Below are positions 1 through 64,000 of a stretch of DNA of 64,000 bases, piece after piece. The position numbers and the translations under genes are program-made. This stretch comes from Bifidobacterium bohemicum DSM 22767 (GTDB lineage Bacteria > Actinomycetota > Actinomycetes > Actinomycetales > Bifidobacteriaceae), in NCBI RefSeq assembly GCF_000741525.1, contig NZ_JGYP01000005.1, positions 109,990 through 173,989 of the forward strand. Reading direction: 5' to 3'. The notes below the pieces were generated by a model, which worked only from the letters and a program-made list of their open reading frames with translations, was not told the origin of the DNA and made no database searches. Position 1 is the first letter of the stretch. Each line of letters begins with the position of its first letter.

Positions 1-1
1 G

Positions 2-1504
2 AACATGAGCTACATGTTTTACGCAAATTCAGCGTTGGACAATGTCAGAGGTCTTTCGAAGTGGGATGTGTCGAGCGTCACGGACATGAGCTTCATGTTC
101 GACAATGATTCGACGTTGACTGATATCGATTTGTCCAGTTGGGACACGCGTGGCGTTACCAATTTCGTTGCCATGTTCCCGGCAAATTTGTCGGTGTTGC
201 GTGTGGGTCCGCTTACGAGGCTTTACGAGGGATCTTTTGTTTTTGAGCCTTCGGATGGTGGCGTGGCGGAGTCGGCCGGTTATACGGGTCGTTGGACCAG
301 TGGTGACGGTTCGTGGGTGAGCAGTGTGGACAAGGGCAGCGACAAGGCTCAGTTGGCGGCGAAGACGCAGGAGGCCGGGTTCCGGGGCGGCACGTTCGTG
401 TGGCAGCAGTATGCGGATGTGTCGTTCGACAAGAACGCGCCGCAGGGCGTGTCGGTGTCGGGCGACCCGTTGTCCGTGCACATGGTTGGTCCGGACGCGG
501 CCGGGTTCAAGGTGCCGGAGTCGGCCAGGGAGCCGTATAAGGCCGAAGGGTACCGGTTTGCGGGCTGGGCTCTGAACAGGGAGGCCGGTCGCAGAGGCGT
601 GCTCAAGGCGGGTGACGTGATTCCAGGTCTGACGCGTGGGGTGAAGGTGACCTTGTACGCGCAGTGGGCGAAGCCGTCGTCGCCGGTGGAGCCGTTGCCG
701 GTTGAGTATCGTGTGCGGTATGTGGCGAACGAGCCGGCCGGCCTGTCGGCGACAGGCAGTGTGGCCGATGACGTGTTCCGGGTGGATCCGCCGTATAAGG
801 GTTCGGATCTGGTGAACCGCGCGCGCAAGGTGTCGGGCAACTCCTATGTGCTTGACGGCTACCGGTTCACGGGTTGGAACACGAAGGCGGACGGCAAGGG
901 CGTGTCGTACCGGCCGGGCGTGGAGGCATCGTTGATGCCGGGGGTGACGACCCTGTACGCGCAGTGGGCGAAGGTCGTTGTGCCTTCGGTCCCGTTGACT
1001 CCTGCGAATCCGTCGCCTGCGGCTCCTGCGGCGCCCGGTAATGCCGCGGTCGTGGCCGCGGCAGCCGTGGCTGGTCCGTTAGCCTTGGCCGCTGCCCCTA
1101 CGGCACCCGCTGTGGCCCCTGTGCCGGCCCAAGACAGTACGGTTCCGTCGAGGCCGTTCGCCCGTCCTTCGTGCATGCCGGATAATGTGGCGCGCCGGTT
1201 TGAGTCCCATAAGGCCGGTGTGTCAAGACCTGTGTCCTGGGATGAAAGCCAGTTCGCTTCGGCGGGTACCGTGTCGTTGGCGGCACAGTGGACGGATGCG
1301 GATTATGCTGGTCTGCCGCGGTGCGCGACCGCCGGTTCCGATACGGGTTCTGGTCCTGCGCTGTTGGACTATCGCGGGATTGGGTTGTGCATGTCGGCGT
1401 TGGTGCTGCTCATGGCTTTGATGTTGTTGTTCGCGCTCAGGAACCTCCGCCCAGTGCACACTGCGCGTCACCGTGATCTGCGGTTCGCCAAGCTAGTGCT
1501 GTGA
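2..1504 (+). CDS. BspA/InlB-type surface protein, 3' part (5' truncated by window)
   Basis: The frame is open at the left edge, so the true start lies outside the window. About 500 residues are visible. The first 60 carry BspA-type (DUF285) units, recognised by the NMSYMF and DMSFMF signatures with SSWD/SKWD between them. Two InlB B-repeats follow (about residues 150-220 and 235-322), each ending in LYAQWAK. Next comes a Pro/Ala-rich stretch typical of wall-spanning segments. The C terminus has one membrane segment (about residues 460-480) and a short basic tail, but I see no LPXTG signal, so anchoring is probably by the membrane helix. Such proteins act outside the cell in adhesion or host contact. 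The specific ligand cannot be told from the sequence. Two terminator-like hairpins follow immediately. Confidence 0.85.
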   Translation, partial: NMSYMFYANSALDNVRGLSKWDVSSVTDMSFMFDNDSTLTDIDLSSWDTRGVTNFVAMFPANLSVLRVGPLTRLYEGSFVFEPSDGGVAESAGYTGRWTSGDGSWVSSVDKGSDKAQLAAKTQEAGFRGGTFVWQQYADVSFDKNAPQGVSVSGDPLSVHMVGPDAAGFKVPESAREPYKAEGYRFAGWALNREAGRRGVLKAGDVIPGLTRGVKVTLYAQWAKPSSPVEPLPVEYRVRYVANEPAGLSATGSVADDVFRVDPPYKGSDLVNRARKVSGNSYVLDGYRFTGWNTKADGKGVSYRPGVEASLMPGVTTLYAQWAKVVVPSVPLTPANPSPAAPAAPGNAAVVAAAAVAGPLALAAAPTAPAVAPVPAQDSTVPSRPFARPSCMPDNVARRFESHKAGVSRPVSWDESQFASAGTVSLAAQWTDADYAGLPRCATAGSDTGSGPALLDYRGIGLCMSALVLLMALMLLFALRNLRPVHTARHRDLRFAKLVL

Positions 1505-1532
1505 TCATGAGCGTGTGATCAGTTGTGCTCAT

Positions 1533-1560
1533 GGGTACGGCTGGGTTTCCAGCCGTACCC
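1533..1560 (+). terminator. Perfect 12-bp hairpin after the surface protein gene
   Basis: GGGTACGGCTGG (1533-1544) pairs fully with CCAGCCGTACCC (1549-1560) around a GTTT loop, 28 nt after the stop codon. There is no T-run, as is common for actinobacterial terminators. Confidence 0.7.
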
Positions 1561-1569
1561 TGAATAAGA

Positions 1570-1610
1570 GGCGCTCGTGCCCGGTCTTGATGACGAGGGG
1601 CACGGGCGCC
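1570..1610 (+). terminator. Second hairpin, 13-bp stem
   Basis: GGCGCTCGTGCCC (1570-1582) pairs with GGGCACGGGCGCC (1598-1610) with one G-T pair, 9 nt after the first hairpin. Two hairpins in tandem form a strong double terminator. Confidence 0.6.
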
Positions 1611-1899
1611 TTCCGGTATCCATAAGGCTCGATCCGCTCGATGTTCGTCAAGTTACGCGTTCGTGGTGTAGCCGTTGGGGTCTCGGCCGCCATGTGACTG
1701 ACGAATACCGTTATCGTGCACTGGCAGATGTAGCCGTTTAAATTTCGATGCCGTCATGTGCATTGCCATAATGATCCAACCTTGTCTGTTGTCTGCTCCA
1801 TGAGGTTTAGAGAGTGTCCTGCGATGTCGATGGTACCCGGCACGTCTCGTTCCATGCCTCGTGTATACTTGCGATTGTCGTCGGGTTGGCCGTCGGCAC
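1611..1899. other. Intergenic region before tRNA-Gly
   Basis: No gene is seen. A TATACT hexamer at 1864-1869 is placed about 30 nt before the tRNA and could be its -10 element. I found no convincing -35. Confidence 0.4.
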
Positions 1900-1973
1900 G
1901 CGGATGTAGCTCAATGGTAGAGCCTCAGTCTTCCAAACTGATTACGCGGGTTCGATTCCCGTCATCCGCTCCA
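1900..1973 (+). tRNA. tRNA-Gly (anticodon TCC), CCA encoded
   Basis: A full cloverleaf is visible. The 7-bp acceptor stem is GCGGATG/CATCCGC with discriminator T, followed by encoded CCA at 1971-1973. The D arm is GCTC/GAGC. The anticodon stem TCAGT/ACTGA holds the loop CTTCCAA with anticodon TCC. The T arm contains GGTTCGATTCC. It decodes GGA/GGG. No tRNA neighbours and no integrase gene are present, so there is no sign that this tRNA has served as an attachment site here. Confidence 0.96.
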
Positions 1974-2073
1974 CACCGCAGGGTCGCGGAAACGTTGGGA
2001 TTCCAAGCTTTGAAAATCACGGTTAGGCCATTTAGTCATTCATGCTTGGTTGAGGCTGCAGGTTTTGAGCAAC

Positions 2074-2123
2074 CCGATTCAGCCTGAGTCAGTGTGATTT
2101 CGGCCGATTCAGTCCGATTCAAA
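2074..2123. repeat. Five degenerate 10-bp tandem units with core GATTC
   Basis: The core pentamer occurs at 2076 (GATTC), 2086 (GAGTC), 2096 (GATTT), 2106 (GATTC) and 2116 (GATTC), exactly 10 bp apart, mostly as YGATTCAG. It lies about 250 bp upstream of the membrane protein gene at 2371 in otherwise gene-free DNA (1974-2370). All cores face one side of the helix, as in a multi-site protein-binding array. Confidence 0.75.
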
Positions 2124-2370
2124 CTGCGGTTAAGGCCGAATGCACCTAGAATTGTCGAACCGACCCGATAATCGGTTTATTCTCGAACGAATTGCTCTGA
2201 AAGACGGATCGTACGGATTCGTGACTTGCCGCAGTTGGGTCTGTCTCATTCCCTCTCTTATTTCCTGATGCTGAGGTAAAGTGTTGCGGTGTCCTTGGGG
2301 TTGTTCAGGGGCGAGTATTGGATGACAGGGGCGCTCAATCGCGTCTGAGCAAATCAGCGAGGCATGGTCG

Positions 2371-3114
2371 ATGAGTCACGAAGGTTCAAAGGGCAACGTG
2401 GTTGGCGCGCTTGAGACGAACACGCATGACCCCGCCCCGGTTTCGTCCAATGCGGGCAACGAGGTTGTCGAGATCGTGGAGGGCAAAGTCGAGAAAGTCA
2501 GCGTCTCCAAGCATCCTGAAGCGTCGATTCCTCAGACGGAACTGTCTTTGGCCGACATTCAGCGCAGCCAGTCGCATCCGGTTCGTTGGGCTGTGTTCTT
2601 CACGGCCCTGTTCTTGGCCATCATCGCCCCATATTGGATCGGACGGAATTTGGCAGTGGATCACACCGCGCGTGTTATGCGTGTGTTGGGTATATTCGCA
2701 CCGCGGGGGCTGGCGTTCGTTTCCTGGACGGTGACGGTGGTGCTGTTCGCGACTGTCGCGCTGTCGATCGTTGAGGAGCACGCATGGCTGTGGCGCGTGC
2801 TGATGCTGTTCGTGTTGACCGTCGAGCAGCTCATGGCGGGCGTGTGCCTGCTACGGTTCGATTTTTGGCATTCGACGTATGTCGTGTACGGGGAGCGGTC
2901 GGCATTGCCGGACGCGGTGAACTTGGGCATTGTGGCTGCGTTGTTTGCCGTTGCCGTCTATGCGGTGCTGTTTGTGGGGCTCTTGATCGGCGTGAAAAGG
3001 ACCTCGCCGCTGAACGTGCTGACACGCAGTTGGGCGGCGTTCCTCATGTTCTTTGTCATTGAGGTCGTGGCGCTGCTGATCGTGCTGTTCGGCGGACTGC
3101 TGGCCGTGGTCTGA
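2371..3114 (+). CDS. Hypothetical five-segment membrane protein
   Basis: A 247-residue protein. The first 70 residues are hydrophilic and probably cytoplasmic. Five hydrophobic segments follow, at about residues 72-92, 110-132, 138-160, 178-200 and 218-245. I do not recognise a family motif. It stands alone, after the tRNA and the 10-bp repeat array, and the next gene is over 1 kb away. The start ATG is chosen because the charged N-terminal region fits and no longer start is apparent. The ribosome site is weak (a GAGG 11 nt upstream). Confidence 0.7.
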   Translation: MSHEGSKGNVVGALETNTHDPAPVSSNAGNEVVEIVEGKVEKVSVSKHPEASIPQTELSLADIQRSQSHPVRWAVFFTALFLAIIAPYWIGRNLAVDHTARVMRVLGIFAPRGLAFVSWTVTVVLFATVALSIVEEHAWLWRVLMLFVLTVEQLMAGVCLLRFDFWHSTYVVYGERSALPDAVNLGIVAALFAVAVYAVLFVGLLIGVKRTSPLNVLTRSWAAFLMFFVIEVVALLIVLFGGLLAVV

Positions 3115-3578
3115 AGTGTCGTCGCAGATGCTCTGATGTGGTTGCTATGGGGCGCAAGCCGCTTCTGCAGCGACCGCAGCATCCATATGCGTCTACTGCG
3201 ATTCGTGTCGAAACTGTTCGCTTGACATGCATACATGTTGTCCGCCTGTTTTTCCGGCATAAGTGCTGTTTCATACGGAAAATGGAATATCGGTGACGGA
3301 CTTATGGCCGATGCGACCGCGATGGGCGGTGCTGATTGCCGAGCGGCGCCTTCGGCTCGTTGCCCGGCGGTGCCCTGTGAAATACGCGGGTGAGTACACG
3401 CCAAGTTTTAGGTGTACGTAGAGGCGTGGATGAACGTGCTTGAACGATACGAGGCATGCGTTATCTTAGCCGTAGCCCGCCCGTCTCCCGACCGCATCGG
3501 CCCAGATTGCCACCGGCACGCTTAACGAAAGGGAACACGCAAAGCAGTCACGCCAGCAGCAAAACCGTCACTGGCCGG

Positions 3579-3714
3579 TTTTCGGCAGGAACGTGTGGCT
3601 ATGCCGAAAATAGGCCATTTGGACCCCGTAATTGGCTGTTTTTCGGCATAATCGAGCGACTGTGCCGAAAATGGGTCATTTGGGGGGGGGGCGCTAATTG
3701 GCTGTTTTTCGGCA
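3579..3714. repeat. Alternating inverted 9-mers TTTTCGGCA / TGCCGAAAA
   Basis: TTTTCGGCA lies at 3579, 3640 and 3706; its complement TGCCGAAAA lies at 3602 and 3663. Each pair is separated by the same offset (23 bp start to start), so two 32-bp hairpins can form, and a third half-site follows. The blocks between them also match: AATTGGCTG precedes the second and third half-sites. Confidence 0.85.
3682..3691. repeat. G10 homopolymer tract
   Basis: Ten consecutive G lie between the second hairpin and the third half-site of the inverted-repeat array. Runs of this length are prone to slipped-strand change and to sequencing error. Confidence 0.9.
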
Positions 3715-3852
3715 GGAACAATAAGGTTGCTGTGAATTCACCGTCGCGTACGCGTCTTTCCCGTTGCTGAAAGTCCGCCGACCACAGAAAGTCGCAGTGG
3801 CGATGACTGAAAACGGCATGGATGTGGTCCGGTTGCGGGTGCAAGGATGGGT

Positions 3853-3973
3853 GGAGGTGTGTGTGCAAGGACGGGGGAACTGCGACTTTACGTGTATGGC
3901 TAATGGTGCCCGCCGTCCGGAGGTGTGGATGCAGAGACAGGGAGGTGTGTGCAAGGAGGAGGGGAACTGCGAC
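3853..3973. repeat. Two imperfect 30-bp direct repeats
   Basis: Both copies share the blocks GGAGGTGTGT, GCAAGGA and GGGGAACTGCGAC, at 3853-3886 and 3941-3973, start to start about 88 bp apart. They lie upstream of rpsO. No function is evident. Confidence 0.7.
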
Positions 3974-4168
3974 GAGTGCAGAGAATGAGGGCTGGGATGG
4001 AGCGGACGCGTATCCATTGCTGACGAATGTTTTGGGTGTGGAGTCGTGTCGGTGCATTCATCCACACATCTGCGTACAATGAAAACTTGGCGTGTACTCG
4101 CCCGCGGATTTGAGAGCGCTGTCGGCAATGGGTCGATGGCACCGCGCAGCAATCACAAGGAGGATGCC

Positions 4169-4438
4169 GTGGCACTTACGGCTGAGGAAAAGCACGAGAT
4201 TATCACGAAGTATGCGACGCACGAAGGCGACACGGGTTCCCCTGAGGTTCAGGTTGCCCTGCTGAGCAAGCGTATTGCTGACTTGACTGAGCATCTGAAG
4301 ACCCATCAGCATGATCACCACTCACGTCGTGGCTTGTTGCTGATGGTCGGTGATCGCCGTCGTCTGCTCGATTACCTCAAAGGCGTTGACATCAATCGCT
4401 ACCGTGCGCTGATTGAAAAGCTCGGCTTGCGTCGATGA
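4169..4438 (+). CDS. rpsO: 30S ribosomal protein S15
   Basis: An 89-residue protein of exact S15 length, reading [11 protein letters not shown] at the N terminus and ending in EKLGLRR. S15 binds the central domain of 16S rRNA early in 30S assembly. Conserved family residues are seen: the TGSPEVQVA block (residues 20-28), [15 protein letters not shown] and the DYLK segment. The start is GTG at 4169, not an upstream ATG, because AAGGAGG sits at 4157-4163 with ideal spacing and the protein then has the family length. It is followed by a terminator and by pnp, the usual rpsO-pnp order. Confidence 0.98.
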
Positions 4439-4450
4439 CTCTATTTTCAA

Positions 4451-4480
4451 GTGCCCGAACCTTCGAGGTTCGGGCGCTTT
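4451..4480 (+). terminator. rpsO terminator
   Basis: GTGCCCGAACC (4451-4461) pairs with GGTTCGGGCGC (4467-4477) around TTCGA, followed by TTT, 13 nt after the rpsO stop codon. Confidence 0.85.
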
Positions 4481-4844
4481 GCGATGGTATGGCGCTCGAC
4501 GAACAGTGGTTTGTTGGACGCCGGACGAAACGCGAAGAATACGCCAAAGGGTTTGGTCGTGTTTTCGTTTGGTGAGCAGTATGAGAAGCGGTCGCAGGTA
4601 AGGGCAGTTGAGGCGCCTAGGTAGAGTAGAAGTATAAATGAACGCGGGGAGACGGCGATACCCTAATGTCGGTGGCCGTCGAAAACCGCAATGTTGTAGC
4701 AGATGTGACTGAAAAAGTTAAGCTGCGGCGCTTGAGATGAGAGCGGCGTGCGACGGGTTTGCCGTGGACGAGCAAGGTTCCAAGTGTCGGCAGAGCATTT
4801 TTGAGGCATGTAGGTAATAGGAAATTAGACAAAGGAGGAACCCT
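4481..4844. other. pnp leader/promoter region
   Basis: This 364-bp stretch has no gene. It must hold the pnp promoter and 5' leader. In enterobacteria pnp autoregulates through its leader; I see no equivalent long hairpin that would prove this here. Confidence 0.4.
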
Positions 4845-7574
4845 ATGGAGGGTCCCGAAATCAAGGCCGTGGAGGCCGTAATAGATAACGGTTCATTCGG
4901 CAAACGCACCCTGCGTTTTGAGACGGGTCGTTTGGCTCAGCAGGCCGACGGTGCGGTTGCCGCCTATCTGGACGACGATTCGATGGTCCTTTCGACCACC
5001 ACCGCCGGTTCCAGCCCGAAGGAGAACTACGATTTCTTCCCGCTGACGGTGGACGTGGAAGAGAAGATGTACGCCGCCGGCAAGATTCCCGGCTCATTCT
5101 TCCGTCGCGAAGGCCGTCCTTCGAACGAGGCGATTCTGGCCTGCCGCATCATCGACCGGCCGTTGCGTCCGCTCTTCCCGCACACACTGCGCAACGAGGT
5201 GCAGGTCGTGGAGACGGTGCTCGCCTGCAATCCCGATGACGCTTACGACATGATCGCACTGAACGCTGCGTCCGCGTCCACCATGATTTCCGGCCTGCCC
5301 TTCGAAGGCCCGGTCTCCGGTGTGCGTCTGGCACTGGTGGATGGACAATGGGTCGCCTTCCCACGCTGGAGCGAGCGTGAACGGGCCGTCTTCGAGATCG
5401 TCGTGGCAGGTCGCGTGATCGACAACGGTGACGTGGCAATCGCCATGATCGAAGCCGGTGCCGGCAAGAACGCGTGGAAGCTCATCTATGACGAGGGCCA
5501 GATCAAGCCCGATGAGGAGGTCGTCGCCGGCGGTCTCGAGGCTGCGAAGCCGTTCATCAAGGTCATTTGCGAGGCTCAGGACGAACTCAAAGCCAAGGCC
5601 GCCAAGGAAACCAAGGAATTCCAGCTCTTCCCGGAGTATACGGACGAGCTTTACGCCCGCATCGACCAGATTGCGCACGCCGATCTCGACCAGGCCTTGT
5701 CGATTGCGGAGAAGCTGCCGCGTCAGGATCGCATCCATGAGATCAAGGAAGGCGTTCGCGCCCAGCTTGCCGACGAGTTCACCGACATGGACGATGCCGA
5801 GAAGGACAAGGAACTCGGCAACGCATTCAAGGAGCTGCAACGCCAGATCGTGCGTAAGCGCATCCTCACGGAGGACTTCCGCATCGACGGACGTGGCCTG
5901 CGTGACATCCGCACCCTTTCGGCCGAGGTCGACATCGTGCCGCGAGTGCACGGCTCGGCGCTCTTCCAGCGCGGCGAGACTCAGATTCTCGGCGTTACCA
6001 CCTTGGGCATGCTCAAGATGGAGCAGACCATCGATGCCATTTCCGGCCCCTCGACCAAGCGCTACATGCACGAGTACGAGATGCCGCCGTATTCGACGGG
6101 TGAGACCGGCCGTGTCGGCAGTCCCAAGCGCCGCGAGGTCGGCCACGGTGCTTTGGCTGAGAAGGCCCTTGTGCCGGTGCTGCCCAGCCGTGAGGAGTTC
6201 CCATACGCCATCCGTCAGGTCTCCGAGGCCATCGGTTCCAACGGTTCGACCTCAATGGGCTCCGTGTGCGCCTCAACGCTTTCATTGCTGGCCGCTGGTG
6301 TGCCGCTGAAGGCTCCGGTCGCGGGCATCGCGATGGGGCTGGTATCCGGTGACGTGGACGGCAAGCACATCTATAAGACCATGACCGACATTCTCGGCGC
6401 CGAGGACGCGTTCGGCGACATGGACTTCAAGGTCGCCGGCACCTCCGAATTCATCACCGCCCTTCAGCTGGACACCAAGCTCGACGGCATCCCCGCCGAC
6501 GTGCTCGCGGCGGCTTTGAACCAAGCCAAGGAAGCCCGCACCACCATTCTCGAAGTGATCGACGAATGCATCGACGCCCCGGCCGAAATGAGCCCGACCG
6601 CGCCGCGCATCATCACCACCCACGTTCCGGTCGACAAGATCGGCGAGATCATCGGCCCCAAGGGCAAGATGATCAACCAGATCCAGGAGGACACGGGCGC
6701 TGACGTGACCGTGGAGGATGACGGCACCATCTATATCGCCTCCGAAGGCGGCGACGGCGCGCAGAAGGCCAGGGAGACAATCGACGCGATTGCGAACCCA
6801 CATGTTCCCGAGGCCGGCGAGACCTTCAACGGCAAGGTCGTGAAGACCACCAGCTTCGGAGCGTTCGTCAACCTCACCCCCGGCACGGACGGGCTGCTGC
6901 ACATCTCGCAGATTCGCAACCTTGCGGGCGGCGAGCGTATCGACGCGGTCGAGGACGTGCTCAAAGAGGGTGACACCGTCGAAGTGATCGTGCAGGGCGT
7001 GGATGACCGCGGCAAGATTTCGCTGGCCGTGCCTGGTTTTGAAGACCAGGAGTCCGGTGCCCGCGAAGGCGACCGTGGGCGTGGCCATGATGAGTGGCGT
7101 GGCGGTTCGCGTCGTGACGATCGTGGTTTCCGTGGGCGTGGTGGCCGCGACCGTGACGTTCGTCGTCGCGCCGATCGTGATGATCGTCGTGAGCCCCGTC
7201 GCGTCGATGATTTCGTGCCTGAGGTCGAAGAGGGCTTTGAGGTCGACGAGGCCGATTTTGAGGATCGTCCGCGTCGCCGTCGGGAGGATCGTTCTGAGCA
7301 TTATGCCGAGCGTTCGGATCGCGATTTTGAGGATCGTCCACGTCGTCGCCGCGAAGACCGTGATGACGACACCGACCGTGACGATCGTCGTTCGGTGCGC
7401 CGTTCCGAGCATCGTTCTGAGCGCCGTTCCGGTGGCTACCGTGGTGGTCGCCGTGATCGCAACCCTCGTTATGCGACCGACGATCACTATGATGATTACC
7501 GTTCGGATCGCGAAGAGCGTAGCGAACGTCCGCGCCGTCGGATTCGTCGCGACTTCGATCCGTTCGATGACTGA
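4845..7574 (+). CDS. pnp: Polynucleotide phosphorylase with long RDR-rich tail
   Basis: A 909-residue PNPase that degrades RNA 3' to 5' with phosphate, releasing nucleoside diphosphates. Order: first RNase PH-like domain (about 15-155), helical linker (about 250-335), second catalytic RNase PH domain (about 340-560, with RRDxxG-type [17 protein letters not shown]), KH domain (about 588-650, with [10 protein letters not shown]) and S1 domain (about 658-730, with [11 protein letters not shown]). The last 170 residues form a low-complexity Arg/Asp/Glu tail with the unit [13 protein letters not shown] twice. Most PNPases are near 700 residues, so the tail is extra; it resembles RNA- or partner-binding tails of RNase E. 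The start has AAAGGAGG 8 nt upstream. The tail is codon-biased to CGT/GAT, which creates long meaningless antisense frames. Confidence 0.98.
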
Positions 7575-7637
7575 TCGTTGATTTGTCGCCGGTTGAACCT
7601 ACTTGTGAATATGGGTTTGACCGGGTGGGACGCTGAT

Positions 7638-7670
7638 AAAGGGGCACGCTTTGTGATGGCGTGCCCCTTT
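7638..7670 (+). terminator. pnp terminator
   Basis: AAAGGGGCACGC (7638-7649) pairs with GCGTGCCCCTTT (7659-7670), a perfect 12-bp stem with a 9-nt loop, followed by C and a short T-poor stretch. Confidence 0.85.
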
Positions 7671-8149
7671 CGTTGTGAGCGTGCCGGAGTTTGTGTACAT
7701 GAGAGGGTCGCATGCAGGTGGGGTAATTACGGGCCTGTGAGTTTGCATGGTGGGGTGGGTGGGTGCGAGGTTGCATATTACCGAATATGTACGCGCACAG
7801 GTTCGTAGTACAGACTCACGGTGCAGGGAGTTGTGCTCGTGCAAAGTCGCAAAGGTTCTGGGAGTTGTGCTCCTGGTTGTGGGCATACGACCGTGAAAGT
7901 CATATGTCTGAAAAGTTAGACACCTGAGCAAATCTTACGTATCGGGTGTATGTGACGGTAGAGTGCCTGCAAGCTGATGTTCTGCCGGCGCCCCATTATG
8001 CGAACCGTATTATGGCAAGACTGCATATGGTAGATATATCCGATTTCAAAGGTGGGGAAACCACGGTTTTTACATATGGAAACCGTGCGGAATGAGCCGG
8101 TGCGGAGCTTTCGGAGCGATGTGGCTTCACTGTAATAATTAAAAACAGT

Positions 8150-8400
8150 GCAAACCGAAGAGACGGGGAATAGACGAAAGCGCACGAAGAGCGAGCCTGG
8201 GGCGGTTGGGCTTGGGCGGAAGCGAATCGTTGAGCGAGCCGTTGAGGGCGCACCGGTTGGATGATTGCCATGAGACTGCGACATGTAAGCATACGTGAGT
8301 TGCTAGAGACGTGTTGGCATCTTGCGAGAGGTACGGGTGACCGTGAACCAAGGTGGCACCGCGGGCATAAGTAGCTTGTCCCTTGTCCCTTGTCCTTGAT
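8150..8400 (+). ncRNA. T-box riboswitch (orphan, no clear target)
   Basis: The T-box signature AAGGTGGCACCGCGG is at 8350-8364, where the UGGN bulge would pair with the NCCA end of an uncharged tRNA. Upstream at 8190-8216 is a Stem-I-like apical hairpin (CGAGCC/GGCTTG around a G-rich loop, preceded by an AGAG-type segment). Downstream, CCTTG repeats (8375-8396, a 7-bp unit TTGTCCC about three times) can pair with CAAGG at 8349-8353, as expected for the terminator or sequestrator switch. I could not fix the specifier codon by eye. T-boxes normally precede aminoacyl-tRNA synthetase or amino-acid genes; none lies downstream on this strand. Confidence 0.72.
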
Positions 8401-8461
8401 TGTAGAGATAGCCAGGGTGGGCTTTCGCCGCCGAATTGGATAAAACCTGTAGGGGGCGCTT

Positions 8462-8506
8462 ATGAATGTCGTGAGCGAAGCAATGTGGGAGGGGCGGTTG
8501 TCGTGA
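8462..8506 (+). CDS. Possible 14-residue leader peptide after the T-box
   Basis: ATG at 8462 opens MNVVSEAMWEGRLS and stops at 8504-8506, with an AGGGGG stretch 7 nt upstream. Its stop overlaps the GTG of the next small frame as GTGA, the arrangement of translationally coupled genes. It could be a coding remnant or chance. Confidence 0.25.
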   Translation: MNVVSEAMWEGRLS

Positions 8507-8658
8507 GCGACATATGCCAGTGGCTCCAAGAGCTTGGCGGGTACGATGCTTGCCGTCTGGTCCGCAGACTGCGACGTTTGGCTTCGCAGGAGCGATGCCG
8601 AGCCTTGATGAAGTCCGTGGTTGTGCCGAAACGTGTCGGTATCGTCGTGCGCCGATAA
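8503..8658 (+). CDS. Possible 51-residue small protein after the T-box
   Basis: GTG at 8503 has GGGAGGGG at 8487-8494 with 8-nt spacing. The product begins SDICQWLQELGGYDACR, is Arg-rich (pI basic) and has no membrane segment. I do not recognise it. It is the only frame after the T-box with a good ribosome site, so it is the best candidate for the regulated gene, or the start of a decayed one. Only its position and ribosome site support it. Confidence 0.3.
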   Translation: MSDICQWLQELGGYDACRLVRRLRRLASQERCRALMKSVVVPKRVGIVVRR

Positions 8659-9097
8659 TGCGTGGAACATTGCCGATCGGCTGAACGCCATTGAAGCTCT
8701 CCGCCGAGTGAGTGCCGTGTCGAACCACTGTTTCCTTTTCGAAAGCGCCGAGGTCGACTAATGCATGGGGCGCAATGATATCGGCTTTGTTTCGGGGCTG
8801 GTTAGTGTGCGAGTTGATCGTCTGCGAGACATGCTCGAGTTCTCGCAAATGATGCATGTTGGTCCAATGGTTCAGAGCATGTTTGCGGAAGGCAAGGATG
8901 CGCTTGACGTGATTGACCGACAAAACGATGCAATTGCTGGCGGTGTTGACGATGTGGTGGATGAATCAACTTTGCAAGCGTGCGATTGTGTACCACTGAG
9001 GCATATTTCGCTACGGTGTGCATGGTCGGGTGGATGCTCATGTCCTTGGTATAGTCGGTTGTGCAGGGCGATGTGGAAGAAGTCGGGGAACATGCCG
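8659..9097. other. Gene-poor region between T-box and tad locus
   Basis: Open frames exist on both strands (for example 8765-9193 on + and 8303-8923 on -), but none has a recognisable domain, a credible ribosome site or consistent codon use. It may be a decayed gene formerly driven by the T-box. Nothing else is identified. Confidence 0.4.
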
Positions 9098-9140
9098 CGA
9101 CACGCCTCAAATGTGGATAACCGCAAACATTGGGTCACAG
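9098..9140 (+). promoter_or_regulatory. Flp-pilus element with perfect DnaA box (tadZ copy)
   Basis: CGACACGCC at 9098-9106 and TTGGGTCACAG at 9130-9140 flank 23 nt that contain TGTGGATAA (9112-9120), a perfect DnaA-box sequence. The same bipartite element with the same spacing stands upstream of flp (13590-13632) and, on the other strand, of the cpaB-like gene (60447-60405). Its end lies 49 nt before the tadZ ATG. Confidence 0.8.
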
Positions 9141-9189
9141 TGGTGGTTGCGGTTTGTCCACTGACGGTGAAGGCCTGTTCAATGTTCGT

Positions 9190-10449
9190 ATGAATGGAAT
9201 CGCGAATCGCAATATTGAGTCTGGCTGGAAACCGCTGCCGGCTCCGCCCGTGTTGGTCAGATTGCCGGGCGGGAAATCCGGAATCTCTCCGGGGAGACAA
9301 GAGAGGCTGCCATATCCAGCTACGTCGCGCCGGTCGCGTTCGATGGAGTCGATGAGTCCTGCCGTAGCGGCTGATCGGGTTGATTCAATCGGAGCGGTTG
9401 GTTCGGCTGATCCAACCGTAGTGACTGATTCGGCCGGTTCGGAGAATCGGGGCGGACGTGCTGATTCCAGGTCGTCCTTCGAAGTTCATGCGGCTTCGTT
9501 GCTTCCCTCGGCGTATCCGAGGTCCGGGGTTCTGATGTTTTCCGCTCCTCCGCAGCCCTCCTGTGCCGTTAAAGAGCGATCGAAGTCGATTCAGGTTGCC
9601 GCTGCCGAAACCGGGGCGGCCTGGAAGCGTATGGTGACGTTTGTTTCGGCCAGTGGTGGCGTTGGATTGAGCGTCACCTGCGCATTCGCGGCTCTTGAAT
9701 TGCAAAGGCGTGGACGCAGGTGTGCGCTTGTCGATGCCGATTTTGAGGCCGGTGGACTTGATGTTTTACTTGGCATGGAGAACGATCGCGGTCTGCGGTT
9801 CAGTACGTTGAAAGCGCCGTTGGGCAGAATCGATGGGAATGCGCTTTGCCGTCAGCTGCCCAAGTGGCAGGGCATACCGATACTGGCCTATGACCGCTGC
9901 AACGGTGCAAAATCGCAGTGGTGGGAGGTAGCGGCGGCTGTGGAGGCGCTTGCGGCCGAAGTCGATGTGGTTCTCATCGATGCGTCCCGCGGTCGGGCCT
10001 TCGAGGATGTGCCACAGCTTATCGCCTCGTCGAAGGTGGTCGTCGCCGAGCTGTCCGTGCTTGGATTGGCACGAGCCAAAGCGCTGCTGTCCTCACGCAT
10101 CGGTGGTGGTCCGGCCGCCCCCTGGTTTGAAAATGCCCGTAAAGATCAAGAAGCGTATGAGCGCGATGCTCGAAACGATGGGGCGACTGATCTTCACTTC
10201 GATACTGAGCCTGATCGAAAGGGGGCGTTGGCTGTGGTCGGCGTCATGCCGCGAGGCATATATCGAGGCCGTGGAGCCGTTGGCGTGGATGAGGCGAGTG
10301 ACTATCTGGGCCGGGAGGTGCTGGGTCCGGTCAGCATGGATCCGAAAGCCGTGAGCGACGCATTGGAGGGATTGGGATTGAGAATCGGGTCCAAAACCAG
10401 CAAGAAAGCATTCGCTCGATTAGCGAGTCTGATTGATGATGGCCAGTAG
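9190..10449 (+). CDS. tadZ: TadZ/CpaE-like ParA-family pilus localisation protein
   Basis: A 419-residue protein of the actinobacterial CpaE/Ssd type, which places the Flp pilus machine in the cell. The first 130 residues are low-complexity and poorly conserved. A MinD/ParA-like domain follows with FVSASGGVGLS (about residues 155-165), VDADFEAGGLD and VVLIDASRG. The invariant Walker A lysine is replaced by Leu (GGVGLS where GGVGKS is usual), so ATP hydrolysis is doubtful; atypical P-loops are known for TadZ. I chose ATG 9190 over the TTG at 9130 because the latter lies inside the shared regulatory element, and the cpaB-like gene keeps the same element-to-start distance. tadA begins 15 nt after the stop. 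Confidence 0.85.
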   Translation: MNGIANRNIESGWKPLPAPPVLVRLPGGKSGISPGRQERLPYPATSRRSRSMESMSPAVAADRVDSIGAVGSADPTVVTDSAGSENRGGRADSRSSFEVHAASLLPSAYPRSGVLMFSAPPQPSCAVKERSKSIQVAAAETGAAWKRMVTFVSASGGVGLSVTCAFAALELQRRGRRCALVDADFEAGGLDVLLGMENDRGLRFSTLKAPLGRIDGNALCRQLPKWQGIPILAYDRCNGAKSQWWEVAAAVEALAAEVDVVLIDASRGRAFEDVPQLIASSKVVVAELSVLGLARAKALLSSRIGGGPAAPWFENARKDQEAYERDARNDGATDLHFDTEPDRKGALAVVGVMPRGIYRGRGAVGVDEASDYLGREVLGPVSMDPKAVSDALEGLGLRIGSKTSKKAFARLASLIDDGQ

Positions 10450-10464
10450 AAAGCGGGTCGGCTC

Positions 10465-11493
10465 ATGATGTTTGGACCACTTGAACAACTGTCGCATGAT
10501 CCGGCGCTGACTGATATTGCAGTGACTTGCGAGGGCAGAGTTTGGGCTGATCGAGGTGCTGGCATGACCGAGTACCATCCGCCCATGCCGTTCCGTGGGC
10601 CTCAGGCCGTGCGTGATTATGCCACGCAACTGTGCGCTCAGCTTGATTGCAGGTTGGATGATGCCTGTCCCATCGCCGACGCATCAAGTGTGGAGGGCAT
10701 TCGCGTCCATGCCGTGATTGCGCCGTTGGTCTACCAAGGTGCCGCCATTTCGATCCGTTTTCCAAGTCCGGTCATGCCGCAGTTGAATAAGCTTGCTGCC
10801 GGAGGTCTGTTTCCGTTGCCGTGGTTCCCCCTTTTATGCGGACTGGTGCGTCGACGTGCCACCATTCTGATCACCGGTGGCACGGGCGCCGGGAAAACCA
10901 CGCTGCTCAAAGCGTTGCTTGGTTTATGCGATCCATCTGAAAGGATCATTTGCGTTGAGGAAGTGCGTGAATTGGCCGGGATTGACCGAGGCAACGCCGT
11001 TTCGCTGGTCACGCGTCAGGCCAACGTCGAAGGCGTGGGAGGGGTGGGCCTGCCTGATTTGGTCAAGGCGACGCTGCGTATGCGGCCGGATCGCATCATC
11101 CTCGGTGAATGCCGCGGAGAGGAGATAGCGGACTTGTTGCGTGCTTTCAATTCCGGTCATCACGGCGGTATGGTCACTCTTCATGCCGACAGTGTCTCAC
11201 GCGTGCCCTCGCGTTTGGTGTCGCTGGGGCTGTTGGCCGGGCTTGATCCGCGTGCGCTCATGATGCTCGCTGTGGGCGCTTTTGATGTGGTTCTGCACAT
11301 CGAGCGTATCAATGGCAAGCGTCGGCTGGTGCAAATCGGTCGGCTGGTTGGTGGCGTGCAAGGGCTTGTGGGCGAACCATTGGCGGTGTGGAATGGCATG
11401 GGACCAGCCGTTCCGGGGCCCCATTGGAGCTCTTTTGTCCAGCGTTGGAGCGATCGCCCGAATATGACGGGCATGGCATTGATCGACGGCTGA
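10465..11493 (+). CDS. tadA: TadA/CpaF secretion ATPase
   Basis: A 342-residue type II/IV secretion ATPase that powers Flp pilus extrusion from the inner face of the membrane. The N-terminal part is short compared with proteobacterial TadA. Seen: Walker A GGTGAGKTT (about residue 140), the VEEVREL Asp/Glu box, VEGVGGVGLPDLVKATLRM, RPDRIILGECRGEE (Walker B) and the His box GHHGGMVTLHADS. It is the second gene of the tadZABC run, 15 nt after tadZ and about 90 nt before tadB. Confidence 0.94.
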   Translation: MMFGPLEQLSHDPALTDIAVTCEGRVWADRGAGMTEYHPPMPFRGPQAVRDYATQLCAQLDCRLDDACPIADASSVEGIRVHAVIAPLVYQGAAISIRFPSPVMPQLNKLAAGGLFPLPWFPLLCGLVRRRATILITGGTGAGKTTLLKALLGLCDPSERIICVEEVRELAGIDRGNAVSLVTRQANVEGVGGVGLPDLVKATLRMRPDRIILGECRGEEIADLLRAFNSGHHGGMVTLHADSVSRVPSRLVSLGLLAGLDPRALMMLAVGAFDVVLHIERINGKRRLVQIGRLVGGVQGLVGEPLAVWNGMGPAVPGPHWSSFVQRWSDRPNMTGMALIDG

Positions 11494-11586
11494 TGGTTCG
11501 GCGCTGATTGCAATGCCTATGGTCGTCATGTCGTAAGTGCGACAGGTGTTTTTCAATGAAGCATGTGCTTAGGGGGAGGTTGTGCG

Positions 11587-12324
11587 ATGGACTGGTATCC
11601 TTTCATCGCCGCTGCTGCCGCGTTCATGACGGTGTGCTGCGCCGGTTCCAGAGGTGTGGTGTTGATTGACAGATTGGAAGGAATCAAGGCGCCCGGCGCC
11701 GTGCGGGTACATTCGTCAAAAACGGTTCGTGAGCCGGCGGTGCTCGGTGGTGACGGAATACTGTCTCTGATTCAGGAGGCCAAGGCATATGTAAGCGGCG
11801 GCGGAAGCCTCGATAAGGAGTTTGCCCGGTACCTGCCGGACACTGCGATAAGCTCCACTCCTGCGATGCCCGATTTTCGTCAGCTGCGCCTGTTGTTGCG
11901 CTCTCGTCTAGGTTCCAAGGAATCGTTGGTCTGGGCCGATCGGGCCGCCGCCGAACTCGATCTTGCCCTCAGGGTCAGTCAACTTTTGGGTTGCGAAGCG
12001 TCAGGTTGCCTTGAGGCGGTGAGTGATTCATACAGGCGGGCGAAAATGCTCGAATCGTTGAGGGATCGTGCGTTTTCGGTTCCCAAAGCCACGGTTAAGC
12101 TGCTTTCCGCCTTGCCCTTGGCCACGTTGGCCCTGGGCGAACTGATGGGCGCGCATCCACTGAAATTCCTGCTGTTTTCACCCGTGGGCAGGTTGTGCCT
12201 GATATTGGGGTGTTTTGCATATGTGGTTGGTTTGGCATGGATGGGCATACTGCTCAAGGCCGTCGGTAGGGCGGACGAAGGTTTTTATGTGCATACGTCG
12301 CGACCTGGCAACATATCCGCGTGA
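11587..12324 (+). CDS. tadB: TadB-like pilus platform membrane protein
   Basis: A 245-residue protein with an N-terminal membrane segment (about 3-22) and two near the C terminus (about 180-200 and 208-235), enclosing a cytoplasmic domain with the GspF-like pattern DRAAAELDLALRVSQLLGCEASGCLEAV. It pairs with TadC to form the inner-membrane platform acted on by TadA. The ATG at 11587 is preferred over the one at 11563 because GGGGGAGG at 11572-11579 is 7 nt upstream. The protein is recognised mainly by its context and topology. Confidence 0.8.
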   Translation: MDWYPFIAAAAAFMTVCCAGSRGVVLIDRLEGIKAPGAVRVHSSKTVREPAVLGGDGILSLIQEAKAYVSGGGSLDKEFARYLPDTAISSTPAMPDFRQLRLLLRSRLGSKESLVWADRAAAELDLALRVSQLLGCEASGCLEAVSDSYRRAKMLESLRDRAFSVPKATVKLLSALPLATLALGELMGAHPLKFLLFSPVGRLCLILGCFAYVVGLAWMGILLKAVGRADEGFYVHTSRPGNISA

Positions 12325-12974
12325 GGGAATCGGAGATTGACGTGATTGAACCGTGGCTTGCCGGTTGTTGTGCGGCGCTCGCAGCATATCTGTGGCATTC
12401 GGGTGCTGATGGGCGTGGCAGACTGGCGTCCTTCGGCGATGAGGATGTCGAGATTTCGTTGGTCGTGATGTTGCAGATGCTGGCTGTGGCGTTGCGTCAT
12501 GGTGCGTCGATCACCCGTGCGTTCGAGGTTGTCGGAGGTATTGTTTCAGGTAGGTTTGGGGTGGGTTTGTGCAAGGTGGCGGTCGCTCTGAAAGAGGGTT
12601 TTTCGTGGAATGATGCCTGGTTTTCCGTTGCGGTCTGGCCTTCGGGGGATGATCGGGAGGATGCGGTAATGTCAGGACAATCTCGCTTCCGAATCGCTGA
12701 AAAGAACAATGAGATGAACCGCTGCTCGCGATCTGCCGATGACGAGGCGTTCGCGATCGTTGAGGAGGCGTTGAGGGATTCGTGGACGTTGGGTGTTCCT
12801 CCCGACAATCGGTTGAAGAGCACGATGGAACAGATCGATGTGAACCAGAGGACGGCCATTGATCAGGCCGCCTCAAAGCTGTCAATCAGCTTACTGACGC
12901 CTACTGCGCTTTGCTTTCTTCCGGCCTTCATGCTTATCGGTGTCATACCTTGCATCGGTTCGTTCGTCCGGTGA
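12321..12974 (+). CDS. tadC: TadC-like pilus platform membrane protein
   Basis: A 217-residue GspF-like protein with LVVMLQMLAVALRHGASITRAFEVVGG near residues 50-80, the usual first signature of TadC, and a C-terminal membrane segment (LTPTALCFLPAFMLIGVIP). The GTG at 12321 overlaps the tadB stop as GTGA, which suggests translational coupling. A second GTG at 12342 has GGAG 6 nt upstream and is an equally possible start. Between the two halves lies an unusually acidic and polar insert (about 105-145). Confidence 0.78.
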   Translation: MRESEIDVIEPWLAGCCAALAAYLWHSGADGRGRLASFGDEDVEISLVVMLQMLAVALRHGASITRAFEVVGGIVSGRFGVGLCKVAVALKEGFSWNDAWFSVAVWPSGDDREDAVMSGQSRFRIAEKNNEMNRCSRSADDEAFAIVEEALRDSWTLGVPPDNRLKSTMEQIDVNQRTAIDQAASKLSISLLTPTALCFLPAFMLIGVIPCIGSFVR

Positions 12975-13731
12975 AGTGCCGTTTTTGTGCTCGAATGCGT
13001 TTTGGGTTTTGTCTGGGATGTTCTGTTTTGAGCCTACATACTGGATTCCCGTCTTGGTTCCCGTCGTTGCATGATGTGCCGCGTCATGGTGTGATTGCAG
13101 TCGCTTCATAATAAATTTATCATTCTGTGTGCGCGGCTTTGTGGTTTTCCGGTTGATCCGCCGCCCAGGAATCGGTTGCTTTCCTGTCGTGAACAACGCT
13201 TGAAGTCGTTGCGCGATGTCGGGCTGTTGATTGCTTGTGTCATCGTGCTGATCGGTCATGTCCTCCTGTCGGTGAACGGTTTCCTCGCTCAACGCAACGA
13301 TGCTTGCTTTAATGGGCCGATCCGATGCCGTGTTTCCTTGGTTGGCGTCGGTTCGTCGTTTTCACGAAGAGGTGAACCGTGGTTGTGGGCGGTGCTTTGG
13401 ATTATTCGCGCTTTGGGATCGGGAGGTGCATATCGGTGTGTATGCGCTACGGCAAACGGGGGGTGGGGACTGTGTGTGCCGGTACATGAATGCGCACTGG
13501 GCAGGCAGGGGTGGATAACTGGTTCGGACATCTAGGAAACCGGTGGATTCAATCGACGCATATCAGGAAAAATGTGGATAACAATGCCGTGACACGCCCG
13601 AATTGTGGATAACCACGAACGTTGGGTCACAGTGCCTTTCAAAATTCCTTTCAACTATCAAAATCAGCCAAAATGAAACCATCGCGGCGATAAGGCCGCG
13701 AGATCGATATTCAAAGCGTAAGGAGAGACCG
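12975..13731. other. 757-bp region between tadC and flp
   Basis: An open frame at 13095-13535 has one hydrophobic stretch but no ribosome site or family resemblance, and its C-terminal half looks random. The right part carries three DnaA-box-like sites within about 100 bp and the shared pilus element. I see no terminator after tadC. Confidence 0.5.
13510..13632 (+). promoter_or_regulatory. Flp-pilus element with DnaA-box cluster (flp copy)
   Basis: TGACACGCC (13590-13598) and TTGGGTCACAG (13622-13632) flank 23 nt with TGTGGATAA at 13604-13612. A second perfect TGTGGATAA is at 13573-13581 and a one-mismatch GGTGGATAA at 13510-13518. About 51 bp around the element match the tadZ copy at roughly 84 percent by eye. 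It ends 99 nt before the flp ATG. Confidence 0.8.
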
Positions 13732-14016
13732 ATGAACGACAATAATGAAATGATGACGTTGGAGCCGAGTGTCTGGGGCACGGTCAGAGTGCGTCTGTCG
13801 CATGCATCCGAGCTGATTCGCGGCAGAGCATGTGTGGCTGATGCGCGTGTGCGGACGTTTTTCGCTCAGCCAGATGAAGGTGCAGCAACAGCCGAATATG
13901 CGGTCGTCCTTGTAGCGGCCACTGGTTTCGGTGCTGTGCTGGTTGCGCTGCTCAAATCAGGAGCGGTGAAAGAACTGTTGAAAGCTTTGATCACCAAGGC
14001 GCTGAAGATGGCGTGA
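13732..14016 (+). CDS. flp: Flp-type pilin (DUF4244-like)
   Basis: A 94-residue prepilin. A 49-residue hydrophilic leader ends in DEG, and the mature part begins AATAEYAVVLVAATGFGAVL. This is the class IVb motif G-X4-E-Y, with cleavage expected after Gly. The hydrophobic helix that follows builds the pilus core. The leader is long for an Flp pilin, as is usual in actinobacterial DUF4244 proteins. The ATG at 13732 is preceded by AAGGAGAG. It starts a second unit (flp-tadE-tadF) behind its own copy of the pilus element. No prepilin peptidase gene is in the window. Confidence 0.88.
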   Translation: MNDNNEMMTLEPSVWGTVRVRLSHASELIRGRACVADARVRTFFAQPDEGAATAEYAVVLVAATGFGAVLVALLKSGAVKELLKALITKALKMA

Positions 14017-14090
14017 CGATGCGATTGAAAGTGCTCTGACCAAAACGTTGATATTGCGGTGTTGCGGAGTGCGGGCAGGACCAATCTTAA

Positions 14091-14540
14091 GTGGTGGGAG
14101 GCATCGTGGAACGGGCAAGACGTGTATGGGTGTGCTTTGCCGAGTGTCCCGTCAGGTGTGCGCGCCGTTTCGGTGCCGGTGCGCACGCTCTGTTAGGTAT
14201 GTGCAAAGCGAAAGATTCGGGTGCTGTCACTGCGGAGTTCGCGGTGGTGTTGCCCGCGGTAATGGTGTTGGCTGTGTTGTTGATGATGTGTGGACGAGCC
14301 GTGACGGTATCCATGAGCTGTCAGGACGCTGCCTCCTTAGGCGCCCGCACGGCCGTCATCTCTCGAAGCGACATCAAAGCACGGCAGGCAGCAAAGGACG
14401 CGGCGGCTTCCGGCGCCAAAGTCGATATCTCCCATCGAGGTACAACAGTGGCCGTGACCGTTTCCTGCCCCTTGGCTTCAGACCCGTTGCGCGTGCTGCC
14501 TGACGTCATTGTTGCAAAATCGATCGGAGTGATGCAATGA
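14091..14540 (+). CDS. tadE: TadE-like minor pseudopilin
   Basis: A 149-residue protein with SGAVTAEFAVVLPAVMVLAVL (about residues 43-63), the G-X4-E-F pseudopilin motif followed by a hydrophobic helix, and a small periplasmic-side domain. TadE proteins are minor pilins needed for Flp pilus formation. GTG 14091 is used; a second GTG at 14106 with GGGAGG 4 nt upstream is also possible and would remove five residues. The leader is Cys- and Arg-rich, as often in this genus. Its stop overlaps the next start as ATGA. Confidence 0.85.
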   Translation: MVGGIVERARRVWVCFAECPVRCARRFGAGAHALLGMCKAKDSGAVTAEFAVVLPAVMVLAVLLMMCGRAVTVSMSCQDAASLGARTAVISRSDIKARQAAKDAAASGAKVDISHRGTTVAVTVSCPLASDPLRVLPDVIVAKSIGVMQ

Positions 14541-14983
14541 GGCCGCGTAAGACGGCGGGCTTTGCCGTCAATGTCCGGCTTGGTGCGGTTGGGACATCGG
14601 CTAGTGCCTGCCGATGTTCCAGCTTAATGAGTCGTCTCAGAGGTTCAGATGAAGGATCCGGTACTGCCAATGGTGTCATGCTGATTGCCGTCATCGGTGT
14701 GCTGATGTCTGTGGCGGCCGTTGGCGGACATCTTATGATCGTCTCTTCGCGTGCGCAATCCGCCGCCGATCAAGCCGCGATCGCGGGAGCTGAGGCCGCT
14801 TGGCGTGAGGCGCCGAATCCTTGTCTGAACTCGGCCAATGCCGCTTTGCTTAACGCCGGTACGGTTATCTCCTGTACGGTTGATGACCAGGACGTGATCG
14901 TTAAGGTGCAGGTGCGAACTTCCGTTCCAATTGTTGACGGCATCACCAAAAGAGCCAGGGCTGGTCCGGAGGATTGCACGTAG
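14537..14983 (+). CDS. tadF: TadF/TadG-like pilus protein
   Basis: A 148-residue protein of the actinobacterial secretion-neighbourhood TadE-like type. GSGTANGVMLIAVIGVL (about residues 40-56) is the membrane-anchor helix, followed by SSRAQSAADQAAIAGAEAA, a sequence typical of TadG/TadF N-terminal regions. It has a 4-bp ATGA overlap with tadE. It lacks the Glu of true pseudopilins and may be uncleaved. Confidence 0.78.
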   Translation: MRPRKTAGFAVNVRLGAVGTSASACRCSSLMSRLRGSDEGSGTANGVMLIAVIGVLMSVAAVGGHLMIVSSRAQSAADQAAIAGAEAAWREAPNPCLNSANAALLNAGTVISCTVDDQDVIVKVQVRTSVPIVDGITKRARAGPEDCT

Positions 14984-15213
14984 GCGGTCCGATTGGCTGA
15001 GCTTGCTCCTCGCTTCTGGCTCAGGTGTTTGCAAGTTCGGTGCGACGAGCAGATTGGGTAATGTGTCGGTGGGGCTTGGTTCACAGATGTCTGCAATGCT
15101 TGATTTCACGGATGTTTGGAAGGGCTGAATCGGCAGCCTGCGTTGTGTGGCATTCGGTCGCGGCCGGCGAACATGGGTCGTGAAGATAGTCGGGTGAAGG
15201 TAGGTTAGTATAT

Positions 15214-18058
15214 ATGGCACTTGCATTGTATCGACGGTATCGTCCCGACACGTTCGATGGGATTATAGGACAGTCACAGGTCACCGTGCCGCTGGTCGCG
15301 CGCCTTGGATGAGGGCAGACTGACCCATGCGTACCTTTTCTCTGGACCGCGCGGATGCGGCAAGACGAGCTCGGCTCGCATTCTTGCGCGTTGCATCAAT
15401 TGCGCTAAAGGGCCTACCTCGCATCCATGTGGTAAATGCGAAAGTTGCAAGGATTTGGCTACCGGTGGTCCAGGATCCATAGACGTGGTGGAGATTGATG
15501 CCGCCAGTCATAACGGCGTCGAGGATGCGCGTGAGCTGCGTGAGCGGGCATCATTCGCTCCGGCGCGCGATCGGTACAAGATCTTCATCCTTGATGAGGC
15601 CCATATGGTCACTCAGCAGGGTTTTAACGCCCTGCTCAAGATCGTGGAGGAGCCTCCCGAGCATGTGATGTTCATCTTCGCGACCACCGAGCCGGATAAG
15701 GTGATCAGCACCATTCGTTCTCGAACGCACCACTATCCCTTCAGACTGGTGCCTCCCGAGGTGATGGGGCCTTACTTGCAGCAGGTGTGTGACAAAGAGG
15801 GCATCGAACCCGAGCCCGGCGTGCTGGGCCTGGCCATGCGTGCCGGCGGCGGTTCCGTGCGAGACACGCTTTCGGTGTTGGACCAACTCATGGTCGGTGC
15901 GGTCGATAACGAAATCGCCTATGATTCGGCTGTTGCCCTCCTTGGATTCACCCCCGACGAACTGATCGGAGAAGCCATTGATGCCGTGGCTGACAGTGAT
16001 GGCGTCAAGCTCTACGGTGTTGTGCAGAAAGTCGTGGTCGGCGGATTCGAACCTCGTCGGTTCGTGGAGGATCTGCTTTCGCGCGTTCGTGATTTGCTCG
16101 TGCTGACCTTGGCCGGTGGTCAAGCTCAGAACATCTTGAGCGATGACGGCGCTTTGCAGGACATTGACGCTCTAATGCGTCAGGCACAGGCGTTCGGACT
16201 TCCCAAACTGACATGGATGGCGCACGTCATCAACACCGCTCTCGGGCAGATGACCAGCACCACATCCCCGCGTTTACGGCTGGAACTGCTGGCCGCCAGC
16301 CTGCTGGCGGGCGAGCCCGTGGTGTCCGGCGCAGGTGAACCGTCGCGACGGACGGATGGGTCCACTACACAGGGACAAGGTTCTGGTTTAGATCAGAAGT
16401 CGTCACGTACCTCTGGTGATACGGCTGGTGCGACTACAGGTTTCATAGGCTCCAGCCGGAACCGGCGGATGGCGGACGCGGCTCCGGCCTCCCGTCAATC
16501 TACGGGGCAAGATGGCGGGGATCGTTCAGGGACGGATGTTGCGCAGCGATCCCAGGCCGCAGAAGCCGGAAACCTACCCAATCAGGCAGGTGACGTTTTC
16601 CCGGGCCATGAGGCGGGTCAACCCGATGCGCAAACCCGGCAACCAGATTCGGCCCATTCGTCTCATGGACTCGGCTCTGAGCCCTCGGGGGCCATCGTGA
16701 ACGGTCAATCCTCCGCACAATCCACTCAAGATGCTCAGTCTGCGTATGCCAATGCCGTCAGTGATCCTGAGCAAGGATGGCAGACGGTGCTCGCTTCGCT
16801 GCCAGAAGACATCCGATCATACGTCTCGCGTGAGAAGGTGCCCACCATAGCCTTCGACGTGGCTCCGAACGGCAGAGCCCGCCTTTCGATGACTTTTGAT
16901 TCGGCGCTTAGCCAACATGCCTTTGCCCTAGCGGTTTCCGGTGATGGCGAGCATCAGGGTCAAAAGGCCGCGAATGTCGTGCTTGGGGCGGTGCGTCAGG
17001 TTTTTGGCCGGCAAACCATGATCGCTCCCACCGGCACCGCCGCGAATGGTGAGAAAGTCGTGTCGACCAATCGTATGAGGCCCGAAGAGCTCGCGCAGGT
17101 TAAACGAAAGATTGCGCTTGCCAAGGCAGGGGTGGTCGACGTCAGCGCATCTGCTTTGACGACGCACGCAGGATCCGAACCCAAAAGTCAGAAAAACGAT
17201 GATTCGGGCAATGACGGTGAGGCAGATGACATCTCACACCGGGAGGGTGCTTTCGACGCGACCGTGGTCGAGGGTGATCGAAGTTCCGCAGCCGTCGATC
17301 AGACCGGTTCCGGTAATCAACGGGGAGCGATTGCGAACCCCGAAGATGATGACTATGACCCTTGGTTGCAGCCGGCAGTCGCTCCGGCCCTCAGGACCTC
17401 GGCCGCTTCGGTATCGGATTCGGCGCATGGGCAGGGTGAGCTGAATGGGAATCCTGCAGCTGTTGAAAGCGTTGTCCATGTTGCCAAGAAAGTGGCCGTT
17501 CCCGACATCAGCGACGGTATTGATCCCTGGGCGGTGGAAGAATCCAATGCCGCAGGCGGTGTTGTCAACGATGTGGTCGATTCGCCCGGTGGGCAGGCTC
17601 CGGCCGTCGAAAACGTTGGTTCCGTGCCGGCTTCGGCTTCCATATCTTCTCCGGTTGAAAAGGCGGATGACGATCGGTGGGCTGCTGATGGTTCAGTCGG
17701 TCAAAGTGCTCACGATTCGCGTCGTGACACTGGTTCGGAATCTTTTGCGGCTGAACCCGTGTCAGACGATACCGGGTTTGTTCCATCCGGGGGTGGCAAT
17801 CCGCAGGTTGGAGGGAATGCCTCGATCTCTGCGCGATTCGCTCCTGAATCCGGCATGAATGACACCGGGTCGCAGATTGCCCCTGAAGAGGATGAATATT
17901 CGATTGACGACCGCTCCCTTGGCGAGGTAACGGCCTTGAGCGTCAAGGAGCTGTCCAAACTGTTCGAGGTAAAGAAGATTGAGGAGTTCAATGCGGACGA
18001 TCCGCGTAATCCCATCAATCAGAAGCCGCCGGAACGACATCAAGAGGAAATGAGATGA
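15214..18058 (+). CDS. dnaX: DNA polymerase III subunit gamma/tau (frameshifted here)
   Basis: DnaX is the clamp-loader ATPase of the replicative polymerase. The N terminus (MALALYRRYRPDTFDGIIGQ) begins at ATG 15214, but that frame stops at 15310-15312. The rest continues from LDEGRLTHAYLF in the +1 frame. One extra base near 15298 (in GTCGCGCGCC) explains it; without it the text reads VPLVRALDEG. Downstream are Walker A GPRGCGKT (about residue 45), the zinc site CINC...CGKCESC, DEAH and the sensor region, then a long disordered Ser/Gln/Ala/Gly-rich linker (about 380-720) and a conserved C-terminal end. Total about 948 residues if repaired. The gene is essential, so an error or programmed shift must be considered. 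recR follows after 6 nt. Confidence 0.93.
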
Positions 18059-18064
18059 GCCAAG

Positions 18065-18667
18065 ATGGCATTGGCCTATGATGGAGCCATCCAACGTCTG
18101 ATCGACGCCTTCGCTGGTCTGCCCGGCATAGGACCCAAGGGCGCGCAGCGCATTGCGTTCTATTTGCTCTCTGCCGGGACCGATGAAGTGCAGAACCTCT
18201 CGGAGGCCATCGCGGAAGTCAAACTCAAGGTTCGCTTCTGCGAGATCTGCGGCAATATATGCGAGACGAGTCCCTGCCCGATCTGCGTGGATCCCAGACG
18301 CGACCACAGTGTCATATGCGTGGTCGAAGAGCCCAAGGACGTGATGAGCATTGAGCGTACGCGGGAGTTCCGTGGCGTCTATCATGTGCTTGGGGGGGCC
18401 ATCAATCCGATGGCGAACGTCGGGCCGGGTGATCTTGCCATTGCGCAACTGCTCGAACGGCTCAAAAGCGACGAGGTCAAGGAGATCATTTTGGCGCTAG
18501 ACCCCAATATAGAGGGGGAGGCCACGGTCACTTATCTGGGGCGTCTGCTTAGTCCATTGGGACTTAAGGTCACGCGTCTGGCCAGCGGGCTACCCGTGGG
18601 CAGTGATTTGGAATACGCGGACGAGATCACCTTGGGTCGAGCCCTATCCGGCAGGCGCGAGGTGTGA
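18065..18667 (+). CDS. recR: Recombination mediator RecR
   Basis: A 200-residue RecR, of the family's usual length, which works with RecO to load RecA on gapped DNA. Seen: helix-hairpin-helix [15 protein letters not shown] (about 18-32), the C4 zinc finger [16 protein letters not shown] (about 57-72) and a Toprim domain with [13 protein letters not shown] and [11 protein letters not shown]. It starts 6 nt after dnaX, whose 3' end supplies the ribosome site (AAGAGGAAATGAG), and forms the common dnaX-recR pair. Confidence 0.97.
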
Positions 18668-18997
18668 GCTTGGCGAAAATGTTCGGGCTATGCTCAGGCT
18701 GACGGCTGCGGCGCAGATTTTGAGGGGGTATGTTGAATGACGGCAATGTCCTGGGGGGTTGCGGATTTCGGCTCTGACCGCGTTCCGAAACGACCATGCC
18801 CATATCGTGGAGCCTTCAATCATAAGATAGACTGTTGTCCTTAGAATGAAAGTCTCAACACAGTCGCGTTGAATGACGTGTTGGCGCTCCATTCGTCTGG
18901 TTGTTTACCGGGTTGTTCGTTGGATTGTTCACCGGTGGTTCGCGGGTGCGGCCGGCGGATGGACTGCGTGGCATGTTATGAAGAAGGGGGAGAATCC
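18668..18997. other. Region between recR and aspartokinase
   Basis: The frame of the aspartokinase gene is open upstream to 18869, but that part is not conserved and lacks a ribosome site. No terminator or riboswitch motif is recognised. Confidence 0.4.
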
Positions 18998-19762
18998 GTG
19001 GCTCTTATCGTGCAGAAGTATGGCGGTTCCTCGGTGGCTGATGCGGAATCCCTTAAACGTGTTGCCCGACGCATTGTACAGACCAAGCGGGCCGGCAACG
19101 ATGTGGCCGTGGTCGTCTCGGCCATGGGGGACACCACCGATGATCTGATCGATCAGGCAATCAGCATCGATTCAGCTCCTCCCGCCCGTGAGATGGACAT
19201 GCTGATGACCGCAGGCGAGCGTATCTCGATGAGCCTGTTGGCAATGGCCATTCACGCCGAGGGGGAGCACGCATACTCGTTCACCGGTTCACAGGCCGGA
19301 TTCATGACCGATGCTCGCTTCGGTGCCGCACACATCAGATCGGTGCGTCCCCAGCGCGTGCGTCGTGCGCTCGAGCGCGGCAGTGTCGCCATCGTCGCCG
19401 GTTTCCAAGGCATCAACGCCGATGGCGACTACACGACCTTGGGTCGTGGTGGCTCCGACACTTCGGCGGTGGCCCTAGCGGTGGCGCTTAAGGCCGATGT
19501 CTGCGAGATCTATACTGATGTGGACGGCATTTTCACCGCGGATCCGCGTATCGTGCCTTCGGCTCGTCGCATCCCATGGATCAACTATGAGGCGATTCTC
19601 GAAATGGCCTCCTGTGGTTCGAAAGTCCTCGCACTGCGTTGTGTCGAATACGCTCAGCGTTTCAATATGCCGCTGCATGTGCGCAGCTCCTTCTCGCATC
19701 GTTCGGGCACGCTGGTGATACCCGAAGGCTTTGATGCAAGCACGTTGCCAAACCTCGCATAG
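18998..19762 (+). CDS. lysC: Aspartokinase, catalytic subunit only
   Basis: A 254-residue aspartate kinase, the first step of the lysine/threonine/methionine pathway. It has [13 protein letters not shown] (residues 6-18), the [15 protein letters not shown] substrate loop, and the [13 protein letters not shown] and [15 protein letters not shown] blocks of the amino-acid-kinase fold. It ends at residue 254, right after the kinase domain, whereas most actinobacterial aspartokinases are about 420 residues with two ACT domains. The ACT part is in the next gene. Start: GTG 18998 with GGGGGAG at 18986-18992; the frame upstream is not conserved. Confidence 0.93.
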
Positions 19763-19785
19763 AACAGTCAAGGAAGAGAGACGAA

Positions 19786-20391
19786 ATGACTACAGAAAAT
19801 GCATCGGAAAGCAAGTCCAAGGCCCGCCACGTCAACGACAACCCCTCCTTGGGCGACATTTTTCCGGATTTGGATCCCGAGGCCCCGGTCATCTCCGGAG
19901 TTGCCCACGATCGTACCGAGTCGTTGGTCACCGTCAATGGCGTGCCCGATGAACCTGGAATCGCGGCGAAGGTGTTCACTGAACTCGCGAGAGCCGACAT
20001 CAACGTCGATATGATCGTGCAGGCCGCTTCTTCCGACGGTACGGCAGACATTTCGTTCACAGTGCCCGAAGCCGTCATCAAGGCGACGAGCAAGGTCCTT
20101 GCCGGCAAAAAGGATGAGTTCGGTTACCGTTCGCTCGACATCAACAACAATGTGGGCAAGGTCGCGGTTGTCGGTGTCGGCATGAAGACGCATTCGGGCC
20201 TGGCGGCCAAGTTCTTCGAGGCATTGAGCAATCAGTGCATCAACGTCTTGATGATTTCGACCTCTGAGATCCGTATAGCCGCATTGGTGCCGCTGGAACA
20301 GCTGGATGACGCCGTCCGTGCGCTGCATACGGCCTACGGCCTCGATGCCGTGCAGGTTGAAGCTGTCGTCTACGGTGGCACCGGGCGGTGA
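19786..20391 (+). CDS. Aspartokinase ACT-domain regulatory subunit
   Basis: A 201-residue protein. After about 35 hydrophilic residues it shows two ACT domains: VTVNGVPDEPGIAAKVFTEL (about 47-110) and VAVVGVGMKTHSGLAAKFFEAL (about 127-195). This is the C-terminal half of classical aspartokinase, which binds threonine and lysine for feedback control. It starts 23 nt after the catalytic gene, in a different frame, with its own AGGAAGAGAG site, so it is a true separate gene and not an in-frame internal start. It probably assembles with the upstream kinase like the alpha/beta pair of Corynebacterium. Confidence 0.9.
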   Translation: MTTENASESKSKARHVNDNPSLGDIFPDLDPEAPVISGVAHDRTESLVTVNGVPDEPGIAAKVFTELARADINVDMIVQAASSDGTADISFTVPEAVIKATSKVLAGKKDEFGYRSLDINNNVGKVAVVGVGMKTHSGLAAKFFEALSNQCINVLMISTSEIRIAALVPLEQLDDAVRALHTAYGLDAVQVEAVVYGGTGR

Positions 20392-20454
20392 GGCGAGTCG
20401 CCTGCTCTTCCGGCGGGTGCCGTGTTGGTTGAGAAAGATTAGGAGACGGAACGA

Positions 20455-21525
20455 ATGGTTCAGATCAACGATAAGGGCGTGAACGTCGCGGTGTTGGGTG
20501 CCACCGGCCAGGTCGGCATGGTGATGCGGCGCGTGCTTGACGAGCGGGATTTTCCGATCAATGATCTGCGGTTTATGGCCTCGGCGCATTCGGCCGGAAC
20601 GATGCTCAATTGGCGTGGTCATGATATCGAGGTCGAGGATGTGGAAAGGGCCGACCTTTCGGGCATCGATATCGCCATTTTCTCTGCGGGCGGGGGCACA
20701 TCCAAAGTGTGGGCTCCGCGATTCGCCAAAGCGGGCGCCTACGTCGTGGACAACTCCTCGCAGTGGCGTATGGACGACGATGTGCCGCTGGTGGTGGCCG
20801 AGGCCAATCCGGATGACCTCGATGACGTTCCCCGTCGCATAGTCGCCAATCCCAACTGCACAACCATGGCCTGCATTCCGGTGCTGAAGCCCCTCGATGC
20901 GCATTTCGGCCTCAGACGGCTGATCGTCAGCTCATATCAGGCGGTTTCCGGAGCGGGACGAGCCGGTGTGGAACAGCTGATGAACGAGGCCAGGGCGGCC
21001 GTCGACCAAGGCGCCGACAAGCTCGTATTCGATGGTTCCGCAATCGATTTTCCCGAACCCACCAAAGTCGCGCGTACCATTGCCTTCAATGCCGTGCCCT
21101 TTATCGGCGCGGTTGTGGATGACGGCAGCGAGGAGACCGACGAGGAGCAGAAGCTGCGTAACGAAAGTCGCAAGATTCTGCACCTGCCGCATCTGGCGGC
21201 GTCCTGCACCTGCGTTCGTGTCGGCGTCTTCACCTCGCACGGCATGAGCGTGAACGCTGAATTCGAGCGTGACGTCACCCCGGATATGGCTCGTGGGGTG
21301 TTAGGCGGTGCGCCGGGTGTCATGTTGGCCGACATACCCACCCCGCAGCTGGCCGCTGGCAAGGACCCAAGCTTCGTCGGACGTATTCGGCAGGATCAGG
21401 CCGTTGACGGCAACAAAGGCCTCGCGTTCTTCATCGCCAATGACAACCTGCGCAAGGGAGCCGCCCTCAATGCGGTTGAGATCGCCGAAATCATCGCCGC
21501 CAAGCATTTCGCCGAACGTCTCTGA
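20455..21525 (+). CDS. asd: Aspartate-semialdehyde dehydrogenase
   Basis: A 356-residue NADP-dependent enzyme that reduces aspartyl phosphate to aspartate semialdehyde. N-terminal nucleotide loop GATGQVGMVMRR (about 15-26), the FSAGGGTSK segment, catalytic Cys in NPNCTTM (about residue 135) and SSYQAVSGAGRAG. Gene order kinase, ACT subunit, asd gives the first two steps of the pathway in one run, with 63 nt before asd. The start ATG 20455 has TTAGGAGACGG upstream. Confidence 0.97.
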   Translation: MVQINDKGVNVAVLGATGQVGMVMRRVLDERDFPINDLRFMASAHSAGTMLNWRGHDIEVEDVERADLSGIDIAIFSAGGGTSKVWAPRFAKAGAYVVDNSSQWRMDDDVPLVVAEANPDDLDDVPRRIVANPNCTTMACIPVLKPLDAHFGLRRLIVSSYQAVSGAGRAGVEQLMNEARAAVDQGADKLVFDGSAIDFPEPTKVARTIAFNAVPFIGAVVDDGSEETDEEQKLRNESRKILHLPHLAASCTCVRVGVFTSHGMSVNAEFERDVTPDMARGVLGGAPGVMLADIPTPQLAAGKDPSFVGRIRQDQAVDGNKGLAFFIANDNLRKGAALNAVEIAEIIAAKHFAERL

Positions 21526-21737
21526 CTCCAAGTGCCTTCATGTTCGGACGCGTTGCGGTTGTTTGGGTTTTGCGTTGGATGGATGTCGGTCGGGTCACAG
21601 TCGGTTTTGCGACGGGAATGCTCGTGAAAACCTACGGCAATGTTAACGAAAACCCGCAGCGGCGTTCATGAGGCACTGCGACAGCGTTCATGACGTCCTA
21701 CGGCGAATTCATAGAGGGTACGTGACATACTGGGTCT

Positions 21738-22358
21738 ATGTCGAAGGCATCACAAGAGGCACGTAAGCAGCTGGATCGTATCGTCGCTTTGGGCTACCCG
21801 GATGTGGCGGACATGAGCGAGGCCGGGTTCCGAGCCTTGGCGCGTCCCCTACTTGAGACGTTGGATCAGACGGATCTGGGGGAGAACATCCTGCTGGTGC
21901 CGACCCACGAGCTGGTCAGTCCGGAATCGTTGATTTCCCGCACCAGCATCAATCGCATGGCCGGCTTCACGACCATGCCGCCGCGTGATGTGGCGAGCTT
22001 CTTGCCACAGGACGGCTTCGAACCGCCCGAAGGCCCGTTCTATATCGTCGTCGAGCCGCACACCGGCACCGCGTACGTCAACCGCGAACCCGACGTGGCG
22101 CGCAAACTGATCGACTCCGACGAACGCATGCCCCTCACTCTCGAAGAAGGTTTGGCCATCGCCACGCAGCACACGGACTGGCTGGTGAAAAAGAACGGCT
22201 TCAACCTGCTCGGATCGCGTTCGAGTGATGGTCGTTTCCCCAGTATTTGGATGAGTCAGACGGCCCCGCGCCTTGGTTCCGTCTGGCCCACCTCCCGCCA
22301 TACCTGGCTCGGCAACGCTTACTGCCTGGCTCGTCGAGGCGTCTCCTTGTTCCGCTGA
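21738..22358 (+). CDS. DUF5701 family protein
   Basis: A 206-residue protein of unknown function. It shows the DUF5701 pattern with RTSINRMAGFTTM, GPFYIVVEPHTGTAYVNREP and HTDWLVKKNGFNLLGSR, then APRLGSVWPTSRHTWLGNA near the C terminus. The last dozen residues (YCLARRGVSLFR) look unlike the family, so a late frame change cannot be excluded. It stands alone. The leader at 21590-21600 has TCGGGTCACAG, one mismatch from the right half of the pilus element but without the left half. Confidence 0.75.
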   Translation: MSKASQEARKQLDRIVALGYPDVADMSEAGFRALARPLLETLDQTDLGENILLVPTHELVSPESLISRTSINRMAGFTTMPPRDVASFLPQDGFEPPEGPFYIVVEPHTGTAYVNREPDVARKLIDSDERMPLTLEEGLAIATQHTDWLVKKNGFNLLGSRSSDGRFPSIWMSQTAPRLGSVWPTSRHTWLGNAYCLARRGVSLFR

Positions 22359-23029
22359 GTGCGGCTGTCACCGCCGGCTGCTCGTCCTGCCGTGTCACGG
22401 CGGAGGTGCGCCGTCCAATCCGCCCGGGCTGGCCGAGCCTAAACTGACCGACTCCGGTTCCGAGTCAACTGACTCTCCTCAATCCATGCAGGATATCGGT
22501 TCCTCTTTCGATTCCAACAGCGTCAAGCCCCACAAGCGTTCCCGTTCCCATCTTGACTCACGCGGCATACCCCCTCTAGGTGTCTTTCCTCGCCTCCCGT
22601 TTGCGCTGTAAGTTGCGTTATAGGTAGGGGGGGCATTCCCGATACCGCCCGACATGCCGTCAGAAGCGAATGCCGAAGTATCGTCATTTTGGGAATCGGG
22701 CGCCGTCTTGTGGCCAAAAACTTCCTGCTTTAACGACGAAAGAGTTTGGAAGTTTGAGGTATTTATGGCACGAATGGGTCAAAGATGGCGGGAAACGTAT
22801 GTTTTTTGGTGCTTCAAAGCGACGTTTTCTGGCATCTTTGGCATGTTTCCGGCACGAATGGCGTAGGCGAAGTCGGTGTTGAGCGCCAGAAGTGTCGCAT
22901 CGCGAGCAGCCGGCGCCTTTTCTACGCAAAAGCCGCTAACATGGCTGAATGCGTCTGCCGCACCGGATGCACGTACGATAATGTGTTTCGTTACCTAAGG
23001 TAACGCTTCGATCGGAAGAAGGAGGAGAG
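22359..23029. other. Region upstream of leuA
   Basis: No gene is seen. 22450-22475 has GACTC, GAGTC and GACTC at 9-12 bp spacing. GGCACGAATGG occurs twice (about 22768 and 22851). A short frame 22941-23003 (20 codons) is not Leu-rich. GATAAT at 22977-22982 is a likely -10 for leuA. Confidence 0.45.
22990..23004. promoter_or_regulatory. 15-bp perfect palindrome at the leuA promoter
   Basis: GTTACCTAAGGTAAC is a perfect inverted repeat (6-bp arms, TAA centre), 25 bp before the leuA ATG. It begins 8 bp after GATAAT (22977-22982), so it would cover the transcription start, a usual repressor position. Confidence 0.6.
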
Positions 23030-24940
23030 ATGGGTCAGGATCGATCATCGGTATTCGATCTCGCGGCGGTTGCCGCGGCGTCCAATGGAGGTAACAACGA
23101 CCTGTTGCTGCCTCCCGATCGGTTCGTCGGCGATGCGCAGAGGCCAAGTAGGATGCCGTATGGCAAATATGTGGCCTATGACAAGCAGGTGCCGTTCGAC
23201 TACCCTGAACGCACATGGCCGCAGAAGCGTTTGAACCGTGCACCGCGCTGGTGCTCCGTCGATCTGCGGGACGGCAATCAGGCTCTGGTCAATCCGATGG
23301 ATTCCGAGCGCAAGCTTCGTTTCTGGAACCTTCTGATTTCCATGGGCTTCAAGGAGATCGAGGTCGGGTTCCCCAGCGCCTCGGATACGGACTACGACTT
23401 CGTACGCCTCTTGATCGAGCGCGAGCTGATTCCCGACGACGTCACGATCGTCGTCTTGACCCAGGCCCGCGAGCACCTGATTCGTAAGACCTACGAATGC
23501 CTGCGAGGTGCCAGACGTGCCGTCGTGCACTTCTACAACTCAGTGTCCGTGTTGCAACGCGAGGTCGTCTTCCGTCAGGATAAGGCCGGCATCAAGAAGC
23601 TGGCGACCGATGCGGCCGAGTTGTGCAAGGACCTTGAGGGTGAGGCCGAAGGTACGGAACTATATTACGAATATTCCCCCGAGTCGTTTACCGGCACGGA
23701 ACCGGATTATGCGGTCGAGGTGTGCAATGCCGTGATCGACGTCATCGATCCCACGCCGGAGTGCAGGATGATCATCAATCTGCCGGCCACCGTCGAGATG
23801 ACTACCCCTAACGTTTTCGCTGACGAGGTCGAGTATGTCTCCACTCACCTCAACAAGCGGGATTCGGTGGTGCTTTCCCTGCACCCTCACAACGACGAGG
23901 GCATGGGCGTTGCCGCTGCTGAATTGGGTGTGCTGGCCGGCGCGGACCGCATCGAAGGCTGCCTGCTGGGCAACGGGGAACGCACCGGCAACGTCGATCT
24001 GGTGACGTTGGGACTGAACATGCTCACGCAGGGCATCGATCCCCAGATTGACTACTCCAATGTGCCTGAGATCCGCAAGACGGTTGAGTACTGCAACCAG
24101 ATGGTCATCTCCGAACGTCACCCCTACGCCGGCAACTTCGTGTTCACCGCATTTTCCGGATCACATCAGGACGCCATCAAGAAGGGGTTGGAGGCGCGGC
24201 AGATGGCGGCAGAGCGGGCCGGCACGAACCTTGAGGACTTCGTGTGGCTCGTGCCGTATCTGCCCATCGATCCAAAGGACATCGGCCGCACCTATGAGGC
24301 CATCATTCGCGTCAACTCCCAGTCCGGCAAGGGCGGCATGGCATATCTGCTCAAGACCAACCACAACCTCGACTTGCCCAAGCGCCTGCAGATCGAGTTC
24401 GAGAAGGCCGTTCAGAGCTATGCGGACAAGACCGACAAAGAGGTCAAGGATGACGAGATCTGGCGCCTGTTCAAGGACGAGTACCTGCCCGTCGAGGAGA
24501 ACGGAGCCTGTGCCGCCGGCGACGTGGTGGCCGATCATGGTGACGAAAGCCTCAAATCGTGGGGACAGTTGAAGCTGCTGAACGTTTCGATCTCTTCGGG
24601 CGCCGATGGATCCGATACGGTGCTCAAGGCCAAACTGCTTGATCGCGGCGTTGAACCCGGAACCGAGGACCCCGTCGAACGCGAGGTCTGCGGTGCCGGC
24701 AACGGCCCGCTTGACGCCTTCCTCAATGCACTGTCTTCGATCGGCTTCGAAGTGGGCGTCATGGATTACGCCGAGCATGCCATGACCGCCGGTACTGACG
24801 CGCAGGCAGCCTCCTATGTCGAATGTCGAATCGGAGGCGAGGGCGCCGAGCGAATCATCTGGGGGGTCGGCATTGATTCGTCGATCGCCACCAGCTCGCT
24901 GAAGGCCGTGATTTCCGCCATCAACCGTTCATGTCGTTGA
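23030..24940 (+). CDS. leuA: 2-isopropylmalate synthase
   Basis: A 636-residue enzyme joining acetyl-CoA and 2-oxoisovalerate, the committed step of leucine synthesis. It is of the long actinobacterial class. The catalytic TIM barrel has DLRDGNQALVNPM (about residues 77-89), IEVGFPSASDTDY, the metal-site HPHNDEGMG (about 284) and GNGERTGNVDLV. The C-terminal allosteric domain (about 490-630) binds leucine. GAAGGAGGAGAG stands just before ATG 23030. It is monocistronic and converges on the penicillin-binding protein gene. Confidence 0.97.
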   Translation: MGQDRSSVFDLAAVAAASNGGNNDLLLPPDRFVGDAQRPSRMPYGKYVAYDKQVPFDYPERTWPQKRLNRAPRWCSVDLRDGNQALVNPMDSERKLRFWNLLISMGFKEIEVGFPSASDTDYDFVRLLIERELIPDDVTIVVLTQAREHLIRKTYECLRGARRAVVHFYNSVSVLQREVVFRQDKAGIKKLATDAAELCKDLEGEAEGTELYYEYSPESFTGTEPDYAVEVCNAVIDVIDPTPECRMIINLPATVEMTTPNVFADEVEYVSTHLNKRDSVVLSLHPHNDEGMGVAAAELGVLAGADRIEGCLLGNGERTGNVDLVTLGLNMLTQGIDPQIDYSNVPEIRKTVEYCNQMVISERHPYAGNFVFTAFSGSHQDAIKKGLEARQMAAERAGTNLEDFVWLVPYLPIDPKDIGRTYEAIIRVNSQSGKGGMAYLLKTNHNLDLPKRLQIEFEKAVQSYADKTDKEVKDDEIWRLFKDEYLPVEENGACAAGDVVADHGDESLKSWGQLKLLNVSISSGADGSDTVLKAKLLDRGVEPGTEDPVEREVCGAGNGPLDAFLNALSSIGFEVGVMDYAEHAMTAGTDAQAASYVECRIGGEGAERIIWGVGIDSSIATSSLKAVISAINRSCR

Positions 24941-25021
24941 AACCCGGCCGCACCTTCCAAGACGCGGCCGTGAAGCGCACATGGAATGAAGGCCGGTTGC
25001 GATGCCTCGTCCGTGCTGGTG

Positions 25022-27307
25022 CTACTGGCCGTTGCCGGAAGTCTCGTTCTTGTGCGCATCGCCGTTTGCGGATGGCGTGGTGGATGGTGTTGAGGACTGT
25101 GTGTCCGGCTGTGCGGGAATATTGGTCAAGCCGGTTTCGGTACTTCCGGGAGTGTTTACGCGACCAGTGGTGCCCGTGCCGCCTTGGAGACGATAATTCG
25201 GGCTTGCGGAATACCTGTACAAGCCGCCGACGCCCCAGGATCCATCCGGCCCGCCGATCTTCCCCTCGTCCTTGACCACCGGGAACGTCTCATTCGGCGT
25301 GCCGTTCAACGCCTGCCGCATGTATTCGGTGAACAGATGGACCGGGTAGTCGCTGCCGTTGCCGTAGCCCGCGCGCAGTTGCGGAATCTCCTGCGGGCTG
25401 CCATTGGGACCGGGGCACCACATGGCGAACACGGTCACGCTGTTGGAGGTGAATCCGGCGAAACTGCCCGCTGTTGAATCGTTTGCCGTGCCGGATTTGC
25501 CCGCGACGGCCTTGCCGATGCGTCTGGCCTCGGTCGCCGTTCCATATTGGACGGTGCCGGTCAGGGCCTTGGTCACCAGCGCGGTGTCGTTGGCGGTGAA
25601 GACGCGTTCGGTGTTGGTGGGTGCGCGGTACATCTCCTTGCCTTTGGCGTCCTTGACGCTGGAGACGATGTGCAGCGTCGGCCTGTTGCCTTGGTTCGCG
25701 AAGGTCGCATAGGCCCTGGCGATGTCGGCCACGTGCACCGAATCGTTGCCGAGCACGGTGAAGGGGTTGTCGCCGGTCACCAGCTTCGGGTTCACGCCCG
25801 CCGCCTGGGCGGTCTGGGCGACCTTTTTCGCGCCCAGGTGACCCTGCACGTCCATGTAAACGGTGTTCACGGAATTTGCGGTCGCGTTGTAAAGGTTGAT
25901 GTATCCGAAACTTTGGTTGTCGAAATTCCGTACGGGTGAGGTGATGTTTTCGAAGATGCGGGGTGAATTGCCGTTGAACGTCGTGTTCAGGTTCACCCCG
26001 GACTGCACCGCCGCCATGAGCGCGAACGGCTTCATGGTCGAGCCCGGTTCGTAGGAGGCTTGCGTCGCGTTGTTGAGCTGTTTGGCCAGATAATCGTCGC
26101 CGGCGTAGAGTGCCACGATTGAGCCGTCTTTGGGATTGACGTTCATGCCGCCGATCTGTACGCCTTGCGGCACGATGTCCTTGCCGCCCTGTGACGGACT
26201 GGCAACGTTGAACATGAGGTCCTGCTTGCCCTTGTCGATCGTGGTGACGATTCTGTAGCCGCCGGTGTCCAGGTCGTCCCTGCTGAAGGTACCGTCCTGA
26301 GTGAGCTCATCGCGCACCATCTGCATGAGGTACCCATTGGGCCCCGCGAAGGAGTTCTGCCGGCTCTGCGGTGGTACGGTCTGTGGCGGTTGCGCGTTTT
26401 TGGCGTCCGTCGCCGATATGTACCCCTTGCTTTTCATGATCGAAATGACCCTGTTGAACCGAAGGTTCGCCTGTTTCTGGTTCACTGCCGGATCCCAGTT
26501 CGAGGGTGCGGGGATGATGCCGGCCAGCATTGCGGCCTCGGGCATGGTCAGATCCTTGGCCTCCTTGTTGTAGTAGGCCTTCGCCGCCGCCTGGATGCCG
26601 TATGCGCCGCGACCCAGGTAAATCGTGTTCATGTAGTTGCACAGGACCTCGTCTTTGCTTTGGGTCTGTGTGATCTTAAGCGCGAGAAGGGCTTCCTTGA
26701 CCTTGCCGGAGTAGGTGTGGGTATCACCCATATAATACCGTTCTGCGTATTGCTGGGTGATCGTGGAGCCTCCCTGACGGGCTCCGCCGGACACGTTGTT
26801 GAAGAAGGCGCGGGCGATGCCTTTGATGTCGACGCCTTTGTCCTGATAGAACGACTGGTTTTCCGAGGCGATGATCGATTCGCCGACGTATTTCGGCAGT
26901 GCCTGGCAACCTATGATTTCGCGGTTCTGGGTTGCGAAGGTGCCCATTTCGGTCGTGCCGTCGCCATAGTAGACCGTTGTTTTCTCGGCCATTGCGATTT
27001 TTTCGGGCGACGGCAGCTCGGTAGTCGAGTAGGCGTAGGCGAAGGCGCCGATTCCAAGGGCCAGCAGTCCTGCGATAATGCCCACCGTCCATTTGAGGAG
27101 GAGATGGCGTTTCGGCCGGTTGCGTTTGGGGCCGCGGTGGCTGTTGCGTGCGTTCGCGGCATGATTGCCCCGGTTGCGGTTGTTGCGTGGGTTGGCGCTG
27201 TGGCCTGCACCGCCATATGAACCTGAGGTCGACGCACGACCGGCACGGCGCCTGCCTGCCGCTGAGCTTGTGGTTCGTGATGTACCCTTGCGTTGCTGTG
27301 ATGCCAT
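25022..27307 (-). CDS. Class A penicillin-binding protein (transglycosylase/transpeptidase)
   Basis: A 761-residue bifunctional peptidoglycan synthase. A 70-residue basic Gly/Asn/Arg-rich cytoplasmic head is followed by one membrane helix (LLLKWTVGIIAGLLALGIGA, about 70-90). The GT51 domain has the catalytic Glu in ASENQSFYQDKGVD (about 144), RQGGSTITQQYAERYYM and AYYNKEAKDLTMPEAAMLAG. The transpeptidase domain has SxxK in EPGSTMKPF (about 422), SxN in NSVNTV (about 478) and KSGTAND (about 603). A Ser/Thr/Pro/Gly tail ends the protein outside the membrane. It resembles PonA/PBP1A. Confidence 0.95.
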   Translation of the reverse strand: MASQQRKGTSRTTSSAAGRRRAGRASTSGSYGGAGHSANPRNNRNRGNHAANARNSHRGPKRNRPKRHLLLKWTVGIIAGLLALGIGAFAYAYSTTELPSPEKIAMAEKTTVYYGDGTTEMGTFATQNREIIGCQALPKYVGESIIASENQSFYQDKGVDIKGIARAFFNNVSGGARQGGSTITQQYAERYYMGDTHTYSGKVKEALLALKITQTQSKDEVLCNYMNTIYLGRGAYGIQAAAKAYYNKEAKDLTMPEAAMLAGIIPAPSNWDPAVNQKQANLRFNRVISIMKSKGYISATDAKNAQPPQTVPPQSRQNSFAGPNGYLMQMVRDELTQDGTFSRDDLDTGGYRIVTTIDKGKQDLMFNVASPSQGGKDIVPQGVQIGGMNVNPKDGSIVALYAGDDYLAKQLNNATQASYEPGSTMKPFALMAAVQSGVNLNTTFNGNSPRIFENITSPVRNFDNQSFGYINLYNATANSVNTVYMDVQGHLGAKKVAQTAQAAGVNPKLVTGDNPFTVLGNDSVHVADIARAYATFANQGNRPTLHIVSSVKDAKGKEMYRAPTNTERVFTANDTALVTKALTGTVQYGTATEARRIGKAVAGKSGTANDSTAGSFAGFTSNSVTVFAMWCPGPNGSPQEIPQLRAGYGNGSDYPVHLFTEYMRQALNGTPNETFPVVKDEGKIGGPDGSWGVGGLYRYSASPNYRLQGGTGTTGRVNTPGSTETGLTNIPAQPDTQSSTPSTTPSANGDAHKNETSGNGQ

Positions 27308-27699
27308 GAAGTCAACCGTAGCTGTTCCCCTTGAAAAACCGCATCATGCAGGACCTTGCATGAGCTTTCCGCCCGGCTTCGGCCAGGGCCGTCCATCGCG
27401 TCGCCGGGCTTCGGGCCGATCGTAGACGGAGCGGATGAAGTCCTGTTGGGCGGTGTGATTCGGGGGGGGGGCGGCCGTTCTCGCCGGGTGAGGACATGGC
27501 TCTGAGTATGCCAGATAGTCCGGGTCGGAGTTTCCCCTTGGCTGAACGGAATTCCCATTATGGTGTCATGCCTGCCCGTATCGCATGACTGGCGCTGTCT
27601 CCCCGCGCGTCTAAGGGAGACCTGAAATGTGAAATTCAACACTCAGAGATACTATTGACCGTGATATTTGTCTGTCGGTTTGATAAGGAGTCGGTCGAT
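27308..27699. other. Divergent promoter region between PBP gene and ino1
   Basis: It holds a G10 run at 27462-27471 and otherwise no gene. TTGACC at 27655-27660 could be a -35, but spacing to any -10 is poor. Confidence 0.5.
27462..27471. repeat. G10 homopolymer tract
   Basis: Ten consecutive G between two divergent genes, about 155 bp from the PBP start. It matches in length the G10 at 3682 and the G9 at 36688. Confidence 0.9.
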
Positions 27700-28842
27700 A
27701 TGAGTATTCGTGTTGCGGTCGCAGGTATCGGCAATTGTGCCTCTTCGCTCGTTCAGGGCGTACAGTATTACAAAGGCGCCAAGGATGACGAGAAGATTCC
27801 GGGTCTCATGCACAATAACTTCGGCGGCTACCGCGTGCGCGACATCGAGTTTGTCGCGGCGTTCGACGTTGATGCGCTGAAGGTCGGCAAGGATATCTCC
27901 GAGGCCATCGGCGCCTCGCAAAACAACACCTACAAGTTCTGCGACGTGCCGAACCTAGGTGTCGAGGTGCTGCGCGGACCCACCTATGACGGGCTGGGCG
28001 AGTATTACCGTCAGATGATTACCGAGTCGGAAGCCGAGCCGGTCGATGTGGCGCAGGTGCTGCGCGACAGGAACGTCGATGTCTTGGTCAGTTACCTGCC
28101 GGTCGGCTCCGAAGAGGCCGATAAGGCGTATGCTCAGGCGGCGATGGATGCGGGTTGCGCCTTCGTCAACTGTCTGCCGGTCTTCATCGCCTCCGACCCG
28201 GAGTGGGCCCAGAAGTTCCGTGACGCCGGCGTGCCTATCATCGGCGACGACATCAAGAGCCAGGTGGGTGCCACCATCACTCACCGTACGATGGCGCGCC
28301 TGTTCGAGGACCGGGGCGTACGCCTTGACCGCACCTATCAGTTGAATGTCGGCGGCAACATGGACTTCATGAACATGTTGCAGCGCTCGCGCCTTGAATC
28401 CAAGAAAATCTCCAAAACCCGCGCCGTCACTTCGATCGTGCCGCATGAGATGGCAGAACGTGACGTGCACATCGGCCCATCCGACTACGTGGCTTGGCTT
28501 GACGACCGCAAGCTTGCGTTCGTGCGACTTGAGGGCACGACCTTCGGTGACGTGCCGCTGAACCTTGAATACAAACTCGAGGTCTGGGACTCCCCGAATT
28601 CCGCGGGCATCGTCATCGATGCCGTGCGTGCGGCCAAGATCGCGCTCGACCGACATCTTGCCGGTCCGGTTCTTGCTCCCAGCTCCTACTTCATGAAGTC
28701 CCCGGCCGTGCAGCATGAGGACAGTGAGGCTCGTGATCTCGTCGAGAAGTTCATTGCCGGTCAGGTCGAGAATGATGAGTCCGAGCTTGACGCCGACGTT
28801 CAGGCCGCCAAAGACAACGGCAAGGACGTCTGGCATGCCTGA
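27700..28842 (+). CDS. ino1: Inositol-3-phosphate synthase
   Basis: A 380-residue NAD-dependent enzyme converting glucose 6-phosphate to inositol 3-phosphate, the source of inositol for phosphatidylinositol and glycolipids in Actinobacteria. Seen: the Rossmann loop [16 protein letters not shown] (5-20), [26 protein letters not shown] and the catalytic-domain [12 protein letters not shown] block. Length agrees with actinobacterial and archaeal short forms. ATG 27700 has AAGGAG at 27685-27690; the frame upstream is not conserved. Confidence 0.96.
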
Positions 28843-28887
28843 GGGCGGCGAATCTTCAACGCATGATTAATGCATGATCGACGCATG

Positions 28888-28923
28888 AGGTGGCCGGCTC
28901 CGATTGGGGGGAGCCGGCCACCT
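28888..28923. terminator. Bidirectional terminator between ino1 and glf
   Basis: AGGTGGCCGGCTC (28888-28900) pairs perfectly with GAGCCGGCCACCT (28911-28923). It lies between the 3' ends of convergent genes and can serve both. Confidence 0.88.
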
Positions 28924-28971
28924 TCGTATTGTTGCCGATTTTTGACGCTGTTGACCAGCGCCCGTGTGGCG

Positions 28972-30231
28972 CTACTTGACGAGCAACGGACCGACCTGCT
29001 TGTCGTAGGCGTTCAGGGCGCTGTTGATGACCTGATGCATGTCGTAGTAGGCGTAAGTGCCGAGTCTTCCGCCGAATACGACTTGCGGTTCTTTGGCCGC
29101 CAGCGCCTTGTACTGCTGGTAGAGCTGCTTGTCGTCGGCGGTGTTGATGGGATAATAGGGTTCGTCGTCACGTCCGGCGGAGCGGCTGTATTCCTCCCAA
29201 ACCACGGTTTTGTCGGGGTTCTGCCGTTCGCGGCGTTCGGGGTTGAAGTTCTTGAACTCGATGGCGCGGGTGTAGGGCACGTCCGCGTCCACGAAGTTCA
29301 TCACGGGGCAGCCGAAATGGTCGTCCTCGTCATAGCGCCGCTCCTTGAAATCGACGGTGCGCCACTTCAGGTCGCCAAGCTTATAGTCGAAGTACTTGTC
29401 GACCGGCCCGGTGTAGACGACCGGCACGCGCCCGACGAGCGCCTTTTTGTTGAGGGGCTGCGATTCGTCGAAGAAGTCGGTCGAAAGCGTCACATGAATC
29501 TTCGGATCGGCGATCATGCGCTCCATCCAAGCGGTGTAGCCGTCCTTGGGCAGTCCCTCCCAGGTGTCCTTGAAGTAGTGGTTGTCGTAGTTGAAGCGCA
29601 CCGGCAGGCGTTTGATGATGTCGGCCGGCAGTTCGGCGGGGTCGGTCTGCCACTGCTTGCCGGTGTAGTTTTTGATGAACGCCTCGTAGAGCGGCCGGCC
29701 GATCAGTTGGATGCCCTTGTCGTTGAGGTTTGTGGGGTCGGTGCCGGCCAGTTCGCCAGCTTGCTGCTCGATCAGGGCCTTCGCTTCGGCCGGCGTGTAA
29801 TGCGCGTGGAAGAACTGGTTGATGGTGCCCAGATTGATCGGCATGGGGTAGACCTCGCCCTCGTGTGTGGCGTAGACGCGGTGCTGATAGTCGGTGAATT
29901 CGGTGAAGCGATTGACGTAGTCCCATACGCGCTTGTTGGAGGTATGGAACAGGTGCGCACCGTACTGGTGAATCTCCGCGCCCGTCTCCTTGTCGAAGTA
30001 GGAATAGGCGTTGCCTCCGATGTGTGACCGCACGTCGATGATCTCGACGGTGTGCCCGTTCTCCGCAGCCTGCTGCGCCACCGTCAGACCGAACAGGCCC
30101 GCCCCCACGACCACAAGGTCGGGCAGGTTGCTGTCGGACGGGCTGCTATCCGAGAGGTTGCCGCTGGGTAAACCCTCGCTCGACAGGCTTGCGTCGTTCT
30201 GTTTCGGATCGTTTCCGTCGTCTGTCATCAT
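28972..30231 (-). CDS. glf: UDP-galactopyranose mutase
   Basis: A 419-residue flavoenzyme interconverting UDP-galactopyranose and UDP-galactofuranose for cell-wall or exopolysaccharide galactofuran. After a 37-residue Ser/Asp-rich head comes the FAD loop VVVGAGLFGLTVAQQ, then RSHIGGNAYSYFD, the substrate segment GAHLFHTSN, YTGKQWQTDP and the C-terminal GRLGTYAYYDM. The head is longer than in most Glf. On the minus strand GAGGAGATAAACG precedes ATGATG. No glycosyltransferase gene is next to it. Confidence 0.96.
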   Translation of the reverse strand: MMTDDGNDPKQNDASLSSEGLPSGNLSDSSPSDSNLPDLVVVGAGLFGLTVAQQAAENGHTVEIIDVRSHIGGNAYSYFDKETGAEIHQYGAHLFHTSNKRVWDYVNRFTEFTDYQHRVYATHEGEVYPMPINLGTINQFFHAHYTPAEAKALIEQQAGELAGTDPTNLNDKGIQLIGRPLYEAFIKNYTGKQWQTDPAELPADIIKRLPVRFNYDNHYFKDTWEGLPKDGYTAWMERMIADPKIHVTLSTDFFDESQPLNKKALVGRVPVVYTGPVDKYFDYKLGDLKWRTVDFKERRYDEDDHFGCPVMNFVDADVPYTRAIEFKNFNPERRERQNPDKTVVWEEYSRSAGRDDEPYYPINTADDKQLYQQYKALAAKEPQVVFGGRLGTYAYYDMHQVINSALNAYDKQVGPLLVK

Positions 30232-30439
30232 CGTTTATCTCCTCAAGTCATACCGCCGACCCCTTACGAGTCTGCGTTTATTTTTGCATGTTGTGATTCA
30301 TGGTACTCGGTCCTCTCGCACGATCTGGCTTCAACAAGTACCTCCGGTTCAGCGCACTTGTCGTTTCATGGCCGAAACGGCTCATAAAATACCGTGATGG
30401 GGTTATCTGTTATATTGTATTTAGCTGGGCAAAGGAAGC

Positions 30440-30712
30440 TTGTTGCTGGGACGGACATCGGTTCAAGGCATCGCAAGGATTCGGATTCGTGCGAAGCGGT
30501 CCCTCAAGGATCGGACCACTGAGCTGTTCGACCGTCTCGGCCTCGACATGGGCACGGCCGTCAACATGTTCCTGGTCCAGTCCGTGCGCGAGGAGGCGTT
30601 GCCGTTCCGCATGCCTCTCTCCCCATTGGAACGCGATATTGCGCAGGCAGAGGCTTTCACCGTTTACCGCGCGGGAGACGCGGGGGCGATGAAACGGATC
30701 CTTGACAATGTA
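30440..30712 (+). pseudogene. RelB/DinJ antitoxin, module 1 (decayed)
   Basis: The frame reads KDRTTELFDRLGLDMGTAVN then MFLVQSVREEALPFRMPLS, a clear DinJ/RelB ribbon-helix-helix antitoxin. The start is uncertain: TTG 30440 is the best, and the expected MATVTIRVDE-type opening is altered. The frame runs without stop past the toxin remnant. With its toxin partner broken, this copy cannot form a working pair, though it could still bind DNA. Confidence 0.7.
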
Positions 30713-30767
30713 GGAGTTCGAGTACGCCGGCAAGTTCAAAAAGAACGTAGAGGTGTATTGCGCATAA
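30708..30767 (+). pseudogene. YafQ toxin remnant, module 1
   Basis: ATG 30708 is followed at once by TAG, then EFEYAGKFKKNVE and a stop at 30765. It aligns codon by codon with the module 2 toxin opening MSEIGYNSAFLRNVK. Only about 18 codons remain. Confidence 0.6.
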
Positions 30768-30835
30768 TTGTGTTGTGGCTACAAGGGCATCATAAATGTG
30801 ATCATATTGTACTTCCATTGGGAGAATGTTATGGA

Positions 30836-31085
30836 ATGAATACTCGAGTACAGGGCCGCAACAATAATGATCTGAAGGACGAGGCCGTGCGGCTTTTGGA
30901 TTCCATGGGGGATCGATCTGACGGCCGCCGTGAACATGCTGCTCAAGCAGATCGTCAACACCCGTAGCTTCCCGCTTTCCCTGAAGGCGCCGAGCTTCGA
31001 GAACGCGGTGCTTGGAACCCTTGATGAGCCGGTGATTGGAGTGGGGAGCGACGATGAGTTTGCAAGGCTGATTGACAATGAGTGA
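30836..31085 (+). pseudogene. RelB/DinJ antitoxin, module 2 (one-base insertion)
   Basis: ATG 30836 (with GGGAG upstream) reads NDLKDEAVRLLDSMG. At the G5 run 30907-30911 one G too many shifts the frame. Removing it gives IDLTAAVNMLLKQIVNTRSF and a C terminus ending FARLIDNE, stop 31083-31085. The repaired protein is a normal 82-residue DinJ-type antitoxin overlapping the toxin start by 8 bp. Confidence 0.78.
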
Positions 31086-31369
31086 AATTGGCTATAACTC
31101 GGCATTCCTGCGCAATGTGAAGCACCTGAAACGTAAGCATTGCGACATGGCCAAGCTGATAGAGGCTGAAAAGGCCTTGCGCCAGAATGACCGTAAAGTA
31201 TTGGCAAGTAAATACAAGGATCATCAGCTGGTCGGTAATCTCGCGGCGTTCAGCGAATTGTACCTTGGGCCGGACTGGCGGCTCGTCTATCGGGTTGAGG
31301 GCGACATGCGGGTTGAGGGCGACATGGTGATTCTCCGCCCGTACCGGCAGTCATTATGGCATCCTGTGA
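31078..31369 (+). pseudogene. YafQ-family mRNA interferase toxin, module 2 (frameshifted)
   Basis: ATG 31078 begins MSEIGYNSAFLRNVKHLKRK and continues with KYKDHQLVGNLAAFSELYLG and PDWRLVYRVEGDM, a YafQ/RelE fold. An exact 18-bp tandem duplication (31291-31326) repeats RVEGDM. Then one extra C near 31335 shifts the frame; without it the end reads VILARTGSHYGIL and stops at 31367-31369, matching the family ending with the catalytic His. As written, that His is lost and the frame runs on to 31503. The gene overlaps its antitoxin, as is usual. Confidence 0.78.
31291..31326. repeat. Exact 18-bp tandem duplication in the toxin gene
   Basis: CGGGTTGAGGGCGACATG occurs twice head to tail (31291-31308 and 31309-31326), adding six residues in frame to the toxin. 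Confidence 0.95.
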
Positions 31370-31460
31370 TGCGATTTCGAAGGGCTTCATCCACGCGTAA
31401 CCGGTATATGCTGATTCGTTTCCGCACGATATTTCGCGCATATCAAATCCGGGGTTTCAA

Positions 31461-32038
31461 ATGGACTCAGAAGGCACTGGCAGGTCCTATACGTTCCGAA
31501 TGAAAGTGACCACCAAGGCCGATGGCGACTCCGCCTACAGCGAGTTCTCGCACCAGACCCTCGACGTGGTGGCGCCAGTGCTCACCAGTGCGAAGGTGAG
31601 CGCGGGTTCCTGTGCTACTCGCGCCGGTCTGTACGGCGTGGTGAGGAACTCGGCGCGCACCTCGGCTACGGCGGTGGCCGCTGGTACGACGGTAATGGTG
31701 GACCGGCTCGACGCAGGTGGCAACGCATTGTCGCCTGCTGTGGCTTCGTCCGGCCCGATTGCGGTTTCGCCGGCCGATGGCACGTGGAGCATGGATGTTC
31801 CTTTCGGGTGTACCGGACGGTTCAAAGGCGCGTATCACGGAAGGATTCGACCGGCAATGCCTCGCAAGGTGTGAACGTCGACTCCCAATTGATTCGCCTC
31901 GACTTTCCGCTGGTCGCCGCACTGCCGATGACCGGCGGTGGCTGGCACATGTGGGCGGCCCGTCTTGTCCGGCTCGCGTTGGCGATCCTCACCGCGACCC
32001 TAGCCTCTGTCGCGCTCGCCCGTCGATTCCGCATCTAA
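31461..32038 (+). pseudogene. 3' fragment of an LPXTG surface protein gene, two insertions
   Basis: The text reads SYTFRMKVTTKADGDSAYSE, DVVAPVLTSAKVSAG and later DVPFG; an extra T at 31809 moves to VPDGSKARITE; an extra G at 31843 moves to DSTGNASQGVNVDSQLIRLD. It ends with the sorting signal LPMTGGGWHMW, a hydrophobic helix and RRFRI. This is the Ig-like/wall-anchor end of a large sortase substrate. No start or 5' part is seen upstream, where toxin-antitoxin relics lie, so the gene is both truncated and shifted twice. Confidence 0.8.
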
Positions 32039-32464
32039 TCCTCGCTTCGCCACTGAGCTGCTGCCACCAGCGTGTGATGCGTTCTCGTCTAAAGGAGCCG
32101 CGACGCGTGTGCCGTTGTCGCCTATGTTCCAAACATGTCAACTGACCACATTTGGTCGTGTTAAGACGTGTGGGTTCGGTTCGATGCTCGTCACAGTGTG
32201 ATTTCGGCTGGCTTAGTGCCACAAATCGGTCATTGGTGTCACACGACGTTTGTTTTTCGTGCCGGGAATGTGGTTTTTGCGGCACTAGTGACTTGTTGGC
32301 GGCATTAGTGACTTGTTGGCGGCACGATTGACCGGTTTGTGGCACTGATTCAAGCGTGTGCTGGTATCGCCGTTCCTCTGCGCATGTCAGCATGTCTTCG
32401 TAAGCCTCACACTGCCGACGCACATGCCGATGTTCGGTATATCCGACGGTTGCGTTATATTGAT
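32039..32464. other. Gene-free region with 20-bp tandem repeat
   Basis: No coding frame is convincing. GGCACTAGTGACTTGTTGGC and its near copy follow each other at 32281-32320, with further GGCAC copies to 32345. Confidence 0.55.
32281..32320. repeat. Two 20-bp tandem units
   Basis: The units at 32281-32300 and 32301-32320 differ by one base (GGCACTAG versus GGCATTAG). A partial third unit GGCACGATTGAC follows. Confidence 0.85.
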
Positions 32465-32555
32465 AGAGCCTTCACGTGGCGTTACGTCACCCAATCCCCC
32501 CAGGGCAGGAATGCAGCAAGGGTAAGTGGCCTCTGTCGGGTGCGTGAAGGTTTAC
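32465..32555 (+). ncRNA. ffs: Signal recognition particle RNA (small bacterial type)
   Basis: The tip has CCAGGGCAGGAATGCAGC and AAGGGTAAG, the form seen in mycobacterial and other actinobacterial SRP RNA. The closing stem is CCTTCACG (32469-32476) with CGTGAAGG (32543-32550). Between them CACCCAATCCCCC pairs with the TCTGTCGGGTG side. TTTACTTTTATTT follows as a terminator-like tail. The RNA binds Ffh for co-translational targeting. Ends are approximate. Confidence 0.9.
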
Positions 32556-32714
32556 TTTTATTTCGGTTCTCTCGTATCGCCGCGTCGATTTGATCTGGTT
32601 TCCAAGGTGTTTCGAGTCTTCCTGCGTTTGCAAAATCGCCGATTCTGGCTATTCTTGGGATAACTGGTATGCTGGCATAACGTAATGCATAATATGGGAC
32701 GCGAGGAGAGCAAT

Positions 32715-33602
32715 ATGGTATTGCACCGCAATCTGGGGCCGTTCGACGCCACAGCCATTGGCTTGGGAGAGATGCCTCTGACCATTGAGAATAACCTGGG
32801 TGAGGCTATGGGTATCGAGACCATCCACGCCGCGCTCGATGCCGGATGCTGCCATATCGACACCGCATGGGCATATTACTGTTCCGGCGGCGAGGAGCAG
32901 ACCGGCGAAAAGCTCGTGCGACAGGCGATGGAGTCTTGGGACGGTCCGAAGGACGAGGTCAGCGTTGCCACCAAAGTCGGTCATTTCCGCAACTTCGGTC
33001 CCGATGGCACCACTCCAACGTGGGGCGTCAACGGCCAGCCGGAGCATTTGATCGAGGCGGGCAAGCAGTCCGCCCTCGCGCTCGGTGTCGATACGATAGA
33101 CCTGCTCTACTTCCATCGTCCGGATCCGTCTGTGCCATATAACGAATCGATTGAGGCCATCAAACAACTTGTCGATGCAGGCGTTGCGCGTACGGCCGGC
33201 ATTTCCAACACTTCGATTGAGCAGATCGACATCGCGCGCGGCATTCTGGGCGACGGCCTCGTGGCCGTGCAGAATCAGTTCTCTCCGATCTACCGTTCCA
33301 CGCAGGATACGCTGGATTACTGTGAGAAGGTGGGCCTGGCTTTCGTGTGCTGGAGCCCGCTTGGCGGCTTCCGCAAGGCGAAGGACGAGACGAAGTTCGA
33401 TCCGTTCCGCGCCGTCGCGACCAGCCGTGGCGTAAGTTATCAGCAGGTGGTGCTCGCGTGGGAGCTCAGCCTCGGTCGGCGCGTCTTCGTGATTCCCGGC
33501 GCGCATCGCCCCGCCACCATTCTCGACAGTCTCAAAGCCGGTGACCTCGATCTTACGACCGAGGAGTTGGATGCGTTGGGGCGAGGGTTGTCTGTCGAAT
33601 AG
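32715..33602 (+). CDS. Aldo/keto reductase
   Basis: A 295-residue NADPH-type oxidoreductase with a TIM barrel. The catalytic tetrad is visible: Asp in HIDTAWAYY (about 52), the following Tyr, Lys in ATKVGHF (about 86) and His in LLYFHRPD (about 134). The cofactor end has VIPGAHRPATI. The substrate is unknown. ATG 32715 is chosen over 32685 because GAGGAGAG lies just upstream. It is a single gene after ffs. Confidence 0.9.
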   Translation: MVLHRNLGPFDATAIGLGEMPLTIENNLGEAMGIETIHAALDAGCCHIDTAWAYYCSGGEEQTGEKLVRQAMESWDGPKDEVSVATKVGHFRNFGPDGTTPTWGVNGQPEHLIEAGKQSALALGVDTIDLLYFHRPDPSVPYNESIEAIKQLVDAGVARTAGISNTSIEQIDIARGILGDGLVAVQNQFSPIYRSTQDTLDYCEKVGLAFVCWSPLGGFRKAKDETKFDPFRAVATSRGVSYQQVVLAWELSLGRRVFVIPGAHRPATILDSLKAGDLDLTTEELDALGRGLSVE

Positions 33603-33744
33603 GCGTGACATCCTTTGGCATCGTCCGACGGATGCCGCTCGAATCCCAGGTGTCGCCGGCATGGTGGCGCCGGCGATTTGGTGAACTGACTTGGGACGAG
33701 TCACGCGCGTCGGTTGATTCAGGGCCGCTGCCTAAGATGGAACG

Positions 33745-35229
33745 GTGCGTAAAGACGAACAACACATTCAATCCGTCGCGGACGGTCAATCGGAAAGCAA
33801 GGTCGGCAACATGGCAGGTACCGGTACTGTTGCGTCCGCAATGCCTCGTCGCCGTAGGCCGGAGGTGCTGGCGCCGGCCGGGAATCTGCGTAGCCTTGAG
33901 ACCGCCATCGACTTCGGTGCGGACGCGGTCTATTGCGGCGGCAAGGCGTTCGGCATGCGCTCGGCGCCCAGGAACCTGTCGCTCGAGGATTTCGAGGCCG
34001 GTTCGCGCTATGCCCATGAGCGTGGCGCGCGGGTCTACGTCACCTGTAATGTTCTGCCGCACAACGACGAGGTCGAAGGGCTTAAGGAGTATATCGGCCA
34101 GCTCGCCGATACCGGTGTCGACGCCCTGATCGTTACGGATATCGGTGTGATGATGGCCGCGCACCGAATCGCCCCGAAGCTGGAACTGCACGTCTCCACG
34201 CAAGCGGGCGTCACCAACTATCTTGCGGCCAATGCCCTGTACGAATTGGGCGCAAGGCGCGTGGTCCTGGCCCGCGAGCTCGACATGCAGGCCGTGCGTG
34301 ATATCCGCGCCAACATTCCCGAAGACATGGACGTGGAATGTTTCGTCCACGGTTCAATGTGCATGGCGTTTTCGGGGCGCTGTCTTATTTCCAACTATTT
34401 GACCGGCCGCGACGCGAATCATGGCGAGTGCTCCCAGCCCTGCCGCTGGAAGTATCACGTGGTCGAGGAGAAGCGCCCGGGCCAGTTCTTCCCCATCGAG
34501 CAGACCGATCAGGGCACGTTCCTGTTCAATTCGCAGGATATGTGCATGCTCGAGCATCTCGATGAGCTGATTGACGTCGGCGCGACGAGTCTGAAAATCG
34601 AGGGTCGGGCCAAAAGCGCCTATTACGTCGCGGCGATGGCCAATGCATACAAGTGCGCCGTGAACGAATATATGGTGCAGCGCGGCTTCGAGGACGGCGA
34701 CCGCCATGTTGTGCGGCCCTTCCGGAGCAAGGTCACCCGTGCCGATTCCATGATCGACCGCCGGACCGGGCAGGCCTCCGATGTTCGCGATGGCGCGGCG
34801 GCGGATGCGTCGAACCGCGTCGAACTGGCTCAATGGCTGAAGGACGAACCTTACAAGGTCTCGCATCGTGACTACTCAACGGGCTTCTACTATCCGGAGC
34901 GTCAGGTCGGCCAAAACACGGACCGTGGCGGTTACTTCCGCGACTGGCTGGTGGTCGGCGAAGTCACGGCCTATGACGCACAGACCAGCCGCATCACCCT
35001 GATGAGCCGAAACAAGATAGAGGAGGGGCAGCTGGTCGAATTCCTGGTTCCCGGTCGTGCGCCCGTCGATTTTCAGGTGCCTGGCGGCGGCTTCAGGGAT
35101 GCGGAAGGTGCGCCCGTCGAATCGATCAACAACCCGGCCCACGTTTTTTCGATGCCCTGTCCGCAGCCGATACCGGCCGGCGCGATGATTCGTTCGCGAG
35201 CCAAAACACGCACGCTGAAAGCCGAATGA
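33745..35229 (+). CDS. U32 family protein, tRNA/rRNA hydroxylation type
   Basis: A 494-residue member of peptidase family U32. Opening block PEVLAPAGNLRSLETAIDFG then ADAVYCGGKAFGMR; the family signature is at ECFVHGSMCMAFSGRCL with ECSQPCR, the cysteines of an iron-sulfur cluster. U32 proteins of this architecture (TrhP, RlhA) hydroxylate tRNA or 23S rRNA and are not proven proteases. A C-terminal beta-barrel follows (about 395-490). Start GTG 33745 gives 30 poorly conserved residues; ATG 33811 is the alternative. The exact RNA target cannot be assigned. Confidence 0.88.
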   Translation: MRKDEQHIQSVADGQSESKVGNMAGTGTVASAMPRRRRPEVLAPAGNLRSLETAIDFGADAVYCGGKAFGMRSAPRNLSLEDFEAGSRYAHERGARVYVTCNVLPHNDEVEGLKEYIGQLADTGVDALIVTDIGVMMAAHRIAPKLELHVSTQAGVTNYLAANALYELGARRVVLARELDMQAVRDIRANIPEDMDVECFVHGSMCMAFSGRCLISNYLTGRDANHGECSQPCRWKYHVVEEKRPGQFFPIEQTDQGTFLFNSQDMCMLEHLDELIDVGATSLKIEGRAKSAYYVAAMANAYKCAVNEYMVQRGFEDGDRHVVRPFRSKVTRADSMIDRRTGQASDVRDGAAADASNRVELAQWLKDEPYKVSHRDYSTGFYYPERQVGQNTDRGGYFRDWLVVGEVTAYDAQTSRITLMSRNKIEEGQLVEFLVPGRAPVDFQVPGGGFRDAEGAPVESINNPAHVFSMPCPQPIPAGAMIRSRAKTRTLKAE

Positions 35230-35388
35230 TGGGGGCAGCGATAGATTAAGCCGACTTGCTGGTCGGCGGGCGCGTGGCGCATTCTTCGTCCCGATTGCCA
35301 TGCCGGATCAGCCGGCCTTGTCGGGTTGGATGCTTGTCCGTCGGTGTGTAAGTGTGATGTGAGCGGGCGTAACGGTACAGTGGTATGC

Positions 35389-36600
35389 ATGAACGACAGC
35401 ATGAATGCACAATATGACGACATGATTGTGGACAGTAGCGCCTTGGATCCCGTTGATGCTCAGGGCAACCCGATTCCGGTCACGATTCCGATTGAGCTGG
35501 CGCCGCACGTCAAAGTCGTGTATACGACGCGCCTGGGCGGGAGCAGCTGCGGCGATTGGGCTTCATGCAATCTGGGAGGCAAGGCGGGCGACGACCCGAA
35601 TGTCGTGACCGCAAATCGGATTGCATTATCAAAGGCCGTCGGGGCACCGCTTTCGCTGGTGGCGCAGGTTCATTCCGGTCGGGCGATCGATGCTGACGAA
35701 GATGCCGATTTCAATGCTCCATACGGTTGTGATCGGTCGGGCGCGGATGCGGTCGACGATCGGTTGTCGGCGGATCGCAGACTTGAGGCTGACGGGCAGG
35801 TGACGGCTCGGGCGGGCTTGGCCGTCGGCGTGTTTGCGGCCGACTGCCTTCCGGTGCTCGTGACCGACCCACAGGCCGGGGTGATCGGCGTGGCACACTG
35901 CGGCCGCAGGGGTCTGGAGCGTGGCATCGTCAGCTCCACGATTGATGCCATGGAACGCAAAGGGGCCAGCGTCGAGCGTATCGTCGCCACGCTCGGTCCT
36001 TGCATCTGCGGAGACTGCTACGAGGTGGGGGACCAGGTGGCGGCGGCGTTCGACGCTCGTTTTCCCGGCACCCGCACGACGACACGCTTCGGTGGAGCCG
36101 GCATTGACATCGCCGAGGCGGCCCTACAGGAACTCAGCCGTTCCGGTGTCGACCGGGAGCATGTCGTTGATTCGACACCAAGAGTCGCGGCCGCAACGCA
36201 ATATCTTGAGTATGACGATGAGCTCGAGGCGGTCTGTCGTACGGATGGAGACGGCGGCGCAGACGACCATGCCGGTGAACCGGTCGTCCTGCCGGCGTCT
36301 TCTTCGGTGTCGGCAACGCAAGGCGATCTGGTCGATACTTCCGACGAGGTGGTGCGAGATGGAACGTTCGAAGCCGTTGTCTCTGCAACTGCGGGAATCC
36401 CGGTTGCCGCCATGTCGCCCGAGGTTGCTGCGCAAGCTCGACGAGTGGCCGTTTGCGCCGATCTCGGCGCGCGAATCAATGCAATGCAGCATCCGCTGTG
36501 CACTCTTGAGAACCCGCTGTGGTATTCCCACCGCCGTTCTGCCTTTGCCGATAAGCCTCATGAGGGTCGCATGCTCGCTCTCATCGTACGGGAACATTAG
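35389..36600 (+). CDS. pgeF: PgeF/YfiH family protein (purine nucleoside phosphorylase type)
   Basis: A 403-residue protein of the multicopper-oxidase-like YfiH family, shown in other bacteria to phosphorolyse or deaminate purine nucleosides and to edit peptidoglycan precursors. The zinc site residues are present: His in AQVHSGR (about 94), Cys in AADCLPVL (about 152) and His in GVAHCGRRG (about 170), with GPCICGDCYEVG. About 85 residues (roughly 282-365) form a polar insert of low complexity before the C-terminal NPLWYSHRR, so the protein is longer than the usual 240-280. ATG 35389 is used. Confidence 0.9.
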   Translation: MNDSMNAQYDDMIVDSSALDPVDAQGNPIPVTIPIELAPHVKVVYTTRLGGSSCGDWASCNLGGKAGDDPNVVTANRIALSKAVGAPLSLVAQVHSGRAIDADEDADFNAPYGCDRSGADAVDDRLSADRRLEADGQVTARAGLAVGVFAADCLPVLVTDPQAGVIGVAHCGRRGLERGIVSSTIDAMERKGASVERIVATLGPCICGDCYEVGDQVAAAFDARFPGTRTTTRFGGAGIDIAEAALQELSRSGVDREHVVDSTPRVAAATQYLEYDDELEAVCRTDGDGGADDHAGEPVVLPASSSVSATQGDLVDTSDEVVRDGTFEAVVSATAGIPVAAMSPEVAAQARRVAVCADLGARINAMQHPLCTLENPLWYSHRRSAFADKPHEGRMLALIVREH

Positions 36601-36953
36601 GGCGGCTCCGCTTCGTGGGCACTTCGGTGCGCTCCGCGACGATGCCCGGCCCAACGGTCGGCGAAGTGGACATCGACGGTGGGTTGTGGGGGGGGGCAGG
36701 TGCCTACGGAATGAAAACGCCCGGCTGAATCGAAGGCCGGCTGTTCGGCAGGGGTCGTCAATGGGATCCGTATTGGTTTCTGCCGGTTGATGACCGCTGA
36801 TCGGACTCGATTTGAGAATCGGTATGCGGTTGGCGGTCTTGCGTTTGTCTCGCTGGTTGTGCCGTTTCGGAGATGGGCGGTGTCGCGCAAGGCCGCCGCT
36901 GCCATGTACTCTTTGCATATCAGGTTGGTAGGGTATCGGCTAGACTTGAACGC
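36601..36953. other. Region before pcp with G9 tract
   Basis: A G9 run lies at 36688-36696. No gene or terminator is recognised. Confidence 0.5.
36688..36696. repeat. G9 homopolymer tract
   Basis: Nine consecutive G, 265 bp before the pcp-like gene and 90 bp after pgeF. Confidence 0.9.
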
Positions 36954-37658
36954 ATGGAACATATCAGTGTCGTCATCTCCGGTTTCGACCCCTATGAGGG
37001 CGTGGACCGTAACCCCTCTCTTCTGGTGCCGCAGGCATTGGCCGAGGAGGGTCTTAACGCGGACGACGAGTCGTCGGTCGAAGGTTTTGAGGGAATCGAC
37101 GTGTCGATTGAGGCGCTGAGTCTGCCGGTGAGCTTTGAATTGGCCTGGTCCGCACTCAAGGATCGTATCGATGCGGTGCACCCTGATATTGTTATCGCCA
37201 CCGGGCTGAAGCGTTCGGCGCGTGGCATTCTGCTTGAGCGTTGCGCCAACAATCTGGTCGATTCGATTTACGGACAAGCCGGAGGCGCCGACTTCGCTGC
37301 GAAGAATTCGGACCAGGCCACACGTCAGCCCATTAGGTCCAGCGGTCCGGCCTCGTTCTGGACGCGCCTGCCGTTGCGTGGCATTCTGAACGATTTCGCG
37401 GCGCATGACATTCCTTCGACATTGAGCTCCGATGCGGGTACGTTCGTATGCAATTCGCTGTTTTACAATCTGATGAAATGGGTGAGTGGCCAGGACAAGG
37501 TGCTCGCCGGGTTCGTCAATTTTCCTATTATTTCCGAGGAGCGTAATCCGCGTCGGGGGCTGCCCATGAAGCAACAGGTCGAAGCCTGTCGATTAGTTGT
37601 GCGCCGCGCGGTGGATTACCTGATCGAACCGTCCTGCTCGAATATCCTCATCGCTTGA
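36954..37658 (+). CDS. pcp: Pyroglutamyl-peptidase I homologue lacking catalytic His
   Basis: A 234-residue member of peptidase family C15. Opening VVISGFDPYEGVDRNPS is typical. The catalytic Glu is in LLERCANN (about 95) and the Cys in SSDAGTFVCNSLFY (about 166). The third residue of the triad, His in the usual FxHxP block, is Asn here (AGFVNFPII, about 188). The enzyme may be inactive or changed in function. ATG 36954 gives the family's length. It is alone between pgeF and the DivIVA-like gene. Confidence 0.86.
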   Translation: MEHISVVISGFDPYEGVDRNPSLLVPQALAEEGLNADDESSVEGFEGIDVSIEALSLPVSFELAWSALKDRIDAVHPDIVIATGLKRSARGILLERCANNLVDSIYGQAGGADFAAKNSDQATRQPIRSSGPASFWTRLPLRGILNDFAAHDIPSTLSSDAGTFVCNSLFYNLMKWVSGQDKVLAGFVNFPIISEERNPRRGLPMKQQVEACRLVVRRAVDYLIEPSCSNILIA

Positions 37659-37847
37659 AACGTAAGGCGTGTCGGCGGGGTGAGTCGCTGACCGCCGTCG
37701 ATCAGGAGACGATGCTCGGCTCATTCTGCAATGCATGTGATGATTCCAAATAGATGGCGCGTTGACGTTCATGCGTTCCCTATGTTGCATTAGAGTAGGA
37801 GATAATTGGTCTTTACGACGTCGGTCGTGGTGCGAAAGGGAATCGGT

Positions 37848-39323
37848 ATGGTTGACAGCTTTACGACGGAGTTGCGCGGGTACAACAAGGAGCAGGTGGA
37901 TGCCGCACTGTCCTCAATGCGGCAGACCGTGGACGGATTGCGCAATCAGATCGCTCAGAGTGACGATGCGATTCTGAAGCTGCAGGGGCAGCTTCAGGAG
38001 GAAAAGAAGAAAAACAAGGACGGCAACAACGGGTCGTTTGCCTCACTCGGTTCAAACGCCCAGCAGATGTTGGCCAGCGCCGAACAGACCAGCACCGAAC
38101 TGATCGATCGAGCCAAGCAGGATGCGGCGAGCACCCGCGCATCGGCCACCTCCGAGGTGGAGACCCTCATCAATAATGCCAAGCTTGACGCCCAGCGCAT
38201 CATCGACGAGGCCAACGCCAAGGCCGCCACGGTTCTGGCCAAGGCCAAGACAGAGTCCGACTCGATCACCGCCGCCGCCAAGGACGATGCCGTTCGTCTG
38301 CGCGAGGAAACGGCGAAGACCGTTACCAGCCAACGCGACACCATGGAAATCGAGCTGACCAATACGCGCGAGGAGCACAATAAGCGTCTGGCCAGTGAGA
38401 GGGCGAAACAGGACCGAGAGATTTCCGAACTCAAGGCTAAGACCACGCAGCAGGTCGTCGAGCAGCGTAAGGCCGCGAACGAGGAGATCGCCAAGCTCAA
38501 GAGCGACACCAACGATCAGATTGAAGCAGCTTTGGCCGAGGCGAACAAGAAGTTGGCTGACGTGCGTGACCAAGTGTCCCGTATGACCTCCGAGGCGCAG
38601 CGCAAGTCCAACGAGATTATCGACAATGCCAAATCGCAGGCGCAGACGATCACGGATGAGGCCGAGGTCAAACGCACCAAGGTGCTAAGCCAGGTCAATG
38701 CCGAGGTCGAGCAGATTCGCGCCGACATCTCCAAACAGCAGGATGACGCCACGGCGAAGATCAACGAGCTTCTCAAGAGCTTGGATGAAAGCCGTGCGGC
38801 GGCCAAGGCCGAGGCGGACGCTCTGGTCAGCAAGGCGAAGGACGTGCGCGACCAGGCTGACTCCTATGCGATTGAAAAGCGGGAGCAGGCGGACGAGCAG
38901 TCCAAGCAGATTATCGCGAAGGCCAATCAGGAGGCCGAGGAACGTGTCGAGCAGCGCCGTCAGGCAGCGAAGAAGGAACTGGACGGGCTTAGCGCGCGGA
39001 TCAGCGAACTTCAGGAGCGCGAATCCACCATCACGCAGCGCGTTTCCGAGCTGCGTTCGATGTTCTCCAATGCCTTCGCGGGCTTCGGTTTTCCAGATCA
39101 CGACAAGCCTGATGACGCGGTAAATGTGCCGGTGGTCAACGCGGTTGCCGACGGTCTGGACGATGCGGCCGGACAGGACGAAGGCTCTGTGCCGACGATT
39201 CCGGTGCAGGTTCCGTCCGGCGCTTCGGCGCAAGGTGAGGTTCAGGACTCCGGCGATGGTTCGAAAGCCGATCAGAGTGCGCGGCCCGCTGCCGGTCAAG
39301 GTGGTGCCGAAGGCAACCGTTGA
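37848..39323 (+). CDS. DivIVA-like coiled-coil protein
   Basis: A 491-residue protein. The N terminus FTTELRGYNKEQVDAALSSM (4-23) is a DivIVA domain. From about 30 to 415 it is continuous heptad-rich coiled coil full of Ala/Lys/Glu. The last 75 residues are disordered and Gly/Asp/Ser-rich. This layout resembles the DivIVA/Wag31 and Scy/FilP-type polar scaffolds of Actinobacteria that organise wall growth. It is larger than Wag31 (about 260 residues). ATG 37848 has GAAAGGG 7 nt upstream. Confidence 0.86.
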   Translation: MVDSFTTELRGYNKEQVDAALSSMRQTVDGLRNQIAQSDDAILKLQGQLQEEKKKNKDGNNGSFASLGSNAQQMLASAEQTSTELIDRAKQDAASTRASATSEVETLINNAKLDAQRIIDEANAKAATVLAKAKTESDSITAAAKDDAVRLREETAKTVTSQRDTMEIELTNTREEHNKRLASERAKQDREISELKAKTTQQVVEQRKAANEEIAKLKSDTNDQIEAALAEANKKLADVRDQVSRMTSEAQRKSNEIIDNAKSQAQTITDEAEVKRTKVLSQVNAEVEQIRADISKQQDDATAKINELLKSLDESRAAAKAEADALVSKAKDVRDQADSYAIEKREQADEQSKQIIAKANQEAEERVEQRRQAAKKELDGLSARISELQERESTITQRVSELRSMFSNAFAGFGFPDHDKPDDAVNVPVVNAVADGLDDAAGQDEGSVPTIPVQVPSGASAQGEVQDSGDGSKADQSARPAAGQGGAEGNR

Positions 39324-39470
39324 CCGGGTTTCGGCCGGCAATGTGCCGTGCATCAATGGCTCTACGGCGGCTACGGCGTTTCACCGGTGGCGCCAAGTAA
39401 GGCCGACTGTTGGTCGCGCCTGCGCTAATGCCGGGAATGTAGTGATGAAACAAAAGGAGTATCTATTATT

Positions 39471-40808
39471 ATGACAACACTGGAATCGTTGAGCGGTGCC
39501 GAGCTTGAGGGAATGCGCGACCGGTTTGAGGCCAATCCGGCTAACCGGCTGGCGATGAACGCCGTCACGTCCTCTGGCATCAACCCCGTGGCGCACAACT
39601 ACGACCGCGCTCGGACCCTGCAACGTCGTTTTTCCGTCACGGTCGACAACGGCAAGGTCACCAACCAGAATCGTTCCGGTCGTTGCTGGCTGTTCAGCTC
39701 CTTGAATGTTGCGCGGTTCGTGGCCAAGCAGAACCTCAATATCGATCAGTTCGAGTTTTCGCAGAATTATGCGATGTATTTCGACAAGCTCGAGCGGGTC
39801 AACTATTTCATGCGCGATACGGCGGCGCTTGTGCGAGCTGGCGAGCCCGTCGATTCGCGGCTTATGCGGCATATGCTCGGTGATGTGATGGGCGATGGTG
39901 GGCAATGGACCATGGCGATGAACGTCTATAAGAAGTATGGTGCGGTGCCGAAGGACTTCTTCCCCGAAACCGCTTCTTCTAAGAACACCGGTGAGATGGA
40001 CACGCAATTGCGTCGCCTGTTGCACACCGCAGTGGCGCACATGTACGCCGAGCCCGAGCGCATCGACGAGATCGTCGCGCAGACCGTCGAGGCCGGTCAT
40101 CGCATGCTGACCATTCATCTTGGTGAGCCGCCGAAGAGCTTCGATTGGGAATGGAACGACAAGGACGGCAACTTCCACCGGGACGGCGAGATCACGCCGG
40201 TCGAGTTCTGGAACAAGTACGTCGGTTCGGCGGATCTTGAAGGTTATGTGTGCCTCGTGGACGACCCTCGTGCCGAACATGCCAAGGGCAAGAAGATCGG
40301 CATTGAACATCTGGGCAATGTGGCCGGTGGAGACCCGACCGAGTACCTCAACGTGCCCAACCAGTTCATGAAGGACTGCGTGCGCCGTGTGCTTTCCGAG
40401 CAGGGCATCCCCGTATGGTTCGGGGCGGACTGCCACCCGATGATGGACCGCGACGGCGGGGCTTGGGCGACCGACTTGTATGAATACGACAAGGTGTACG
40501 ACGTCGATTTCGACCTCGACAAGGAGGACCGCGTGCGTTTCGGTGACTCCGCGATGAATCATGCCATGGCGTTCGTGGGCGTGGACGTGGCCGATGACGG
40601 CGAGACCACCAACCGTTGGCGCGTCGAGAACTCGTGGGGTGAGGAACTGGCCGACAAGGGTTACTTCACCATGAGTGACGACTGGTTCACCGAGTACGTC
40701 TACGAGGTGGCCGTGCCCAAGGCATTGCTGCCGGCCGAATACCAGGCCGCCCTGTCCGAGCCGGCGACGATGCTCCCGGCGTGGGACCCGATGGGTGCAT
40801 TGGCCTAA
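39471..40808 (+). CDS. pepC: Aminopeptidase C (bleomycin hydrolase family)
   Basis: A 445-residue cytoplasmic cysteine aminopeptidase of family C1B. The catalytic residues are seen: Gln in NQNRSGRCW, Cys at about 71, His in MNHAMAFVG (about 364) and Asn in VENSWGEE (about 387). PepC removes N-terminal residues from peptides, supporting growth on peptide sources in the gut. ATG 39471 has AAAAGGAG at 39452-39459. A strong terminator follows. Confidence 0.97.
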   Translation: MTTLESLSGAELEGMRDRFEANPANRLAMNAVTSSGINPVAHNYDRARTLQRRFSVTVDNGKVTNQNRSGRCWLFSSLNVARFVAKQNLNIDQFEFSQNYAMYFDKLERVNYFMRDTAALVRAGEPVDSRLMRHMLGDVMGDGGQWTMAMNVYKKYGAVPKDFFPETASSKNTGEMDTQLRRLLHTAVAHMYAEPERIDEIVAQTVEAGHRMLTIHLGEPPKSFDWEWNDKDGNFHRDGEITPVEFWNKYVGSADLEGYVCLVDDPRAEHAKGKKIGIEHLGNVAGGDPTEYLNVPNQFMKDCVRRVLSEQGIPVWFGADCHPMMDRDGGAWATDLYEYDKVYDVDFDLDKEDRVRFGDSAMNHAMAFVGVDVADDGETTNRWRVENSWGEELADKGYFTMSDDWFTEYVYEVAVPKALLPAEYQAALSEPATMLPAWDPMGALA

Positions 40809-40848
40809 AAGCAGACAGTCCTGTGGGCTATTCGCCGACCAATACGTG

Positions 40849-40876
40849 CCGAATGGTGGCTGTTGCCACCATTCGG
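40849..40876 (+). terminator. pepC terminator
   Basis: CCGAATGGTGGC (40849-40860) and GCCACCATTCGG (40865-40876) form a perfect 12-bp stem with TGTT loop, followed by TGGGTTCTT. Confidence 0.88.
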
Positions 40877-40953
40877 TGGGTTCTTGCTTGGGTTTGCTCG
40901 GGCTCGGGTTTGCCTCGTTGGTTCATTCGTGTACATGTACGCACCCAGCATGG

Positions 40954-40983
40954 CCCGGTGGTCTCTTTAACCAGATCACCGGG
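40954..40983. terminator. Second hairpin downstream of pepC
   Basis: CCCGGTGGTCT (40954-40964) pairs with AGATCACCGGG (40973-40983) with one G-T pair. A GTACATGTAC palindrome precedes it (40931-40940). Confidence 0.55.
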
Positions 40984-41385
40984 TGATGGTGCGTCCGAGT
41001 GTCGGCTTTGTCGTCTCCGCTGGTCCGGCTTAAGAACAGGTCGTTAGAGTGCAGAAAACGGTTTTTGAATCCACTGAATCAACGTTTTGCACCATGAATG
41101 ACCGGTTTGCGCCATCGGTTACCGGTCGGGCCTCTGGTCGGCGCGATTGGTGTGTCAATGACCCGCCGTTGCCATGGATGACTCCGTCCGGGTCGCTCAT
41201 GGTCGGTCTGGATCACGAGAACGGCGACAGAGGGCGGGGTGCTCATAGCCGTCGCGACTCGAACCATTTGAATGGCTTACGTTTCATGATCTGGTGTGAC
41301 GAGGGTTCCGACGATGATGGTCGGGTAGAGTGGTGGTTCAGCTTAAGGATTGCCGTGGAAGCGTTGATGGTAGCAGGAGGTAGCA
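40984..41385. other. Upstream region of the first DAHP synthase gene
   Basis: About 400 bp with no gene and no recognised riboswitch or attenuator peptide. The end has GGAGG at 41376-41380 as the ribosome site. Confidence 0.4.
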
Positions 41386-42525
41386 ATGGCGGAAGTACGA
41401 GGCCCCGGCAGCGCGGAGGACGCACAGAGATTCAGTGATGAAGCCGTGTACCCCGAAACCGTGGATGTCAACATCCGCCAACTGGATCCGATACCGGCGC
41501 CGCGTGTATTCCTCAAGGAACTGCCGATGAGCGGGGAAATGAGCCGGCTTGTCCTGCATAGTCGTCAACAGATTCGGGATATTCTGCATGGCCGTGATGA
41601 TCGTTTGCTTGTCATCGTGGGGCCTTGTTCGATTCATGATGCGAAGGCCGCGCACGAGTATGCGAGCCGTCTCGCCGAACTTAATGCCGAGCTGAACGAC
41701 CGTCTCATGATCGTGATGCGTGTCTATTTCCAGAAGCCACGTACAACCATTGGCTGGAAAGGCCTGATCAACGACCCGGATCTCGACGGCGAGTTCAACA
41801 TCCGCAAGGGCATGTTCCTGGCTCGTCAGGTATTGGTCGATATGCTTTCGCTCGGCCTGCCGACCGCGACCGAATGGCTTGACCCGATCACTCCGCAATA
41901 TTTGTGCGATCTGGTCAGCTGGGGCGCGATTGGCGCTCGCAACACGGAAAGTCAGGTGCACAGGGAGCTGGCCAGTGGCATGTCGATGCCCATCGGTTTC
42001 AAGAACTCGACCGACGGCTCGGTGCAGGCTGCGGCGGATTCCTGCTACGCCGTGGCCAACGAGCACCATTTCCTTTCAATCAACCTTGACGGACGTGTGA
42101 TTTCCGCCGAAACGAAAGGCAACCCGGACTGCCACATCATTCTGCGCGGTTCGAACCACGGCTCCAACTACGACACTGCGTCTGTGTCCGCTGCGCTGGA
42201 GACCCTGAAGGCCTCGAAGGTCACCGGTCCCTCAGAGCATGGTCTGGTGATTGACGCCGCACACGGAAATTGCGGCAAGGACGAGGTGCGTGAGGCTCAG
42301 GTAATCGAGCAGATCGCAGCGCGTCTGGCCAGGGGAGAGCATGGCATCTTCGGTGTGATGATGGAGAGTTTCCTCAAGGGGGGCCATCAGTCGCCGGCGC
42401 CGTTGAACCAATTGGTGTATGGCCGTTCCGTGACGGATTCCTGCATTTCATGGGACCGCACCGCCGAACTGCTGCACACGTTGGCCGACGCGGTCACCGC
42501 CCGTCGTAAGCTTGACGGCGAGTAG
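41386..42525 (+). CDS. Class I DAHP synthase, copy 1
   Basis: A 379-residue 3-deoxy-D-arabino-heptulosonate 7-phosphate synthase, the entry step of aromatic amino acid synthesis. Seen: VIVGPCSIHDAKAA (about 76-89), MRVYFQKPRTTIGWKGLIND, SWGAIGARNTESQVHRELAS, ILRGSNHGSNYD and the metal site DAAHGNCGKDE. This is the AroF/AroG/AroH (type Ialpha) family. A tandem homologue of the same type starts 436 bp downstream. Which aromatic amino acid inhibits which copy cannot be read with certainty. Confidence 0.96.
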   Translation: MAEVRGPGSAEDAQRFSDEAVYPETVDVNIRQLDPIPAPRVFLKELPMSGEMSRLVLHSRQQIRDILHGRDDRLLVIVGPCSIHDAKAAHEYASRLAELNAELNDRLMIVMRVYFQKPRTTIGWKGLINDPDLDGEFNIRKGMFLARQVLVDMLSLGLPTATEWLDPITPQYLCDLVSWGAIGARNTESQVHRELASGMSMPIGFKNSTDGSVQAAADSCYAVANEHHFLSINLDGRVISAETKGNPDCHIILRGSNHGSNYDTASVSAALETLKASKVTGPSEHGLVIDAAHGNCGKDEVREAQVIEQIAARLARGEHGIFGVMMESFLKGGHQSPAPLNQLVYGRSVTDSCISWDRTAELLHTLADAVTARRKLDGE

Positions 42526-42961
42526 ATTTCGGTTTGTCCGTCGGTTCGGGAAGTGCAGCAGGCTTTTGCCGCGAATTGTTCTTGTGACGTGGCATGGCGT
42601 AAACGGTCGCGTTTGAACGCTGTTATCGCCAGGTGTCGATTCCGTCTGATTCGATGGCGGAAGGCCGTGCGTGGAGGCGTCGGCGGTGCGGGCCTGCTGC
42701 TGTGTCCTGCCGTAATGGTTGTAGCGTTCCGATCAATGCGTACGCCGCGTCGCCTTCCGCCCGATCAGGCGTCGGTATGGAACCTGCGAGTTTGTCATTC
42801 GGCTCGGCGTGGTCTCGTGATTGGCGATGTTGCGACGCGTCGCGGTGCGGATGGTTTTTGACGGGTTCGGATGCCGGTTTCGCGCTTTTCGCGGCTTCGG
42901 TTATTGTTGGGTTATTGTTGTGGATAAGGGTGACGGCAAGAGCGGGAGATGAGGCTGAGTC
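42526..42961. other. Region between the DAHP synthase genes
   Basis: No gene is seen. A perfect DnaA-box sequence TGTGGATAA is at 42919-42927, 34 nt before the second synthase start. Random-looking frames only. Confidence 0.5.
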
Positions 42962-44179
42962 ATGAGCGGCGAAGACGTGTCGATGGAAACGACACCGGAT
43001 CAGAACGATGGGATTGCAGCGGTTCGTCGGGCGTTGCGCAATGGTGAGAACCCATTGGAGTCCGCAAACGTGACGCGCTGGGAGGATGCTGCCGGGGTCA
43101 GCCGTATCGTCAACCGCCGGGTCTTTGAGTTGGCTCCGCTTCCCACTCCCGCTGACGTGCTGGCCGAGTTGCCGATGAGCGACGCGGCTCAGGACTTGGT
43201 GGTCGCTTCGCGCGATGAGATTCGCGACTGCCTCTATGGCCGCGATCCGCGCGCACGTTTGCTGGTCATCGTCGGGCCTTGTTCGGTGCATGATCCCAAG
43301 GCCGCTCTTGACTACGCGCATCGTCTTGCCGCGCTCAAACGCGAGCTGGAGGACGAACTGCTCATTGTAATGCGAGTTTACTTCGAGAAGCCGCGCACTA
43401 CGGTCGGCTGGAAGGGTCTTATCAACGATCCCGATATCGACGGTACGCACAATATTCAAAAGGGCCTGCTTCTGGCTCGAAAGGTGCTGCTGGGCGTGCT
43501 TGACGAGGGGGTGCCTGCGGCCACTGAGTTTTTGGAGCCGACCAGTCCGCAGTATATCTCGGATGCGGTCAGTTGGGGGGCGATCGGCGCACGTAATACG
43601 GAATCGCAGATTCATCGACAACTGGCCAGCGGCCTGTCCATGCCGATCGGCTTCAAAAACGCAACGGACGGCTCGGTCAAAGCCGCGATTGACGGTTGTT
43701 TCACGGCTTCCGAACGACACACGTTCTTCGGCATCAACCATCTAGGCCAGGCCAGCGCCGTGGAGACGCTTGGCAACCCGGACTGCCATGTCGTATTGCG
43801 CGGTTCGAATCATGGTCCGAACTATGACGCCGGTTCGGTTCGGTCCGCCATGCAGGCCATCCGCGCCGAAATGTCGGCCGACTGCGCCGCCTCGCAAGGG
43901 CTGGTGGTCGACTGCTCGCACGGCAACTCAGGCAAGGACGAAACGCGCCAGGCGCAGGTCGTCCGTGAACTGGCCGCCCGGATCGCTTCCGGTGAATCGG
44001 ACATCGCCGGCCTGATGATGGAGAGCAACATCAAAGGCGGCAATCAGCCCGCCGCGCCGTTGAACGACCTTGAGTACGGCAAATCGATCACCGACCGTTG
44101 CATCGCCTGGCCCGCCACCGAGCAGCTTTTGCGCGAGTTGGCCGAGTCGGTCGTCACGCGGCGCTCGCTGAACAAATGA
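42962..44179 (+). CDS. Class I DAHP synthase, copy 2
   Basis: A 405-residue paralogue of the gene before it, with a 25-residue longer N terminus. Matching blocks: VIVGPCSVHDPKAALDYAHR, VYFEKPRTTVGWKGLINDPD, SWGAIGARNTESQIHRQLAS, VLRGSNHGPNYD and DCSHGNSGKDE. Catalytic and metal residues are kept, so both should be active. Differences are concentrated in the N-terminal region, which sets feedback inhibitor choice in this family. The two copies are probably differently inhibited isozymes. Confidence 0.96.
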   Translation: MSGEDVSMETTPDQNDGIAAVRRALRNGENPLESANVTRWEDAAGVSRIVNRRVFELAPLPTPADVLAELPMSDAAQDLVVASRDEIRDCLYGRDPRARLLVIVGPCSVHDPKAALDYAHRLAALKRELEDELLIVMRVYFEKPRTTVGWKGLINDPDIDGTHNIQKGLLLARKVLLGVLDEGVPAATEFLEPTSPQYISDAVSWGAIGARNTESQIHRQLASGLSMPIGFKNATDGSVKAAIDGCFTASERHTFFGINHLGQASAVETLGNPDCHVVLRGSNHGPNYDAGSVRSAMQAIRAEMSADCAASQGLVVDCSHGNSGKDETRQAQVVRELAARIASGESDIAGLMMESNIKGGNQPAAPLNDLEYGKSITDRCIAWPATEQLLRELAESVVTRRSLNK

Positions 44180-44425
44180 GCGTCGATGGACCTGCTCGGG
44201 TTTTGCCTGTGGGTCGATTCCGTCGGCGGTCGGGGAAAACGGTCGCCCGAATGATAGGCGTGGTCGATTTGACGATGGGTCCTCAAAGTCGCCGATCGGC
44301 GGCAACGGCGTCGTCATAGCGTAATGCTTCATGGAATTATTCGTCTTATCTGAAAACTACTGTGGACGGTACGGTGCTTTATGCGTCGTGCCTGATGAAC
44401 CTGAATCCCTGTTGCAAGGAGCACT

Positions 44426-45118
44426 ATGAAAACGATCGCCATCATCGGAGCGATGGACGAGGAGGTCGCGCTGATCGGCAAATCGCTGGACGGCGTGCAG
44501 CACAGCCATGTTGCGAGCCTTGATATCAACGTCGGCACCGTTGAGGCCCAGTCGGGCGAAAGCGTCACCGTGGCGGCGACGGTAGGGGGCATGGGCCTGG
44601 TCAACGCGGCCGCGACCACGCAATGCCTGGTCGACCTCTATCACCCCGATGCCATCGTCTTCTCCGGCATCGCGGGTTCACTCAACAAGTCCATGCACAT
44701 CAACGACATCGTGCTCGGCGGAACCTTGCGCTATCTTGACTCCGACATGCGCATGATCGCCCAATGGAAACCACAAACCGAGGAGTTCCATAGCGACAAG
44801 CACCTGATCGAAGTGGCTTCGTCCGTGCTTGACGACATGGGAATGCATCACATCACCGGCGTGATTGCATCGGGCAACAACTTCATCGGCACGCCCGAGG
44901 CGGCGGCCAAGGTCGCCCAACAAACGCATGCCGACGCGGTGGAGATGGAGGGTGCCGCGGTGGCGCACGTGGCCGCGCGCAACGACGTGCCCGCTCTGGT
45001 CATCCGCGCCCTGTCCGACGAGGCCGACACCGATTATGAGGTGTTCAAGGAGTTCGATGTGTCCGAATATGCCGACACCGCCGCCCGTCTGGCAATCAGC
45101 ATCGTCGCGCGCCTGTAG
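44426..45118 (+). CDS. mtnN: 5'-methylthioadenosine/S-adenosylhomocysteine nucleosidase
   Basis: A 230-residue enzyme releasing adenine from MTA and SAH, needed for methionine salvage and for activated methyl cycle turnover. Seen: IIGAMDEEVALI with the catalytic Glu (12), VFSGIAGSL, the VEMEGAAVAHVA block with catalytic Glu (about 175) and IRALSDEAD with catalytic Asp (about 198). Length is that of the family. In bifidobacteria it also feeds LuxS; luxS is not in the window. Confidence 0.96.
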   Translation: MKTIAIIGAMDEEVALIGKSLDGVQHSHVASLDINVGTVEAQSGESVTVAATVGGMGLVNAAATTQCLVDLYHPDAIVFSGIAGSLNKSMHINDIVLGGTLRYLDSDMRMIAQWKPQTEEFHSDKHLIEVASSVLDDMGMHHITGVIASGNNFIGTPEAAAKVAQQTHADAVEMEGAAVAHVAARNDVPALVIRALSDEADTDYEVFKEFDVSEYADTAARLAISIVARL

Positions 45119-45584
45119 ACCGCGTTGGTGACCGTCCCTGGGAATATTTGTCCAAGGCGCTGCCGGACACGGCGATTGCCTGTAGCGTGAATCACTCAGG
45201 TTCGCGGGTTCCGTTCCTGCTCGCCCGCCCGTTTCCGTTCGCTCAAGGTGAAATATTGGAGTGAATTGTGCATGGTCCGGTTCGATTCGTGCGGGCACAA
45301 TTCGTGGACGGCGGCAGAAAAGGCAGTCGGGCAAGTGCGTCGACGGTCGCTGGACGTGCTACGCAACGGTCGGAACATGTGCGTCGAATGGCGGTTACTC
45401 CTTCGTCGGTTCGTCGCCGGGAATCGCTTGGTGCGGTCAGGCAACGGTCGGTGCCATCGGTTCGGTCCGGTCGCCCATTGTGGCCTATGCCAGATTGGTG
45501 TGTCGCGGCATCGGACGCTCGTGGTCACACGTTCGGGTCATTCTGCGATGTTTTTCTGATTCCGGCGTTATGGCACAATAAGAC
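45119..45584. other. Region upstream of pstS
   Basis: No gene is seen in 466 bp. It presumably holds the promoter controlled by phosphate; I could not recognise a PHO-box with confidence. Confidence 0.4.
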
Positions 45585-46727
45585 ATGATGAACAACATCA
45601 AGCATCACAGTGTGCCCAAACGCCTCATCGCGGCCCTTGGCGGCTTGGCGATGATGGTGTCTCTTGCCGCGTGCGGCGACAACGTGGATCCAACGGACTC
45701 GTCTGGAGCGCGCGACGGCAACGTATCCGGCTTGTCCGGTGAATTCCATGGTGCCGGCGCTTCCTCTCAGCAAGGTGCCGTCGAGGCTTGGATCGCAACG
45801 TTCCAGAAGAAGAATCGCAAGGCGAGAATAGCGTATAATCCTTCCGGCTCCGGGGCTGGCGTCACCACTTTTCTCACCGGTGCCATCGCGTGGGCCGGCA
45901 CCGACGCTCCGCTGACCGACGAGCAGGTCGAGGCTTCGAAGTCGGTATGTAAAACAGGAACGGCGTTTGAGGTACCGGTCTATATCTCACCGATTGCCGT
46001 CTTCTTCAATCTCAAGGGGATTTCCGGGCCCGACAAGCACTTGAACATGGACGCGTCGACCGTTGCGCGCGTTTTCTCGGGCTCGATCACCAAATGGAAC
46101 GACCAGGCCATCGTCGAGCAGAACCCAAAGGTTTCCCTGCCAGATTTGCCCATTACCGTCGTACACCGTTCCGACAAATCCGGCACCACCAACAACTTCA
46201 CCTCCTATCTCAAGGCGGCGGCACCGGAGCAGTGGCCGCACGATCCTCAGGAGAACTGGCCCAACGATGTGGGGCAGGCGGCCAAGGGCAACAGCGGTGT
46301 CGTCTCGAGCGTCGGTCAGGCCGATGGCACCATCGGTTACGCGGACAACTCGAAGGTGATCGCCTATGGCACTGTGGCGGTCAAGGTAGGCAACGGCTAC
46401 GTGGCGCCTTCGCAGGACGGCGCCACCAAGACCGTCAGTGCCTCGCCCGCCGCCAAGCATGTGGCCAAGGGTAGCGGGCGTGTGGTGCTTGACGTGGACT
46501 ACGCCACCAAGGAAACCGGCAGTTATCCGGTCGTCTCGGTGTCCTATGCGGTGGCATGCCGTGCCTATAAGGATGCGCAGACCGGCTTGTTCATGCGGTC
46601 TTGGTTGGGGTACATGGTTGGAGCCGATGGGCAGCAGGTTGCGGCGGACAACACAGGTTCGGCCAGGTTCACCGGTGATTTGGCCGACCGCGCGGCGAAG
46701 TCCGTGGCGAATATCGACGTGGAATAG
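45585..46727 (+). CDS. pstS: Phosphate-binding lipoprotein PstS
   Basis: A 380-residue extracellular phosphate receptor. The signal peptide ends in the lipobox LAAC (about residue 29). Phosphate-binding motifs are GAGASSQQGAVEAW, NPSGSGAGV and HRSDKSGTTNNF. It delivers phosphate to the PstCA channel. First gene of pstS-pstCA-pstB, with 56 nt to the permease gene. Confidence 0.96.
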   Translation: MMNNIKHHSVPKRLIAALGGLAMMVSLAACGDNVDPTDSSGARDGNVSGLSGEFHGAGASSQQGAVEAWIATFQKKNRKARIAYNPSGSGAGVTTFLTGAIAWAGTDAPLTDEQVEASKSVCKTGTAFEVPVYISPIAVFFNLKGISGPDKHLNMDASTVARVFSGSITKWNDQAIVEQNPKVSLPDLPITVVHRSDKSGTTNNFTSYLKAAAPEQWPHDPQENWPNDVGQAAKGNSGVVSSVGQADGTIGYADNSKVIAYGTVAVKVGNGYVAPSQDGATKTVSASPAAKHVAKGSGRVVLDVDYATKETGSYPVVSVSYAVACRAYKDAQTGLFMRSWLGYMVGADGQQVAADNTGSARFTGDLADRAAKSVANIDVE

Positions 46728-46783
46728 GCGGTTCCGATCGCGGGCTCGCTTCGGGTTCGCATCAGGGCCTTGATGCACAAGGA

Positions 46784-49102
46784 ATGATGGGTATGGCTGA
46801 CGCAGGCGAGACCAAGACGCGACAGACCGACGTGTTGCCGGACTCACAGCCGACAAACCGGTCGGAATGCGGCGGCGAGGCGCTCGGGATGAAAGCGGAG
46901 GCTTCGGTTAGCGGTACTCACAGCCCCAACGGTGCCGGCGTCGATCTGGGAGACGTGCCACGAGGTGTTGCGGACAAAGTGTTCCGTGGCGTCGCCACTG
47001 GCTGCGGCATGCTCATCCTCCTGACCCTCGGTGCGGTTGTGCTGTTTTTGGTTTTGCGCGCGTGGCCGGCGGTCGCAGGCTCCCGCACCAAGGTGGCTTC
47101 CGTCTATGAGTCCCTCAGCGGGGGCAAGGCGCATGGATTTTGGCAGTACGTCGGACCACTGATGTTCGGCACGGTGCTCATTGCCGGTCTCGCTCTTTTG
47201 ATTGCGTTTTTCATTGCGGTTGCGGCGGCCCTGTTCATCGTCTTCTACGCACCGAAACGTCTTTCTGTGCTGCTTAATTATGTCGTGGATTTGCTTGCCG
47301 CGATTCCTTCGGTTATCTACGGCCTGTGGGGCGCGCTCGTCTTTGTGCCTGCGACCTACGGGTTTTGGGCCTGGCTGTCAGAATATTTCGGATGGATACC
47401 ATTGTTCTCGGGGCCAGCCGCCAACCCCTCACGTACCGTCGCGACCTGCGCGGTGGTGCTGGCGGTCATGATCCTACCGATCATCACCTCCATGACGCGC
47501 GATCTGTTCATGCAGGCCCCGCAGCTGACCCGCGAGGCGGCGCTTGCCCTTGGCGCGACCAAATGGGAGATGCTCAGGCTTACCGCTCTGCCATTCGCGC
47601 GTTCCGGTATGGTTTCGGCCTCAATGCTCGGCCTGGGTCGTGCACTGGGCGAGACGATGGCCGTCATGATGATTCTGTCGCCCGGCATGACCTATTCGTG
47701 GCATATCCTTCAAGCCTCGAAAAGCCAGACGATCGCCGCCAATATTGCCGCGCAATATCCTGAGGCCGATCCGTCGGGTGTTTCGGCCCTGATCGCCACG
47801 GGTCTGGTGCTGTTCGTCATCACCTTCGTGGTCAATTTAGTAGCGCGCCGTATCGCCATAGGCGGTAAGCGTCCCGCCAGAAAGCCGCTCTTCCGTCGTT
47901 CCATGCCCGAGCCCGATGTGCGTGTCAAGGACGGCAGCACACCGGAGAACACCGAAGCGGCTCAGTATTTTCGTCTCAAGGCTCAGGTCAGCGCGGCTCA
48001 GGGCGCTGCCGATGATCGGGGCAGTGCCGACCGTCCCGATAACGGCATCGACGTGAACCGGTCCCCGGCAGGCTTCGTCGGGGCAGGGGGACAATCCGAA
48101 GGCTTCGTCGGCGACCGGATTGCGGGAACGCCATCCGCGTCCACCCGCCCGAACCCCGATTTCAGCCGTTTCGAGCCCACGGCCATGGAACTGCGTCGAC
48201 GCAAACTGTTCAGTGCCTTCGTCGCGGCGCTCATCGCCATCGCTTTCGTTGTGGCGATGGTTCCGCTGGTCTCACTGTTGTTCACCACCTTCGCCCGCGG
48301 CCTCAGGCGTCTGAACCTCAACTTCCTTTCGTACAACATGTCCGGCGTCATTGGAGGTCTGCCGACGCCTTCCGGCGGCTACGGTGGCATTGAACACGCC
48401 GTCATCGGTACGCTCGAAGTCACCGGCGGCGCGATGCTGATCTCCGTGCCGGTTGGTCTCATGTGCGCGATCTACCTGACCGAATATGCCCGCGGCAACG
48501 GGTTCTCCAAAGCTGTGTCGATGCTGGTCGACGTGATGAGCGGCATTCCCTCCGTCGTGGCCGGCCTGTTCGCGTTCTCCCTGTTCACGCTGCTGGGCGG
48601 GCCCGGCGTTTCCAATGGTTTCGAGGGCTCGGTGGCCTTGTCGATCCTGATGATTCCCACCGTGGTCAACTCAAGCGTGCAGATGCTGCGCGTCGTGCCG
48701 CAGGATCTCCGTGAGGCCTCGTACGCTCTCGGAGTGACCAAGTCCCGCACCATCGTGCATGTCGTGCTGCGGACCGCACTGCCGGGCATAGTCTCAGGCG
48801 TCATCCTCGCCATTGCCCGCGTCATCGGCGAGACCGCACCGTTGCTGCTGACGGCCGGTTTTATCGCCACCACGAATCTCAATCTGTTCTCCGGCCAGAT
48901 GACCACGCTTCCGGTGTATGTATATCAGGAATACAGCAAGATGTCCGTCACCTGCCTGCCCAAGGCCGGTGCCGGTTGCGTCGCCGACATTCCCACGGAA
49001 CGTGCATGGGCTGCGGCGCTCGCGCTGATCGTCATCGTGCTTGCACTCAATCTCGCGGGTCGTTTGGTGCAGCGTCTGCTGAGTGTGGAGACGTCGAAAT
49101 GA
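46784..49102 (+). CDS. pstCA: Fused phosphate permease PstC-PstA
   Basis: A 772-residue protein holding both inner-membrane subunits of the phosphate ABC transporter, normally two genes. Residues about 75-375 are PstC, with the coupling helix TREAALALGATKWEMLRLTA. Residues about 375-470 are a polar Ser/Pro/Asp-rich linker. Residues about 475-765 are PstA, with LREASYALGVTKSRTIVHVV. The frame is open throughout, without a stop or ribosome site where a separate PstA would start. Twelve or so membrane segments are predicted by eye. A real fusion or loss of a stop are both possible. Confidence 0.92.
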   Translation: MMGMADAGETKTRQTDVLPDSQPTNRSECGGEALGMKAEASVSGTHSPNGAGVDLGDVPRGVADKVFRGVATGCGMLILLTLGAVVLFLVLRAWPAVAGSRTKVASVYESLSGGKAHGFWQYVGPLMFGTVLIAGLALLIAFFIAVAAALFIVFYAPKRLSVLLNYVVDLLAAIPSVIYGLWGALVFVPATYGFWAWLSEYFGWIPLFSGPAANPSRTVATCAVVLAVMILPIITSMTRDLFMQAPQLTREAALALGATKWEMLRLTALPFARSGMVSASMLGLGRALGETMAVMMILSPGMTYSWHILQASKSQTIAANIAAQYPEADPSGVSALIATGLVLFVITFVVNLVARRIAIGGKRPARKPLFRRSMPEPDVRVKDGSTPENTEAAQYFRLKAQVSAAQGAADDRGSADRPDNGIDVNRSPAGFVGAGGQSEGFVGDRIAGTPSASTRPNPDFSRFEPTAMELRRRKLFSAFVAALIAIAFVVAMVPLVSLLFTTFARGLRRLNLNFLSYNMSGVIGGLPTPSGGYGGIEHAVIGTLEVTGGAMLISVPVGLMCAIYLTEYARGNGFSKAVSMLVDVMSGIPSVVAGLFAFSLFTLLGGPGVSNGFEGSVALSILMIPTVVNSSVQMLRVVPQDLREASYALGVTKSRTIVHVVLRTALPGIVSGVILAIARVIGETAPLLLTAGFIATTNLNLFSGQMTTLPVYVYQEYSKMSVTCLPKAGAGCVADIPTERAWAAALALIVIVLALNLAGRLVQRLLSVETSK

Positions 49103-49185
49103 GAAGGTGCCAGGACTGCAAGACGATGAACCGCGAATCGGAGCAGACACCAGCAACGTTAAAAAACCCGAGAAAGTGAGGCATC

Positions 49186-49965
49186 ATGGGTCAACGCATC
49201 GACGTGGAGCATCTCAATGTCTACTACGGCGACTTTCGTGCCGTCGAGGACGTGAACATCAACATCGAGGCCAATAAGGTCACCGCCTTCATCGGTCCAT
49301 CCGGTTGTGGCAAGTCAACGGTCCTGCGCACCCTCGACCGCATGCACGAGATCACCCCGGGCGCCAGGGTCGAAGGCAAGGTGCTGCTTGACGGCAGGGA
49401 CCTTTATGGGCCGGGTGTAGATCCCGTGGCCGTGCGCCGTGACGTGGGTATGGTGTTCCAGAAGGCGAACCCGTTCCCGACCATGTCCATCCGGCAGAAC
49501 GTATTGGCCGGACTGACGCTCAACAAGAAACATATTCCGAAAGCGGATGCGGACGAGGTCGTTGAATGGGCTTTGCGCGGCGCGAACCTGTGGAATGAGG
49601 TCAAGGACCGTCTCGACAAGCCGGGCATCGGGCTTTCCGGCGGGCAGCAGCAACGGCTTTGCATCGCCCGTGCAGTGGCTGTGCATCCGCAGGTGCTGCT
49701 GATGGATGAGCCGTGCTCCGCCCTTGATCCGATTTCGACATTGGCCGTCGAGGATCTGATCAACGAGCTCAAGAACGACTACACCATCGTCATCGTCACC
49801 CACAACATGCAGCAGGCGGCGCGGGTGGCCGACTACACCGCGTTCTTCGACCTCAAGCGGGTGGGCGGCCCCGGTCATCTCGAATATTTCGCAGACACCG
49901 AGACGATGTTCAACAACCCCCGGAACCCCCAGGCCGAGCGCTACATCTCCGGTCGTTTCGGCTGA
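49186..49965 (+). CDS. pstB: Phosphate ABC transporter ATP-binding protein PstB
   Basis: A 259-residue ATPase driving PstCA. Walker [10 protein letters not shown] (about 36-44), Q-loop [10 protein letters not shown], signature LSGGQQQR and Walker [14 protein letters not shown], then the His switch [11 protein letters not shown]. Length and motifs are those of PstB. It begins 83 nt after the fused permease gene with GAAAGTGAGG ahead of ATG. Confidence 0.97.
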
Positions 49966-50371
49966 TTTTGCGGCCCTGCCGGGGTGGGGCATGGGTTGGT
50001 CGAACAAAGGACACAAGATCGTTGGTGGATGGTCGGTCACTGCAGTCGTTGCGGTTGTTGAGGGCGATGGGGCCTCGCCATAGCGGCAACGACTGCCCGG
50101 GGAATGCATGTCATTGCCGCGTACAAGAAAGTTTTTAGCTCAATACAATACCAGACACGCCAAACAAGTTTGTTCGCTGCGAGTGCTATATTATCGCTTG
50201 TTCGCGGTCTTCCGCGGATGAGTCGCAGCAACCTCCGTATCGTCAATTCATTCACTACACAAAATGAAGTCGTCGGTCTTGCAGTGTTGGTAATGCTTCC
50301 TGAGTGCCGGCCACCCACTTTTGTGAATCCTTGATTTGGCGATGCATAAACCAAGGAAGTAGAGAATATAG
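49966..50371. other. Region upstream of the purine permease gene
   Basis: No gene is seen. TATATT at 50187-50192 is a possible -10. I looked for a purine riboswitch core here and did not find one. Confidence 0.4.
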
Positions 50372-51766
50372 ATGGACAGCTTCTTTCATCTGAAGGAAAA
50401 CAACACCTCCGTCGGCACCGAAATCATCGCAGGAATCACCACATTCTTCGCGATGAGCTATATCATCATCGTCAATCCGCAAGTACTGAGCAGCACCGGT
50501 ATGCCGTGGGGCGGCGTGTTCCTCGCCACCATCATCGCCTCGATGGTCGGCACGTTGATTATGGGCCTGTTCGCGAACGTGCCGTATGCGCAGTCCGCAA
50601 GCATGGGGCTCAACTCCTTCTTCGCCTTCACGGTATGCGCAGGCCTCGGTTTTCCGTGGCAGCAGACCCTGTGTATGGTGTTCCTGTGCGGTCTGATCAA
50701 CATTTTGATCACCGTCACTTCAATCCGTAAACTCATCATCACATGCATCCCCGAATCGTTGCAGCATGCCATCGGCGGCGGCATCGGCCTGTTCGTCATG
50801 TATGTGGGTATGCTCAACGTCGGCCTGATCTCCTTCACGCCTAAAGACCCGAAAGCGGCCGGCAAGGGTCTGGCCACCGCGGCCACGCCGGGGCTGGCAA
50901 ACCTCAATAGCCCGGAGCTGTGGGTGTTCCTCATAGGATTGGTCATCGCCATCGTTCTGACGCTCATGAACGTCAAAGGCTCACTGCTGATCTCCATCAT
51001 CGCGGCCACCGTCATCGGCATTCCCATGGGGGTCACTTCGATGTCCAACTCGATGCCCATCGGCAAGACGTTCTCCCAGCTGCCAGAGACCTTCCTGGCG
51101 ATTTTCACCCCGCAAGGTTTCCCCGCCCTGTTCGGGGATCTGTCCAGACTACCTCTCGTGATCGTCACCATCTTCGCGTTCTCGATGTCCGACGTCTTCG
51201 ACACGATCGGCACCCTCGTGGGCACCGGTCGGAAAACCGGAATCTTCTCCGATCAAGACATCGCGGACATGTCCAACGGCCACGGTTTCAGTTCCAAGAT
51301 GGACAAGACGCTCTTCGCGGACACCATCGCCACGTCCATCGGCGGCTTGTTCGGCACGTCCAACGTCACCACGTACGTCGAGTCCTCGGCAGGCATCGCC
51401 GCAGGTGGCCGTACCGGCCTGACGAGCGTGGTGGTCTCGGCGTGCTTCTTCGTCTCCATGTTCCTTTCGCCCTTGGTCTCCGCGATTCCTTCCGCCGCAA
51501 CGGCTGGTGTGCTCGTGGTGGTCGGTTGCATGATGGCTTCCAGCCTCAAGGAAGTCGAATGGGGGGATTTGGCCGAGGCGATTCCCGCCTTGTTCGCATC
51601 CGTGTTCATGGCGCTGTCATACTCGATCTCGTATGGCATCGCCGCCGGCTTCATCATGTACTGCCTGGTGAAGGTGTGCAAGCGCAAGGCACGCGAGATA
51701 CATCCGGTCATGTGGGTGGTCACCGCCCTGTTCCTGCTTGACTTCGCATTGCAGGCCGTGCTGTAA
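50372..51766 (+). CDS. NCS2 family purine permease
   Basis: A 464-residue membrane transporter with about 13 hydrophobic segments, of the AzgA-like branch that imports adenine, guanine or hypoxanthine with protons. It shows GTEIIAGITTFFAMSYIIIV at the start, QSASMGLNSFFAF, ATIATSIGGLFGTSNVTTYV and ESSAGIAAGGRTGLTS, all landmark blocks of the branch. The exact base cannot be read from the sequence. AAGGAAGTAGAG precedes the ATG. Confidence 0.94.
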   Translation: MDSFFHLKENNTSVGTEIIAGITTFFAMSYIIIVNPQVLSSTGMPWGGVFLATIIASMVGTLIMGLFANVPYAQSASMGLNSFFAFTVCAGLGFPWQQTLCMVFLCGLINILITVTSIRKLIITCIPESLQHAIGGGIGLFVMYVGMLNVGLISFTPKDPKAAGKGLATAATPGLANLNSPELWVFLIGLVIAIVLTLMNVKGSLLISIIAATVIGIPMGVTSMSNSMPIGKTFSQLPETFLAIFTPQGFPALFGDLSRLPLVIVTIFAFSMSDVFDTIGTLVGTGRKTGIFSDQDIADMSNGHGFSSKMDKTLFADTIATSIGGLFGTSNVTTYVESSAGIAAGGRTGLTSVVVSACFFVSMFLSPLVSAIPSAATAGVLVVVGCMMASSLKEVEWGDLAEAIPALFASVFMALSYSISYGIAAGFIMYCLVKVCKRKAREIHPVMWVVTALFLLDFALQAVL

Positions 51767-51780
51767 AGACTCATTGCCGC

Positions 51781-51826
51781 AGACGTCGCCGTTGTCTCAA
51801 TTGTTGGGCAACAACGACGTCTTTTT
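51781..51826 (+). terminator. Purine permease terminator
   Basis: AGACGTCG (51781-51788) and GTTG pair with CAAC and CGACGTCT (51815-51822) around a 2-by-2 internal mismatch, followed by five T. Confidence 0.8.
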
Positions 51827-52294
51827 GTTGTGGTCGCCGCTTTTTCGTATGGTAACCCCTGCGCTAAGGGTCTGGTCGTCATGGCGGAGCTCTGCCTGAT
51901 TCATTTTGTCTAATTTGATTCGGTCGGGGCGTGGCTTCATATGAATCGGCTTCGCTTGGTCTGACTCGTCCAGACTGATTCGGGCCGGACTCAATCCATA
52001 TGCGGACAGGCGTGTCGTCCGGTCCGGACGCGCCCATATACTGTTTATTCGTAAACCACAGACTGTTGGTTGGAGGTCGCAAGACCTCTCGAAGTTTGGT
52101 TCGCCAAGCCAGCATAGGTTGAACAATGAGTTGTTTCGCGATAAAACGTGGAATGTGGTCCGTTCAGGATTATGAGCGTGGCCGATTATGTTGCTCTGCC
52201 TATGTGCAGGGCATTTTTTGTAGGGATACAATGCACTCGCAGGCTTTGCGCACGGGACTTCTTCGGATCAACGGTCGACTCAGGAAGGAACGCC
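51827..52294. other. rplJ upstream region with GANTC cluster and GNRA hairpin
   Basis: Six GANTC sites lie between 51898 and 51992. GAGGTC-GCAA-GACCTC (52073-52088) is a hairpin with a GNRA loop. TACAAT at 52227-52232 could be the -10 of rplJ. The fold of an L10 leader was not demonstrable by eye. Confidence 0.5.
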
Positions 52295-52816
52295 ATGAAA
52301 AGGCCCGAAAAGGCAGAGGTGATTGCCGAGCTTACGGAGAAGTTCCGTAACGCCGACGCGATTTACCTGTCCGAGTACCGCGGGCTTACCGTTCCGCAGA
52401 TCACCGATCTGCGTGAAAAGCTAGGCCGCGATACTTCCTACTCCGTGGCTAAGAACACGTTGGCTCGCATCGCCGCCAAAGAGGCTGGGTACGAAGGCTT
52501 CGATGAAGTCCTCGCCGGCCCTTGCGCAATTACCTTCGTAAAGGGTGATTACGTTGAGGCTGCGAAGGTCATGCGTGACTTTGCCAAAGACAATAAGGCC
52601 CTCGTCATCAAGGGTGGTTTCGCAGACGGAACCATGTACGACGCCGAAGGCTTCAAACAGCTCGCGGATCTCGAATCTCGCGACACGCTGCTTGCCAAGA
52701 TGGCTGGCGATCTCAAGGGCTCCATGTCCAAGGCCGCCGCACTGTTCGTCGCTCTGCCCACCAAGGCCGTGCGTACGATCGACGCCTTGCGCGAGAAGCA
52801 GGAAAAGGCCGCCTGA
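52295..52816 (+). CDS. rplJ: 50S ribosomal protein L10
   Basis: A 173-residue L10, which anchors the L7/L12 stalk on 23S rRNA. It begins MKRPEKAEVIAEL and has YLSEYRGLTVPQITDLR and SYSVAKNTLARIAA; the C-terminal helix binds L7/L12. The frame is open for 49 further codons upstream, but ATG 52295 has AGGAAGGAA upstream and matches the family start. It is followed by rplL. Confidence 0.97.
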   Translation: MKRPEKAEVIAELTEKFRNADAIYLSEYRGLTVPQITDLREKLGRDTSYSVAKNTLARIAAKEAGYEGFDEVLAGPCAITFVKGDYVEAAKVMRDFAKDNKALVIKGGFADGTMYDAEGFKQLADLESRDTLLAKMAGDLKGSMSKAAALFVALPTKAVRTIDALREKQEKAA

Positions 52817-52942
52817 TTACTTTGTCCGGTTCGTGCCGGTCGATGGGAACAAGCAGTCGCAAGCAGTAAACAATTAAAGAATAAAGAATTTCGGTGACGG
52901 AAACCGAAAATACTCCGTCGCCACGATTGAAAGGAAGCCATT

Positions 52943-53323
52943 ATGGCTAAGCTCTCAAGCGATGAGCTTCTTGACGCGTTCAAGGAAATGACCCTGGTTG
53001 AGCTCTCCGACTTCGTCAAGAAGTTCGAAGAGGAGTTCGATGTCGAGGCTGCCGCTCCGGTCGCCGCCGTCGCCGCGGCCCCCGCCGCCGGTGCCCCCGC
53101 CGCCGAAGAGAAGGATGAGTTCGATGTCGTGCTCACCGCTTTCGGCGACAAGAAGATCCAGGTCATCAAGGTCGTCAAGACCCTGACCGGCAAGGGTCTG
53201 GCTGAGGCCAAGGCTCTGGTTGACGGCGCTCCTGCCACCATCCTCGAGGGTGCGAAGAAGGAAGATGCCGAGAAGGCCAAGAAGGACATCGAAGAGGCCG
53301 GCGGCACCGTCGAACTCAAGTAG
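52943..53323 (+). CDS. rplL: 50S ribosomal protein L7/L12
   Basis: A 126-residue stalk protein that recruits translation GTPases. The N-terminal dimer domain [20 protein letters not shown] is followed by an Ala/Pro hinge (about 36-55) and the C-terminal domain with [16 protein letters not shown] and [10 protein letters not shown]. Normal length. GAAAGGAAG precedes the ATG. It lies 126 nt after rplJ and ends in a strong terminator. Confidence 0.98.
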
Positions 53324-53387
53324 TTCCGACCTGCTTCCTTTGTCGGGTTCCACGGTATGCGCCGTGGCTCGGAGGGACGTAGCTGCG

Positions 53388-53434
53388 AAACCCCGCGTGT
53401 GGATCATTCCCCGTGGGGTTTTGTTTTTTTTTTT
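53388..53434 (+). terminator. rplJL terminator
   Basis: AAACCCCGCG (53388-53397) pairs with CGTGGGGTTT (53412-53421), followed by a T-run with one G, the longest T-run of the window (53424-53434). Confidence 0.92.
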
Positions 53435-53570
53435 ACGATGTGCTTCATGGCGGTCATGCGAAGGAGTTGTCAATGTATGCAGGTTATGCGTATGACAATC
53501 TTGCGCACATGGCACAATCTGTCTTAGGGTTTTAGACGGCGTGTAGGGTAGCATCGGTATAGCATCTACA

Positions 53571-55283
53571 ATGACATTGAGCACAAGCAGGAAGGTCGGC
53601 CGATCAATGGGAGCGCAATCCGTGCAGCGATGGGTCATCAAGGCCAATAACGCCATCGAGTGTGCCGTAAGTCGTGGCCAGAGCGTCGAAATAGGTCGTA
53701 GGCCGTTACGTCCTTTGACGGGCAATCGGCATAAACGGGTCGATATTGATGACCCCACCCGTTCGATGTCAAAGCGGCACGTGCTGTTTTCCGTCAGCGA
53801 TACCGGTTCTGCGACCATTCGCGATCTGGGTTCGACGAATGGCACGTATCTGGTCGCGGATGACGGTGGCCTGCGTCGGCTCGAACGGATGCGCGACTAC
53901 CCGTTGGGGGATTCTCCGATACGTGTACAGCTGGGAGATGTACCGATCGATTTTGTAGAGGTCGTCGAGGATCAGACGGATCGGCCGCCGGTTGCTGATT
54001 TATTTGAGTATGCAAAAGGTCGTTCGAACGCCGAGCCTGAGATGGGCGAGATGTCCGTTGACGACATTCTTGACCTGAGGGCCGGGGAGCCTACCGCATC
54101 CATCAACTCGGCGGATGTGGCCGAGCGGATCAAGAAACTCGTCGAGGCTCAGAATGCCAAGGTGCGGTCCCATGTGAACTCGTCTGACGACAATGCCGCG
54201 GATGCCGGGCGGGATAAACACGAGGCTGGGGCCGCTGTGCAACGGCAGGATCCTGACGCTGCCGAACATGATGCCGTTGCCAAGGATGACGACGCTGACG
54301 ACCGGCAGTCTCCGCCCGCGACGGATGCCTTGGATGCGCATGCGTCGCAGGTTACCGTCGAAGCCAATGCCGACAGGCAGACGGTTTCCTTGGATCGGAG
54401 CGTGCGCGACGAATCCGATGCCAGTGAACCGACAGAGGAGGCTTCCGCCTTTGAGGGTCTTTCATTGGGCGTGGTGGGCACGGCTCCGGTGATGCCTTCC
54501 AAGCCCCGTGACCTTTTCCGGGATGCCTTTACCGGCGACGCCATCAGTGCCGTCCAACCGACCGCCGACTCCCCGGTGAGCGACGATTCGCCGTCGGCAT
54601 TTCATGACGTGACGCCGGCTGTGACTCAAACCGGTGGGGCCAATATGTCGGCCGCAGGTCCTGTCACGGGCGCGATTTCGCCCGACGGCAAGGGGGCGGT
54701 GCAAAATTCCGAGGCAGTTTCCGGTTCGTCTGACCACCCGGTCGCGGCCAAAGAGGTTCCGACGGGCGGTGCGATTTCGAGCTTTATGGAGCATCGTGAG
54801 CAGGTTGTTTTTGTGCCCATGGATCAGCAGACGGGACGGTCGGTGCCTGATCAAAACGACGGGATTTCACCATATGATCGTTTCATGAAACCGCAGGAAG
54901 CTGAAGTCGATCAGGATGATTTGCAGCAGAATCCGGTTGGCGCGGAGCAGAATCAGACCGGTGCGTTCACTCCCGCCTTCGAGCCCGGGTCGGTGTTCGA
55001 AAAGGTCTCAAAGGGCCAGTTTGATCGGGTCGACACGGCTCAGTCGGTCGAAGCCGGCGGGTTCACATCTGACGACGCGCAGCGCTCCGATGATTTCAGC
55101 AAGCAATTCCAGATGGCCGGATATCCTGAACTACAGGCCTTCTTGGCCATGAATCCCAATCTGTATGATGATTTATATGCATGGCTGAGTGCCTTGGGTA
55201 ATCAGGATGTTGATGCTGCACTTGAACGCAACTCCGGTTATGCGCGATATCGCGAGAGGGCAGGGAAGGGACGCCGATCATGA
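53571..55283 (+). CDS. FHA-domain protein, first gene of a three-gene operon
   Basis: A 570-residue protein. Residues about 35-130 form an FHA domain with IGRRPLRPL, SMSKRHVLF and DLGSTNGTYL, which hold the usual Arg, Ser/His and Asn of phosphothreonine binding. The rest (about 140-500) is low-complexity and acidic, and the last 55 residues are conserved-looking (YPELQAFLAMNPNLYDDLYA). FHA proteins recognise targets of Ser/Thr kinases. ATG 53571 or 53607 are both possible. Its stop overlaps the next start as ATGA. The partner is the helicase-like protein. Confidence 0.82.
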   Translation: MTLSTSRKVGRSMGAQSVQRWVIKANNAIECAVSRGQSVEIGRRPLRPLTGNRHKRVDIDDPTRSMSKRHVLFSVSDTGSATIRDLGSTNGTYLVADDGGLRRLERMRDYPLGDSPIRVQLGDVPIDFVEVVEDQTDRPPVADLFEYAKGRSNAEPEMGEMSVDDILDLRAGEPTASINSADVAERIKKLVEAQNAKVRSHVNSSDDNAADAGRDKHEAGAAVQRQDPDAAEHDAVAKDDDADDRQSPPATDALDAHASQVTVEANADRQTVSLDRSVRDESDASEPTEEASAFEGLSLGVVGTAPVMPSKPRDLFRDAFTGDAISAVQPTADSPVSDDSPSAFHDVTPAVTQTGGANMSAAGPVTGAISPDGKGAVQNSEAVSGSSDHPVAAKEVPTGGAISSFMEHREQVVFVPMDQQTGRSVPDQNDGISPYDRFMKPQEAEVDQDDLQQNPVGAEQNQTGAFTPAFEPGSVFEKVSKGQFDRVDTAQSVEAGGFTSDDAQRSDDFSKQFQMAGYPELQAFLAMNPNLYDDLYAWLSALGNQDVDAALERNSGYARYRERAGKGRRS

Positions 55284-58200
55284 GCGGCACAAACCGTACT
55301 ACAAGTGGCATCGAACGGATGGCGCAGTGGCGTGACGAATATCGGGAGGGACTCAAGCCTTCACCCCTTGAGGATGTGACGCAACTGGCCGCAAGGCTCG
55401 ATCTCACCCACGCGCATCCCACCGGGGTGGCGCAGTTGTTCGCCAGTGGCCATACCACTCTTGACTCGATGTTCCGCGACCAAGGTATGCTGCGGGCCGC
55501 CGGCCGTAGACTTGAGCGGGTATTGGACGATTTGGCGGTCAAGGTCCGTACCTTTGGCGTCGCAGAGCTGTCGTTGGTCGTCGGAGTGGCCTCGTTCAAG
55601 GATTCCAACGTGCCCGTGCTGCTGTACCCGGTCGAAGCGCAAAGGGCCGCCGACGGCCGCGAGACCGGTGCCTCGATTCGTTTCACCGGGCATGTCAGTC
55701 TCAATCCCGCCTTCATCTCGTCAATGCGTGCGGCCGGTGTCACCATCGATGAGCGCGCCTTGTTCGACGGGTCGAATTATCCCAGCGGAACCCCGGATAC
55801 TTCCACGGTGTTTGCGGCGTTGACCAAGTTGGCATCCCCGGTCTTCCCCGATTTTGACATCGAACGCGCCATTGTGCTCGGTTGCTTCATGGATCCCACC
55901 ACAAGGACGCTTTCGGAGGGTGGACGCATTATCGACGCCCTGAAAAGCAAGCCTTCGGGCAATCCCGCACTCGATGCGCTGGCAGGGTACGGCGATGCCG
56001 TTAAGCGTCTGAATGGTGAACAGCTTCCGCAATACAGTCCTTTCGATGACGATCCGCACAATGAACATGAGGTGGGTGACGTCAGCAACGAAGTACGTAA
56101 TGCGGCGAAGCTCGCGGCCTCTGGCCATTCCTTGTTCATTGACGTTGCGCCTGGCGACGACTCGGCTCTCGACGCTGCAGCGATAGCCTCACGTTGCGTT
56201 GCTTCGAACCGTTCAGTGCTTTACGTGGCCGGGGTGTCCGGGCAACAGAAGCGTTTCGGGCATATCATGAAGACGGCCGGCCTCGATAAATTGGTGCTGG
56301 ATCTGGCCGACGGCAAGGCGGTCGCAGGTCTCGACCGGCGACTGATTGAGGCCGTCGGGTTCCGTCCCGGTGCGGCCGCTTCACGGTTCGACCAGCTTTC
56401 CGACGAACTTGTGGGCGTGCGTTCGCGACTGACCCGTTATCTGGGTGATTTACACGGAGTTGACAAGCAATGGGGCGTCTCGGCCTATCAGACCATACAG
56501 AACCTTGCAAAGATCGCCGCTTTGCCTGTGCATCCGGCTACTCACGTTCGTCTGAGCGCACAGACAGCCCATGCGATTGCGCCGAACATGACGCAGTGGG
56601 GTCAGAAGCTGCGACGTGCCGCACAATTCGGTGAGTTCACCATCGAGCCACAGGACACGGTCTGGTATCACGCATCGTTGTATTCCGACAGGGATGCGGT
56701 CAGCGCCTATCGGAACGTGGAAGACCTTCTTCAACGGCTTCTTCCCGAACTTCGCGAACAGGTCAGTTCCACCACTCAGGCATGTGGCTTCCCGGTGCCC
56801 GCCACCGTCGAGGATTGGGGTCATCAGGTCAGGATTCTCAGGAACCTGCGTCGTGTTCTCGACGTGTTCCAGCCGGAGATTTTCGAACGCGATATTTCCG
56901 GAATGATTGAAGCGAGCAAGCCCAAGGCGCAACGCAAATCCGAAGGATCCCAGATGGGCTTCTGGGAGCGTCGGCGGCGCGTCAAAGAGGCCAAGAGTCT
57001 TCTGCGTCCGGCGGCACAGGTCGAAGACCTCAATGCAGCCCTCAAAGTCGTCGACAAGCAGGCGGCACAGTGGCGTACGTTGGTGCCTCATGGCGGTTGG
57101 CCGGTTCTGCCCCCGAAACTGGATGCGATTATCGACACACAGGAGGCATTGATGCGTTCCATCACGTCTCTTGACGCCGTTTTGAACACCACCATTGCGG
57201 GCGGAAATTTGGAAACGATGGATTTGGCACGGCTTGAGGAACGGCTCAAGGCGCTATACGCCGACCGTATGGCCCTCGACACCCTGCCGAGTCGCGCCCA
57301 GTTGGAGCGTGACTTCTCCGCTGCCGGTCTGGATGAACTCATAGATGACATGCGTTCTCGACACGTGGACATCAACGCGGTCGAAGCCGAGCTCCAGCTT
57401 TCCTGGTGGACGACCGTTTTTGAGGACATCGTGGGTTCGTCCGCGATTATCTCCAATCAGGATGGGTCGGCACTGCAGTCGGCCGTGGATCGCTTCGAGC
57501 AGGTTGATGTTGATCACATAGGGTCCATCGGGCCCATGGTGGCGCAGGAATCTACGCGACGGCTGTGCGACCTGTTGTTTGCTCGTACGCAGGAGGCAAA
57601 CCGGTTGCATACTTTGCTGGCCGGCAGCCCCCGTGTGCCGCTTACGCGTGCACGTCGTGAATACCCGGAGATCGTGATGGCCGCAAAGCCGGTGCTTTCA
57701 GCCACGCCTGCTGCGCTCACCGTCGCCAGCGACCCCGGTCCGTTGGCGCAAGTCGTCATCATCGATGCAGCCGCGCATCTGCCGGCTCTGGAACTGCTTG
57801 GCATTCTTGCGCGAGCGCGGCAGGTTGTGGTGCTGGCCCATGGTTCGACCGTCACCTCGAGCAGCCTCAAGGCGCTAATCGGGCTTTTGCCCCGCATCGC
57901 ATCTGAGCCATGTCCTAGTCGTCGCGATCCCAAACTGTGCGCCTTTCTGAGCAATCATGGGTATGGGATCGTTCGTTGCGACGTGGCTACCGCGGCCGAA
58001 CAGGGTCGTGTCAGATACCATCGCGTCAAAGGCGGTGGTGTGCCGGTGCTTGCGACGGGTCTGGTGGAGAGTAGCCAACAGGAAATCAGTGAGGTCGTGG
58101 CCACCGTCAAACGGCGTGCTGCGGGCTTTACCGTGGTTCCCACCGACTATCTGTTGGCGATCGTCACGTTGACGCCCGTGTTTCGTAGTCGGCTTGGCGC

Positions 58201-58897
58201 CGAATTCAAGTCGCTTGCCGCCAAAGATGAGTCCATGGCGCGTTTCCTGCGGCATGTGCGCTTGCTGGACATCGATCAGATAGCCGGGCTGAAAGCGACC
58301 GATGTCATCCTTTCGCTTAGTTTCGCCAAGACCGCTCATGGCCGTCTGTTGCAGCAGTTCGGTGCGCTTGAATCCGTGGGTGGTGACGGTGAAATATTGG
58401 ATGCGCTTGCGTTGGCCGATCGCAATCTTGATATCATTTCCGCGTTTGGATCCGAAGACATGGAGGATGACCGTCTTCACCAACCTGGTCCCCAACTCCT
58501 CAAGCAGTTGCTCGTGTGGGCTGAGAAGCTCCATGACGAATCATCGCGTCCGCAGGAGCGGATCACAGGGGGGAATGTGCTTGTTGACGATCTGGCCAAG
58601 CGCATTCGTGCCCGTGGGCTCAACGTTGCCGTGCATTATGGTTTCGATGGGGGTATTTCCATTCCATTGGTCGTGGGGTTGAAGGATAAGCCTTTCTGCC
58701 TGGCAGTACTGACCGACGATGCGAACTTCATGAGCATCCAGTCCACTCGTCTCCGTCACCGTGTGCTGACACAGCGTCTACAGTCGCTTGGCTGGTCGGT
58801 CATGGAGGTTTGGAGTGTCGGGGCGTTCGTCAACCCCGACCAGGAGGTCGATCGCGTGGTGGGCAGAATTGGTCAGATCTACCGTGAGGTGCGTTGA
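55280..58897 (+). CDS. Large helicase/nuclease-like protein with degraded catalytic motifs
   Basis: A 1205-residue protein with the layout of the SF1 (AAA_11/AAA_12, DUF4011-like) helicases fused to a C-terminal Vsr-like nuclease (MTES_1575 type). The place of the Walker A loop (about 280-295) reads SLFIDVAPGDDSALDAAA instead of GPPGTGKSQT; the Walker B region reads VVIIDAAAHLPALELLG where IDEASQ is expected (about 828); the QLPP motif is AHGSTVTSS. The end (about 1100-1200) reads HYGFDGGISIPLVVG and LAVLTDDANF, then LGWSVMEVWSV, the MTES_1575 fold without its IDLA/E-D-G catalytic set. It seems an inactive scaffold. It starts by ATGA overlap with the FHA gene. Confidence 0.75.
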   Translation: MSGTNRTTSGIERMAQWRDEYREGLKPSPLEDVTQLAARLDLTHAHPTGVAQLFASGHTTLDSMFRDQGMLRAAGRRLERVLDDLAVKVRTFGVAELSLVVGVASFKDSNVPVLLYPVEAQRAADGRETGASIRFTGHVSLNPAFISSMRAAGVTIDERALFDGSNYPSGTPDTSTVFAALTKLASPVFPDFDIERAIVLGCFMDPTTRTLSEGGRIIDALKSKPSGNPALDALAGYGDAVKRLNGEQLPQYSPFDDDPHNEHEVGDVSNEVRNAAKLAASGHSLFIDVAPGDDSALDAAAIASRCVASNRSVLYVAGVSGQQKRFGHIMKTAGLDKLVLDLADGKAVAGLDRRLIEAVGFRPGAAASRFDQLSDELVGVRSRLTRYLGDLHGVDKQWGVSAYQTIQNLAKIAALPVHPATHVRLSAQTAHAIAPNMTQWGQKLRRAAQFGEFTIEPQDTVWYHASLYSDRDAVSAYRNVEDLLQRLLPELREQVSSTTQACGFPVPATVEDWGHQVRILRNLRRVLDVFQPEIFERDISGMIEASKPKAQRKSEGSQMGFWERRRRVKEAKSLLRPAAQVEDLNAALKVVDKQAAQWRTLVPHGGWPVLPPKLDAIIDTQEALMRSITSLDAVLNTTIAGGNLETMDLARLEERLKALYADRMALDTLPSRAQLERDFSAAGLDELIDDMRSRHVDINAVEAELQLSWWTTVFEDIVGSSAIISNQDGSALQSAVDRFEQVDVDHIGSIGPMVAQESTRRLCDLLFARTQEANRLHTLLAGSPRVPLTRARREYPEIVMAAKPVLSATPAALTVASDPGPLAQVVIIDAAAHLPALELLGILARARQVVVLAHGSTVTSSSLKALIGLLPRIASEPCPSRRDPKLCAFLSNHGYGIVRCDVATAAEQGRVRYHRVKGGGVPVLATGLVESSQQEISEVVATVKRRAAGFTVVPTDYLLAIVTLTPVFRSRLGAEFKSLAAKDESMARFLRHVRLLDIDQIAGLKATDVILSLSFAKTAHGRLLQQFGALESVGGDGEILDALALADRNLDIISAFGSEDMEDDRLHQPGPQLLKQLLVWAEKLHDESSRPQERITGGNVLVDDLAKRIRARGLNVAVHYGFDGGISIPLVVGLKDKPFCLAVLTDDANFMSIQSTRLRHRVLTQRLQSLGWSVMEVWSVGAFVNPDQEVDRVVGRIGQIYREVR

Positions 58898-59142
58898 TGG
58901 CCGCATACGACTCCAGTCGTCGTACCCCTCGTGGACGGCATAGACGTGTGATCAAGGTCGGTACTGAAAGGTTCGCCATGAATGATGCCGATCAGGTGAA
59001 TCAGGGCTTTGTCGTCGCCGATTCGACGGGCTTCACCGATTATTCTGACCGTCGTGCGCCCGAATCCAAGAACGCCGAGGATGATGGTCGTATTCTCACT
59101 GAGTTACCACCGCATTGGGCGGTCTTCAGCGAACGCGAGTAA
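58897..59142 (+). CDS. 81-residue protein, third gene of the FHA operon
   Basis: ATG 58897 shares its A with the TGA of the large gene. The product (AAYDSSRRTPRGRHRRVI then VGTERFAMNDADQVNQGF) has a basic head and an acidic-polar tail, ending PPHWAVFSERE. No membrane segment and no family recognised. Its position by coupled overlap supports a role with the two genes before it. Confidence 0.65.
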   Translation: MAAYDSSRRTPRGRHRRVIKVGTERFAMNDADQVNQGFVVADSTGFTDYSDRRAPESKNAEDDGRILTELPPHWAVFSERE

Positions 59143-59213
59143 GGGGTAGCGACCGAACCGGAGCGGGTGAAGCTGTGTCAAGCTTAGGGTGCACGGGGAT
59201 CGATCAACTTGTG

Positions 59214-60356
59214 TCACCTTCCTTTCATCGTTGCCATGATGCCGATACGTTCCTGAACCGCCATCACCTTCGCGGCTTCGCCTGGCGACATGGCGAATTG
59301 CACTGTTTCCTTGTCTTCGCCTCCTCCCATGCCCCCGGTGTCATTGCTTTTGTGGGCTACGGTAATAACCGTTGCCGTTTGGGCAAGGGTACAGAGCTCG
59401 TTACGTTCTGGTCCTTGCGTCGCTGATGACTCCGAAGGGGCTGGCGAATTCGTTGACGCCAATAAGGGCTGTGGCGTCTCTATTTTTCGGTTTTTGTCTT
59501 TTTCCTCCGCTTCCTTCGGATTTTGAACACCCTGCATGGTCGGCGTTACGTGTCTTATCTGTGCTCTTGATGCTGTGCGTGTTATTTGCGATGGTCGTAT
59601 TCGTTGTATTGATGACACCGTTAACGCTGTCCGCACTGGCGAACCTGATGGCGTGGACGATTTTGATTGTTCTGTTTGCGCAGACGGCAACCTGCGTATT
59701 CTCTGTGCCGAAACCGTTGACTCGGCATCGGTGAACATCGCCGTGATGTCCGCATGTGAGGCCTCGGCCATGCCGCGCATGTCGGATTCGGCGGCCCCGG
59801 CAGCATTGTCGTCTGGTGTTCTCCGCTCCGGTGCATACCCGCTTTCGGCTGAGCGTTGCACGTTTTCGCAACTTGTGACCGCCACCAGCGTGACCGATTG
59901 TCCAGGGATGAGTTCGTCGGCCACGCTTGCGATGCGTACGCTGACCACGGCCTGGCCCGGTTCCGGGACCGGCGAAGCACGAGCCATCGGTTTGATGAGC
60001 ATGTCGCCGGCCTTTATGTCGATTTGCGCGATCTTCCCGATCGCCTGATTCGCGTCGGTGAAACCTGAGGCGAACGCTTTGTGATCGGGAATCTGGAGTA
60101 CGTTAAGATCTCCGCTCTCGATCAAAGTGCCACGCGCGATGTCGTGTGTGGCGATTACTGCCGTCTTGGTCCGCATCAGCCCCACCGCCGTTTCAAGGCC
60201 GAAAAACACCGTCAGTCCCACGCATATTGCCATCGTAACGGTTCGTAAAGTCTGGGCTTGTCTGCGTTGGTTGAGCGTCATGGCTTTGTGCGGCCGCGTA
60301 TTTGAGTCCGACGCATTGTCGTTGTGCCGATTCAGGTGTTGCAAAAAATTCATCAT
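59214..60356 (-). CDS. cpaB: CpaB/RcpC-like SAF-domain Flp pilus protein
   Basis: A 380-residue protein. After 40 hydrophilic residues comes one membrane helix (TVTMAICVGLTVFFGLETAV, about 43-62), then a SAF domain (KTAVIATHDIARGTLIESGD, IGKIAQIDIKAGDML, about 68-125) and VPEPGQAVVSVRIASVADEL typical of CpaB. The CpaB core is split by a 190-residue disordered Ser/Thr/Arg insert, and the end ETVQFAMSPGEAAKVMAVQE closes the fold. The start at 60356 is one of two adjacent ATG; its distance to the pilus element (48 nt) equals that of tadZ. CpaB proteins form part of the periplasmic pilus machinery. It is 45 kb from the tad genes. Confidence 0.8.
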   Translation of the reverse strand: MMNFLQHLNRHNDNASDSNTRPHKAMTLNQRRQAQTLRTVTMAICVGLTVFFGLETAVGLMRTKTAVIATHDIARGTLIESGDLNVLQIPDHKAFASGFTDANQAIGKIAQIDIKAGDMLIKPMARASPVPEPGQAVVSVRIASVADELIPGQSVTLVAVTSCENVQRSAESGYAPERRTPDDNAAGAAESDMRGMAEASHADITAMFTDAESTVSAQRIRRLPSAQTEQSKSSTPSGSPVRTALTVSSIQRIRPSQITRTASRAQIRHVTPTMQGVQNPKEAEEKDKNRKIETPQPLLASTNSPAPSESSATQGPERNELCTLAQTATVITVAHKSNDTGGMGGGEDKETVQFAMSPGEAAKVMAVQERIGIMATMKGR

Positions 60357-60404
60357 GCCGTCATCATGGCCCTGCCTTGGGAGTATGGCAATGCGGAACG
60401 GTTG

Positions 60405-60475
60405 CTGTGACCCAAATCGACGGGCTGTGTATAAATTCGGCGTGTCGCAGTGAATAGCCGTCGAAATTATCCACA
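60405..60475 (-). promoter_or_regulatory. Flp-pilus element with DnaA box (cpaB copy)
   Basis: On the minus strand, CGACACGCC (60447-60439) and TTGGGTCACAG (60415-60405) are 23 nt apart, as upstream of tadZ and flp. A perfect TGTGGATAA (60475-60467) lies 19 nt upstream rather than within the spacer. The spacer itself is not otherwise conserved. Confidence 0.78.
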
Positions 60476-60600
60476 ATGCGCGTGGGACGATTTCAGGGTT
60501 GCCAAACAAGCGTGGAAATCCGTCGGAATACGAAAAAACCGACTGTTACCAGCCGGTTTAACTACGTATCTGATCAAGCAATTCGTTTCAAAGAAAACGC

Positions 60601-60807
60601 TCACTTTGAAGAGTCGGAGGATTTCGACGAACCACCATCGGTGCGGTAGAAGCCGGAACCCTTGAACTCAATCGGCACGGCTGAAAATACCTTACGTACC
60701 TGCTCCAGTCCGCATTTCGGGCATGTGGTGATCGGGTCGTCGGTGAACGACTGCTGTTCGGTGAAATCGTATCCGCAGCTTTTGCAACGGTAATGATAGG
60801 TAGGCAA
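60601..60807 (-). CDS. FmdB-type zinc ribbon protein
   Basis: A 68-residue protein of the FmdB regulatory-domain family: PTYHYRCKSCGYDF, FTDDPITTCPKCG with two CxxC knuckles (CKSC and CPKC), then KVFSAVPIEFKGSGFYRTD and a Ser tail. Start is TTG 60807 with GTGGAGGAACC upstream on this strand. It lies beside the formyl-THF cyclo-ligase gene in the same direction, a frequent actinobacterial pairing. Its target is unknown. Confidence 0.9.
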   Translation of the reverse strand: MPTYHYRCKSCGYDFTEQQSFTDDPITTCPKCGLEQVRKVFSAVPIEFKGSGFYRTDGGSSKSSDSSK

Positions 60808-60902
60808 GGTTCCTCCACAAAGTCAATGGCATCAGAAGCGGCGCATTCGACACCGCGTAGGTCAACTGTTCACATTCTAGTCCCGGCCTTGACGCGTTTT
60901 CA

Positions 60903-61841
60903 TCACCGGCAAAGCAGGGTGCGGGTTGGGGTCAGTGCCACGTCCACCGGCACGTCGTGGGCTTGGTGGGGTATGGCAACGCTTTGGGTCGGCTGGGTTG
61001 AATTGCGGTTACGGCAAGGACGGTTGCCGCCCGCGGCTGCGCGTTCGTCGAAGCAGCCGGTCTTGGCCTCGGATCGTTGGTCGCAATGGCTGCTTGGCGA
61101 CTTTGCGGCGTCGCTTGGATCGGTTCCGTCATTGACTGCAAGTTCCCAGTCCCAGCAGATGCCGATGGTGATGGCATCGCGATTTCGTAGCGTGAGAGCC
61201 CGATCATACCAGCCGCCGCCACGTCCCAGCCGATACCCGTTAACATCGATGGCGAAGGCCGGCACGAAGATAACACGCGCCGCGCCGATCGCCTCGGCCG
61301 TAAGCGTTGCTCCCTCCGGTTCCGCTGGCCGCAGCCCGCCGCGTTGGGTTCGAGGCATGTCTCGCAGGGCTGCGCGCCCGTGGTATTCACCCCACCCGAT
61401 GTCGCGCCCGCGCCCCAGTCGTGGAACCAGTACTCTCAATCCCCGTCCTACGAGCATGTCGAGCAGTGCGTCCGTCGGGGCCTCGCCGCCCATTGACACG
61501 TATGCCGCCACGGTGTCACCTGGTTCGAGTGCCGGTCCGCGCCATGCGGACACAATCCTAAGGGCTCCGCCACCAAGGCTATTCGCCCGTGGTTGTGCGG
61601 TTTCCTGTTTGGCTTCCGCGTTGCTCCCGTTCGCGGCGGATTCGGGTGCCGGGTTGGGGGTCGTCTGCCATGTGGCGCGATCGTCGAGCAGATCCGCCGC
61701 ACGTTGTGCCAGTCGGATACCGGCGGTTTCGCGTGCGTCCTGATCGACCGTTCTGCGCCGTGCAATGGCCTCGTGGCGCATGGTCCGTTTGATTTCGTCG
61801 ATATCCGTACCCATGCCTCCATCGTAGGGTTTCCGGTGCAT
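60903..61841 (-). CDS. 5-formyltetrahydrofolate cyclo-ligase
   Basis: A 312-residue enzyme converting 5-formyl-THF to 5,10-methenyl-THF with ATP. It shows KRTMRHEAIARRR near the start, VAAYVSMGGEAPTDALL, VFVPAFAIDVNGYRLGRGGG and WYDRAL, the ATP/folate signature. Two low-complexity inserts (about 58-90 and 235-285) lengthen it beyond the usual 190. ATG 61841 is used; ATG 61814 (MGTDIDEIKRTM) is equally possible. Confidence 0.9.
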   Translation of the reverse strand: MHRKPYDGGMGTDIDEIKRTMRHEAIARRRTVDQDARETAGIRLAQRAADLLDDRATWQTTPNPAPESAANGSNAEAKQETAQPRANSLGGGALRIVSAWRGPALEPGDTVAAYVSMGGEAPTDALLDMLVGRGLRVLVPRLGRGRDIGWGEYHGRAALRDMPRTQRGGLRPAEPEGATLTAEAIGAARVIFVPAFAIDVNGYRLGRGGGWYDRALTLRNRDAITIGICWDWELAVNDGTDPSDAAKSPSSHCDQRSEAKTGCFDERAAAGGNRPCRNRNSTQPTQSVAIPHQAHDVPVDVALTPTRTLLCR

Positions 61842-62069
61842 CGTCGCTTATCAGGCGCGTGATTGCGAAAGGCTGCCTACGTATGAACGCTTTAAACGGG
61901 TAGCATGCACCGATAAAGACCGTGTTGAACCACGTTGGGTCCCGGCGCGTCGGCATGGGATCCATTAAGGGCCGAGAGCCGCAATCGCTGATTTTCCGAG
62001 GTCGGTTCCGAAGCGGCCGAGGGTGGTTATGCCGCTTCCGGTTGGTTCGAGGCCGACCTTTCGCGTACC

Positions 62070-62728
62070 ATGGATGGTATGGCTGTTTTCCGTTCGTTGC
62101 GTGGGGCGATTAGGTCTCCGGGGTCGCAGGCCTTGCTGATGCCGCGTGCCTTGGTCGCCCCGCAGGGTGCCATTGCGATTCGTCTGCGCCCGATGAGAGC
62201 CGACGATGCGATCGAATGGAGTCGTCTGCGTGAACGCAACCGCTCCTGGCTTCAACCTTGGGATTCGGGCGATCCGATGCACGGCCCGGGGTTCAGTTTC
62301 AATGAGTGGATCGAGCGTCAGCATCGTGCGCAACGGGCGGGTACGGCGGCCCAGTTCTTTATCGAATACCGGATGTCGATAGTCGGTCAGGTTTCCGTTG
62401 GCGCCATCAGCTATGGGGCGATGCGTTGCGGGTCGGTGGGATATTGGGTGGACGAAGGTCATGCGGGCCTCGGCATTGCCCCGATGGCGGTCGCCTTGCT
62501 TGCCGATTGGGCGATGCTGGACGCTGCCGGCTCCAGACTGCATCGCCTTGAAATCGCGATGCTTCCAGAAAACAGGTGCTCGAAACGGGTCGCGGAAAAC
62601 TCGGGGCGCGTCATGAAGGTGTGCGTCGTGGCTACATGTACATCAATGGCGCTTGGCGCGATCATGAAATGTACGGTCTACTGGCTGAAGATGCGCCTGA
62701 AGGCTTTGTCAAACGTCTGCTTGATTGA
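62070..62728 (+). pseudogene. RimJ-like GNAT acetyltransferase (one-base deletion)
   Basis: A protein N-acetyltransferase of the RimJ/RimL type: IRLRPMRADDAIEWSRLRER, FNEWIERQHRAQRAG, GYWVDEGHAGLGIAPMAVAL and HRLEIAMLPEN. At 62596-62599 (four A) one A is missing. As written, the frame gives an unrelated tail to 62777. Adding one A gives AEKLGARHEGVRRGYMYING, then WRDHEMYGLLAED and stop 62726-62728, the exact family ending. The start is near 62070; ATG 62079 is an alternative. Confidence 0.8.
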
Positions 62729-62881
62729 ATTTCGGCCTTCGGCTGCGGGCATTGAAAATCCGGTTGAGGTGCAGTAAAAAGCCTCTGCCGGATCCATGCA
62801 CAATTGGGTGTTATCGTGCGTCGTGACACGCCACGCGTCGGAGGCTTCAAAAGTCATGAACTCTCTCTATTCTTAGGACAT

Positions 62882-64000
62882 ATGAACTACGAGTCTGTCA
62901 GTGGTGTTGTAGTACTCGTGATCTTTGTCATGTTGGTTGTTGTATGGCTGCCGAATCGGACGGTGGACAGTATGAGAAAGGCTCAGAAGCATCAAGAGGA
63001 CAAGTACTCGTCTTCGTTGCATCTGGTGGATGCGCACAGCGGGACTCGTTTCTCGGATGATTCTGGACCTTCGGAGGAAGGGACGGCCATGCGGTCGAAT
63101 GAAACGGGGCATGCTCCAAATCGCCCGGTCGTCGGACGCAAGGAGTTGAAAGTTCACGAGGAGAAGCGCGTCGCTCATGTACGTGAACTTCGACGGGCTG
63201 CCGCGCGTCGTCGTGCCATCATCGCGACCGGTCTGCTTATCGTCTCGATTGCAGTGCTTGCCATTGCGTTTCCGTTGCATTTCAGCCCTTTGTTTGCCTT
63301 GATACCTGCCGCTCTGCTCGCCGTGGTGCTGGTTGCTGGTGCACGTGCCTCGAAGCACGCGCGTGAATGGGAACGTAATCTCAAAGCTCGCAATGCTGCA
63401 AAAAGCCAGCAGGTTAAGCCTGCCTCACGGACTCATCGGGTGGATCGACGCCCCGGTCACGTCGTAGCGGATGCCGACGCGAACAGGCAAGTTGATCGTG
63501 CGCGTGGCGGACATGGAAAGACCGTTGTTTCGACTGCGGACGACCAGCCTACGGGTGTGCTGGAAACCTCTGAGATTCGTTCCATCGTCGAGCAATCCAA
63601 ACGTAAAGATGCTGGTGACAGGGCTCGCACAGCCCAAGAGATTGAGGCTCCCAAGGCAAATGCGGCAGATGAATCCGAAGCTAGGATTTCGGGTTCGGCC
63701 AATCGTGTCCGGACCAAAGCCGGTGCCGTTTCGGAGATTCGGGTCGAAGCCGAGGATGCAGCTGGGTCTTCCAAGCCGGCGTCAGCCGGAAACGCCTCTT
63801 CTGACAAGCCCCGTCCTGGTGAAGAAAGCAAGACTGCTGTCAGTAAGACGGATAAGCCAAACGCTTCTCGCTCCGTGGTCACCATGACCGCGGCCGCCAA
63901 AGCCGCGTTGCATGCGGAAAGCTCGCAGATTGACGCAGTTCCGGACGCCACCAACGAGCTTCAGCGCGTACACCCGGCTGGTGCGTTGAACGTCGTTGAC
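62882..64000 (+). CDS. Membrane protein with long charged domain (3' truncated by window)
   Basis: An open frame from ATG 62882 runs 373 codons to the window edge without a stop. Two hydrophobic zones: one at the N terminus (VVVLVIFVMLVVVWLP, about 8-24), and a double one about 110-155 (IATGLLIVSIAVLAIAFPLH and ALIPAALLAVVLVAGA). Between them is a charged loop, and after them a Ser/Ala/Lys/Asp-rich tail with no known domain. The layout suggests an envelope protein with a large tail. I do not recognise the family. Confidence 0.75.
   Translation, partial: MNYESVSGVVVLVIFVMLVVVWLPNRTVDSMRKAQKHQEDKYSSSLHLVDAHSGTRFSDDSGPSEEGTAMRSNETGHAPNRPVVGRKELKVHEEKRVAHVRELRRAAARRRAIIATGLLIVSIAVLAIAFPLHFSPLFALIPAALLAVVLVAGARASKHAREWERNLKARNAAKSQQVKPASRTHRVDRRPGHVVADADANRQVDRARGGHGKTVVSTADDQPTGVLETSEIRSIVEQSKRKDAGDRARTAQEIEAPKANAADESEARISGSANRVRTKAGAVSEIRVEAEDAAGSSKPASAGNASSDKPRPGEESKTAVSKTDKPNASRSVVTMTAAAKAALHAESSQIDAVPDATNELQRVHPAGALNVVD

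Follow-up and report, generated by a model that had tools for sequence, protein, structure and literature searches.

The window, the whole stretch of 64,000 nucleotides from Bifidobacterium bohemicum DSM 22767 that was analyzed, carries three consecutive genes 3' of rplL. They encode a protein with FHA and LRV_2 domains, a large helicase-like protein and a microprotein with a PPHW tail, and their features are as follows:

53385..53434, forward strand: likely Rho-independent terminator, a hairpin plus T run 3' of rplL (fold -25.3 kcal/mol, z -5.4)
53571..55283, forward strand: open reading frame of the putative FHA-LRV_2 adaptor, 570 aa
53691..53906, forward strand: FHA domain (PF00498, 2e-8, residues 41-112, above the cut-off)
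54054..54095, forward strand: conserved linear motif SVDDILDLRAGEPT, C-terminal of the FHA domain (11/14 positions at least 95% conserved, 81 sequences)
55122..55232, forward strand: C-terminal LRV_2 domain (PF25591, 4e-11, residues 518-554)
55280..58897, forward strand: open reading frame of the pseudo-helicase/pseudo-nuclease, 1205 aa
56132..56185, forward strand: degenerate motif I, aligned as APGDDSALD versus PPGTGKSQT of intact relatives
57746..57805, forward strand: degenerate motif II, VVIIDAAAH versus VVIFDEASQ of intact relatives, with the D kept
58589..58867, forward strand: degenerate MTES_1575 (Vsr-like) nuclease domain (PF18741, 6e-10), with IPLVV for IDLAV and LTDD for VETD
58897..59142, forward strand: open reading frame of the PPHW microprotein, 81 aa counted from ATG
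59107..59118, forward strand: PPHW tail codons; the same tail also occurs fused to helicase C-termini

Read directly from the sequence, the FHA and helicase genes overlap by ATGA at 55280-55283, and the helicase and small genes by TGATG at 58895-58899. The first-pass annotation had proposed a single co-translated unit from these overlaps, and the overlaps themselves bear this out. The hairpin 3' of rplL likely separates the three genes from the ribosomal operon; it is omitted by a simple terminator pattern scan, whose rule demands a shorter loop. Scanning positions 52800-60600 revealed no sigma-70-like promoter 5' of the FHA gene, and the single match (2.4 expected by chance) lies on the opposite strand near 60.4 kb; separate promoters inside the unit may nonetheless exist.

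The three-gene set is not a chance arrangement. The FHA, helicase and small genes occurred in the same order at 80/80 named Bifidobacteriaceae loci (the best 80 of 224 matches, including L123, whose FHA frame is broken). Across these best 80 of 224, with the helicase ORF counted from its earliest potential start codon, the FHA/helicase spacing was exactly -4 in 43 and within 20 bases in 74. The helicase/small-gene spacing, counted to whichever potential small-gene start lies closest, was -4 in 42 loci and -1 in 20, and 78 loci fell within 20 bases. For loci L001-L058, the FHA and helicase genes were present in 58/58 and the small gene in 55/58 by score, with the remaining three having a short downstream ORF with an LPPHF end. 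Outside the family, an FHA profile search beside the helicase returned 0/20 loci (L059-L078) and 0/32 loci (L079-L110, twelve of which, L079-L090, have short flanks). Frequent separation of the three genes in relatives, which had been named as an argument against the unit, is therefore seen outside Bifidobacteriaceae, where the FHA gene is missing, and not within it, where the genes stay together. Because FHA is missing at non-family loci, the helicase and small gene were considered the original pair, with FHA as a later acquisition of this family that the core role does not require.

The large protein has a Upf1-like SF1 fold and an MTES_1575 (Vsr-like) nuclease domain, and is related to proteins that combine a DUF4011-type SF1 helicase with an MTES_1575 REase. 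Its AlphaFold2 model (pLDDT 88.7) contains the two-RecA SF1 fold, as VIA-align matched it to IGHMBP2 (Z 18.2, 454 residues, rmsd 5.6), Upf1 (Z 17.4) and Dna2 (Z 17.2), in comparison rows that span residues 1-1086 and hardly test the nuclease domain. A sequence search of solved structures gave a single weak match (0.51). While the fold is common to the Upf1/IGHMBP2/Sen1/Dna2 SF1B helicases, the window protein is without ATPase motifs and carries a long helical insert and a bacterial nuclease domain. Motifs I, II, III, V and VI are all changed, and the SF1 residues are gone (motif I K to S, motif II E to A, motif VI R to G). The nuclease domain, which the first-pass annotation had not noticed, scores 39.5 bits against PF18741, just above the Pfam gathering score of 38.2. 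It matches the MTES_1575 REase family, but the acidic residues of the active site, which were identified by inference from conservation, are replaced (D to P, E to L), leaving the second D of 'TDD'. In PMC3710099, the MTES_1575 protein is described as also bearing HEPN, transglutaminase and wHTH domains.

The motif I lysine, the motif II glutamate and the first nuclease aspartate are missing in 21/21 aligned family members, with the motif VI arginine retained in 4/21 and the motif II aspartate in 20/21. Conservation of motif I is 0.49 in Bifidobacteriaceae (second lowest of 12 regions) versus 0.86 in intact relatives, and that of the motif II region is 0.65 within the family. Among 138 Bifidobacteriaceae loci (the window included, with species overlap between sets), the only match to a P-loop or DEAS pattern was in a linker of L186, away from motif I, so the earlier description of a 'dead helicase' was correct. 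A sequencing or single-lineage accident was rejected as its source, as no intact motif I was found in the 138 loci. Pairing with an intact paralogue encoded by the same genome was likewise dismissed, as G000 has just one match.

The helicase-like gene nevertheless has the distribution of a housekeeping gene. A homologue was matched in 149/151 genomes of the family and 295/297 of the order (the latter being sequence matches at E <= 0.001 that may include some paralogues), with no match in 2/151 family genomes. It was not found in G038, a genome of 0.6 Mb, but three genomes of 0.8-0.9 Mb retain it. Outside the family, mscL, fmdB or the 5-FTHF ligase gene is a shared neighbour at 30/40 loci. The median dN/dS was 0.07 over 19 hand-picked pairs, several of which have high dS (0.03-0.10 in 15/19, 0.11-0.41 in 4/19), and 453/1200 positions are either invariant or conserved to 90% or more (62 sequences). 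For the alignment and tree, 97 loci were named from the search results and 9 were dropped (no ORF >800 aa), leaving 88 (21 from the family, 58 from other families of the order and 9 from other orders); as the loci were chosen by hand, class counts are not population frequencies. Relatives from two other families retain the tested catalytic residues at the same locus. The tree indicates about four losses at the locus, with helicase residues apparently lost before nuclease residues, although its deep nodes are weakly supported (0.09-0.31) and it was rooted on one outgroup member, the intended outgroup having formed no clade. In some non-family clades the nuclease pair is kept and the P-loop lysine lost. 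L200, a fragment without motif I, is treated as intact in the tree, placed in the helicase-dead class of the residue table and omitted from the Fisher and pattern summary.

The 81-residue protein has no Pfam or NCBIfam match, and features a basic N-terminal motif and a C-terminal DDxRILxELPPHWxxF. Its PPHW tail adjoins or is fused to the helicase at 70/88 loci, the fusions numbering 9/88 with the PPH[WFA] pattern and 10 with a pattern also accepting PPHY; in B. reuteri (L149), the helicase and the entire small protein share one reading frame. The tail was not seen at 18/88 loci, 7 of which have <1.1 kb of downstream sequence. A C-terminal PPH[WFA] was found in 62/606 downstream same-strand ORFs versus 6/6371 other ORFs at the same loci (Fisher 6e-60, for ORFs that are not independent). 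Adjacency, overlap and natural fusion thus mark the small protein as an old partner of the helicase-like protein, to which it would bind. The idea that the FHA ligand is a conserved threonine in the small protein was rejected, since none of the positions conserved there to 95% or more is a threonine.

The FHA protein more likely starts at ATG 53607 (558 aa), judging from AGGAAGG 11 bases before it. R43, S67 and N90 of its FHA domain, which we take to be the phosphothreonine-contact positions, show 95% conservation or more across 81 sequences; with the PF00498 match, this agrees with the earlier prediction of an FHA domain with phosphothreonine-binding residues. The genome also contains Ser/Thr kinases (6 Pkinase matches), in line with the predicted control by such a kinase. 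The structure model (mean pLDDT only 63.9) has a confident FHA sandwich, C-terminal helices and a disordered middle, and its Foldseek list consists mostly of FHA structures, with GarA in row 17 and OdhI in row 19, in keeping with an FHA fold. The domain is shared with GarA/OdhI/FhaB, but the long disordered middle and LRV_2 C-terminus are not, and NCBIfam matches of this type were weak (0.002 and 0.009, with bits far under the cut-offs of 200 and 125). The LRV_2 C-terminus had been overlooked; its match is partial (domain positions 24-60 of 61) at 43.1 bits versus a Pfam gathering score of 27. The FHA gene is fast-evolving (dN/dS 0.13-0.60). In the PFNA region, assigned by gene order, an FHA gene sits next to an LRV_2 gene, with a Ser/Thr kinase in the same region. 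The bifidobacterial PFNA operon described in PMC8430577 likewise places an FHA gene, beside a Ser/Thr kinase, by a gene that matched LRV_2 in our analysis, but unlike at our locus FHA and LRV_2 are in separate genes, with other partners and no helicase. Among the proteins listed in PMC4921777 is one with an FHA domain that carries a Scardovia-clade insertion; it may or may not be the one found here.

By its sequence, the large protein is distantly related to Hhe, ProA and PDC-S37. These are anti-phage proteins with DUF4011, an SF1 helicase and a Vsr-like REase (ProA from the NCBIfam model alone), and the window protein gave significant partial matches to their profiles, most pronounced across its C-terminal helicase and nuclease region (NCBIfam antiphage_ProA, 1e-43; NCBIfam Hhe, 1e-10; PADLOC PDC-S37, 3e-47). 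L102, a relative with intact residues, matches better (801 bits for ProA, 820 bits for PDC-S37). The locus could accordingly encode an anti-phage system, with an Hhe/ProA/PDC-S37-like sensor or effector regulated by the FHA and small proteins, but we consider this quite unlikely. The window protein scores far under the curated cut-offs (148.9 bits of 1500 for NF058533, 39.7 of 2000 for NF042953), and its Pfam matches include no HEPN. Genes for defence tend to be mobile and patchily distributed, whereas this gene is core to the family and order, syntenic, kept in the three 0.8-0.9 Mb genomes, devoid of catalytic residues and accompanied by a PPHW partner and an FHA adaptor. The initial suggestion of an immunity-related system is therefore not supported. 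In Pseudomonas aeruginosa, a large core DUF4011 gene adjoins a small hypothetical gene at a defence-hotspot flank, a likeness drawn from the description in PMC10250203. DUF4011 appeared in three of the papers searched, but none dealt with ProA together with phage defense and Vsr or with PDC-S37, and none had four or more of the five pseudohelicase terms; the main text of a B. breve essential-gene paper (PMC5514069) yielded no FHA or helicase mention.

It is also unlikely, if a little less so, that non-canonical residues still allow the protein to use nucleotide or to cut nucleic acid. An unusual nucleotide site would be consistent with the kept fold, the residual motif II aspartate and motif VI arginine and the conservation of the motif II region, and the surviving D of 'TDD' and the nuclease pair that outlasts the P-loop lysine in some clades outside the family would fit residual cutting, but all five helicase motifs are altered in the window and motif I is far less conserved in the family than in intact relatives. 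That the genes are merely co-transcribed neighbours, with the FHA protein belonging to another pathway such as PFNA kinase signalling, would explain why FHA is not beside the helicase outside Bifidobacteriaceae and why FHA and LRV_2 genes sit apart from it at the PFNA region; the intact order at all 80 named loci (best 80 of 224), many with start/stop overlap, makes this distinctly improbable. Loss of the catalytic residues might even suggest a decaying, functionless remnant kept by chance or translational coupling, a reading that is strongly disfavoured and hardly credible given full-length ORFs, low dN/dS, the conserved positions and order-wide retention.

What the computation shows is that the genes form a unit, that the motifs are degenerate, that purifying selection acts, and that there are fusions as well as same-locus relatives with intact residues. 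From these, we infer that the three proteins probably form a non-catalytic complex, a catalytically dead scaffold tied to Ser/Thr phosphorylation via the FHA adaptor. The 1205-residue pseudoenzyme would serve as a platform, keeping the two-RecA fold, helical insert and nuclease domain without the residues for usual ATP binding, translocation or cutting, and the PPHW microprotein would be its old, stable subunit. The adaptor added in Bifidobacteriaceae would bind phosphothreonine on a partner through its FHA domain, while contact with the platform or another protein may be made by LRV_2 or by the conserved linear motifs, such that Ser/Thr kinase activity would determine what gets recruited. The platform would be a housekeeping factor rather than phage defence, most likely acting, to judge from its fold, on nucleic acid or machines on it. 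We give roughly even chances to a fuller history, in which an order-wide helicase-nuclease of Hhe/ProA stock lost its chemistry several times independently and became a structural hub with the PPHW microprotein, a core pseudo-helicase machine later placed under kinase control in Bifidobacteriaceae via FHA-LRV_2.

A fixed set of three genes with a strictly kept protein of inactive residues suggests an unstudied scaffold that cells still need. If true, a large protein of nearly every sampled genome in the order would function without its family's chemistry, and how an enzyme became a scaffold could be tested directly with the same-locus relatives that still have catalytic residues. A short handle on the role of the complex would come from the PPHW microprotein, and the FHA adaptor may be an entry point of bifidobacterial Ser/Thr kinases.

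The first-pass annotation had placed genes for an FHA protein, a dead helicase and a small protein of 81 aa in one overlapping set (here, the triad), and the arrangement was borne out, as both junctions overlap in the window:

53385-53434, between rplL and the triad: hairpin with a T run (folding z -5.4)
53571-55283, + strand: ORF, FHA protein gene
55280-58897, + strand: ORF, helicase-like protein gene (1205 aa), ATGA overlap with the FHA gene
58897-59142, + strand: ORF, small protein gene, TGATG overlap with the helicase-like gene

The hairpin was absent from the output of a simple pattern scan for terminators. The genome itself comprises 2.05 Mb in five contigs. A genome scan gave 224 loci; the 80 best were retained, and all of these have titles naming Bifidobacterium, Gardnerella, Bombiscardovia or Bifidobacteriaceae. 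In these best 80, the three genes always had the same order and orientation; the FHA-helicase junction was a -4 overlap in 43 and at most 20 bases in 74, and the helicase-small gene junction was -4 in 42, -1 in 20 and at most 20 bases in 78. The FHA frame of L123 is broken. A SAF/CpaB-like protein gene (59214-60509, - strand) is convergent with the triad in the window, and 74/80 kept loci contain a match to it. Across 58 Bifidobacteriaceae loci (L001-L058, including the window's), all carried the FHA and helicase genes, and 55 scored positive for the small gene; the remaining three (genomes of 0.8-0.9 Mb) have a short ORF closely 3' of the helicase gene, ending LPPHF. L031, L032 and L033, from Bifidobacteriaceae genomes of 0.8-0.9 Mb, retain the FHA gene, the pseudo-helicase and a shortened PPHF ORF.

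Pfam detected only a C-terminal MTES_1575 nuclease domain (6e-10) in the window's helicase-like protein. Because its AlphaFold2 model (pLDDT 88.7, pTM 0.76) matches IGHMBP2 (Z 18.2), Upf1 (Z 17.4) and Dna2 (Z 17.2), the predicted fold is SF1B. The description "dead" also held: aligned with intact relatives, which keep the tested helicase and nuclease residues, the window protein has APGDDSALD vs PPGTGKSQT (motif I), DAAA vs DEAS (motif II), an altered motif III region (AHGST), LKATD vs GDERD (motif V), DALALADR vs NVAITRAR (motif VI) and, in the nuclease domain, IPLVV/LTDD vs IDLAV/VETD. All 21 aligned Bifidobacteriaceae lack the lysine of motif I, the glutamate of motif II and the first aspartate of the nuclease domain; 4 of them retain the motif VI arginine and 20 the motif II aspartate. 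Conservation of motif I is 0.49 in Bifidobacteriaceae (second lowest among 12 regions) vs 0.86 in intact relatives, while that of the helical insert is 0.66-0.67 (among the highest) vs 0.51-0.55; the motif II region, still at 0.65, is an exception to this trend. Nei-Gojobori dN/dS for the helicase gene was 0.03-0.10 in 15 of 19 hand-picked pairs, several with high dS, and 0.11-0.41 in the other four, and among 62 sequences 453/1200 positions are either fully invariant or conserved at 90% or more.

Homologues were found in 149/151 Bifidobacteriaceae genomes (the misses are G005 and G038 (0.6 Mb)) and in 295/297 genomes of the order (E <= 0.001; some paralogues may be counted). A wider class sample gave matches in 117/345 genomes, many by distant proteins alone. 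Outside Bifidobacteriaceae, an MscL, FmdB or 5-FTHF ligase gene lies near the helicase gene in 30/40 loci. These include L100, L102, L107 and L109, same-locus relatives with helicase and nuclease residues intact and a PPHW tail (described below), whose proteins are possibly active helicase-nucleases. In other orders, four intact proteins (L091, L095, L097, L098) came with neither these neighbours nor a PPHW tail.

Across 88 hand-chosen aligned proteins, 13 have both helicase and nuclease residues, 63 have neither, 12 (including the fragment L200) have lost the helicase set and kept the nuclease pair; the converse, an intact helicase set with the nuclease pair lost, did not occur. Leaving out L200, the split is 13/0 vs 11/63 (Fisher 2e-9, indicative only as the sequences are related), and helicase residues appear to have been lost before nuclease residues. 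The tree needs five losses if there was no regain. As one of these concerns L092, where the usual neighbours are lacking, the main group accounts for four, dropping to three should L197 (support 0.86) be wrongly placed.

The small protein, which has no match in Pfam or NCBIfam, combines a basic N-terminal motif with a C-terminal DDxRILxELPPHWxxF. This PPHW tail accompanies the helicase across the order, within a downstream ORF in 61/88 loci and at the helicase's own C-terminus in 9; no tail was detected in the other 18, 7 of them with <1.1 kb of downstream sequence. PPHW-tail ORFs made up 62/606 downstream of the helicase vs 6/6371 at other positions in these loci. A single open frame covers both the helicase and the PPHW protein in Bifidobacterium reuteri DSM 23975 (L149:3902-7807). 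The existence of such natural fusions argues for the PPHW protein being a physical partner of the helicase-like protein. In Pseudomonas aeruginosa cDHS1 (PMC10250203), a core DUF4011 gene that adjoins a conserved small hypothetical gene flanks a defence hotspot, and this small gene is a candidate for a similar tail.

The FHA protein has a confidently modelled FHA sandwich followed by a conserved linear motif (SVDDILDLRAGEPT); its middle is disordered over a long stretch, and LRV_2 forms the C-terminal domain. Its whole-protein profile was found in 9/9 sampled Bifidobacteriaceae genomes (as two pieces in two). In other families, 96/110 genomes gave some match, the best among the matches listed being 9e-18, to the FHA part. 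Because none of the listed matches outside Bifidobacteriaceae covers both domains, we conclude that the FHA gene was a later addition to an older helicase and small gene pair. Elsewhere in the genome, another FHA gene has an LRV_2 gene close by, in a region with a Ser/Thr kinase gene:

L227:2159-17587 (G000:C2:457158-472586): PFNA-like region; the kinase, LRV_2 and FHA products are the only ones confirmed by Pfam

By gene order, this region corresponds to the PFNA operon of PMC8430577, although here the FHA gene is on the opposite strand, unlike in the published co-transcribed order. In that paper the sixth gene is a phosphatase, the seventh product is termed hypothetical with no known function, and substrates are reported for the kinase Pkb2. 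In the window's genome, the ORF at the phosphatase position had no Pfam match at 0.001, and the seventh gene encodes two LRV_2 stretches. Pkb2 is only a candidate kinase for the triad's FHA protein.

The first-pass annotation had further raised an immunity-related role. The helicase-like protein partially matches the NCBIfam and PADLOC profiles for the antiphage proteins ProA, Hhe and PDC-S37. Its near-universal presence, its synteny and its lack of catalytic residues make an anti-phage role less likely. Every single domain of the triad is already known; in the literature searched, which left most subscription journals outside its coverage, we met no description of the PPHW partner (the word PPHW was not a query) or of a dead core version of the helicase-nuclease. 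The simplest account of the triad is a scaffold, which would have retained fold and surfaces with the chemistry gone, and whose ancestral state is shown by the intact relatives. The PPHW microprotein would be its subunit and the FHA phospho-reader its adaptor, and the fold, together with the small protein's basic motif, suggests that this scaffold may act on nucleic acid.
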